NCBI GenBank assembly: GCA_030592285.1
Contig: JAUVJU010000003.1
Coordinates: 1-38,716 of the forward strand
DNA from: Caldifarciminota bacterium
Lineage (GTDB): Bacteria; Hydrothermota; 32-111
Direction: 5' to 3'
Length of the DNA stretch: 38,716 nt
Below are positions 1 through 38,716 of the stretch, piece after piece. Position 1 is the stretch's first letter. The number at the start of each line of letters is the position of its first letter. The position numbers were made by a program, and so were the translations under genes. The notes beneath the pieces are model-generated. The model was not told the origin of the DNA and made no database searches. It worked only from the letters and a program-made list of their open reading frames with translations.

Positions 1-162
1 AAACTTGTTATTATATGTAAGAAAATATATTATGATGATGTGAATAATAAACATTTTCTGGATAAGACCATTGAAAAGAATTATCCTGAACAGGATTATC
101 ATAGATTCTATATTGGTGAAATAGAAAAGGTTTTAATTAAGGAACAGGAAAGAAAAAACTAA
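1..162 (+). CDS. C-terminal fragment of a probable flavin reductase-family protein (truncated by window start)
   Basis: Frame 1 is open from base 1 to TAA at 160-162: KLVIICKKIYYDDVNNKHFLDKTIEKNYPEQDYHRFYIGEIEKVLIKEQERKN; the DYHRFYIGEI stretch resembles the C-terminus of flavin reductase-like proteins. Confidence 0.5.
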   Translation, partial: KLVIICKKIYYDDVNNKHFLDKTIEKNYPEQDYHRFYIGEIEKVLIKEQERKN

Positions 163-246
163 AATAAATAACAGTAAAGAGATTATTGCTACAAAAATTT
201 TTAACCACATCACTTTCGTTTATTATAATCACAATTCCGAAAAAGA

Positions 247-270
247 GGGTACAGCACGCCGTGTCCCTAC
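247..270 (-). terminator. Imperfect GC-rich hairpin followed by T-rich run; possible terminator of the nfn-like operon or a small palindromic repeat remnant
   Basis: gggtacagcacgccgtgtccctac is an imperfect inverted repeat just past the stop of the 281..2080 gene; on the minus strand it is followed by tctttttc. Confidence 0.35.
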
Positions 271-280
271 AAAAAAAAAA

Positions 281-2080
281 TTATTTTTTATTTCTTAAAA
301 ATTCATCAATGGATTTTGCAGCTTGTTTTCCAGCACCCATTGCAGAAATTACCGTTGCTGCACCAGTTACAATGTCACCACCGCTCCACACCTTTTCTTT
401 TTTGGTTTTACCTGTTTTATCGTTTGCAATAATATAACCCCATTTATTAAGTGGCAGGTCAGGTGTTGAATCAAGAATAATAGGATTGGGACCTGCACCA
501 ATGGCAATAACAGCCATATCAAAGTCAAAAACAATATTGGAGCCATCAATGGGAATTGGTCTTCTTCTTCCTGATTGATCGGGTTCGCCAAGACGCATAC
601 GAATACACTCAATTTCTGTAATAAAACCCTTGTCATTGCCAATATATTTTATTGGATTTGTAAGAAATTCAAATTTAACACCTTCTTCAACAGCATGATG
701 AATTTCTTCATTTCTTGCAGGCATTTCTTTTTCACTTCTTCTATAAATAACAACGGATTCTTCTGCACCCATTCTTAATGCGGTTCTTGCACAATCCATT
801 GTTACATTTCCTCCTCCCATAACAGCAACCTTTCTTGCTCTTGGGGCAGGAGTATCGTAATCGGGGAATTTATATGCCTGCATAAGATTAATACGCGTTA
901 AATATTCATTTGCACTAAATATATTATTGAGATTCTCTCCTTCAATATTCATAAAAATAGGGAGACCTGCTCCAACCGCAATAAAAATTGCATCAAACCC
1001 CATTTTATTTAGAAGCTCATCAACAGTATATAATTTACCAATAATACTGTTTAATATAATTTTAACACCGAGATTTTTAAGATAATTCATTTCACTTGTT
1101 ACAATTTTCTGCGGTAACCTGAAATCGGGAATTCCATAGGTTAATACGCCGCCCGGTTCATGCAATGCCTCAAAAATTGTAACCCCATGCCCTAATTGAA
1201 CAAGATCAGCAGCAACAGTTAGTCCAGCAGGACCAGACCCAACAATAGCAACTTTTTTATTTGTAGGTTTTTTCTTGGGAGGAATTTCTACTGCATTTGT
1301 GTTTCTTTCAAAATCAGCAACAAATCTTTCCAATCGGCCAATAGCAACGGGTTCATCATAAAGACCCAATATACATTTTGCTTCACATTGTGTCTCCTGT
1401 GGACAGACTCTTCCAGTAATAGCAGGGAGTGCATTGGTTTCTTTGATCTTTCTTGCTGCTTCAACAAATTTCTCTTCATGTACTAAACGGATAAATTCTG
1501 GAATATCAATAGCAACAGGACATCCTTCTATACATTTTGGATTAGTGCATTGCATGCATCTGCTTGCTTCAATTACTGCTAATTCGGATGAATATCCATA
1601 AGGAACTTCATTAAAATTGAAAATTCTTAATTTTGGATCCTGCTCAATCATATCCTGTCTGGGAATTTTAATTTTTATTATTTTCTCATCCCTTTTTGTA
1701 AGTCCATGCCATGTACATCCATATTTTGTGCAGATATAGAAAGGAATCAATTTTGAAAAGGCAGATACAATAAACTCAGCCACTTCTGGTGTCTTGCAAT
1801 CATCACATGGATGATCTTTTACTAATAAGCTATTCTTACAATGTGGACAGATCACATCATCAAGAATATCACCTTCCTTTAATGGAAGGTCAGATTCAAC
1901 TTCAAAAATATTTAAATAAGGACTCAAATTTAAATATCCGCTTTTTCCTTTATATATTATATTAATGTGAATATATTTATCTTCTTTCTTTTCAATATTC
2001 AGCGTTTTTTTACAATGTGGACAATATAAATGTAGATAAGACCCATATTTAATATATTTTGGCTCTATTTGATTAAACAT
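281..2080 (-). CDS. NfnB/NfnL-like (GltA-type) NAD(P)-dependent oxidoreductase with N-terminal CXXC-rich zinc-ribbon extension
   Basis: CMQCTNPKCIEGCP and CPQETQCEAKC [4Fe-4S] motifs, GSGPAGLTVAADL and GGGNVTMDCART dinucleotide-binding motifs; N-terminal ~150 aa with CPHC, CPHC, CDDC, CTKYGC. Confidence 0.88.
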   Translation of the reverse strand: MFNQIEPKYIKYGSYLHLYCPHCKKTLNIEKKEDKYIHINIIYKGKSGYLNLSPYLNIFEVESDLPLKEGDILDDVICPHCKNSLLVKDHPCDDCKTPEVAEFIVSAFSKLIPFYICTKYGCTWHGLTKRDEKIIKIKIPRQDMIEQDPKLRIFNFNEVPYGYSSELAVIEASRCMQCTNPKCIEGCPVAIDIPEFIRLVHEEKFVEAARKIKETNALPAITGRVCPQETQCEAKCILGLYDEPVAIGRLERFVADFERNTNAVEIPPKKKPTNKKVAIVGSGPAGLTVAADLVQLGHGVTIFEALHEPGGVLTYGIPDFRLPQKIVTSEMNYLKNLGVKIILNSIIGKLYTVDELLNKMGFDAIFIAVGAGLPIFMNIEGENLNNIFSANEYLTRINLMQAYKFPDYDTPAPRARKVAVMGGGNVTMDCARTALRMGAEESVVIYRRSEKEMPARNEEIHHAVEEGVKFEFLTNPIKYIGNDKGFITEIECIRMRLGEPDQSGRRRPIPIDGSNIVFDFDMAVIAIGAGPNPIILDSTPDLPLNKWGYIIANDKTGKTKKEKVWSGGDIVTGAATVISAMGAGKQAAKSIDEFLRNKK

Positions 2081-2092
2081 AAAGGGTTTCTC

Positions 2093-2923
2093 CTATTTTA
2101 TAGATTTAAAGAGGGATATTCTTTCGTCTTCCAAATAAGTTGTCTGTCTTTTCAATAAAAGTGGAAAATCAACCTTATGACCATCAAATTGAGGACCATG
2201 TACACAGGCAAACCTTGTTTTTCCATCAATAGAAACGCGGCAGGCACCGCACATACCTGTTCCATCAACCATAATGGGATTTAAACTTACCATTGTTTTC
2301 ATATTAAAGGTTTTGGTGATTTTGCAGCATGCCTCCATCATAACAACGGGACCTATTGCAATAACCATTTCATAATTTGCCGCATTTTCTTCTAATTCTT
2401 TTTGAAGTATTTGAGTAACAAATCCATGATGCCCCTCGGTTCCGTCATCGGTGCAGACAAATGTTTTTTCGGAAAAATCTTCCATTTCCTGTTTCATAAT
2501 AAGATATGACTGTGTTTTGGCACCAACAATGCTAATAACTTTATTTCCTGCACTTTGATATCCCTTAGCAATATGATGAAGAACAGCAATCCCTGTTCCG
2601 CCTCCTACAGCAAGGATTTTTTTGTTATATTTTTTAATATCAACAGGAGTTCCAAGAGGTCCAACCAAATCCTTAATAAAAGCACCCTTTTCAAGGGATG
2701 CAAGAAGAGCGGTTGTTTTGCCAATGATCTGAAAAACAAGAGTAATTGTACCGGCTACCTCATCATTGTCAGCAATAGTAAGAGGAATTCTTTCTCCTTT
2801 ATCATTGACCCTAACTATTACAAATTCTCCTGGCTGACATTTTTTTGCAATTTCTGCTGCCTCTATACGAATATTAATAATTGTATTTCTGGCATATGAT
2901 TTTTTATTTAATATTTCATACAT
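2093..2923 (-). CDS. NfnA/SudB-like FAD/[2Fe-2S] ferredoxin-NADP reductase subunit (ORF extends to 2947; MYEILNKK start preferred)
   Basis: GGGTGIAVLHHIAKG, IGPVVMMEAC, and C-terminal MCGACRVSIDGKTRFACVHGPQFDGH [2Fe-2S] motif; adjacent to NfnB-like gene. Confidence 0.85.
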   Translation of the reverse strand: MYEILNKKSYARNTIINIRIEAAEIAKKCQPGEFVIVRVNDKGERIPLTIADNDEVAGTITLVFQIIGKTTALLASLEKGAFIKDLVGPLGTPVDIKKYNKKILAVGGGTGIAVLHHIAKGYQSAGNKVISIVGAKTQSYLIMKQEMEDFSEKTFVCTDDGTEGHHGFVTQILQKELEENAANYEMVIAIGPVVMMEACCKITKTFNMKTMVSLNPIMVDGTGMCGACRVSIDGKTRFACVHGPQFDGHKVDFPLLLKRQTTYLEDERISLFKSIK

Positions 2924-2927
2924 AATA

Positions 2928-3803
2928 TCACCACTCATTACTGTCATCTAAGACAATTGTATTTTCATCTTCAGCACTGATTCCATGCCATTTACATCCG
3001 GGTTTTGTGCAAAAAAAGAAATCAACAAGTTTTGAACTTGTAGTAACAAGAATGTGAGCGATTCTACTATCACAATCAGGACACTTCTCATCTTCAATTA
3101 ATGTATGCTTACAATGGGGACATGAAATATCTTTAATTCCGTCATTTTTTTCCGGAAGGTGGATTGTTGATTTGTGATTATAAACATTCAGATATGGACT
3201 TAAATGCAAAATACCTTTTTCATTGTTTGTGTTTATTACATCAGCTTCTAAAAAATTATCCTTATTTAATGTATGCTTACAATGAGGACAATATGTATAG
3301 AGAAAAGTTCCATGTTTAAGAACCTCTTTCTTTTCTATACGAACAATATTTTTCTTTTCCAACATTTCTTCTAATTCTTTGAAACACTTTTTATCATAAT
3401 TCGTTACATTACTTAATGCACTACTATCATAAAATAATTTGAGGGCAACATCAATTTTATTAAACTCAATCATATGATTGATGCAACTTTCCTTTGAACA
3501 AAACTTTACTTTTCCACCCTCATTTAATGTAAGTTCCACCATATTGCTATTACACTCTTCACATTTCAAGTCAGATACCAAGGAAGCATTACAGGATGGA
3601 CATAAAAAGTCCGCACATTTTTTTTCAGGGACATTAATGTCGGAATCATATTTATGACTTTCATAAACAGCACTAAGCCATATATTCCCCAAATTAGAAT
3701 CTGTCCTTATTTTCATTTTAATACTTGGTTTTTCATCTATTATATGATTGTCATCCATAAGAGATACATAACATTTAGGACATTTTAATTTTAAGTATAT
3801 CAA
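2928..3803 (-). CDS. Protein of two tandem CXXC-rich zinc-ribbon modules, homologous to the N-terminal extension of the 281..2080 protein
   Basis: Half 1: CPKC, CPSC, CEEC, CSKESC. Half 2: CPHC, CPHC, CPDC, CTKPGC, plus LHLSPYLNVY / CKWHGIS matching LNLSPYLNIF / CTWHGLT. TTG start preceded by aaggagg. Confidence 0.75.
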   Translation of the reverse strand: MIYLKLKCPKCYVSLMDDNHIIDEKPSIKMKIRTDSNLGNIWLSAVYESHKYDSDINVPEKKCADFLCPSCNASLVSDLKCEECNSNMVELTLNEGGKVKFCSKESCINHMIEFNKIDVALKLFYDSSALSNVTNYDKKCFKELEEMLEKKNIVRIEKKEVLKHGTFLYTYCPHCKHTLNKDNFLEADVINTNNEKGILHLSPYLNVYNHKSTIHLPEKNDGIKDISCPHCKHTLIEDEKCPDCDSRIAHILVTTSSKLVDFFFCTKPGCKWHGISAEDENTIVLDDSNEW

Positions 3804-3985
3804 ACAGGCCTCCTTTTTTTTGGAAATTCTATATTATATATTTAATCATGTCAAGGTAGTTTTTTATAAATTAATAAAAAATAAAACAAAGTAAAAAATA
3901 GTAATTTGAATATAAAAACACAATAGTTAACTTGGTATTGTAAAACAAATAAAAAAGATATATACTTTAAGGTTAAAAAAAGATT

Positions 3986-4804
3986 ATGATTTATTTAATA
4001 TTAAGTATTTTAATGGCAGTGATAATAGTAAATATGCTGAAATATTATCAGCATAAGTTTTCTGCATCAATACTAATTGTGTTTATGGCAAATTATTTTA
4101 CTGCAGCATTACTGAGTTATTTATTATATCCCTTTTCATTTAAAACCCTTTATGCATTTGATTATATTTCCGGTATTATGATAGGAACACTATTTCTCAT
4201 AAATTTTCTTGTATTGCAGAAAAACATAAGAGAAAATGGAATGTCGCTTAGTATAGCAATTATGAGAGTATCTTTGATAATTCCAATTGTTGCCTCTCAT
4301 TTTATATTTAAAGAATTGATTTATATACACAATAAAATTGGTATTCTTCTAATTATTGCAACATTTGTATTTTTGGGAAAAATGAAAAATAAAACAGGGT
4401 TTCTTTTTCTTATTATGCTTTTTTTTCTTACGGGTATCTCCGATTTTGGCATGAAGGTTTATGAATTTTACGGAAAAAATACAATTAATACATATCTTTT
4501 CTTTCTATTTTCTTCTGCACTCATACTTAATATCATTATTGTAATTGTTAGAAAAATAAAATTCAATAAGAATGCTTTCTATTTTGGATTATTACTCGGT
4601 GTACCCAATTTATTAACAAGTTATTTTTTCATGAAATCATTAATAAATGTTCCTGCAGTTATTGCATATCCAATGCTTGGAGCGGGAATAACCATTTTCT
4701 CCATTTTAACAGATAAATTTATCTGGCATTCAAAAATATCCAGAACTCAGATAGCTTTTCTTATAGTACTTATTTTTGGAATTATTCTTATCAATATCAG
4801 GTAG
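3986..4804 (+). CDS. EamA/DMT-superfamily-like membrane transporter
   Basis: About ten hydrophobic segments over 272 aa with DMT-like layout. Confidence 0.6.
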   Translation: MIYLILSILMAVIIVNMLKYYQHKFSASILIVFMANYFTAALLSYLLYPFSFKTLYAFDYISGIMIGTLFLINFLVLQKNIRENGMSLSIAIMRVSLIIPIVASHFIFKELIYIHNKIGILLIIATFVFLGKMKNKTGFLFLIMLFFLTGISDFGMKVYEFYGKNTINTYLFFLFSSALILNIIIVIVRKIKFNKNAFYFGLLLGVPNLLTSYFFMKSLINVPAVIAYPMLGAGITIFSILTDKFIWHSKISRTQIAFLIVLIFGIILINIR

Positions 4805-4842
4805 CCCTTGAAAAATTCATTAAGTTTGATAAAATATATAAT

Positions 4843-5736
4843 ATGAACAATCTATTATCAATTATTATTAATGACATAATTCAAAATCATTCATTGATTA
4901 TTAAGATTATTATTTCAATTCTACTTATACTTCTATCATGGCTTACAAAACGAATCATTTTGTCAGCAATAATGAGAAGAACTGAAGATGTATATAGAAG
5001 GTATTCAGCAAGAAAATCAATTAATAACACCATATCATTTATTACGGTATTTTCCCTTTTCTGGCTATGGTTTGCAGGGATTCGGTCAATGGCAACATAT
5101 TTGGGATTATTATCTGCAGGTATTGCAATTGCTCTAAAGGATTTCATTATTAATCTTGCGGGCTGGTTTTTCATTATCTGGAGAAAGCCATTTGATGTTG
5201 GTGACAGAATTGAAATAGGGGATAAAAAGGGTGATATAATTGATATTAGAATATTTGAATTTTCAATGTTAGAGGTGGGAAGCCGAATTGATGCAGAACA
5301 GAGTACAGGAAGAGTGCTGCATATTCCCAATGGGCAAATTCTTTCTAAACCATTAGCAAACTATAATAGAGAATTTGATCATATATGGAATGAGATCCCC
5401 GTAACAATCACATTTGAAAGCAATTGGAAAAAAGCAAAAAAAATGCTTTTTGAAATAGGAGAAAGACATTCTTCGCACTTAAATGAAACAGCAAGAAAAA
5501 GTATTAAGGCGGCTTCAAAAAAATTCCTTATCTATTACTCATCTCTTACTCCAACTGTTTATATAAAAACAAAGGACTACGGAATTATTCTAACCTTAAG
5601 ATATTTATGCAAACCAAAAGAAATCCGCCCATCTGAAAGTGAAATATGGGAAGAATTACTGGGAGAAATTGAAAAAACAAAAGATATTGAATTTGCCTAT
5701 CCTACATATAGAATCACAAAAAAGGAGAAAAAATGA
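4843..5736 (+). CDS. Mechanosensitive ion channel, MscS family
   Basis: LGLLSAGIAIALKDFIINLAGWFFIIWRKPFDVGDRIEIGDKKGDIIDI is characteristic of the MscS pore helix and beta domain. Confidence 0.9.
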   Translation: MNNLLSIIINDIIQNHSLIIKIIISILLILLSWLTKRIILSAIMRRTEDVYRRYSARKSINNTISFITVFSLFWLWFAGIRSMATYLGLLSAGIAIALKDFIINLAGWFFIIWRKPFDVGDRIEIGDKKGDIIDIRIFEFSMLEVGSRIDAEQSTGRVLHIPNGQILSKPLANYNREFDHIWNEIPVTITFESNWKKAKKMLFEIGERHSSHLNETARKSIKAASKKFLIYYSSLTPTVYIKTKDYGIILTLRYLCKPKEIRPSESEIWEELLGEIEKTKDIEFAYPTYRITKKEKK

Positions 5737-5808
5737 GAAAAACGGCAATACTTGTTCGTTTATAAAACAATATTGACAAGTTGCAAATAAAGGTATATTA
5801 TGGCACAT

Positions 5809-6855
5809 ATGGCAAATAAGGAAGACAAAGAAGTTCTGGAAATTCTGGAATTATGTAAATCGCTTGATGAGAAATCATATATCATATATAATGGGTTTTC
5901 AACGCTTTTCAAAAACGAAAGATCAGCACCGTTTTGGGATGAAATGGCAACATATAAACATGATCATATAAAGTCATGGGATACATTAATTGAATTATCA
6001 AAATTGAATATTATTCCCCAAATATATGAAAACCCCAATGAAGTAAAAAAGAATCTGATTAATATAAGAGAACGCATAGAAGATCTTTTACCAGAATCTA
6101 TTAATATTAATGATGATAGAGCATTTATTATTGCATGTAGATTAGAGTTTTATTTAATTCACCCTGCACTAGAATCATTAATGGGTTATATTAAGAACAT
6201 TCCATTTGAAGGGCTTGCAATGCTAAGCTATGAAAAACATATTGATGATTTTTTTAATGGCATTGAGTCATTTTCACATTATTCTCCGGAATTGCAATTA
6301 TTGTCAGAAGTTATAAAGGTATTATGGCAGAAAAATAAACATTTAGCAAAACAAAGCAGCAATGACACGCTAACAGGAATATTTAATAGAAGGGGCTTTG
6401 TTAATGCAATTACACCATTAACAATGTCTGCAATGGCAAGAAGGCAGAAAACAGGAATAATGATGCTTGATGTTGATAATTTTAAGAATATAAATGATCT
6501 GTTTGGACATAGTTATGGAGATAGGGTTTTGATGTTTATAGCTGATATTATAAGAAAATCCATTCGCACATTTGATGTAGTTGCAAGATATGGAGGAGAT
6601 GAATTTGTTGTTTTCATATCTCCATGTGAAGAGGAATTAATTTATGATATGGCGGATAATATAAGACAAACAATTAATTCTACAAGCGAAAAGGGAAAAA
6701 AGGTCACAATAAGCATTGGAGTAGAATGCAGGAAGGTAGAAGACAGTCCACGTATTCATATAGATGATTCTATAAAAGTTGCTGATAAATATCTTTATGT
6801 TGCCAAAAACAATGGTAAAAACAAGGTTATTTCTATCAATCATTTACCAAAATAA
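5809..6855 (+). CDS. Diguanylate cyclase (GGDEF) with N-terminal helical, possibly ferritin/rubrerythrin-like domain (ORF also opens at 5800)
   Basis: DTLTGIFNRRGF ... RYGGDEFVVFIS intact GGDEF; N-terminus LDEKSYIIYNGFSTLFKNE..FWDEMATYKHDHIKSW resembles a ferritin-like helical bundle. Confidence 0.82.
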   Translation: MANKEDKEVLEILELCKSLDEKSYIIYNGFSTLFKNERSAPFWDEMATYKHDHIKSWDTLIELSKLNIIPQIYENPNEVKKNLINIRERIEDLLPESININDDRAFIIACRLEFYLIHPALESLMGYIKNIPFEGLAMLSYEKHIDDFFNGIESFSHYSPELQLLSEVIKVLWQKNKHLAKQSSNDTLTGIFNRRGFVNAITPLTMSAMARRQKTGIMMLDVDNFKNINDLFGHSYGDRVLMFIADIIRKSIRTFDVVARYGGDEFVVFISPCEEELIYDMADNIRQTINSTSEKGKKVTISIGVECRKVEDSPRIHIDDSIKVADKYLYVAKNNGKNKVISINHLPK

Positions 6856-6921
6856 AAGCTTATTTCCATTCATGTAATAAACAACTTGTTAAAAAAACTA
6901 CTTTATGTTAATATTGATATT

Positions 6922-7521
6922 ATGAAAATCTATATAAAAAAATTTATACTATTATTTATTATATCCTTTCTACTAATTTCCTGTAATAAATCAAACATGG
7001 AAGTACAGGAAATTACAAAAAGCAATGATTATATAAAATTAGCAAAGTGGATAACAGGAATATATAGTAATAGCACAAATGAAATACATTTAACAATGCA
7101 TCCAATATGGCAAAACAAAAATGATGGATTCTGGATCTATATGGAACAATCATTTACTAAAAATAACAAACCAATTATTCAACACATATATCAATTAATA
7201 GAATTAAAAGATGGTCTTTATGAAATGGCAGTATATGAAATACCATTAAAAAGTAGATTTATTGGCTGCTGGAAAAAAGAACATCCATTAGAAACATTAA
7301 ATCCCGATTTATTAATACAAAAAACAGATTGTACAATTATTATTAAAAGAAAATGTCAATTAATATTTGAAGGCAATACTATTGAAAATGATTGTAAAGA
7401 TAGTCAGAATATTTCTGAAATGATCATTACAAAAAAATCAATAAAGATATTGATTCAAGAACCTAAAAAAGTGGATCCCCACAAATATTTAGTATTTAAA
7501 AAGGGAACAATAGATGAATAA
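6922..7521 (+). CDS. CpcT/CpeT-family-like lipoprotein (ORF track TTG start at 6886; ATG 6922 preferred)
   Basis: MKIYIKKFILLFIISFLLISC lipobox; LAKWITGIYSN...IHLTMHPIW....GFWIYMEQS...IQHIYQLIELKDGLYEMAVYEIP...GCWK..PLETLNPDLLIQKTDC matches the CpeT/CpcT pattern. Confidence 0.7.
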   Translation: MKIYIKKFILLFIISFLLISCNKSNMEVQEITKSNDYIKLAKWITGIYSNSTNEIHLTMHPIWQNKNDGFWIYMEQSFTKNNKPIIQHIYQLIELKDGLYEMAVYEIPLKSRFIGCWKKEHPLETLNPDLLIQKTDCTIIIKRKCQLIFEGNTIENDCKDSQNISEMIITKKSIKILIQEPKKVDPHKYLVFKKGTIDE

Positions 7522-8200
7522 ACGACTTATAGCAATTATTGATGATGAAAGTGATATTAGAGAATTATTAACCGTAAATCTGAAAAAGAATGGATTTGAT
7601 TCGGTTGAATTTGAAAATAGCAATGGTTTTTATGAATATCTGGAAAACAGAGATGTATCTTTAATAATTTTAGATCTAATGCTTCCCAATGAAGATGGCT
7701 TTGAGATTTGTAAGAATCTTAAAAACAATCAATACACAAAAAAGATTCCTATAATTATGCTTACTGCAAAAGTTGATGAAACAGATAAAATTATTGGACT
7801 TGAACTGGGAGCAGATGATTATATAACAAAACCATTTTCCCCAAAAGAATTAATTGCAAGGGTTAAAGCTGTACTGAGAAGAATGGATAATAAAAAAGAA
7901 GAAGAGAAAATCATCAAAATTGGTGAAGATATTATCATTAATACAGAAATGCATGAAGTTTATACAAAAAATGAGAAAATTGAATTAACCGCAACAGAAT
8001 ATAATATTTTGCTAATATTATCAAAACGCAAGGGCTGGGTATTTTCACGAAAGCAAATACTTGATATGTTATGGGGAAGCGAAAAATATGTAACCGCAAG
8101 AACGGTAGATGTTCATATAAAGCATTTAAGAGAAAAGCTTAAAAAGGCGGGAAAATATATCAAAAATGTACATAGTGTAGGATATAAGGTGTCAGAATGA
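7514..8200 (+). CDS. phoB: PhoB/PhoP-like OmpR-family response regulator
   Basis: Receiver motifs IDDE, LDLMLPNEDG, MLTAK, GADDYITKPFSPKEL; C-terminal winged helix TARTVDVHIKHLREKL; next to HK and pst genes. Confidence 0.85.
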   Translation: MNKRLIAIIDDESDIRELLTVNLKKNGFDSVEFENSNGFYEYLENRDVSLIILDLMLPNEDGFEICKNLKNNQYTKKIPIIMLTAKVDETDKIIGLELGADDYITKPFSPKELIARVKAVLRRMDNKKEEEKIIKIGEDIIINTEMHEVYTKNEKIELTATEYNILLILSKRKGWVFSRKQILDMLWGSEKYVTARTVDVHIKHLREKLKKAGKYIKNVHSVGYKVSE

Positions 8201-9930
8201 GGAATTCATTGTTTTTCCGTTTTTTCATGTTTTTTCTTATTATTATTTGTATATTTTCAACAATTGTTTTTTTATTTTCATATAATTATGTAAAAGATCA
8301 ATTCATAATAAATATTAAGCATGATCTTGAAAATATTTCTGTTTTACTTCAAGCACATATAAACAATTATTCCTATATGGATATATCTAATTTGGATGAG
8401 TATATAAAAGAAACCGGGAAAAACATTCATAGAAGAATAACAATTATTAATATTAATGGAAAAGTTATAGCGGACTCGGACAAAAATCCTTTATTAATGG
8501 AAAACCATGCAAATAGACCGGAATTTCAACAGGCATTGAAATATGGAATAGGAACATCAAGACGATTTTCAGAAACATTGAATATTGAAATGTTATATAT
8601 AGCCGTTCCATATGGAAAAGATGATGCTATAAAAGGAATAATAAGAACATCCCTGCCGGCAAAAGAGATTTCATTATTATATCAGAATATTATAATAAAA
8701 ATTATAATAATTAATATAATTCTTATTTTATTATCATTAATAGCAGCAGTGCTTTTTGCAAGATCTTTTACTAAACCCATAAAAGAGTTAATAAAGGCAT
8801 CCCATGCCGTATCAGAAGGAAATTTTGATATAAGTGTTTTTCCTGAGTCAAATTCTGAAATAAATGAATTATCTATTGGTTTTAATAATATGGTTAAGAA
8901 GATCAATGATCTTTTTAATGAAAAATCAAAACAAAAGGAATTGCAGAAAAAAATCCTTTCTTCCATTGAAGATGCAGTAATGCTCATAAATAAGGATGAT
9001 GAAGTTATTATGAGCAATAAGAAATGCAAGGAGATATTTGGATACAAAGAGGATGGGTTTAAATACTTTAAAAAAGTGAAAAACCATGATTTGTTACAGA
9101 TAATAAATAATATAAAACAAAAGAAAGACAATTATGAAGAAGAAATTATATTTGAAAAGGAATATTATCATATTAAAGGTGTTTATATAAAAAACACACA
9201 AGAAATTATAATAATGCTTTATGATATTAGTAAAATAAAGGATATTGATAATATAAAGAAAGAGTTAATTCAAAATGTATCACATGAATTACGCACACCA
9301 CTAACGGCAATAAAGGGATTTTTGGAAACCATAAAGGATGAACAATCAAAAGAAAACAAAAGATATGTACATATTATGCAGAAACATACACAAAGATTAA
9401 TTAGGATTGTTAAAAATTTATTAATTCTCTCATCTATTGAAGAAAAACATTATGAAAATCAAATAAAAGAAATAGATTTGATTGAATTCATTAAAAATGA
9501 AATTGCAATATTTAAAAACATTGCCCGGCAAAAGGGAATAGAATTGATATTTACACCATCAATTAAGAAAGCAATCATTGATACTGATCCCTTTAAATTG
9601 GAGCAGATCATTATAAACCTAGTGGAAAATGCTATTAAATATACAAAGCGGGGGAAAATAGAAATCAAAATTGAAGAAAGTACCAATAATATTAAAATAT
9701 GTATTATAGATACAGGAATAGGAATACCACAAGATAAAATAGAACATATTTTTAATAGATTTTATGTGATTGATAGATCCCGTTCAAGGGAAAGCGGTGG
9801 GACAGGGTTAGGATTATCTATAGTAAAAAGGCTTATAAATCTTATAAATGGAACAATAACAGTTGAATCGGAAATAGGCAAGGGCAGCATCTTTATTGTG
9901 AAATTACCATTAAAAACATCTGTAAAGTAG
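8197..9930 (+). CDS. phoR: PhoR-like sensor histidine kinase (HAMP, PAS-like, HisKA, HATPase)
   Basis: QNVSHELRTPLTAIKGFLETI H-box; NLVENAIKYT N-box; DTGIGIP, GGTGLGLSIVKRL; overlaps phoB-like stop by 4 nt. Confidence 0.87.
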   Translation: MRNSLFFRFFMFFLIIICIFSTIVFLFSYNYVKDQFIINIKHDLENISVLLQAHINNYSYMDISNLDEYIKETGKNIHRRITIININGKVIADSDKNPLLMENHANRPEFQQALKYGIGTSRRFSETLNIEMLYIAVPYGKDDAIKGIIRTSLPAKEISLLYQNIIIKIIIINIILILLSLIAAVLFARSFTKPIKELIKASHAVSEGNFDISVFPESNSEINELSIGFNNMVKKINDLFNEKSKQKELQKKILSSIEDAVMLINKDDEVIMSNKKCKEIFGYKEDGFKYFKKVKNHDLLQIINNIKQKKDNYEEEIIFEKEYYHIKGVYIKNTQEIIIMLYDISKIKDIDNIKKELIQNVSHELRTPLTAIKGFLETIKDEQSKENKRYVHIMQKHTQRLIRIVKNLLILSSIEEKHYENQIKEIDLIEFIKNEIAIFKNIARQKGIELIFTPSIKKAIIDTDPFKLEQIIINLVENAIKYTKRGKIEIKIEESTNNIKICIIDTGIGIPQDKIEHIFNRFYVIDRSRSRESGGTGLGLSIVKRLINLINGTITVESEIGKGSIFIVKLPLKTSVK

Positions 9931-9945
9931 TTAAATACTAATTTC

Positions 9946-9984
9946 TTAACAAATTTTTAACATTTTATTCATACCAAATTAACT
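9946..9984 (+). promoter_or_regulatory. Pho-box-like array: TTAACA-n5-TTAACA-n5-TTCATA-n5-TTAACT, followed by TATAAT at 10007-10012
   Basis: Four hexamers starting at 9946, 9957, 9968 and 9979, exact 11-bp period, upstream of the porin/pst genes and downstream of phoBR-like genes. Confidence 0.7.
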
Positions 9985-10033
9985 AATATTCTCTATATTA
10001 AGCATATATAATTTTTACAATGGAGGTTTGTAC

Positions 10034-11077
10034 ATGAAAATTCGTAGTTTTTGTTTAATGGTCCTATTTTTTATTGCTGTATTTTTCCCATTAAGTTCAA
10101 TGGAAACAAAAATATCCATGGAATTGTGGAATAGATATACAACAGAACTAAATGGCAGCACAGTAGAGGAAAGCGAATTTGCTTTAAAAAGAGGATATCT
10201 CAGATTAGAACCACAGTTCACTGACAATATAAAAGGAAGATTCAATATTGATCTATTCTCTGATGATGATGGATTAGATGGGGCAGGGTTGAAATTAAAA
10301 TATGCATATATTGATTTTTCCAAAATCATAATCCCTGAAGCAAAATTCACATTTGGATTAATGAAGAATTATTTTGCCACAATTTATGATTGGGATTATA
10401 CAACAATACAAAAAGCATTGGAAGATAAAGAAAAGGTTATTGCATCAACAGATTACGGTATGGGAATATATGGATATATACCCAATGGTTTTGGAGAATA
10501 TTCATTACAGATTATCAATGGAGAGGGATACAAGAAAACAGGCGGAGATATAGATATTAATCCGGCATTTATTGGTAATCTAAGAATTATTCCATTTGCA
10601 GGATTTACAATAGGCGGTTCTGCTTATTACACAAAAAGCGGTCTTCTTAATAAGGATGAATTACTTGATACAACCCTAAATGATACAACAACACTTTCCT
10701 ATGCAATTGTGACCAAGGTAGCATTTGGACCATTCTATATATGGGGTGAATATTTGTCAAAGAATATTGATGGAGATAATGCAATGGGTTATATGATAAT
10801 GCCTGTTCTTCAACTTGGCAGAATAATGCCTATTGATATTGATATTATAGCAAGATATGACTCATGGGATAAAAATACTGAAAGCACAAGTATTGATGAT
10901 TCTCATCAAAGAATTACCGCAGGATTTAATGTTAATATTTTAAGAGATGCAAAAAATAAGCCATTGCTGTTTTTACAAACAAACTGGGAAAGGACAATGT
11001 ATGAAGATGCAGCAAAGGATCCCAAGGACATTGTTATGATTCAATTGAGATGGAAAGTCTCACACAAAATCAAATAA
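10034..11077 (+). CDS. Outer-membrane porin, OprO/OprP (phosphate-selective)-like
   Basis: Signal peptide, GGAGG Shine-Dalgarno, repeated amphipathic beta-strand pattern (FALKRGYLRLEPQFTDNIKGRFNID); position ahead of pstS. Confidence 0.65.
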   Translation: MKIRSFCLMVLFFIAVFFPLSSMETKISMELWNRYTTELNGSTVEESEFALKRGYLRLEPQFTDNIKGRFNIDLFSDDDGLDGAGLKLKYAYIDFSKIIIPEAKFTFGLMKNYFATIYDWDYTTIQKALEDKEKVIASTDYGMGIYGYIPNGFGEYSLQIINGEGYKKTGGDIDINPAFIGNLRIIPFAGFTIGGSAYYTKSGLLNKDELLDTTLNDTTTLSYAIVTKVAFGPFYIWGEYLSKNIDGDNAMGYMIMPVLQLGRIMPIDIDIIARYDSWDKNTESTSIDDSHQRITAGFNVNILRDAKNKPLLFLQTNWERTMYEDAAKDPKDIVMIQLRWKVSHKIK

Positions 11078-11092
11078 TTAAAGGAGAAAAAA

Positions 11093-11896
11093 ATGAAAAA
11101 AACATTAATTATGCTTTTAGCCCTTATTTTAGGTGCTGGATTTATTTTTTCAAATGATATTTCAATTACGGGTTCAACAACAGTTTTTCCAATAGCCCAA
11201 ATGACAGCAGAAATGTATATGGAGATTAATCCTGATATTAATATATCAGTAAGAGGCGGTGGTTCGGGAGTGGGAATTGCAGCCCTTATGAATGGACAGA
11301 CAAATATTGCCAATGCATCAAGACCAATAAAAACAAAGGAATTAAAAATTGCAAGAGAAAATGGAGTTGACCCATTTGAAATAATTATTGCAATGGATGG
11401 AATAGCAATTATAATAAATCCTTCCAATAAAATTCCTAATTTAACATTTGAGCAATTAAAAAATATTTATAATGGAAAAATTATCAATTGGAAAGAACTT
11501 GGCGGGAAAAGTGCTCCAATTGTAGTTATTTCCAGAGATTATTCTTCCGGAACATTTGAGGTTTTCAAAACACTTGTTCTTGAAGGGGATAAAGTAAGAG
11601 ATGATGCTCTTCTTTTAGCATCAAATAAAGCAGTAGTAACAACAGTAGCAAATACACCCGGAGCAATTGGATACATTGGATTTGGATTTCTTTCGGATAA
11701 AGTAAAAGCAGTGTCAGTAGGCAATGTTATGCCTTCGGAAGAAACAGTAAATAATGGAACATATAAGCTTGCAAGGGCTCTCTATATGTACACAAATGGA
11801 AAACCAAAGGGTGAAATAAAGGACTATCTTGATTATGTACTTTCAGAACAGGGACAGCAAATCGTTGAAAAGGTTGGCTACATTTCTTTACAGTAA
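11093..11896 (+). CDS. pstS: Phosphate ABC transporter substrate-binding protein PstS
   Basis: ITGSTTVFPIAQMTAE, RGGGSGVGIAALMNGQTNIANASRPIK, SRDYSSGTFEVF. Confidence 0.93.
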   Translation: MKKTLIMLLALILGAGFIFSNDISITGSTTVFPIAQMTAEMYMEINPDINISVRGGGSGVGIAALMNGQTNIANASRPIKTKELKIARENGVDPFEIIIAMDGIAIIINPSNKIPNLTFEQLKNIYNGKIINWKELGGKSAPIVVISRDYSSGTFEVFKTLVLEGDKVRDDALLLASNKAVVTTVANTPGAIGYIGFGFLSDKVKAVSVGNVMPSEETVNNGTYKLARALYMYTNGKPKGEIKDYLDYVLSEQGQQIVEKVGYISLQ

Positions 11897-11903
11897 ATAT
11901 AAA

Positions 11904-11926
11904 TCCGGGGAGTATAACTCCCCGGA
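11904..11926 (+). promoter_or_regulatory. Perfect intra-operon hairpin between pstS and pstC
   Basis: TCCGGGGAG-tataa-CTCCCCGGA, 9-bp perfect stem, no downstream T-run. Confidence 0.75.
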
Positions 11927-11947
11927 AATAAAAAAGGGAAATAGAAA

Positions 11948-12805
11948 ATGAAAGATAAGATGTTTAAATATATTACAATGTTAACAGCAATTTTATCTGT
12001 TGTTTTTCTTTTTGGAATTATAATCAGTATCTTTACTGAGGGCTTTTCTGTTTTTAGTAAATATGGATTTTTCAATTTTCTTTTTGGAACAAGCTGGCAT
12101 CCTACGCATGAACCTGCAGAAATGGGTATATTTGGACTTATTGTCAGTTCAATTGTTGTAACCATTGGAGCATTGATTGTTGCTTTACCATTGGGAGTTG
12201 GCTCGGCAATATATTTATCCGAAATTGCCAATCCAAAGCTCAGAGAAATATTAAAACCATTTATTGAACTATTAGCAAGCATTCCCTCTGTGATATATGG
12301 ATTATTTGGTATGGCTTTTCTTGCACCATTTATTAGAAAAGTATTTAATTTACCTATAGGTTTAAATGCTTTTTCGGCTTCCATTATTTTGGGCATAATG
12401 GTGATTCCCATTATTTCAAGTATTTCAGAGGATGCCTTTTCATCTGTTTCAAAACATCTAAAAGAAGCATCATATGCACTGGGAGCAAATAAAATTGAAA
12501 CAATATTCAGAGTAATCTTTCCATCAGCAAAATCGGGAGTCCTTACAGGTGTACTTCTGGGCTTTGGTAGAGCAATAGGGGAAACAATGGTTGTTTTGAT
12601 GGTTGCAGGTGGTTCAACGGCTATGTTTAAGAATATTTTTCAACCTGTCAGACCAATGACTTACGCAATTGCAGCAGAAATGGGAGAAACAGTTGTTGGA
12701 GGCATGCATTATAGTGCTCTTTTTGGAATTGCAATAATTCTATTTATTATTACTTTTATCTCAAATTTACTTATGCAAATGATTATAAATAAAGGAAGCA
12801 ATTAA
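11948..12805 (+). CDS. pstC: Phosphate ABC transporter permease PstC
   Basis: PLGVGSAIYLSEIANPK, IPSVIYGLFGM, GRAIGETMVVLMVAGGS. Confidence 0.93.
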   Translation: MKDKMFKYITMLTAILSVVFLFGIIISIFTEGFSVFSKYGFFNFLFGTSWHPTHEPAEMGIFGLIVSSIVVTIGALIVALPLGVGSAIYLSEIANPKLREILKPFIELLASIPSVIYGLFGMAFLAPFIRKVFNLPIGLNAFSASIILGIMVIPIISSISEDAFSSVSKHLKEASYALGANKIETIFRVIFPSAKSGVLTGVLLGFGRAIGETMVVLMVAGGSTAMFKNIFQPVRPMTYAIAAEMGETVVGGMHYSALFGIAIILFIITFISNLLMQMIINKGSN

Positions 12806-13659
12806 TGAAAGTCAGAGAAATAAAAGAATTTCTTGGAATTAATATATTACGATCAACAATAATTATAAGCATGGTCTTTTTAATACTATTTTTATTATTA
12901 ATATTTATAAAGGGATTTAGTGTTCTTTCATTGGATTTTCTACTGAAAGCACCAAAAAATGGAATGACAGAAGGCGGCATTTTCCCTGCAATAGTAGGAA
13001 CATTTTATCTTACAATGCTTTCGGTTATAATAGCATTTCCTTTGGGGGTTCTTTCAGCAATCTTTCTTGTTGAATTTGGTAAGCCAAAGTGGTTCATTAA
13101 TATAATAAGAACAGCAATTAACACATTAGCAGGAGTGCCGTCAATTGTTTATGGATTATTTGGATTAGCAGTATTTGTAACATTATTTAATTTCAAAGTA
13201 TCAATATTATCAGGAGCATTAACCTTATCTATTTTGATACTCCCAATAATTATTAATTCATCTGAAGAGGCAATTAAGCAGGTGCCATATAATTTTAGAG
13301 AAGCTGCCTATGGTCTTGGAGCAAGCAAAAGACAGGTAATTATAAAAATTGTTATACCCGCTGCATTGCCGAATATTTTAACAGGAGCAATTTTGAGTGT
13401 AGGAAGAGCTGCAGGAGAAACAGCACCAATCATGTTCACTGCTGCAACCTTTTTTACAAGAAGATTGCCAAAATCAATAATGAATGAAGTAATGGCTATG
13501 CCATATCATATATATGCATTAATGACAGAAGGCTCATTTCCTGAAAAGCATGTTCCAATTGCCTATGGTACTGCAATAGTATTATTAATGCTGGTACTGG
13601 GGATTAATTTAATTGCAATAATTATAAGGACTAAAATGAGGAGAAATAAGAAATGGTAA
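12805..13659 (+). CDS. pstA: Phosphate ABC transporter permease PstA
   Basis: [48 protein letters not shown]. Confidence 0.93.
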
Positions 13660-14408
13660 AAAATCTTTTAATCACTGAAAATCTCAATCTATGGTTTGGA
13701 GAAGATCATATTCTTAAAGATATTTCAATAAACATTCCTGAAAAAAAGGTTAATGCGATAATTGGTCCTTCCGGTTGTGGTAAATCAACACTGCTAAGAT
13801 GTTTTAATAGAATGAATGATCTATCAGGAGCAAGAATAAAGGGCAATATTGTTTTAGGCGGCAAGGATATTTATAAAGAAAAAATAGATGTATATGATTT
13901 AAGAATGAAAGTAGGAATGGTTTTTCAGAAACCCAATCCTTTCCCCAAATCAATTTATGAGAATGTGGCATTTGGATTAAAAATCAAAGGCATTAGAAAT
14001 AAAAATCTGATAAATGAAAAAGTTGAACAAAGCTTAAAAAATGTTTGGTTATGGGATGAAGTAAAAGATCGTCTTCACAAAAATGCTTTTGATTTATCCG
14101 GTGGACAGCAGCAAAGAATGTGTATGGCAAGAGCATTTGCAGTTGGTCCGGAAATACTGCTTTTGGATGAACCCACATCAGCACTTGATCCCAAATCAAC
14201 AAATAAGATTGAGGAATTGATTGTTGAATTGAAAAAGAAAATTACTATACTAATAGTAACGCACAATATTGCTCAGGCAGGAAGAATAAGTGATTTTACT
14301 ACATTTCTTTATTTGGGAAAACTTATTGAATTTGGAAAGACAGAAGAGATATTCACAGTGCCAAGGGATTCCAGAACAGAGCAATATTTAACAGGAAAAT
14401 TTGGATAA
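13653..14408 (+). CDS. pstB: Phosphate ABC transporter ATPase PstB
   Basis: [65 protein letters not shown]. Confidence 0.95.
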
Positions 14409-14438
14409 ATGTAAAATTATAAAAAAAGGAGATAATTC

Positions 14439-15179
14439 ATGAAAATCATACATATTTCTGATTTACATAAAACAAGCAGTTTTTTCATCAAGGAATGGGG
14501 AAACATGCTTATTGATCAGGTGAATAGAATAAACCCGGAACTTTTAATAATATCAGGAGACATTACGGATAATGGTTACTATTTTGAATATGAGGAAGTT
14601 GTAGAATATTTAAAGGCTTTTAAAATCAAGAACATGATTATTGTTCCCGGCAATCATGATGCAAGAAATGAAGGATATAGGATATTTGAAAAATTTTTTA
14701 AAACCAGATATCCTCAATTTGAAAACGATGAAATAGTTATTCTGGGTCTTGATTCAAGCGAACCGGATTTAGATGATGGTCATATTGGGAGATCACATTA
14801 TAAATATATTGAGAATTGTTTTAAGGGGAAGAATAATAAAATTAAGGCAATAACATTACATCATCATCTTATCCCAATTCCAGGAACAGGTAGAGAAAGA
14901 CATATCCCTGTTGATAGCGGTGATATGTTGAAACTTATAAAGGACCTGGGTGTAAATTTTGTATTTTCAGGACATAAACATATGCCATGGATATGGAATC
15001 TAAATAACACATATTTTATTAATTCAGGAACATCAGCAACAAGAAAATTAAAGGGAATGGGATATCCATCATATAATATAATTACTATTAATAAGAAAGA
15101 AGTCAGAATAAATGAAATAAATCTTATTACAGAAGAAAGCAAAATGTCGCTTGAAACAATTATATCAAACGGAGATTAA
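14439..15179 (+). CDS. Calcineurin-like metallophosphoesterase
   Basis: ISDLHK, SGDITDNG, VPGNHDARN, LHHHLIP, FSGHKHMP. Confidence 0.9.
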   Translation: MKIIHISDLHKTSSFFIKEWGNMLIDQVNRINPELLIISGDITDNGYYFEYEEVVEYLKAFKIKNMIIVPGNHDARNEGYRIFEKFFKTRYPQFENDEIVILGLDSSEPDLDDGHIGRSHYKYIENCFKGKNNKIKAITLHHHLIPIPGTGRERHIPVDSGDMLKLIKDLGVNFVFSGHKHMPWIWNLNNTYFINSGTSATRKLKGMGYPSYNIITINKKEVRINEINLITEESKMSLETIISNGD

Positions 15180-15180
15180 T

Positions 15181-15840
15181 ATGTTGGAACAAAGAATAAA
15201 TAAATTAAAAAAAACCATAGTAGAAAATACTGCATTAGTGGAAAAAATGATAGAAAAATCAATACGGGGACTGTTAGAAAAGAATGGAGAATCTTTAAAT
15301 AATGTGTATGAAATGGAGAGGGCAGCAAATCAATATGAAATAGAAATAGAAGATAGATGCATTAATATAATTGCTCAGTTTCAACCGCTTGCAAAGGACT
15401 TGAGGACAATAATGACTATTCTAAAAATGGGGAATGATTTGGAAAGAATGGGAGACCATGCTGTAAATCTGAGTCAGCATGCTGAGTATATTATTGAAAG
15501 ACCAATAATAAAACCATTTATAGATTTACCGAAAATGGCAAATATAACAATTACAATGGTGAAAAACAGCATATCTTCATTTATAGATGAAAATATAAAT
15601 ATTGCAGAAGATGTTCTAAGAACCGATGATACTGTTGATGATTTAAGAGATAAAATAGTTAGGGAACTTATTGTAATTATGACAGAAAATCAAGGGAAAA
15701 CAGAAATATCCATTCATCTTATTGAAATAGCAAGGAACCTTGAAAGAATTGCTGATTTGGCAACTAATATTGCAGAAGATACAATATATATTGTTAAAGG
15801 TAAAAATATCAAACATTCTGGTGGAAAATCCCTATCATAA
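15181..15840 (+). CDS. phoU: Phosphate transport system regulator PhoU (ORF track starts at 15151; ATG 15181 preferred)
   Basis: PLAKDLRTIMTILKMGNDLERMGDHAVNLSQ and second repeat EIARNLERIADLATNIAEDTIYIVKGK. Confidence 0.93.
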   Translation: MLEQRINKLKKTIVENTALVEKMIEKSIRGLLEKNGESLNNVYEMERAANQYEIEIEDRCINIIAQFQPLAKDLRTIMTILKMGNDLERMGDHAVNLSQHAEYIIERPIIKPFIDLPKMANITITMVKNSISSFIDENINIAEDVLRTDDTVDDLRDKIVRELIVIMTENQGKTEISIHLIEIARNLERIADLATNIAEDTIYIVKGKNIKHSGGKSLS

Positions 15841-15850
15841 GAATATCTAA

Positions 15851-15996
15851 GGTCGGGGTTTGACAATTTGACATATTTAGGAGCTGTTTTTTCTTAGATT
15901 TATATAAAAGCTACTATATATAGACAAATATTTCATAATGAACACAAGAATAAAGCATTTTAAGGCAAAAAAATGTCAAAAAGTCAAACCCCGACC
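15851..15996. mobile_element. MITE-like element copy 1 (146 bp) with ~24-bp terminal inverted repeats and possible TAA target duplication
   Basis: Left GGTCGGGGTTTGACAATTTGACAT; right end reverse complement GGTCGGGGTTTGACTTTTTGACAT (22/24); flanked by taa at 15848-15850 and 15997-15999; related to 27905..28071. Confidence 0.75.
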
Positions 15997-16003
15997 TAAG
16001 GGG

Positions 16004-16036
16004 TTGACAATCGATTGACAATAAGTACAATATAAT
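16004..16036 (+). promoter_or_regulatory. Promoter of 16038 gene, predicted leaderless: TTGACA (16004), TACAAT (16026-16031) or TATAAT (16031-16036)
   Basis: TTGACA-16-TACAAT then 6 nt to ATG; a second TTGACA at 16015-16020. Confidence 0.5.
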
Positions 16037-16037
16037 T

Positions 16038-16769
16038 ATGTCAGTAAAAGATAAATTATTCAATTTTATTTCTGATTTGGGACAGGCAGATACAAGGATG
16101 ATGCAAAAACAGTTTAAGATTTCCAGGCAAATGGTAAATAGGTATATGCAATCCCTTGTTAAAGAAGGGAAAATTATTAAAACAGGTAGAACAAAGGGTT
16201 CATTCTATATATTAAAGGCAGATAATGATCCGTATCTTAAACAATTTTCCAAAATATATGAAACAAAAATGAAAATTGAAACAATTACAGGGGATTTTCT
16301 TTCAAAAGCAAATATCAAAAAGGCATGCAATAAGAATTGTTTTCCAATATTGCAATTTATATTATATGAGCTTATTACCAATATTAACAAGCATGCAAAA
16401 GCGGAATTTATTCAGCTTGAGATGGAAATAGGTGCATTGGATATTGAACTAACTGTAATTGACTCTGGGATAGGTATATTGCAATCAATAAAGGACAAAT
16501 ACCATTTTGACAATGAATCAGATGCATTATTTCATGTTAATTTACCATTTTCGGGTTTTGAATTTTCAGATAATGAGGTTGTTGCAGAGCATTTGATGAC
16601 AATAATAATGATGGCGGATCAATTTTCATTGCAATCACATCAATCATTAATGGAAAAATATGATGAATATCAATCAGGAGTATTCGAATGCGACTTCTAT
16701 AAAGGAACCCGCATTCGATTTTTAATTTCTAAAAATACGAAGAAAAAATTAGCAAAATTTATTATATGA
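16038..16769 (+). CDS. Winged-HTH protein fused to GHKL (histidine-kinase-like) ATPase domain
   Basis: N-terminus LGQADTRMMQKQFKISRQMVNRYMQSLVKEGKIIKTG; then ELITNINKHAKA (N-box) and VIDSGIGI (G1). Confidence 0.7.
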   Translation: MSVKDKLFNFISDLGQADTRMMQKQFKISRQMVNRYMQSLVKEGKIIKTGRTKGSFYILKADNDPYLKQFSKIYETKMKIETITGDFLSKANIKKACNKNCFPILQFILYELITNINKHAKAEFIQLEMEIGALDIELTVIDSGIGILQSIKDKYHFDNESDALFHVNLPFSGFEFSDNEVVAEHLMTIIMMADQFSLQSHQSLMEKYDEYQSGVFECDFYKGTRIRFLISKNTKKKLAKFII

Positions 16770-16773
16770 TCTA

Positions 16774-17376
16774 TTAATATCCGTACTTTTCCTTCACTTC
16801 ATTAATGATTTTATGATTTTCTTCAATCCTTTCAACATCAGCACTTTCTAATTTTTCTTCCAATTCTGTTAATTGCTTAAGAATTTCATCCAATTGTCTT
16901 TGATATTCTTCTTTTTCTTCCTTTGTCATTTCAACTTTATCTTTTTCTTCTAATGCCTTTTCATATCCGTTTTCCATTTGATTATATATATCTTTTGTCA
17001 TTACAACACCCTGATACTCTGCTTCAGCCATAACAATACGAGTACTTAGGGTGCCATATTCCTTAAATGACATATTTAATTCTTTTTCAAATATCTTATC
17101 TATATCCATACCAGATTTTCCTGCCTGAATAGCTGCTACAACAGGAGACATAAAATCAATATCTTCATATTTTTCACTCATTGTTTTGGCTGATTTGAAA
17201 AAGGTTTCAGCTTCATGCATAGAAACAATGATGGGTTCTTTTTCTTTAACTTCATTTGTTTTTTCAATAACCTTTGTTTCTACAGTTTCAACCGCTTTTT
17301 TCACCATTTCCTGTGGTGAATTACAAACAGTCAATAAAAGAATTGCCATTAACAACAAAATCATTAATCGTTTCAT
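16774..17376 (-). CDS. Putative lipoprotein, glutamate/lysine-rich, unknown function
   Basis: MKRLMILLLMAILLLTVCNSPQEM signal with lipobox-like LTVC; coiled-coil C-terminus. Confidence 0.6.
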   Translation of the reverse strand: MKRLMILLLMAILLLTVCNSPQEMVKKAVETVETKVIEKTNEVKEKEPIIVSMHEAETFFKSAKTMSEKYEDIDFMSPVVAAIQAGKSGMDIDKIFEKELNMSFKEYGTLSTRIVMAEAEYQGVVMTKDIYNQMENGYEKALEEKDKVEMTKEEKEEYQRQLDEILKQLTELEEKLESADVERIEENHKIINEVKEKYGY

Positions 17377-17402
17377 TTTAGTCTCCTTTTGATAAATGTT
17401 TT

Positions 17403-17987
17403 CTATTTTCTTTTCTGATTTTTTATTCTCCTTCTACTGATAAAATCAATTTCTCTAATAGGAGGGAAGATCCCTTTTGAAACAAATCTGACATCTTCTA
17501 TTGTATAAAAAGCATTTGGATTAAACTGCTCAATGCTTTCAATAAAATGATTTAGATTTTTTCTTCTGATTATTGAGTATAAAATATTAACCTTTCCCTG
17601 GGACCCCTCTGCATCAATGCTGGTAATGCCATAATCCTTTGAGCGTAGAAAATTTATTAGTTCATTAGCGTTTTTTTGAGTAATAATCCGAACAATATAG
17701 ATACCCATTTTTAGCTTTTGTTCAATTATAATACCAAGATAATTTCCTGCAGCAAAACCCCCTGCATAAGCAATATAGCACATAACATTATCCAAATGCT
17801 GCATTATCTGACCAATGGCAATAAGCCAGATAAGTACTTCAAAAAAACCAAGAAGTGGAGCTAAATATTTCATTCCCCTTGAAACAAAAATTATTCTTAA
17901 TGTTCCAATAGATACATCAAGGATCCGTGCAATAAAAATCAGTAATGGTAAAATTACCCAAACAAATACAGATGAATTAATAAACAT
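17403..17987 (-). CDS. UPF0316 / DUF2179-type membrane protein
   Basis: ARILDVSIGTLRIIFVSRGMKYLAPLLGFFEVLIWLIAIGQIMQHLDN...AGGFAAGNYLGIIIE pattern. Confidence 0.85.
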   Translation of the reverse strand: MFINSSVFVWVILPLLIFIARILDVSIGTLRIIFVSRGMKYLAPLLGFFEVLIWLIAIGQIMQHLDNVMCYIAYAGGFAAGNYLGIIIEQKLKMGIYIVRIITQKNANELINFLRSKDYGITSIDAEGSQGKVNILYSIIRRKNLNHFIESIEQFNPNAFYTIEDVRFVSKGIFPPIREIDFISRRRIKNQKRK

Positions 17988-17992
17988 AAAAA

Positions 17993-18358
17993 TTATTTAT
18001 CTGTATGTTTTTCTTTGGGTGTATAATCCTTGTCTTTAAGGGATTCCTTTTCCAATGATTCCATAATTTCTTCAATATTGCCTTCAGCTCCCTTAATAAC
18101 ATCAATGCCAAATTGCTGGAAAAATCCGATTGCTCTACCGCCCACTCCCCTTACAATAAGTTTATTTACTTTTTTATTTGCAAGATAACGGGGTATATCT
18201 CCGGGACCATGACCTTCAAGAGGGTTTTTTTCAATACTAATTTCGTATTTTCCTTTTTCATCAATTTCAATATATGCAAAATGCGGTGCATGACCAAAGT
18301 GTTCACTAATAACTGATTTCTTTCCTTCATTTGTTAATACAGGAATTGCAATTTTCAT
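17993..18358 (-). CDS. Dinitrogenase iron-molybdenum cofactor (NifX/NifB-like, MTH1175-type) family protein
   Basis: MKIAIPVLTNEGKKSVISEHFGHAPHFAYIEI...GGRAIGFFQQFGIDVIKGAEGNIEEIM. Confidence 0.85.
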   Translation of the reverse strand: MKIAIPVLTNEGKKSVISEHFGHAPHFAYIEIDEKGKYEISIEKNPLEGHGPGDIPRYLANKKVNKLIVRGVGGRAIGFFQQFGIDVIKGAEGNIEEIMESLEKESLKDKDYTPKEKHTDK

Positions 18359-18401
18359 TATACCTCCTTTAAATCTTTATTAATAGATTAAACCAATTAA
18401 A

Positions 18402-18989
18402 TTATAAGTCAATAGATGACTTCTTTATTGCCCATATAACAGAAGAGGCAATAATGATTTTTATAATATCACCTGCAATAAATGGGAAAAAAGCCATTTG
18501 AAGTAAAGTAAAGAATTTTGGTATTGAACTCAGCATATTTGTAAAAATGCCAAGCTGAATAACTCCGGGAATATATATGCAGGAAAAATTTATAAGAGCT
18601 AATAAAACAATTGTTCTTACATATGATAATCTCATATTCTTTAATTTACCAGCTAAAAAAGCTGTCATTGTAAATCCAATTAAATAACCGCCCGTTGGTC
18701 CGAATATTGCCATAATGCCGGGATTGTTTACACTGAACAGTGAAAAAATAAAAGTGCCGGCAAATAAATATATGATCTGTGCTCCCATGCCCCACAAAGA
18801 ACCAAGCATTAATCCGGACAAAAGTACTGCAAATGTTTGAAGCGTAATGGGTACAGGAGTAAATGGCAGATATATCCTTGCCTGAGCAGAAAGAGCTGTT
18901 ATGCCCGCAAACAATATTGCCCCAAGCATTTTTTTTATTAAACTATTTGTGTTTATTGAAATAATGGTCTTTCTTACAATTGATATCAT
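18402..18989 (-). CDS. bioY: Biotin transporter BioY
   Basis: ALSAQARIYLPFTPVPITLQTFAVLLSGLMLGS, FGPTGGYLIGF. Confidence 0.92.
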   Translation of the reverse strand: MISIVRKTIISINTNSLIKKMLGAILFAGITALSAQARIYLPFTPVPITLQTFAVLLSGLMLGSLWGMGAQIIYLFAGTFIFSLFSVNNPGIMAIFGPTGGYLIGFTMTAFLAGKLKNMRLSYVRTIVLLALINFSCIYIPGVIQLGIFTNMLSSIPKFFTLLQMAFFPFIAGDIIKIIIASSVIWAIKKSSIDL

Positions 18990-19089
18990 TTATATTCTCC
19001 TTGTTTTATATTCTTAATAGCATTTTTTAAAAATAAGTCAATAGAGAAAGCAATATTGTATTTATAGGAAACTATTGTTTTTCATATAT

Positions 19090-19152
19090 ACAAATTTGCA
19101 AAGTATTGAAAAAAAGTACCGTACAAATTTGCAAAGCATTGAAAAAAAGTAC
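19090..19152 (+). repeat. Two-copy 33-bp tandem repeat immediately upstream of a -35 box
   Basis: acaaatttgcaaagtattgaaaaaaagtaccgt / acaaatttgcaaagcattgaaaaaaagtac; one mismatch over the shared 30 bp. Confidence 0.9.
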
Positions 19153-19180
19153 TTGACAATAAGGAGATAATTGATAAAAT
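19153..19180 (+). promoter_or_regulatory. Sigma70-like promoter TTGACA-16-TAAAAT, 6 nt before ATG 19187
   Basis: TTGACA 19153-19158; TAAAAT 19175-19180. Confidence 0.65.
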
Positions 19181-19186
19181 TTATTT

Positions 19187-20383
19187 ATGAATAGAAAAAC
19201 ATATATTACATTATGGAAGGAAATAAACAAAGACGGTAAACCAATATTGATTATAGGACCAAGGCAGGTAGGAAAAACCACTCTTGCAAATCAGATTAGT
19301 AAGAAATATAAAAATTCATTTTACTATAATTATGATGAGTATCCTTTAAAAGTATTAAACAAGCCATATTTTTATGAGGAATTGAATAGAAGGGATTCAT
19401 CAAAACCACTAATTATATTTGATGAAATACACAAATTCTATAAATGGAAATCATATATAAAGGGTGTTTATGATAAAGATTCTTCCAAATATGATTTTAT
19501 TCTTACTGGAAGCGGGAGAATGGATTTGTATCAAAAGGGAGGAGATGCACTTACAGGACGAAAAAACAATTTATATCTTTTTCCATTTACATTAAGTGAA
19601 TTTTGTAAAAGAAGAAAAGTAGAAGGATTTTTATATGATCCTATGAATTTTATTAATTACAGCAAAAATAAAGAATCATATAAATTAATGAATATTTTTC
19701 TAGATATTTCTCCTTTCCCGGAGCCATTTTTAAAAAACAATAAAAGATTTTATAGAAGATGGAAAAAAGATTACAGAACACAATTAGTAAGGCAGGATAT
19801 AAGAGATGCTAGCAATATAATGGATATAATTAAACTAGAAAATCTGCTGTTATATATTCCTGAAAATGTATCATCAAATCTTTCATATCTTTCATGTGCT
19901 AAAATGCTTGAGGTCTCACCAAATACAATAAAGAAATGGCTATATCATTTGTCATCTTTTTTTCTTATATTTAGCATTATGCCTTACACAAAAACATCAA
20001 AAGCACTTCTGAAAGAAAAAAAATATTATATGTATGATTATGGGGTTGTAAATAATTTAGGTGCTAAATTTGAAAACATGATTGCTCTTGAATTATTAAG
20101 ATTAATTAACAATTTGAATGACTTGGGAGTTGATAATTTTGAGTTAAGATATATTAAAAATAGATTAGGAGAAGAAGTTGATTTTATTATACTTAAAAAT
20201 AATACCCCATTTTTATTAATAGAAGCAAAATATAATAATGATAATTTCAGTAAAACATTGTTAAAGTTTAGTGAAATATTTAATATAGCTGGAATTCAAT
20301 TAACAAATAAAAAAAATATTTATAGATTGAAAAACAAATGTGTACTTGTAAGTGCAAATAATTTTCTTTCTTCTTTGCCTTAA
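19187..20383 (+). CDS. AAA-type ATPase, DUF4143-containing family
   Basis: IIGPRQVGKTTLANQI Walker A; PLIIFDEIHKFYKWKSYIKGVYD; C-terminal RLGEEVDFII...LLIEAKY. Confidence 0.88.
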   Translation: MNRKTYITLWKEINKDGKPILIIGPRQVGKTTLANQISKKYKNSFYYNYDEYPLKVLNKPYFYEELNRRDSSKPLIIFDEIHKFYKWKSYIKGVYDKDSSKYDFILTGSGRMDLYQKGGDALTGRKNNLYLFPFTLSEFCKRRKVEGFLYDPMNFINYSKNKESYKLMNIFLDISPFPEPFLKNNKRFYRRWKKDYRTQLVRQDIRDASNIMDIIKLENLLLYIPENVSSNLSYLSCAKMLEVSPNTIKKWLYHLSSFFLIFSIMPYTKTSKALLKEKKYYMYDYGVVNNLGAKFENMIALELLRLINNLNDLGVDNFELRYIKNRLGEEVDFIILKNNTPFLLIEAKYNNDNFSKTLLKFSEIFNIAGIQLTNKKNIYRLKNKCVLVSANNFLSSLP

Positions 20384-20637
20384 TGTAAAAATGCTATAAT
20401 TTTTTCATATTTAATGTGGAATAAGAAATATATACTTGAGGGACTATTATTCTTATCGGTTTTAAAAGTTAAATTGCAACGGAACTCATCTTACCGTCAT
20501 TATTAGGATGTTCTATTGTTGTGCTATTTACAACATAGACTTTTTGCCGGAAAAGAAGGGTTCATTTGTTATTAAAGTGAATACCATTGAATATGTAGAA
20601 AGAACCCAGCATTTTACATTTTTTTGGATTTTGGAGG

Positions 20638-20702
20638 TTGACAAAAAAGAAAAAGCAAATATATTATCATTAGTTCTACCAATTCAATAGAACAAGTAGA
20701 AC
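20638..20702 (+). promoter_or_regulatory. iscR promoter (TTGACA-18-TATTAT) and downstream operator-like repeats GTTCTA/TAGAAC/GTAGAAC
   Basis: TTGACA 20638-20643, TATTAT 20662-20667, GTTCTAC 20673-20679, TAGAAC 20688-20693, GTAGAAC 20696-20702. Confidence 0.55.
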
Positions 20703-20714
20703 AAAGGAGAAATA

Positions 20715-21125
20715 ATGAAATTATCAACAAGAGCAAGATATGGATTAAGAGCAATGATCGTATTAGCAGAGAATTTTGATAAAAAACCTGTATTATTAAA
20801 GGAAATTGCTAAAGAAGAGGGTTTATCAATGAAATATCTTGATCATATTCTAAGACCATTAAAAGCAAAAAATCTTGTAAGACGCGTTCATAATGGATAT
20901 GTGCTTACAAAAAAGCCAAGGAATATATCATCATATGAAATTATTTCAACACTTGAAGGAGATAATTATCCTGTTGAATGTGCTATGCATCCTGAAAATT
21001 GTGATAAATCAAAACAATGTGTAACACGGGATTTATGGAAAAAGATCAATGATTCATATATAGAGATTCTATCAAAAAGTACTCTTGCCGATTTCATTAA
21101 TAAAAAAGGAGAGAAAAATGGATAA
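20715..21125 (+). CDS. iscR: Rrf2-family regulator, IscR-like
   Basis: MKLSTRARYGLRAMIVLAE, Cys triad ECAMHPENCDKSKQC; overlaps iscS start. Confidence 0.88.
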   Translation: MKLSTRARYGLRAMIVLAENFDKKPVLLKEIAKEEGLSMKYLDHILRPLKAKNLVRRVHNGYVLTKKPRNISSYEIISTLEGDNYPVECAMHPENCDKSKQCVTRDLWKKINDSYIEILSKSTLADFINKKGEKNG

Positions 21126-22278
21126 AATATATTTTGATAATAGTTCCAGTACAAGAATGGATGAAAGAGTATTAGCAGAAATGGAACCATATCTATTTGA
21201 TTCATATGCTACCCCTACAAGTGATTTTGGCTATTCAATGGGAACAGATGCAAAGGATGCATTAAGGATATCGCGTGAAACTATTGCTAAAAGCATTAAT
21301 GCATTAACCAAGGAAATTGTATTTACTTCGGGATTTACAGAATCCAATAATTTGGCAATAAAAGGCATTCTTAAAAAACTAAAAAATAAAAAACACATAA
21401 TAATTTCCACAATTGAAGATTTTTCTATTCTCAATACTGTGAAAATGCTTGAAAAAGATGGATACAAAGTAACATATATTGGTGTTGATGAATATGGCTT
21501 ATTAAATATTAATGAATTGAAGAATGCCTTAAGGGATGATACAGCTATTGTTTCCATTCAGACAGCTAATCAGGAAATAGGTACATTGCAGAACATTAAA
21601 GAGATTGCAGAAATTGTTAAGAAAAAAAACATTCTTCTCCATACAGATGCCACACATGCATTTATGAGAATTCCTATTAATGTAAAGGAATGGAATCTTG
21701 ATTTAATGACCATTGATGCATATACAATTCATGGTCCCAGAGGGATTGGTGCCTTATATATAAAAAAAGGAACACCCATTAAAAAAATCATGGATGGCGG
21801 TTATCAGGAATTTGATAAAAGAGCAGGTCCGGAAAATATTCCATCTGCTGTTGGTTTTGCAAAAGCTGTAAAATTAGTTACTAAGGATGAAAATATTGAA
21901 TTAGAAAAGATGAGGGATTATATAATTAAAAGAATTATAAATGAAATCCCTGATACAATAATAAATGGTCATCCAACAAAAAGAATTCCTCACAATGCAA
22001 ATATAACATTTCATTATGTTGAGGGTGAATCAATCACACTTCATCTTGATATGAGAGGGATTGCCGTAAGTACAGGATCAGCATGTTTTAGCAAATCGCT
22101 TGAGGCAAGTCATGTTATTCTTGGAATTGGTGGAGATCATGAAAGAGCACATGGATCAGTAAGATTTACATTTGGTAGATTCAATACAAAGAAGGAGATT
22201 GATGAAACCGTCTTGGCATTAAAAGAAATCATTGAAATATTAAGAAAGATCAGTCCAATAAAAAAAGCGGAGGCATAA
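21118..22278 (+). CDS. Cysteine desulfurase-like protein (IscS/NifS family) lacking the PLP-lysine; probable pseudoenzyme or scaffold
   Basis: IYFDNSSSTRMDERVLAEMEPYL, ESNNLAIKG, STGSACFSKSLEASHV; expected GHK replaced by AYT in DLMTIDAYTIHGPRGIGALY. Confidence 0.88.
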   Translation: MDKIYFDNSSSTRMDERVLAEMEPYLFDSYATPTSDFGYSMGTDAKDALRISRETIAKSINALTKEIVFTSGFTESNNLAIKGILKKLKNKKHIIISTIEDFSILNTVKMLEKDGYKVTYIGVDEYGLLNINELKNALRDDTAIVSIQTANQEIGTLQNIKEIAEIVKKKNILLHTDATHAFMRIPINVKEWNLDLMTIDAYTIHGPRGIGALYIKKGTPIKKIMDGGYQEFDKRAGPENIPSAVGFAKAVKLVTKDENIELEKMRDYIIKRIINEIPDTIINGHPTKRIPHNANITFHYVEGESITLHLDMRGIAVSTGSACFSKSLEASHVILGIGGDHERAHGSVRFTFGRFNTKKEIDETVLALKEIIEILRKISPIKKAEA

Positions 22279-22914
22279 ATGAGCTTACCATATTCAGAAA
22301 AGGTAATTGAACATTTTAAACATCCAAGAAATGTTGGGAAAATAGACAATCCAGACGGAAAGGCAATAGAAGGCAGTGCTGCATGTGGAGATATGGTTGC
22401 AGTGTATATTAAGGTTGATAAGGATTCAAAAAGGATTGAGAATATTAAATTCCAATCATATGGATGTGCATCAAATATTGCAACAGGATCTATTGTTACA
22501 GAGCTTGCAAAGGGAAAAACAATTGATGAGGCAAAAGATATATCATGGCAGCAGGCAGCAGATGAACTGGGTGGATTACCTCCAATAAAACAACATTGTT
22601 CAGTACTTGCAGTTGATGGATTAAGGGCAGCCATTAATAATTATGAAGAGAAAAATGGGCTTATTAAGAATAAAAAAGCTACTACAATTGAAATCATTAA
22701 TAAGCGATTAAAACATGTAATGAACCCTATTACAGGATTGGATGTAGTAAAAACAAATTTAATAAAGAAGGTAGAATTAATAAATAAAGAAATAATTGTA
22801 ATTATGGATATTCCTTCAAATCATCAATTTGCAAATTCTCTAAAAGAAGACATTGTTGAAAAACTGGAAGCACTTTGGGATATTGAAAGAGTAAAAGTAG
22901 AATTTACAGAATAA
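22279..22914 (+). CDS. iscU: IscU/NifU-N Fe-S scaffold fused to C-terminal DUF59/MIP18-like domain
   Basis: ACGDMV, YGCASNIATGSIVTELAKGK, LPPIKQHCSVLAVDGLRAAI (three scaffold Cys); C-terminus IEIINKRLKHVMNPITGLDVVKTNLIKKVELINKEIIVIMDIP. Confidence 0.87.
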   Translation: MSLPYSEKVIEHFKHPRNVGKIDNPDGKAIEGSAACGDMVAVYIKVDKDSKRIENIKFQSYGCASNIATGSIVTELAKGKTIDEAKDISWQQAADELGGLPPIKQHCSVLAVDGLRAAINNYEEKNGLIKNKKATTIEIINKRLKHVMNPITGLDVVKTNLIKKVELINKEIIVIMDIPSNHQFANSLKEDIVEKLEALWDIERVKVEFTE

Positions 22915-23067
22915 GTAATACAAATCATACTAAATGTTTTTAAAGAAACATGTTTTTTGCTTTTAGAAATGTCACCATATGTACTATTTGGTTTTCTTAT
23001 TGCAGGACCTGCAACAAATACAGCAACAATTTCATTTATATATGGAAAATTTGGAAAAAATATTTAA
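22915..23067 (+). pseudogene. Remnant of a permease (SO_0444/DUF318-like) with apparent internal deletion
   Basis: In-frame VIQIILNVFKETCFLLLEMSPYVLFGFLIAGPATNTATISFIYGKFGKNI*; N-terminal-like EMSPYVLFGFLIAG abuts GPATNxATI, which lies far apart in full-length permeases. Confidence 0.5.
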
Positions 23068-23094
23068 CAATAGATTTAAGAGATACTATTGCTG

Positions 23095-23123
23095 TTGACT
23101 AAGAATGGTAACATATTTATAAT
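23095..23123 (+). promoter_or_regulatory. Strong promoter TTGACT-17-TATAAT ahead of a 12-codon leader ORF and the DUF72 gene
   Basis: TTGACT 23095-23100, TATAAT 23118-23123, ATG 23130. Confidence 0.7.
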
Positions 23124-23175
23124 ATATTTATGAATAATGAAATAAATTCTAAAAAATCGTTAAAATAAGCATAAA

Positions 23176-23940
23176 ATGTTATATTTAGGAACAAGCGGAT
23201 ACCATTATAAAGAATGGATTGGAACTGTTTATCCTGAAACAACAAAGATAAAAACAATGTTTAATGAATATATTAATATCGGATTTAATACTGTTGAATT
23301 GAATTTCTCATATTACAGGCAGCCATCAGAAAAGATGATAAGAGATTTTTCCTTAAAGGCTCCTAAAGGGTTTAAATACATCATAAAGGCATATAAAGGA
23401 ATAACACATATATTTGAAGGCAATGAAATAATTAAAGATTACGTGAGTAATTACAGAAAAGGGAATGTGAAGAATAATTATGAAGGTGTATTATTTCAAT
23501 TTCCGGAATCATTTCATTTTAATAAGAAAAATTTGGAAATAATTAAAGAAAGAGTAAAGTATTTTGAAGATATTCCTTCATATATTGAATTCAGGGGTAG
23601 TGATTGGAATAGAGAAGATGTCTATGATTTTCTTAGAAAGAATAAAATGAATTATGTAATAACAGATTTACCAGAAAAAACCAATTTGCATAAAAGGGAA
23701 TTAAGATTAACTGATAAGAATGCATATTACCGTTTACATGGAAGAAATGATGACTGGTATAATCCAAAGGAACGGTATCATTATAATTATAATGATGATG
23801 AACTAAAAATATTTGCTTCGGAAATTAAGATGATTTCAAAAAAGGCAATAAATGTTTTTGTATTTTTTAATAATTGTCATGGTGGCTTTGCATTAACAAA
23901 TGCATTAAAAACAAAGCAAATGATTGGGGATTCTATTTAA
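23176..23940 (+). CDS. DUF72 family protein
   Basis: LYLGTSGYHYKEWIGTVYPE, FNTVELNFSYYRQPSEKM, AYYRLHGRNDDWY, VFVFFNNCHGGFALTNA. Confidence 0.9.
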   Translation: MLYLGTSGYHYKEWIGTVYPETTKIKTMFNEYINIGFNTVELNFSYYRQPSEKMIRDFSLKAPKGFKYIIKAYKGITHIFEGNEIIKDYVSNYRKGNVKNNYEGVLFQFPESFHFNKKNLEIIKERVKYFEDIPSYIEFRGSDWNREDVYDFLRKNKMNYVITDLPEKTNLHKRELRLTDKNAYYRLHGRNDDWYNPKERYHYNYNDDELKIFASEIKMISKKAINVFVFFNNCHGGFALTNALKTKQMIGDSI

Positions 23941-26900
23941 GAATATCAATCTTTATTTTGTATTTATAACTTTTTTTTATAGAATATAATTTTTTATACA
24001 ATTTTAATGATTTAATTTTATATGATTTTTTATTAGTTAATCGGTATAATTCAAAGAGGATCTCGGCCTGATTTTCATCATCTTTATACTTATTTAACAT
24101 ATTTTCTAAACAAGAAATTGCAGAATCATTATTTAAAAGTATATCTGATTTTACTTTTATAAATTCAATGTCAAAACTATGAGATTTGAAAAAATCGGTT
24201 AATGAATATTTTTCAATTTTCTTGATTATCTTATATATATTCTTATTCTTTTGTTCATAAAAGATCTCTGCTTTACATAAAAGACCTTTAATTAAACGAT
24301 CATCAACATTTAATGCTTTTGCTTTTTTAATCACTTTGTCTAAGTATTTGATTGCAATTTTGTATTCGCCTGTTATTTTATAAATTGAAACAAGATCAAA
24401 ATATATCGTAGAAAGTCTTTGATCTTCTTTCAATTCTTTTGCAAGAATTAGAGCTTTATTAAGATAATTAAGAGATTTTGATAGATCACCTATTTCAAAG
24501 TAAACATCACCAAGATTTGACAATACAGTTCTAATCCCACCTTTATCACCAATGCTCACTGCAAGATCATAGCTTAGATTATAAAATTTTAATGCTTCAG
24601 AATAATTTCCTTTTAATGTATAAATACTACCAAGATTATTTTGTAGAATTCTAATCACATATCTTTCTCCCAATTTATTGTTTTTTATGAGTAGTTTTTT
24701 GTATAAATCTTCAGCATTATCAAGATTTCCTTTAAGAAACTGGATATTTGCAATGTTGGTCAAAGCAGGAATTCTTTTCAGTCCCATTTTATTTGATATT
24801 TTTTTACTTTTATTAAAAAGCATAAGAGCTTTACTATAATTACCTTTATATTGATATATTAAGCCCATATTATTATATGTTAAGGCCTTATCAAATAGAA
24901 GTTTCTTCTCGCTTTTCTCGTTTTTTTCAATAAACAATAAATTCATATTGTAATAATACAATGCTTTTTCAAAATTGCCCAAATTACCATAAGCAATGCC
25001 ATAATTATTGTAAGTCCCCGAAATACCAACTTTTTCATTAGTCTTATTATATTTTTCTAAAGCCCTTTTAAATAACTTAATTGCATATTCATTATTGCCC
25101 AATCTTATTGATATATACCCATGTCTGTTTTCGGCATCTGCAATAATTAATTCATTTTTCAATTTATTCCCAATTCTTTTTATAGTTTTATAGATTTCAA
25201 TAGATTCTTTCCATCTACCTATTATTTCATAAATCTCCCCAATCTTCATTTTAATTGAAACAATTTTTCTGTTTTTCTTTTCATATTTTAATAATCTTTC
25301 ATATAGGGAAACAGCATCCTCATTTTTAAAATTTTCCTTTGCAAAATCACCGGCTAATAATAAATATTGTTTTGCTTCATTTTTCATTTCTGCCTGTTCA
25401 TAATGAAAAGCAATATCACTATAAAAATTTTTATTATTAATAAAGACCTTTTCCATTGTAATGGCAGCAATTTTATGCAATTTTTTTAACTGCTTTTTCA
25501 TTTGCATATTGTATGCAGCATCACGAAGCAAGCTATGTTTGAATAAATATTTTATTTGGGAAACAGCATTCCACAAATTTTCCTGTTCTCCCGTTTTCAA
25601 GATGGGTTTAATATTACTTTTACCTGATAGCATTGATGATAAAATATTAATATTAAATTCATTTCCAAGCACTGAGGCACTTTGAATAAGATTTCTTAAT
25701 TTTTGCGATAATCTATCTATTCGTGAAATTAGAATGGGATATATTCCCGAAGGAATATCAATATTAACTGCTTTTAATGAATATATATTGTTTTTTAATT
25801 CAATATATCTATTTTCAAATAAATACAAACAGAACTGTTCCATAAAAAAAGGATTGCTCTGCGTTTTTTTAAGGATCAAAGAATGCAATTTCTTATCAGT
25901 TTCATATCCTAACTGTAATTTCACAAATTCCTCAGTTTCTTCAGACTCAATTTTTTTAAGAATAATTTCTGAAACAAAAATATCCTTAATCGCCAACCTT
26001 GGTTTTTCGCCATTATCAAAGAATCTACTTGAAACCAAAAAAACACAAGGAAATTGATTTATATCATTGAATAATTGTAATAATAATTTATTTGAATCAG
26101 AATCCATCCATTGCAAATCCTCAATAATAATAATAAGCGGCTTGATGAGTGACAGGATCTTTATAAATGATATTATTCCAATAAGAAGATTATTAAACTT
26201 TGCCTTTGGATCAAGGGATAAAAGGTGGGATTCTTTGGTCTTAATATTCAAAAACTCGGCAATGATTTCTCTTCTGTCAATCAATTCGCGAAGTAATGCT
26301 TTTGCTTTTCTAGTATGAATTTTCCCTGCTGTTTCAATTAATTCATCAAATTTAGTATTAAATAATTTATTATTTTCTTTATTGGAATTGCTTTCATTTA
26401 CAGAAAAATATTTTTTAAGCATATATTCAAAAGGATTTAAACTTTTTTTAAGAATATTATCAGTTTTAAGAATAATCCTATTTGATTTTGATTTATACTC
26501 TTCAATAGAATTAAATATAATTCTTGTTTTACCAATACCAACATCTCCGTATACATAAACCAAGCCGCCATATTTGTTATTATTAATATGATTTAAGTGT
26601 TTAGAAATTAATTTTGATTCCCTTTTTCTGCCAACAAATTTTCCAGAGTAAAAAAACTCATCCTGAATATTTAGATTTCCAAGTAATTTATACAATTGGG
26701 TTTCTTTTGATTTTCCTTTAAAAGTAATGCTTCCTAAATACTCAATGTTATGGGACATCTGAATTTTTCTTCCTACATTTTCAGAAATCCATATTTCTCC
26801 CCAATCTGCTTTACTCATAAATCTTGCAGCCAAATTGACATTGTCACCCAAAACAGTATAAGTTGCTCTTATATTAGATCCAACAAGACCGGCATATACG

Positions 26901-27856
26901 GTTCCATAGGATAAGCCGGCCTTTATATCATTCCCATACAATTTTTTTATTTCCAAAACAAAGTCAATTGCCCGTATCATATTATTCTCATGTGAAATAG
27001 GAGCACCAAATAGTATAAGTACAAGATTATTCTTATCTCCAAAATCCAGTAAATTAAAATAACCGCCATAATTATCAGATAATGTAATGATTGTTGTGAT
27101 GAATTCATTTAATTTTTTAAAATCACTTAATTTCTTAAATTGCATAAAAACAGATACTACTTGTCTAAACTCACTCTTATTTTTATTTAATACATTGAAG
27201 GAAAAATACTGATTCAAAATCTTTTTGGAAATAATTTGCTTTTTAGGATGAAATGATTGTGATTTGACTTTATATTGTTTAAGTTTGAAAAAGCCATTCC
27301 TATTTTTAATTAATATTTTTTTTGTTTTCAATAATTTTGCAGCAGAACCATGTAATAATATTTCTCCAGGTTTTGTACAATGTTCTGCATTAACAGCATT
27401 ATTTATTGAATTACCCTTAAAAAAGAATGTTCTATGGTTTTCTTTACCAAGAATTCCCCAATTTAATAAACCATGTGAAATTCCAATTTTTAATGAAATT
27501 GATAAGCCCTTTATAAGCTTGGATTTGATCTTATAATTAGTATAGATATTCTGGATCTCACAGGCACAGTTAGAAACGGTATCCATTGCTGTATTAGGAA
27601 AGATTGCTGTAAAAGCATCGCCTGCAAAAGTAGAAATAAAACCATTGTTTGAGTATATTACATCAATCATTTGACCAAACACCTTGTTTATTATTGAAGA
27701 TAATTCTTCTGCTCCTGCTTTTCCATGAGAAGAAAGCTGTTCGGTTATGGAAGTGAACCCGGAAATATCAAGAAACATAACGGATGCCTTAAACGAACCA
27801 TTATACTCCTTGTGTTTTTCCTTTTCGGCAATGAATACAGGAATATAATTTATCAT
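23933..27856 (-). CDS. Soluble adenylyl cyclase-like protein: two class III cyclase domains, AAA ATPase, TPR repeats
   Basis: FLDISGFTSITEQL...GDAFTAIFP; VLGDNVNLAARFMSKA; YVYGDVGIGKTRIIF Walker A; IIEDLQWMDSDSN; multiple TPRs (NNYGIAYGNLGNFEKALYYY). Confidence 0.9.
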   Translation of the reverse strand: MINYIPVFIAEKEKHKEYNGSFKASVMFLDISGFTSITEQLSSHGKAGAEELSSIINKVFGQMIDVIYSNNGFISTFAGDAFTAIFPNTAMDTVSNCACEIQNIYTNYKIKSKLIKGLSISLKIGISHGLLNWGILGKENHRTFFFKGNSINNAVNAEHCTKPGEILLHGSAAKLLKTKKILIKNRNGFFKLKQYKVKSQSFHPKKQIISKKILNQYFSFNVLNKNKSEFRQVVSVFMQFKKLSDFKKLNEFITTIITLSDNYGGYFNLLDFGDKNNLVLILFGAPISHENNMIRAIDFVLEIKKLYGNDIKAGLSYGTVYAGLVGSNIRATYTVLGDNVNLAARFMSKADWGEIWISENVGRKIQMSHNIEYLGSITFKGKSKETQLYKLLGNLNIQDEFFYSGKFVGRKRESKLISKHLNHINNNKYGGLVYVYGDVGIGKTRIIFNSIEEYKSKSNRIILKTDNILKKSLNPFEYMLKKYFSVNESNSNKENNKLFNTKFDELIETAGKIHTRKAKALLRELIDRREIIAEFLNIKTKESHLLSLDPKAKFNNLLIGIISFIKILSLIKPLIIIIEDLQWMDSDSNKLLLQLFNDINQFPCVFLVSSRFFDNGEKPRLAIKDIFVSEIILKKIESEETEEFVKLQLGYETDKKLHSLILKKTQSNPFFMEQFCLYLFENRYIELKNNIYSLKAVNIDIPSGIYPILISRIDRLSQKLRNLIQSASVLGNEFNINILSSMLSGKSNIKPILKTGEQENLWNAVSQIKYLFKHSLLRDAAYNMQMKKQLKKLHKIAAITMEKVFINNKNFYSDIAFHYEQAEMKNEAKQYLLLAGDFAKENFKNEDAVSLYERLLKYEKKNRKIVSIKMKIGEIYEIIGRWKESIEIYKTIKRIGNKLKNELIIADAENRHGYISIRLGNNEYAIKLFKRALEKYNKTNEKVGISGTYNNYGIAYGNLGNFEKALYYYNMNLLFIEKNEKSEKKLLFDKALTYNNMGLIYQYKGNYSKALMLFNKSKKISNKMGLKRIPALTNIANIQFLKGNLDNAEDLYKKLLIKNNKLGERYVIRILQNNLGSIYTLKGNYSEALKFYNLSYDLAVSIGDKGGIRTVLSNLGDVYFEIGDLSKSLNYLNKALILAKELKEDQRLSTIYFDLVSIYKITGEYKIAIKYLDKVIKKAKALNVDDRLIKGLLCKAEIFYEQKNKNIYKIIKKIEKYSLTDFFKSHSFDIEFIKVKSDILLNNDSAISCLENMLNKYKDDENQAEILFELYRLTNKKSYKIKSLKLYKKLYSIKKSYKYKIKIDILK

Positions 27857-27863
27857 AATACAG

Positions 27864-27891
27864 ATTATACATTTAATTTGAAAATTAACAA
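27864..27891 (-). promoter_or_regulatory. Promoter TTGTTA-16-TATAAT, 7 nt before the cyclase ATG
   Basis: Minus-strand -35 at 27886-27891, -10 at 27864-27869, start codon 27854-27856. Confidence 0.6.
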
Positions 27892-27904
27892 GACTTAATA
27901 GTTA

Positions 27905-28071
27905 GGTCGGGGGTTGACATTTTGACAGAATTATTAGTAATATATTGCACTTTTTCTATTAAAATATTAAATAAAACACTATATATTGACAAACAACACA
28001 TTGTTGTATACAATAAAGGCACATCAAGGGCTGCAAAAAGCTGTAAAAATGTCAAAAAGTCAACCCCCGGC
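27905..28071. mobile_element. MITE-like element copy 2 (167 bp), related to copy 1
   Basis: Left GGTCGGGGGTTGACATTTTGACAG; right end reverse complement GCCGGGGGTTGACTTTTTGACAT; internal acactatatattgacaaa resembles tactatatatagacaaa of copy 1. Confidence 0.7.
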
Positions 28072-28114
28072 TAGATATCATATATTATTTATTTGTGATT
28101 TTTTATGTATTTGG

Positions 28115-28143
28115 TTGATTTAATATTGGTTTTATATTATTAT
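28115..28143 (+). promoter_or_regulatory. Promoter TTGATT-17-TATTAT, 7 nt before ATG 28151
   Basis: Hexamers at 28115-28120 and 28138-28143. Confidence 0.55.
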
Positions 28144-28150
28144 ATCTTTT

Positions 28151-29869
28151 ATGTTAATTAAATTTATACTTTCATATTACAGGAAAGCACCATTAAGAAT
28201 GGTATTGGGATTTTTGGCTCTTATAGCTGTTAATATTGCTCAGCTGGTTTCCCCAAGAATTGTAAAAAATGCAATTGATTATACTATAATGCCTACACAG
28301 GGAGCTAATCGTTTACTCTATCTTATGCTTGCATTATTTGGACTTGCTCTTAGCATAGGGATATTTAGATATATGTGGAGAATGATAATTATTGGTATGG
28401 CTCATTTTATTGAAATGGATTTCAAGAATAGATTATTCAATCATTTATTAATACTATCAAATAAATTTTTCCATAATGTTAAAACAGGTGATATTATGGC
28501 ACATATGACCAATGATATGCGTGCCGTAAGAATGTCAACGGCATTTGGTATAATTGCCGGTTTTGATGCTATATTCCTTTTTATAGCAACAATTATTTTT
28601 ATGCTTAATCTTAATGTGAAATTAACACTTTTTGCAATTATTCCATTGCCTTTAATATCAATAATTGCATTATTCTTTATGCGTATGCTGTTCAGCAAAT
28701 TTAAGGCAGTACAGGAAGGGTTCTCGGCAATGAGCGATAAGGCACAAGAAATGTTTTCAGGTATAAAAATAATTCAGGCATTTCAGCAGGAAGAAGCCGA
28801 ATCAAGAAATTTTGATAGAATAAGTAATGATTATCTTAATAAAAACATAACGCTTATAAAAATATGGGGAACAATGTTCCCAATGATATTTCTCCTTTCT
28901 CAGGTTGGAATTGCAATAATACTATTTGTTGGAGGTCAGCAGGTTATATTAAATGAGCTTACCCCAGGAGAACTTGTTGCCTTTATGTCATATATTGGAA
29001 TTATTGTCTGGCCCATGATGGCAGTGGGATTTGTAACAAACATCTTTCAAAGAGGAATTGCATCATTTAGAAGAATCAATACATTTCTTGAGGAGCAACC
29101 GGATATTAAAGATGAAAAATCAGCAGTTTATTCAAGTATAAATGGTGACATTGAATTAAGGAATCTTACTTTTTCCTATGAAAAGACATCTGTATTAGAT
29201 AATATAAATTTAAAAATAAATAAAGGTCAATATACAGGATTATGTGGGAAAATCGGGTCAGGCAAAAGCACAATTATAGATTTGATCATGCGTGTAGTGG
29301 AACCCCAGGATGGAGAAATACTCTTTGATGAGAAAAATTATAAGGACTTAAAAATTTCAGGAATAAGGGATTCTATTGGCTATGTACCACAGGATTCATT
29401 TTTATTTTCTGCAACAATAGAAGAAAACATTAGATTTGGTAAACCGGAAGCAAGCAATGAGGAAATCAGAGAAATGTGCAAAATTGCCTCTGTACATCAA
29501 AATATTATAGAATTAAAGGATAATTATAATACACTTGTTGGAGAAAAGGGAGTAGCTCTTTCAGGAGGACAGAAGCAACGCATATGTATTGCAAGGGCAA
29601 TAATAAGAAATCCAAAAATACTTATTCTTGATGATGCACTTAGTGCAGTGGATACCAATACTGAAAAAGAGATATTAACTAATCTAAAAAAATTCTCAGA
29701 AGATATAACTGTTATTGTTGTTTCACATAGAATATCCTCTTTTATCAATGCCGATATAATTTATGTTCTTGATAAAGGAAAGGTTGAGAACAAAGGTACA
29801 CATAAAGTTCTTGTTAAAAAATCCGAAATATATAAACATATTTACGAAATTCAGAAATTGGAAGCATAA
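28151..29869 (+). CDS. ABC exporter half-transporter 1 (degenerate NBD: Walker B ILILDDALS)
   Basis: GKIGSGKSTIIDLI, LSGGQKQRICIARA, ILILDDALSAVD. Confidence 0.92.
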   Translation: MLIKFILSYYRKAPLRMVLGFLALIAVNIAQLVSPRIVKNAIDYTIMPTQGANRLLYLMLALFGLALSIGIFRYMWRMIIIGMAHFIEMDFKNRLFNHLLILSNKFFHNVKTGDIMAHMTNDMRAVRMSTAFGIIAGFDAIFLFIATIIFMLNLNVKLTLFAIIPLPLISIIALFFMRMLFSKFKAVQEGFSAMSDKAQEMFSGIKIIQAFQQEEAESRNFDRISNDYLNKNITLIKIWGTMFPMIFLLSQVGIAIILFVGGQQVILNELTPGELVAFMSYIGIIVWPMMAVGFVTNIFQRGIASFRRINTFLEEQPDIKDEKSAVYSSINGDIELRNLTFSYEKTSVLDNINLKINKGQYTGLCGKIGSGKSTIIDLIMRVVEPQDGEILFDEKNYKDLKISGIRDSIGYVPQDSFLFSATIEENIRFGKPEASNEEIREMCKIASVHQNIIELKDNYNTLVGEKGVALSGGQKQRICIARAIIRNPKILILDDALSAVDTNTEKEILTNLKKFSEDITVIVVSHRISSFINADIIYVLDKGKVENKGTHKVLVKKSEIYKHIYEIQKLEA

Positions 29870-31920
29870 TGCAGGAAGAAAAACAATACTCTACAGCAGA
29901 CAAAACAATATTAATTAAATTATGGAAATACGGAAAACCATACTATAAACAGATATTAGTGACTTTTGTTTTGCTTCTTTTAATTAGTGGAATAGAAATA
30001 TCTTTACCCATAATCACTAAAACAGTAATAGATAGGTATATTGAAAGAAATCATGTAAAAATCCAATTAAACGAGGAAACAATCAGCCTTGCTAAAACAC
30101 ATTCTTTTTACAGTATTATTACTGATAATGCTCTTTTTCTTCCAAGCGTTGTAATCACAATTGATCAGAGAATTATGCTTGAAAAGAATGATTATTTATT
30201 TAATGGTAAATATATTCTTATTGAAACTAAATATGAAGATATAATTAATAAATATAATATTGAATTTACTAAATCCGATCAGGGTTTTTTCATAAGTTAT
30301 GATGATCTAAATAGCATTGATAAAAAGGATATAAGAATTATAAGGTATTCTGATTTAATGAATATCAGGCATTTAGCTTTACTGTATCTTGCTCTTCTTC
30401 TTGTTTCATTTGTTTTTACATATTTCCAGGTTATTTTGATGGCTCTTGTTAGTGAAAATATAATGTATGATATTAGAAGTGCCGTAATGAGGTCATTATT
30501 AAATCTATCAATGAACTATTATAGAAAAAACCCAATAGGGCGTCTTGTAACAAGGTCGACAAATGATGTTGATGCATTAAGAGAACTTTTAACTGATGTG
30601 TTTATATATTCTGCAAAGGATGTTATTGTAATAATTGGAATTTTTATTGTTATGTTCAAATTATCACCGCAATTGGCTTTAATAATGATGGCATTAATTC
30701 CTATTATTGGTATAATGCTTTTTCTATTTCAGAGATTTGCAAGGGATGCATATAGAAAGGTGCGAATCACATTAGCAAAGGTAAATAGTTTTTTATCAGA
30801 AGCAATAACAGGGATTTCATTAATTCAGGTTTTTAATCAGCAGAAAAAATCTAAAACGGATTTTACAAAAACAAGCACTGATTATTATAAAGCAAATATG
30901 CATCAATTGCTGGTCTTCTCTATATTTAGACCTTTAATTGATGTTCTTGCTATGATCACACTTGGAATACTTATCTATTTTGGAGGAATGAGTGTATTAA
31001 AAGGTGCCTTATCAATAGGAGTCCTTATTGCCTTTATATCGTATATACATATGTTGTTTAGACCAATTTTTGATTTTTCAGAAAAATACAATATTTTTCA
31101 ATCGGCAATGGCTTCTTCTGAAAGAATTCTTATGATCCTTGATGAAAAGGATAAAATAGAAAATCCGATTAAACCCATCTTACCATCAAAAGAGAAAGGA
31201 AAGGTTGAATTCAGAAATGTTACCTTTGAATATAAAAAGGATGAGCCCGTTTTAAAGAATGTATCATTTATAATAAAACCCAATGAATCTGTTGCATTTA
31301 TTGGAGCAACTGGTGCAGGGAAAACAACAATAATTAATCTTTTAATGAGATTTTATGATATTAAAAAAGGTGAAATTTTCGTAGACAATGTAAATATTAA
31401 AGATATGAGCGTAAAATATTTGCGTAGTTATTTCGGACTTGTTTTACAGGATGTATTTATGTTTTCCGGAGATATTAAATACAATATTGCTTTAAATAAG
31501 GAAATAGAAGAAGAAAAGATCATTGAATATTCAAAATATGTTAATGCACATGCATTTATATCCAAATTGGAAAATCAATATAGGAACACTGTTTCAGAAA
31601 ACGGGAAAAATCTTTCAACAGGACAAAGACAGCTGATTGCTTTTGCAAGGGCATTAACAAAGGAACCCAAAATACTGATTCTTGATGAGGCAACAAGCAG
31701 TATTGATAGTGAAACAGAAAATCTTATTCAGGATGCTATTTCAAAAATAATGCATAATAGAACAAGTATTGCCATTGCTCATCGTTTATCGACAATTCAG
31801 GATGCGGATAGAATATATGTACTACATAAAGGTGAAATTGTTGAAAGCGGGAATCATTCTAACCTTCTTAAAAAGAAAGGAAAATATTTTGAATTGTATA
31901 AATTTCAGTATATTGAATAG
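29869..31920 (+). CDS. ABC exporter half-transporter 2, with ~100-aa insert near TM1-TM2
   Basis: GATGAGKTTIINLL, LSTGQRQLIAFARA, ILILDEATSSID; extra segment roughly residues 60-160 relative to the partner. Confidence 0.92.
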   Translation: MQEEKQYSTADKTILIKLWKYGKPYYKQILVTFVLLLLISGIEISLPIITKTVIDRYIERNHVKIQLNEETISLAKTHSFYSIITDNALFLPSVVITIDQRIMLEKNDYLFNGKYILIETKYEDIINKYNIEFTKSDQGFFISYDDLNSIDKKDIRIIRYSDLMNIRHLALLYLALLLVSFVFTYFQVILMALVSENIMYDIRSAVMRSLLNLSMNYYRKNPIGRLVTRSTNDVDALRELLTDVFIYSAKDVIVIIGIFIVMFKLSPQLALIMMALIPIIGIMLFLFQRFARDAYRKVRITLAKVNSFLSEAITGISLIQVFNQQKKSKTDFTKTSTDYYKANMHQLLVFSIFRPLIDVLAMITLGILIYFGGMSVLKGALSIGVLIAFISYIHMLFRPIFDFSEKYNIFQSAMASSERILMILDEKDKIENPIKPILPSKEKGKVEFRNVTFEYKKDEPVLKNVSFIIKPNESVAFIGATGAGKTTIINLLMRFYDIKKGEIFVDNVNIKDMSVKYLRSYFGLVLQDVFMFSGDIKYNIALNKEIEEEKIIEYSKYVNAHAFISKLENQYRNTVSENGKNLSTGQRQLIAFARALTKEPKILILDEATSSIDSETENLIQDAISKIMHNRTSIAIAHRLSTIQDADRIYVLHKGEIVESGNHSNLLKKKGKYFELYKFQYIE

Positions 31921-31931
31921 GAGTTAATAAA

Positions 31932-34265
31932 ATGAAAAAGAATATTGTTTTATTGTTCTTGATAATAATGTGTATAAATATTATATCAAAGGAAGTGATT
32001 CGTATTAAATGGAATGATTTTGAATTTGTTAATAAAGTATTAAAGGAAACAGACATTGCAGGACAGAAGAGATTTCACTTTGTTGATATTGTTGCCGATG
32101 AGGGGCAGATAAATACACTTATCTCACATGGAATAGCATTTGAAAAGGTTACAAGGCCATCGGCAAAAGCAAGCTTTTTATCATTGGACAGCATATATAA
32201 TTGGATGGACAATCTCCACTCTGCATATCCATTAATAACAGATATTGATACAATTGGATATACAAATGTTTACGGATATCCTTTAAAGATATTAAAGATC
32301 AATGGGGCAAATCCCTTAGTGCAGGAAGCCAATCAAAATGGATTTCTTTTAATGGGTTGTCATCATGCCCGTGAATGGCAAACAGCATCCCTTCCAATGT
32401 TTTGGGCTGATTCCATTCTAAATACTTATGCAAGCGATTTGCAGATACAGGATCTTATTGATAGTACATTTATTATTGTTTTTCCTGTTGTTAATCCGGA
32501 TGGATACTATTATTCAATAGAGTTTGATGACAATTGGCGAAAAAACAGAACTCTAAGAAATTCAGTTTATGGTGTTGATCTAAACAGAAATTATCCCGGA
32601 TCTTGTTTTGGTGAACCATTAGCTGATTGGGGTTTTATTGCCAATTCAGCCACAACACATTATCCTTCTTCATATGTTTATTGTGGACCATATCCAGCAA
32701 GCGAGATTGAAGTTAGAGCAGTACAAGATCTGATAAAGACCTATAATTTCAAGATCACTATTTCATTACATTCATATGCAGAAGCAATTATATGGCCCTG
32801 GGGTTCCGTTTTATATGGTGCTCCCGATTCACTGCTTCTTGAGTATGTTGGAACCAATATGGCAAATCGTATGCGTAAACAGGATGGTGTAAGCGTGTAC
32901 GATGCATATCAATCCGTAGGGTTGTATCCAACAAGCGGTGATAGTGATGACTGGATCTATGGTTATGCAAAATTTATTTTAGGCAAAACAATCTTACCAT
33001 TTACTTATGAAGTTGATGTTTCCTTTAATAATGCCACTCCTATTCAATTAGATTCACTTTATAGAAGGGTATATCCAGGCATACTATATGGGGCATTTTA
33101 CACGGATTCATTAAGTGGAACAGCAATAGATGTTCCATTAGAACCATTATTAAGTTTCAGCACAGATACTTTAAAGTGGAGTACGGAAAATGGTGAGAAT
33201 GCATCTTCTTTTGATGTTTATACATATAAAAATCCATTTACTATTTGTGATTCAATGAACAATATTCTGCTTTTTAATAGTGATAATTTTGAAAAAGTTT
33301 TTTTATCCGGTGCAACAAATGATACTATTTATCATGCTATAGATATTGCTTCAGGAACTGGTATTCTGCAAAGTATTCACAAATTTTTACCAAATAGTAC
33401 GGATTCAATTAAAGTAAAGGTAGACTATGATCTTGAATTTAATTATGATAAGGCATTTATTGAAGTTAGTGAGAATAATCTTGAATATACAATTATTGAT
33501 ACTATTAATGGAATATTAAATGGTTCTTCTTCCGGATGGGAGGAATTATCTTTTTCCCTTAATGAATATGCTGGAAAAGAAATCTTTATTAGGATTAGAA
33601 CCATTTATGATGGGAACACTTTTGGCAGTGGTTTATATATTGATGACATAGAACCCATACAGGTTTTTGATACATTTTTTGTTTTAGTGGATGACATTAC
33701 AGATTCAATGCTTTTGATAGAAGCAATATATGATAATAATTATTTTGCAGTTATTCCGAATATTTTTAATAGACAAACATGGCTTTCCGATAGAGAGCAG
33801 TATGCTTTAACTGCAATAAATGAAAATTATATTTCCTGCGTTATTGAAAAGGGGTTTATAAAATTAAAATTTAAAACAACAAGTATGGAAAACACATTTG
33901 TTATTTATAAAAAAATAAATAATAAATATGAAAAAGTTGCCTGTGTTTCAGACAATGAATGGATTGATAAAAATCCTATAAATGGAAAAAATGAATATCA
34001 GGTGAAGTTTTTCCAATCGGATAATTATGTAGAGGAAAAACATATTCAAATATTCTATTCAGATATTTCAGAAATATTATCATTAAATAATTCATTTTTA
34101 ACAATGGACCTATTAAACAATAAACTTGAAAAACTCCGCACTAATTACAGAATAGATATATATGATAAATCAGGAAGAAGCATAGAATATGTTAAATCAC
34201 CGGGTATATATTTTCTTAAAGAAAAGGAATCGGATATTAAATATAAGATAATGATAATGGAATAG
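31932..34265 (+). CDS. Secreted M14 zinc carboxypeptidase with C-terminal beta domains and sorting-tail-like C-terminus
   Basis: GCHHAREWQTA (HxxE), NPDGYYYS, VDLNRNYPG, ISLHSYAEAIIWPWG, FTYEVD; C-terminus IDIYDKSGRSIEYVKSPGIYFLKEKESDIKYKIMIME. Confidence 0.88.
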   Translation: MKKNIVLLFLIIMCINIISKEVIRIKWNDFEFVNKVLKETDIAGQKRFHFVDIVADEGQINTLISHGIAFEKVTRPSAKASFLSLDSIYNWMDNLHSAYPLITDIDTIGYTNVYGYPLKILKINGANPLVQEANQNGFLLMGCHHAREWQTASLPMFWADSILNTYASDLQIQDLIDSTFIIVFPVVNPDGYYYSIEFDDNWRKNRTLRNSVYGVDLNRNYPGSCFGEPLADWGFIANSATTHYPSSYVYCGPYPASEIEVRAVQDLIKTYNFKITISLHSYAEAIIWPWGSVLYGAPDSLLLEYVGTNMANRMRKQDGVSVYDAYQSVGLYPTSGDSDDWIYGYAKFILGKTILPFTYEVDVSFNNATPIQLDSLYRRVYPGILYGAFYTDSLSGTAIDVPLEPLLSFSTDTLKWSTENGENASSFDVYTYKNPFTICDSMNNILLFNSDNFEKVFLSGATNDTIYHAIDIASGTGILQSIHKFLPNSTDSIKVKVDYDLEFNYDKAFIEVSENNLEYTIIDTINGILNGSSSGWEELSFSLNEYAGKEIFIRIRTIYDGNTFGSGLYIDDIEPIQVFDTFFVLVDDITDSMLLIEAIYDNNYFAVIPNIFNRQTWLSDREQYALTAINENYISCVIEKGFIKLKFKTTSMENTFVIYKKINNKYEKVACVSDNEWIDKNPINGKNEYQVKFFQSDNYVEEKHIQIFYSDISEILSLNNSFLTMDLLNNKLEKLRTNYRIDIYDKSGRSIEYVKSPGIYFLKEKESDIKYKIMIME

Positions 34266-34314
34266 AAATGAAAACAAATTTGCTGTTTATAGTAATGTAA
34301 GAGAGGTTCGAATC

Positions 34315-35187
34315 ATGATAAACATTCAATTACTTAAAAACATACAAAGAATCACCATAACAGCTCTTTTTGCGGACGATGAATTGATGAATCAATTGGT
34401 TCTAAAAGGGGGAAGTGCCATAAGTTTAATCTATGGTTTATCGAATAGAGCTTCTGTTGATTTGGATTTTTCAATGGAATTAGATTTTGACCAATTATAT
34501 TTAGATCAAATCGAAAATAAAATTGAGATGCTTTTGAAAAAAGAGTTTAAAAGGAACAATTATACAATCTTTGATTTTAAATTTGATGCAAAACCTAAAA
34601 ACAACAATGATCCAAATTGGGGTGGCTATAAAATTGAATTTAAATTGATTGAAACAGATAAATATAATGAAAATAATTTAAATAAAGCAAGGCGTGAATC
34701 AATACCCCTTGATGATGAGTTTCATAAGAAATTTACTATTGATATTAGTAAATATGAATATACTCATGAAAAAACAGAGAAGGAAATTGATGGATATATA
34801 ATTTATGTTTATACAATAGATTTAATTATTATTGAAAAAATCCGTGCAATTTGTCAGCAAAATCCTGAATATAAAAAAATAATCAAATCTGCTACTACAA
34901 GACCAAGATCAAAGGATTTTTATGATATTTATATATTACTAAAGGACAAAAATTCAGGTGAATTTATTGATAAAATCAAAGATACTATAAAAATTGTATT
35001 CAAACAGAAGAAGGTACCATTGGAATACTTGATGCAGATAAGTAACCAAAAGAATATACATAAAGCAGACTTTGCATCATTGCGGGACACTTTACCTGTT
35101 AAAGAAAAACTGGAAGAATTTAATGTATATTTTGCATTTATTGTAGAATTGTGCAGAAATATTTATAAATCAATATTTCCAGGATAA
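34315..35187 (+). CDS. AbiEii-family nucleotidyltransferase toxin-like protein
   Basis: LVLKGGSAISLIYGLSNRASVDLDFSM nucleotidyltransferase motif; EKIRAICQQ, RPRSKDFYDIYILL. Confidence 0.85.
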   Translation: MINIQLLKNIQRITITALFADDELMNQLVLKGGSAISLIYGLSNRASVDLDFSMELDFDQLYLDQIENKIEMLLKKEFKRNNYTIFDFKFDAKPKNNNDPNWGGYKIEFKLIETDKYNENNLNKARRESIPLDDEFHKKFTIDISKYEYTHEKTEKEIDGYIIYVYTIDLIIIEKIRAICQQNPEYKKIIKSATTRPRSKDFYDIYILLKDKNSGEFIDKIKDTIKIVFKQKKVPLEYLMQISNQKNIHKADFASLRDTLPVKEKLEEFNVYFAFIVELCRNIYKSIFPG

Positions 35188-36047
35188 TAAACATTCCATT
35201 CCTTATCAAATTTTAGATTTGATAATTTGTGACCAAGATAAAATTTTATTTTAAATGGATTTTTCTTTAATAAGGATAATTGCTGATTTGAATAAACACC
35301 GGATTTTGATAAATAAAAACCGATTGATTGAATATATGGATAAACGAAATCCATCTGTTTAAGATATGCCTGAATCCTATTAAGAGAAATTTTTCCTTTT
35401 ACATTATAATATGCATTCAGAACTTCAGAAATTCCACCAGCATATTCGGGTCTTACTGCTATGTCAATTAAGGTTCTTTCAATATCAGTAATAGAAATTG
35501 ATTCATCATCAAAATTTATTGATATAACCCCTAAATTGTTATGGTTTTTACCATTGAGAATGCAAACTCTATAATTATTCATTTTACAGATATTGTTTGA
35601 TAAACGCTGTGGTCTTAAGAATGCCATATCCACCTTCTCTTGTGATAAAATAGCATTATTAGGGGATCTGGGTTTTGGTGATTGTTCAATATTCAAATAA
35701 TATGTTTTTGGTATTTGATCTGTCAAATTGTGTATAAACATAGCAGAATAATGAGAAAAGTATGAATTTGGTTTTATTGATAAAAGAGTTTTATTCAAAG
35801 AGCCATCTCTCCAAATATAGAGAGATTTGCTGAAAGAGGGGAATTGGAATTTAAGAGACTTAAGAAAAGTATTTTCTTCAAGTAAAGAAATGAATTTTTT
35901 TGTACTAGTATTTTGTGGCAATCTCCAAAAATCAATATTGTTTGAAAGGATTTCGGATATATCTGAATAAGAAAAGACATTATTTTCTAATGAATCAAAT
36001 AATTTAATAATATCCTTTTTGGCTATTTGAAATCTTGTTTGTTTCAC
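35163..36047 (-). CDS. AbiEi-family antitoxin/transcriptional regulator-like protein (GTG start at 36047 preferred over upstream in-frame extension)
   Basis: SYFSHYSAMFIHNLTDQIPKTYYLNIEQSPKPR, ITDIERTLIDIAVRPEYAGGISEVLNAY; taggagaattt before GTG. Confidence 0.75.
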   Translation of the reverse strand: MKQTRFQIAKKDIIKLFDSLENNVFSYSDISEILSNNIDFWRLPQNTSTKKFISLLEENTFLKSLKFQFPSFSKSLYIWRDGSLNKTLLSIKPNSYFSHYSAMFIHNLTDQIPKTYYLNIEQSPKPRSPNNAILSQEKVDMAFLRPQRLSNNICKMNNYRVCILNGKNHNNLGVISINFDDESISITDIERTLIDIAVRPEYAGGISEVLNAYYNVKGKISLNRIQAYLKQMDFVYPYIQSIGFYLSKSGVYSNQQLSLLKKNPFKIKFYLGHKLSNLKFDKEWNVYYPGNIDL

Positions 36048-36093
36048 AAATTCTCCTAATAAAATCCAAATACTATATATATCTCCTTGAATA

Positions 36094-36121
36094 ATAATAA
36101 CATAAATAAATAATTTGTCAA
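36094..36121 (-). promoter_or_regulatory. Promoter of AbiEi-like gene: TTGACA-16-TATTAT
   Basis: Minus-strand -35 at 36116-36121 and -10 at 36094-36099; inverted repeat P1 starts 8 bp upstream of the -35. Confidence 0.65.
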
Positions 36122-36128
36122 TAGTTAT

Positions 36129-36371
36129 CCTCATTAGTATATATACTAATGAGGAAATAACCATATAGTATTAAAGAATACATAAGTTGATATAAATGGA
36201 AACTTATAAGGGATATCAACAAAAATACATATTATATTATATAGTATATATACTATATAATACAATGTATATTTTCCATATTTATACATATAAGTTACTT
36301 TTATATTGGAACTTATATATGTTTTTAATGCAAATTAGGTTATGATATATAGTATACATACTATATATCAT
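36129..36371. repeat. Array of five inverted repeats of two alternating types (P1-S1-P2-S2-P3), centres 53-54.5 bp apart
   Basis: P1 36129-36154 CCTCATTAGTATATATACTAATGAGG; S1 36182-36207 ATAAGTT-n12-AACTTAT; P2 36235-36262 TATTATATAGTATATATACTATATAATA; S2 36290-36316 ATAAGTT-n13-AACTTAT; P3 36342-36371 ATGATATATAGTAT-ac-ATACTATATATCAT. Confidence 0.85.
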
Positions 36372-36488
36372 GACTCATGTAGCAAACAATTATATATATG
36401 TAAATTTATTAATTACAGAATAAATTAAATACTAAGAACAAATATCAGTTATTAATCAAGAAAACAACGAAAAAGTTGATGATAATAA

Positions 36489-36517
36489 TAGACAAATGGC
36501 ATAAAAAGTGCTATAAT
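36489..36517 (+). promoter_or_regulatory. Promoter TAGACA-17-TATAAT, 9 nt before ATG 36527
   Basis: TAGACA 36489-36494, TATAAT 36512-36517. Confidence 0.6.
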
Positions 36518-36526
36518 AGCGGACTT

Positions 36527-38302
36527 ATGAAAGAAAATATTAAAAAACTGAACATTTTAAAAAGCTTAAAAAGATTATTTCCATATATGATGGGATATAA
36601 ATTGCTTTTTATAAGTGGTTTTTTGGCAATGATATTTATTTCCATAGCACAACTTTTAGACCCATTGATTTTAGCACATATTATTGATGTATCAGTACCC
36701 AATAAAGATATTGCGGATATGGTAAGATATGGAATATTCTTTGTATTAGTGATCATGGTTACAGGTGTTATGTCAAATTTCCAAACAATACTGCTTGCAC
36801 GACTGGGAGTTAAAATAATTATTGATCTAAAAAGACAGGTTTTTGAACATATACTTAAATTACCCGTTTCATATTTTGATGAAAACCCTGTAGGAAAATT
36901 AATTGCACGAGTTGAAAGTGATTGTGAAAAAGTAAAACAACTATTTTCTCAATTCTCAATCATGGTATTTGGCAGCATTTTATTTTTTATTGGAATGATA
37001 GCAGTATTATTCTGGAAAAATTGGCAAATCACTTTTTTTCTTATCATTCCATTACCATTTGTATTTGTACTTATAATGTTCGCAATAAGATATCTTGCTA
37101 CTTATTATAGAAAAATAAGACATTTATATGCCGAATTATCGGGTCTGCTTGCAGAATATATACAGGGAACCCATATTGTACAGATATTCAATAAACGAAA
37201 GATTGTTGAAAATATTATTAATAAAAAGAGCAAAGAAAAGAAAAAGCAGGAAACAAAAGCTGCTTTTTATGAATATTCATTTTGGAGTATTTATTCCTTT
37301 CTTATTGAAACAATGTTTATTGTTCTTGTGATCTTACTTACTACACCAAAAATATTTGCGGGCTTAATGACCTTGGGAACATTGATTGTATTTATTCAAT
37401 ATGGAAGAAGAATGTTTGAACCAATTATTATGATCTCAGAAACATTTAATATGATTCAAAGGGCATTTGTTTCATTGGAGCGCATATTCAGTATTCTTGA
37501 TCTGGAAACAGAAAAAAACAATGAAAAAGGGATTGTTCCAATATTCAATAAAAGTATTAGATTTGATAATGTATGGTTTAAATACAAGAAAGACGAATGG
37601 GTATTAAAAGATATTAATTTTGAAATAAAGAAAGGTGAAAAAATTGCCTTTGTAGGTGCTTCCGGCAGTGGCAAAACAACTACTGTATCACTTTTAGAGC
37701 GATTTTATGCTGTTGATAAGGGTAGTATAACTGTTGACAGTAATAATATAAATGATTTTCCATTACAACAGTGGAGAAAAATGATAGGGCTTGTTTTGCA
37801 GGATATTTATCTATTCCCCGGTAATATTATTGAAAATGTAAGAATTTATAATAATGATATTAATAAAGAACAGGTTGAAAAGGCATTAAAAGCAGTTGAG
37901 GCAGATAATTTTATTTCTAAGAAAAAACATGGCATTGATATGGAACTTAATGAAAGAGGACAAAATATATCTGTTGGTGAAAAGCAATTACTAAGTTTTG
38001 CCAGAGCATTAGTTATTTCTCCTGAAATAGTAATAATGGACGAGGCAACATCATCTGTTGATGCACAGACAGAAAAAAAGATTCAAAAGGTAATGGATAA
38101 GATTTTAAAGAATAAAACAGCAATTATAGTTGCACATAGATTATCATCCGTTGTTAATGCGGACAAGATACTATTGTTTTCAAATGGAAAGATAATTGCA
38201 AGAGGAAAACATTCGGAATTGATGAAAACATCTAAGGAATATCAGAAACTTGTTGAATTACAATTTCTATCAGTTAAGGGAGACAGCAATGCATCACATT
38301 AA
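36527..38302 (+). CDS. ABC exporter half-transporter 3 (ORF track start 36476; ATG 36527 preferred because the promoter lies inside the longer ORF)
   Basis: GASGSGKTTTVSLLERF, ISVGEKQLLSFARA, IVIMDEATSSVD. Confidence 0.92.
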   Translation: MKENIKKLNILKSLKRLFPYMMGYKLLFISGFLAMIFISIAQLLDPLILAHIIDVSVPNKDIADMVRYGIFFVLVIMVTGVMSNFQTILLARLGVKIIIDLKRQVFEHILKLPVSYFDENPVGKLIARVESDCEKVKQLFSQFSIMVFGSILFFIGMIAVLFWKNWQITFFLIIPLPFVFVLIMFAIRYLATYYRKIRHLYAELSGLLAEYIQGTHIVQIFNKRKIVENIINKKSKEKKKQETKAAFYEYSFWSIYSFLIETMFIVLVILLTTPKIFAGLMTLGTLIVFIQYGRRMFEPIIMISETFNMIQRAFVSLERIFSILDLETEKNNEKGIVPIFNKSIRFDNVWFKYKKDEWVLKDINFEIKKGEKIAFVGASGSGKTTTVSLLERFYAVDKGSITVDSNNINDFPLQQWRKMIGLVLQDIYLFPGNIIENVRIYNNDINKEQVEKALKAVEADNFISKKKHGIDMELNERGQNISVGEKQLLSFARALVISPEIVIMDEATSSVDAQTEKKIQKVMDKILKNKTAIIVAHRLSSVVNADKILLFSNGKIIARGKHSELMKTSKEYQKLVELQFLSVKGDSNASH

Positions 38303-38716
38303 ATGGCTATGGCAATTGTGGAGAAAACATAAGGGTTTTATTCTACTTTTAACATTACTCACTATTTTATCAACTGGTGTTACAGTAGCATATCCATTGG
38401 TTTTCAGAAATTTACTTGATACAATTTCGGATATTTTAATTCGTCCCGATGCATATCCTTCTCCAGAAAAAGAGATGTATCGCATTGTTTTGATTCTTAT
38501 AGGCATAGGAGTAGTTAAAATGATTGCAGGAATATATCCTGCTTTTAGAGCTTTAATTAATTATATATTTGAATATGTTTTGAGAAAAAGATATTTTTCA
38601 AGCATATTAACTAAGGATTATAATTTCTTTAATCAATATAGAACGGGTGACTTGGTTACAAGATTGACAGATGATTTAGCGGACTTTCCCAAAATATGCT
38701 GGTTTGCCTGTTCAGG
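38289..38716 (+). CDS. ABC exporter half-transporter 4, N-terminal part (runs off window)
   Basis: ATG 38289, MHHIKWLWQLWRKHKGFILLLTLLTILSTGVTVAYPLVFRNLLDTI...FNQYRTGDLVTRLTDDLADF; overlaps the preceding stop. Confidence 0.8.
   Translation, partial: MHHIKWLWQLWRKHKGFILLLTLLTILSTGVTVAYPLVFRNLLDTISDILIRPDAYPSPEKEMYRIVLILIGIGVVKMIAGIYPAFRALINYIFEYVLRKRYFSSILTKDYNFFNQYRTGDLVTRLTDDLADFPKICWFACS

Follow-up and report, generated by a model that had tools for sequence, protein, structure and literature searches.

In the window, a stretch of 38,716 nucleotides on contig JAUVJU010000003.1 of a Caldifarciminota bacterium, a gene encoding an IscS-like protein (P0001) that lacks the Schiff-base lysine of cysteine desulfurases lies directly upstream of an iscU gene. 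This arrangement raises the question of what such a protein contributes to cluster assembly if it does not release sulfur from cysteine, and of where the sulfur would then come from. The genes and residues concerned are listed in Table 1.

Table 1. Genes and residues of the iscS-iscU locus, with their positions in the window
Feature	Position	Strand	Basis
Rrf2-family (IscR/CymR-like) regulator gene, running a few bases into the IscS gene	20715..21125	+	domain match
IscS-fold protein P0001, Lys-less, predicted pseudo-cysteine desulfurase, M. acetivorans IscS1 orthologue, 386 aa	21118..22278	+	reading frame, homology, AlphaFold pLDDT 92.9
Asp101, codon GAT, in place of the PLP-ring His (E. coli H104)	21418..21420	+	Asp in 37/37 clade members
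His180 in place of E. coli Q183 (PLP O3' ligand)	21655..21657	+	His in 18/18 clade loci
Thr203, codon ACA, at the Schiff-base Lys site (E. coli K206)	21724..21726	+	E. coli IscS alignment
Pro238 in place of E. coli T243 (PLP phosphate)	21829..21831	+	clade: L/V/P/A/I
Cys323, loop cysteine equivalent to E. coli C328 (persulfide/cluster ligand)	22084..22086	+	invariant in clade
IscU scaffold retaining three Cys and Asp, with a fused, Cys-free PF01883 FeS_assembly_P/DUF59 domain at its C-terminus	22279..22914	+	domain match

The initial annotation had reported the reading frame, the codons for Thr203 and Asp101, Tyr202 before Thr203 and an ANQEIG motif, and re-reading of the sequence agreed with it on every point. 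It had also described the persulfide Cys loop and the three IscU cysteines as kept; Cys323, within the loop segment STGSACFSKSLEASHV, is present in P0001 and invariant in its clade, and the CGD, GC and HC motifs of IscU are intact. The present analysis adds a wider loss at the PLP site, the fusion of IscU to DUF59 and a second iscS-iscU pair in the same genome. Alignment with E. coli IscS revealed the PLP-site changes Q183 to H180, T243 to P238, A75 to F73, S203 to D200 and H205 to Y202, and the retention of D180, T76, R354 and C328 as D177, T74, R349 and C323, respectively. Among the clade loci, the additional changes Phe73, Asp200 and Tyr202 are confined to the window protein. In E. coli IscS, T76, S203, H205 and T243 are taken here, from the IscS structure, to have roles in holding the PLP phosphate. 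The activity of the E. coli enzyme requires each of H104, D180, Q183, K206 and C328 (PMC9978102), of which H104, Q183 and K206 are gone from the clade. These losses are read directly from the sequences. The loss of the Schiff-base Lys, ring-stacking His, O3' ligand and most of the phosphate ligands leads us to infer that P0001 would be unable to take sulfur from cysteine; a desulfurase function is very unlikely.

The fold of P0001 is predicted to be normal. The protein matches the class V aminotransferase family (PF00266, E 1e-70), and its AlphaFold model (mean pLDDT 92.9) has an ordinary IscS fold in which, within the protein body, pLDDT is below 50 only at the Cys loop 323-327. In Foldseek comparisons, the model showed TM scores of 0.93-0.95 to NFS1/IscS; NFS1 in ISC complexes gave the best structural matches, followed by A. 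fulgidus IscS-IscU, and the model can be superposed on IscS-IscU complexes including 4eb5 and 4eb7. The suggested likeness to A. fulgidus IscS was also borne out by sequence, as this protein is the best PDB match of P0001 (344 bits). Thr203, the other altered PLP ligands and the intact predicted fold fit the earlier view of a protein that conserves the IscS fold without Lys-based PLP chemistry. The NCBIfam equivalog cut-off was rejected as a discriminator: P0001 scores 442.5 against a NifS cut-off of 530.75, and the Lys-bearing paralogue and an Archaeoglobus-type protein also fall short.

The adjacent IscU carries a fused PF01883 domain in every case in the set of 37 clade sequences. Comparison of 34 sequences showed a Cys-free fused DUF59 domain in every one, and none had lost any of the three IscU cysteine motifs. 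DUF59 counts obtained with a second-round profile in the neighbour survey were left out because the profile also caught IscU. Two other genes of the window encode a PF02579 dinitrogenase iron-molybdenum cofactor-type protein (17993-18358), about 2.8 kb upstream on the opposite strand with no nif genes seen nearby, and a 1307-aa adenylate/guanylate cyclase-AAA-TPR protein in which the cyclase domain was matched twice (23933-27856).

The clade to which P0001 belongs contains M. acetivorans IscS1 (MA0808), proteins of Heimdallarchaeota and Chloroflexi, and that of one other bacterium of the window's phylum. A scan of species genomes placed clade members in Methanosarcinaceae, Heimdallarchaeota and Chloroflexi (including Dehalococcoidales and Anaerolineales) at 56-64% identity, a level at which 72 of 100 Methanosarcinaceae genomes gave a match. 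Among 60 genomes of the same phylum, a close orthologue was found in only one (G023, from another family), with 63% identity and Thr at the Lys site; 147 same-phylum genomes yielded one further match below E 1e-125, which is Lys-bearing and 51% identical. A viral scan returned relatives at 34% identity only. In the M. acetivorans clade member STGSACFS lies at residue 318 and the mass is 42.2 kDa, and its adjacent IscU has C45 and D47; the residue-318 motif, the mass and C45/D47 agree with those published for MA0808 (IscS1) and MA0807 (IscU1, 24.2 kDa) (PMC7585200).

In the 37 clade sequences, window included, the Lys position is occupied by Thr in 35, Leu in one and Arg in one, and by Lys in none. 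The conservation of Thr and the persistence of the loss in orthologues, both raised as checks by the initial annotation, thus leave no place for a sequencing artefact or a recent point mutation as its source. Asp101, Gln152 and Cys323 are unchanged in 37/37 sequences, R349 is invariant alongside Cys323, and the losses at the PLP site are fixed clade-wide. The median dN/dS of clade genes was 0.042 over 60 pairs, the window gene being in none of these as its synonymous sites are saturated. The clade genes are under strong purifying selection.

A tree was built from an alignment with the active-site columns excluded and without A. fulgidus IscS among its rows. The 18 clade rows, including P0001 and MA0808, are monophyletic (support 100/100) and are nested in a 34-row group (100/98) whose remaining members are mostly Lys-bearing; the IscU-DUF59 fusion is common to this group. 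The Archaeoglobus-type Lys-to-Asp rows make up a group of their own, as do the Q/S/T rows (100/99 for each), and P0001 falls outside the Lys-to-Asp clade. On the simplest reading of these sequences, the P0001 clade and the Archaeoglobus type lost Lys independently; by itself, the tree is compatible with loss or regain. Descent of P0001 from an A. fulgidus-type IscS was rejected on the basis of the separate clades. The end branch of P0001 is long (0.40-0.47).

Further non-Lys states, Arg and Leu, occur inside the sister group. In four class relatives, G005-G008 (L021, L025, L028 and L032), IscS has Arg at the Lys site and Glu or Asp at the stacking-His position, and adjoins IscU-DUF59 where the contig extends far enough. 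Three of these four genomes have a full-length Lys-bearing SufS-like protein; G008 has two partial matches, which may represent one protein. Sister-group proteins at L014, L017, L020 and L022 keep Lys and have lost the stacking His (Gly, Ala or Asn), and their genes are followed by a TusA-like gene in which a C-GE-C motif replaces CPxP. A third Lys-less IscS clade of the same phylum (L223, L228, L243, L235, L237, L241, L244 and L211) has Ser, Thr or Gln at the Lys site, keeps the His and is mostly without TusA.

Sulfur-carrier genes adjoin most of the related loci. TusA was counted as a neighbour of IscS when it lay on the same strand no more than 3 kb away; by this measure 17 of 18 clade loci have TusA, and 16-17 of 18 have a DsrE2-like gene. 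The doubtful DsrE2 match, at L047, looks spurious, and the DsrE2 of that genome lies on another contig. PF13686 and PF01206 were confirmed on example neighbours. Archaeoglobus-type (Lys-to-Asp) loci have TusA in 13/16 cases and a DsrE-type gene, of a different DsrE subtype, in 10/16. CPxP is present in all TusA matches of these two Lys-less clades. Neither type of neighbour was found at any of 102 Lys-bearing IscS loci outside the sister group, 82 of which are flanked by 1 kb or more on either side. TusA or TusA-like genes are also present in part of the Lys-keeping sister group (six of nine TusA matches there are without CPxP), so the TusA neighbour may predate the loss of Lys in the P0001 lineage. 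In the Q/S/T clade, TusA was found in one of eight loci. The uncorrected Fisher test of Lys loss against TusA gave p 9e-14 (31/47 vs 9/114), which is not to be taken as independent evidence; a phylogeny-corrected test had four usable pairs and did not reach significance. The association rests on two large clades. No report of a link between Lys-less IscS and sulfur-carrier genes was found in the literature. As TusA and DsrE2 adjoin the genes in nearly all relatives, the neighbourhoods, like the fusion a matter of direct reading from sequence, favour delivery of persulfide no less than a role as cluster ligand alone.

The source genome (G000; assembly of 2.14 Mb, 96.65% complete) differs from those of the relatives, being the sole clade member without TusA or DsrE2 beside the IscS gene. 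Whole-genome searches for TusA, the SufB/D core and DsrE2 found none in it, although the same searches gave matches in 11, 14 and 6, respectively, of 14 known genomes used as positive controls. SUF was therefore rejected as its sulfur route, since the SufB/D core was not found. The search for a canonical desulfurase proposed by the initial annotation was successful: contig C3 encodes an IscS with the normal GHK lysine motif, in SASGHKFHAPKG, together with its own IscU. Near-identical copies of the start of this canonical IscS are found at C3:481-1632 (L001) and C52:1-357 (L003); the C52 copy ends at the contig edge and may reflect strain variation or duplication. Because the genome holds this desulfurase, sulfur need not come from free sulfide. 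Of the earlier suggestion that sulfur comes from sulfide or another enzyme, the second source is possible and free sulfide is not required.

The orthologue-bearing genome of the same phylum, G023, has a different complement. No IscS-type protein other than the Lys-less one was found in it, nor was a SufS or any other cysteine desulfurase; the assembly is 94% complete, so that six percent of the genome may be missing. By sequence inspection, its other PF00266 matches are an AGXT-like aminotransferase, glycine dehydrogenase subunits and a Cys/Met-metabolism enzyme. A SufB-like protein adjoins an ABC ATPase (SMS-like) in G023. The genes next in the cluster at its locus (L202, 2133-3646) encode a NifU C-terminal domain protein, an Rrf2 regulator, a glutaredoxin and a ferredoxin-thioredoxin reductase beta/rubredoxin-like fusion.

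The reading preferred here, to which we give about an even chance, is that P0001 is a PLP-free partner of IscU that relays sulfur made elsewhere via Cys323. P0001, predicted to be without PLP chemistry, still has the IscS fold, a putative surface for contact with IscU and the mobile Cys323 loop, and would dock on the IscU-DUF59 fusion. Cys323 would most likely accept persulfide sulfur and present it to the cluster forming on IscU, and might also serve as a temporary cluster ligand. In most relatives, the co-encoded TusA/DsrE2 carriers would be the donor. That route would not be workable as such in the source organism because its genome has neither carrier, and there the donor may be the canonical IscS of contig C3, sulfide or another source.

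A possible reading, at clearly less than an even chance, is that P0001 is a cluster-ligand partner only, with the loop Cys as the last ligand of the IscU [2Fe-2S] cluster, free sulfide supplied by an anoxic habitat and no persulfide relay. The naturally Lys-less A. fulgidus IscS is inactive and provides a Cys ligand in the IscS-IscU structure (4eb5/4eb7), and the same role has been suggested for M. acetivorans IscS1 (PMC7585200); IscU is fed by sulfide in iscS-minus E. coli under anoxia (PMC13015791), as is SMS (PMC12192291), and the lack of TusA and DsrE2 in the source genome is in keeping with this. However, a ligand-only role leaves unexplained the tie of TusA/DsrE to two separate Lys-less clades and its absence beside the 102 Lys-bearing loci. 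It is most improbable that P0001 is still an active PLP enzyme, with PLP bound non-covalently or on another Lys. The Asp of PLP N1 (D177), Thr74 and Arg349 are kept, and E. coli IscS K206A retains some PLP, but that variant is inactive (PMC9978102), the H104 and Q183 ligands are lost, T243, S203, H205 and A75 at the phosphate site are changed, and no conserved Lys was seen near the Schiff-base motif in the clade alignments.

Relaxed decay of a functionless paralogue, in a genome that has a canonical IscS-IscU pair and lacks the carrier genes, would account for the long end branch, for Tyr202, Asp200 and Phe73 being unique to P0001 and for the missing TusA/DsrE2. It is nevertheless highly improbable, as the frame is full-length, identity to archaeal orthologues reaches 66%, Asp101, Gln152, His180 and Cys323 are kept, the model is confident, and the IscU fusion and gene order are intact. 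In the relatives dN/dS is low, which upholds the earlier judgement that this is not simple decay. A contig binned into the wrong genome, with the gene belonging to another organism, would explain why no close orthologue was found in four other genomes of the window's family; this is hardly credible given the orthologue in a second genome of the phylum and the GC content of 32% at 21-22.5 kb, inside the window's range. The neighbouring PhoU, for which the family and the phylum offer homologues at 43-51% identity, argues weakly in the same direction.

The relay reading can be tentatively widened: Lys-less IscS proteins may be a class of PLP-free persulfide adaptors that evolved at least two times and pass sulfur from TusA/DsrE-type carriers to IscU, P0001 being a member with a different donor. 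If so, the usual flow from IscS to TusA would be reversed, and ISC-type cluster building would be independent of cysteine. That A. fulgidus IscS and M. acetivorans IscS1 lack Lys has been published, as has the idea of a cluster-ligand role; this little-studied case is extended here to a bacterial MAG, and the clade now spans archaea, Chloroflexi and another bacterium. The entire PLP site, not Lys alone, appears to have been given up and the new state held under selection, and the gene neighbourhoods suggest a sulfur source for Lys-less systems. How anaerobes without cysteine desulfurase build clusters is a question that the TusA-DsrE2-IscS*-IscU gene cluster makes testable.

Among known systems, the closest is IscS1/IscU1 of M. 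acetivorans (MA0808/MA0807), in which the Lys absence has been reported and an action like that of A. fulgidus IscS suggested (PMC7585200). IscS1 is in the same clade as P0001 (62% identity), with Lys replaced by Thr and His by Asp; the FS Cys loop and a two-residue insert are also shared with the IscS1 group. IscU1, like the window IscU, has a fused DUF59 domain, and IscU is about 210-220 aa long. The two systems differ in that DsrE2 and TusA adjoin the M. acetivorans pair, whereas the window genome has neither, and in the extra phosphate-site changes Phe73, Asp200 and Tyr202 of P0001. The carrier neighbours are usual in the IscS1 group, though not a known requirement for it. A. fulgidus IscS (4eb5, 4eb7, 4hvk; D199) resembles P0001 in the natural absence of Lys and the retention of the loop Cys, but has Asp instead of Thr, keeps the stacking His and lacks the two-residue insert. 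By its Lys-site motif, SSNDIYGPKG, it is placed in the separate Lys-to-Asp clade, in which the phosphate Thr, unlike in P0001, is kept. Canonical IscS/NifS proteins (E. coli IscS and the C3 IscS) share with P0001 the fold, the equivalents of Asp180, Thr76, Arg354 and Cys328, and an adjacent iscU, whereas P0001 has lost Lys, the His that stacks on PLP, Gln183 and the phosphate ligand T243, and its IscU is fused to DUF59. The E. coli isc operon, like the window, has an Rrf2-family regulator upstream.

Follow-up and report, generated by a model that had tools for sequence, protein, structure and literature searches.

The closest described parallels to the locus considered here are the AbiE toxin-antitoxin systems. 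In Streptococcus agalactiae, abiE is a type IV system in which the antitoxin AbiEi exerts negative autoregulation, binding cooperatively to inverted repeats that lie over its own promoter (PMC7319586). In the AbiEi operators that have been characterised, the protein binds 23-bp repeats in duplex form (PMC7319586), and the characterised AbiE systems are arranged as co-directional abiEi-abiEii operons (PMC7319586, PMC3985639). Also covered there is the Rv2827c/Rv2826c pair of Mycobacterium tuberculosis (MenA/MenT family), which has four 23-bp repeats in two pairs, each of which can be bound, with graded affinity (PMC7319586). For AbiE of ICESsuHN105 from Streptococcus suis, EMSA places AbiEi on a pair of palindromes within the promoter of its own gene, and the protein additionally binds oriT and the sezAT promoter (PMC11062541).

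The locus analysed here resembles that of S. agalactiae in having an AbiEi-family gene with inverted repeats in or next to its own promoter, which here are conserved in relatives, and resembles the Rv2827c/Rv2826c promoter in having several such repeats (PMC7319586). It differs in their form and setting. The S. agalactiae operator precedes a co-directional operon and comprises two 23-bp repeats with 3 bp between them (PMC7319586). Here the palindromes measure 28 bp and are spaced at 107-108 bp in the window; across related loci the self-palindromes are 51-186 bp apart and have arms that are variable but symmetric, and the genes are convergent (as in the window) or divergent. The repeats of Rv2827c/Rv2826c have a common sequence consensus and an operon layout, and symmetric drift of the arms is not reported in the part of that paper used here (PMC7319586). 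Finally, whereas AbiEi of ICESsuHN105 has targets beyond its own promoter, the exact cores described below were found only at the abiEi promoter.

Palindrome array beside an AbiEi-like gene

The window, that is the whole 38,716-nucleotide stretch of DNA that was analysed, encodes an AbiEi-like antitoxin of 294 amino acids with a GTG start (35163..36047, minus strand; PADLOC AbiEi PDLC02267, E=3.8e-27). Its match to Pfam AbiEi_1 is weak and below the cutoff; the same model matches 10 of 13 family members at E<=1, with a best value of 1.4e-6, and a search of NCBIfam gave no model that matched the protein. It is 33-45% identical to 12 homologues, a profile search for a solved relative found none, and its AlphaFold2 model has a mean pLDDT of 32.5, which is too low for use. 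Next to it lies the gene for an AbiEii nucleotidyltransferase toxin (34315..35187, plus strand; Pfam AbiEii, E=2.1e-24; PADLOC AbiEii, E=1.6e-21). The two genes are convergent and their 3' ends share 25 bp (35163-35187), and therefore their transcripts would be mutually antisense; a comparable tail-to-tail overlap is seen again in many homologues. At E<=1e-20 the abiEi-like gene is present in 1 of 147 genomes of the window's phylum, namely the window genome, which suggests that this genome acquired it horizontally. Elsewhere in the window there are a gene for an AAA_14/DUF4143 ATPase (19187-20383; Pfam, E=1.2e-30 and 3e-19) and one for a 1307-amino-acid protein (23933-27856), which by eye seems to combine two domains of cyclase type with an ATPase region and TPR-like repeats.

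Between the AbiEi-like gene and an ABC exporter gene, in an intergenic region of 479 bp, five elements follow one another in the order P1-S1-P2-S2-P3 (all given without strand). P1 (36128..36155, centre 36141.5) consists of perfect 14-bp halves, TCCTCATTAGTATA/TATACTAATGAGGA, and is 28 bp long; P2 (36222..36275, centre 36248.5), the mirror axis of the array, is perfect over 36235-36262 and 89% symmetric overall; and P3 (36340..36373, centre 36356.5) has arms of 14+ bp flanking a central AC, reading ATGATATATAGTAT-gt-ATACTATATATCAT on the minus strand. The gapped inverted repeats S1 (36182..36207, ATAAGTT-n12-AACTTAT) and S2 (36290..36316, ATAAGTT-n13-AACTTAT) lie midway between P1 and P2 and between P2 and P3, respectively, each at most 0.5 bp off the midpoint. 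This array had been described in an earlier note on the same DNA; direct reading confirms its sequence and coordinates, and re-measurement returned the same successive centre spacings of 53, 54, 54.5 and 53.5 bp. By consensus match only, a putative -35 box (TTGACA, 36116..36121, minus strand) and a putative -10 box (ATTATT, 36093..36098, minus strand) of the abiEi-like gene are separated by a 17-bp spacer, in a promoter that adjoins P1 and does not lie within it. Measured from the 28-bp edges, the gap between P1 and the -35 box is 6 bp, not the 8 bp given in the earlier note.

Chance was assessed with dinucleotide-preserving shuffles of the 479-bp intergenic region (n=2000), a palindrome being counted at a half-length of 12 or more. 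At least one arose in 2/2000 shuffles and at least two in 0/2000, so P1-P3 are not the product of chance. The S pair fares less well in the same comparison: a repeated gapped 7-mer inverted repeat of this kind arose in 78 of the 2000 shuffles, and in 6/2000 once the P palindromes had been removed first, and that S1 and S2 are better than chance is moderately supported. A search of the 2.14-Mb assembly for the P core TAGTATAYATACTA and for the S pattern gave no second occurrence of either, and both are unique to the array. As single-stranded DNA, P1-P3 have hairpin energies of -6.0 to -9.6 kcal/mol, with P1 at -9.6 kcal/mol (z -7.0), values that describe single-strand folding and not extrusion.

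Recurrence upstream of abiEi in relatives

The comparison with relatives covered 25 plasmid loci and 18 loci from genomes of the phylum and class of a Phycisphaeraceae MAG; L025 and L058 are the same record, and L065 and L066 are partial matches in which the gene start was not placed. The palindromes are conserved. Specifically, 1-4 of them stand directly upstream of abiEi in 40 of the 42 distinct loci with a placed gene start, and the loci that bear them span Bacillota, Bacteroidota, Pseudomonadota, Campylobacterota and Planctomycetota as well as the window's own phylum. The two exceptions are L025, with a single site containing two mismatches, and L051, with two cores and no arms. Counted by sequence length, there are 89 palindromes in the 31.8 kb upstream of abiEi against 8 in the remaining 178 kb of the loci, a difference in density of about 60-fold. 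The closest homologue in the contig scan, and its only match, comes from the Phycisphaeraceae MAG, a planctomycete with a high-GC genome (45% identity), in which abiEi is preceded by two long palindromes with a separation of 164 bp, each containing an exact TAGTATATATACTA core, and the gene order is convergent, as in the window.

In most annotated homologues AbiEii adjoins abiEi. The two genes are convergent also in L017 and in many plasmids, and divergent in L033-L036, L038-L040 and L042; in L041 and L043 (plasmids of Aliarcobacter and Sulfurimonas, Campylobacterota) the abiEi-like gene faces an annotated HipA, with the palindromes between them. Because the partner varies between convergent AbiEii, divergent AbiEii and annotated HipA, abiEi is the constant element, and the palindromes are, judging from these loci, a property of one AbiEi-like antitoxin subfamily. 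The earlier note had proposed that they are an operator of the AbiEi-like gene, and the comparison supports this, both through their recurrence in the relatives and through the exact cores, which occur nowhere else in the window genome or in 12 plasmids; we consider it highly probable that the palindromes serve as operators of the antitoxin.

A partition site had also been raised in the earlier note, and in its wider form this reading would make the palindromes a partition, resolution or transfer site, a centromere or recombination site travelling with the toxin-antitoxin pair. Such a role would be in keeping with the finding that most annotated homologues are plasmid-borne, often close to recombinases or relaxases, and with the binding of oriT by a related AbiEi in an ICE (PMC11062541). 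However, neither the window genome nor the plasmids scanned have an exact core anywhere but upstream of abiEi, GTATATATAC being confined to abiEi promoters in 11 of the 12 plasmids scanned whole and absent in its exact form from the twelfth. Site spacing and number also vary, many sites overlap promoters, and the AbiE system occurs as well in contigs of about 19 planctomycete genomes. With exact cores that are not placed independently of the abiEi promoter, a partition or plasmid-wide site is disfavoured, and we regard it as highly improbable. The TAGTATA core and the 28-bp length are reminiscent of a telomere-resolvase or dif-like site; this candidate was dropped, since the contig runs through the array and the sites recur only as promoter sets.

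Spacing, S motifs and an inverted duplication

The regular step of the array had led the earlier note to a two-motif operator, in which P and S together would phase dimers every ~54 bp on one face of the DNA. The positions of S1 and S2, within 0.5 bp of the P-P midpoints, speak for such a design. When the P1-P2 spacer (36156-36234) is aligned with the reverse complement of the P2-P3 spacer (36263-36342), however, 59 of the 72 aligned bases match, marking an inverted duplication over 36156..36342 (no strand assigned), and the second P-S unit mirrors the first through it. The alignment score was reached in 0/1000 dinucleotide shuffles (z 5.5); without S1 and S2 the match falls to z 2.7 (12/1000), and the outer flanks give z 2.3. 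The second half of the array aligns with the first better inverted (26.5) than directly (11.0), for which reason a CRISPR-like or simple tandem array was rejected, and an imperfect inverted duplication with P2 as its axis is the best reading of P1-S1-P2-S2-P3. The right half has the look of the left copied in reverse orientation, so that the second pair of spacings follows from the first and the four do not count as independent; the regularity of the window would largely be a result of the duplication. In one relative (L064, 2400-2548) the contig end is a 142-bp perfect palindrome holding three core palindromes, which is either an assembly fold-back or a recent inverted duplication like that of the window.

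Across loci, the palindromes are 51-186 bp apart and their spacings have no 54-bp period (p 0.5), but they do have a weak period near 10.8-11.1 bp (jitter p 0.0015-0.04, according to the representatives drawn). On account of this weak period of about 11 bp, which also favours the two-motif design, placement of the palindromes on one helix face is possible, and the data are suggestive of it. The phased array of the earlier note may hold as to helical phase, whereas its 54-bp step is not conserved. Its S component is not supported as a design common to relatives: the 46 intervals between palindromes contain few S-like repeats in other loci, with 12 seen against 6.4 expected, a count that leaves the S motif unsupported as a conserved second operator, and those in L028 and L041 are back-to-back -35 boxes. 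As far as these loci indicate, neither the S motifs nor the 54-bp step is conserved and the regularity of the window is local, and we consider a phased operator of P and S motifs unlikely.

A fixed centre with free but matched arms

The focus of the earlier note on the regularity of the array missed what we see as the main feature, which is that the arms differ between sites while symmetry is retained. Sites within one locus have a common centre of ~10 bp, GTATATATAC, and differ in their outer arms, the mean symmetry within a site being 0.964 against an arm identity of 0.641 between sites of the same locus. Over 87 sites, symmetry by position is 0.95-1.00 at positions 2-12, where it is biased by the palindrome detection rule, then 0.89 at 13, 0.87 at 14 and 0.49 at 15. 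In another test, 61 sites were picked by the core alone, the arms not being looked at, and in these 514 of 549 arm cells at positions 6-14 are symmetric. The edge at 14 bp is sharp and common to several phyla, and 30 of 78 distinct sites end exactly at 14 bp per half; one site in L049 (near 2604) has 30-bp perfect arms, 62 bp in total, where 14 is usual.

Differences between sites of one locus are symmetric in both sites in 188 of 211 cases. The half-sites of L060, for example, are GTCGCTTGAAGTATA, TCATTATCAGCACGTATA and CACGCATCATGATGTATA, all of them self-complementary (the first with one mismatch), and those of L052 are GCTCACGCTAGGTATA and TCGTGAGCATGGTATA, each self-complementary. Moreover, two Burkholderia plasmids (L022/L044) that encode proteins 96% identical, and whose upstream regions are 77% identical overall, have an orthologous site that reads ACGCAGCGT/ACGCTGCGT in one and ATGCAGCGC/GCGCTGCAT in the other, which amounts to two compensated base-pair changes. 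Since both halves change letters together, it seems to be mirror symmetry, rather than sequence, that is conserved in these sites, the arms covarying in such a way that complementarity persists independent of sequence. The exception is L051 (1495-2500, from the planctomycete search), where the convergent gene pair is intact and two GTATATATAC cores stand at positions -142 and -28 but neither is flanked by symmetric arms; the arms are therefore not always needed. One site in L036 has a one-sided change that was left uncorrected.

A dimer on duplex DNA needs no agreement of the two halves at positions that tolerate any base. Ordinary dimer readout would thus leave the matched arms unexplained, and either cruciform or hairpin recognition or template-switch repair could account for them. 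In the second case the sites would be plain duplex operators, in which AbiEi dimers recognise the core, possibly together with the arms, in linear DNA, and template switching between the halves during replication would copy arm changes across. Quasipalindrome correction of this type makes and repairs hairpin stems, and it predicts perfect inverted repeats and compensated multi-base changes (PMC8794818), as are found here; the armless cores of L051 and the uncorrected change in L036 fit it as well. It is, however, a mutation process and not a function, and alone it sets neither the common 14-bp edge, which is sharp across phyla, nor the promoter location. With as few as 8 palindromes of this kind in the other 178 kb of the loci, a mutation bias would need to be confined almost entirely to these sites. 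Three features favour selection, namely the common edge, the location of the sites at one promoter and how seldom such palindromes are met in other sequence; the template-switch explanation stays alive because L051 shows the arms to be dispensable at least once, and we give it a real but minor chance of being right.

Constraint on DNA or RNA

The arms might instead be stems of RNA hairpins in the abiEi leader, serving attenuation, stability or toxin/antitoxin RNA binding. Stems would account for arms that are complementary and free in sequence, and in L033 and L040, where the genes are divergent, a palindrome apparently comes after the probable start of transcription. If an RNA stem were under selection, G-U pairs should be favoured. 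Yet the arm mismatches of the core-selected set, read on the abiEi sense strand, comprise 6 G-U, 5 A-C and 24 others, and G-U is found in 1 of 1014 cells of the palindrome-selected set, so that G-U is not in excess. A sigma-70-like -10 box within an arm, with a fitting -35 box, is present at 42 of the 87 sites against 21% of control positions, promoter assignments being consensus matches only. In L018, L021, L023, L026-L028, L041 and L043, a strong -10/-35 pair has its -10 box within an arm, and in the clearest cases (L021, L023, L026, L027, L028, L041 and L043) the predicted transcription start is near the palindrome centre, and consequently the full stem would not be transcribed from such promoters; with the -10 in the left arm, the transcript would begin near the centre and lack that arm. 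The lack of a G-U bias and the -10 inside the arm in many loci indicate that the constraint on the arms acts on DNA; on these two grounds RNA hairpins were rejected as the main reading, and we think them very unlikely. In L018, a Bacillus plasmid, a terminator-like hairpin and T-run lie between two palindromes, that is between tandem promoters, and the upstream palindrome may drive a short RNA.

Proposed mechanism

We propose that the ~28-bp sites, present at the abiEi promoter in pairs or small arrays, are bound by the AbiEi-like protein, which would thereby repress or tune its own transcription. Each site would be built of two layers. Specificity would come from a nearly invariant centre, which most lineages have as GTATATATAC; outer arms of largely free sequence, mutually complementary to 14 bp per half, would form the second layer, which acts on the DNA. 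The arm layer would most likely reflect use of the site in folded form, with negative supercoiling driving the AT-rich centre to extrude as a cruciform or hairpin. The extrusion of short palindromes takes strong supercoiling. The folded form could either be bound by AbiEi or compete with the linear, bindable form, and extrusion would also take away the -10 box in many homologues. In the window, an inverted duplication with P2 in the middle would have enlarged the array; P1 and P3 would since have diverged in their arms, each remaining symmetric.

That an operator role and a selected structural role of the arms hold jointly is, on the patterns described above, a proposition that we find evenly balanced. 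Our support is more tentative for the proposal that the sites make up a widespread regulatory class whose shape the antitoxin recognises, with a fixed centre and arms that need only be mutually complementary over the 14-bp half, and we are similarly hesitant about the idea that such a shape-read site is an extruded cruciform or hairpin that couples toxin-antitoxin control to supercoiling or strand separation. None of the titles from a literature search on GTATATATAC concerned a bacterial regulator or operator, and a search on cruciform, toxin-antitoxin and operator gave titles on restriction systems or plasmid replication only.

Implications

The usual view of operators is of sequences that are read by a protein. 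In the AbiEi-like subfamily, at dozens of promoters in at least 5 phyla, the sites appear to have retained their mirror symmetry and a common edge while much of the sequence is free. If structure is what has been selected, then living cells would contain a regulator that reads DNA in its folded form, a long-disputed idea; if the pattern comes from mutation bias, then a mutation process alone would hold regulatory sites symmetric over deep time. Both readings are testable on small plasmids of common laboratory hosts, and L051 provides a natural test case for the function of the arms. The sites also define a convergent or divergent AbiE subfamily, the antitoxin genes of which are mostly annotated as hypothetical.
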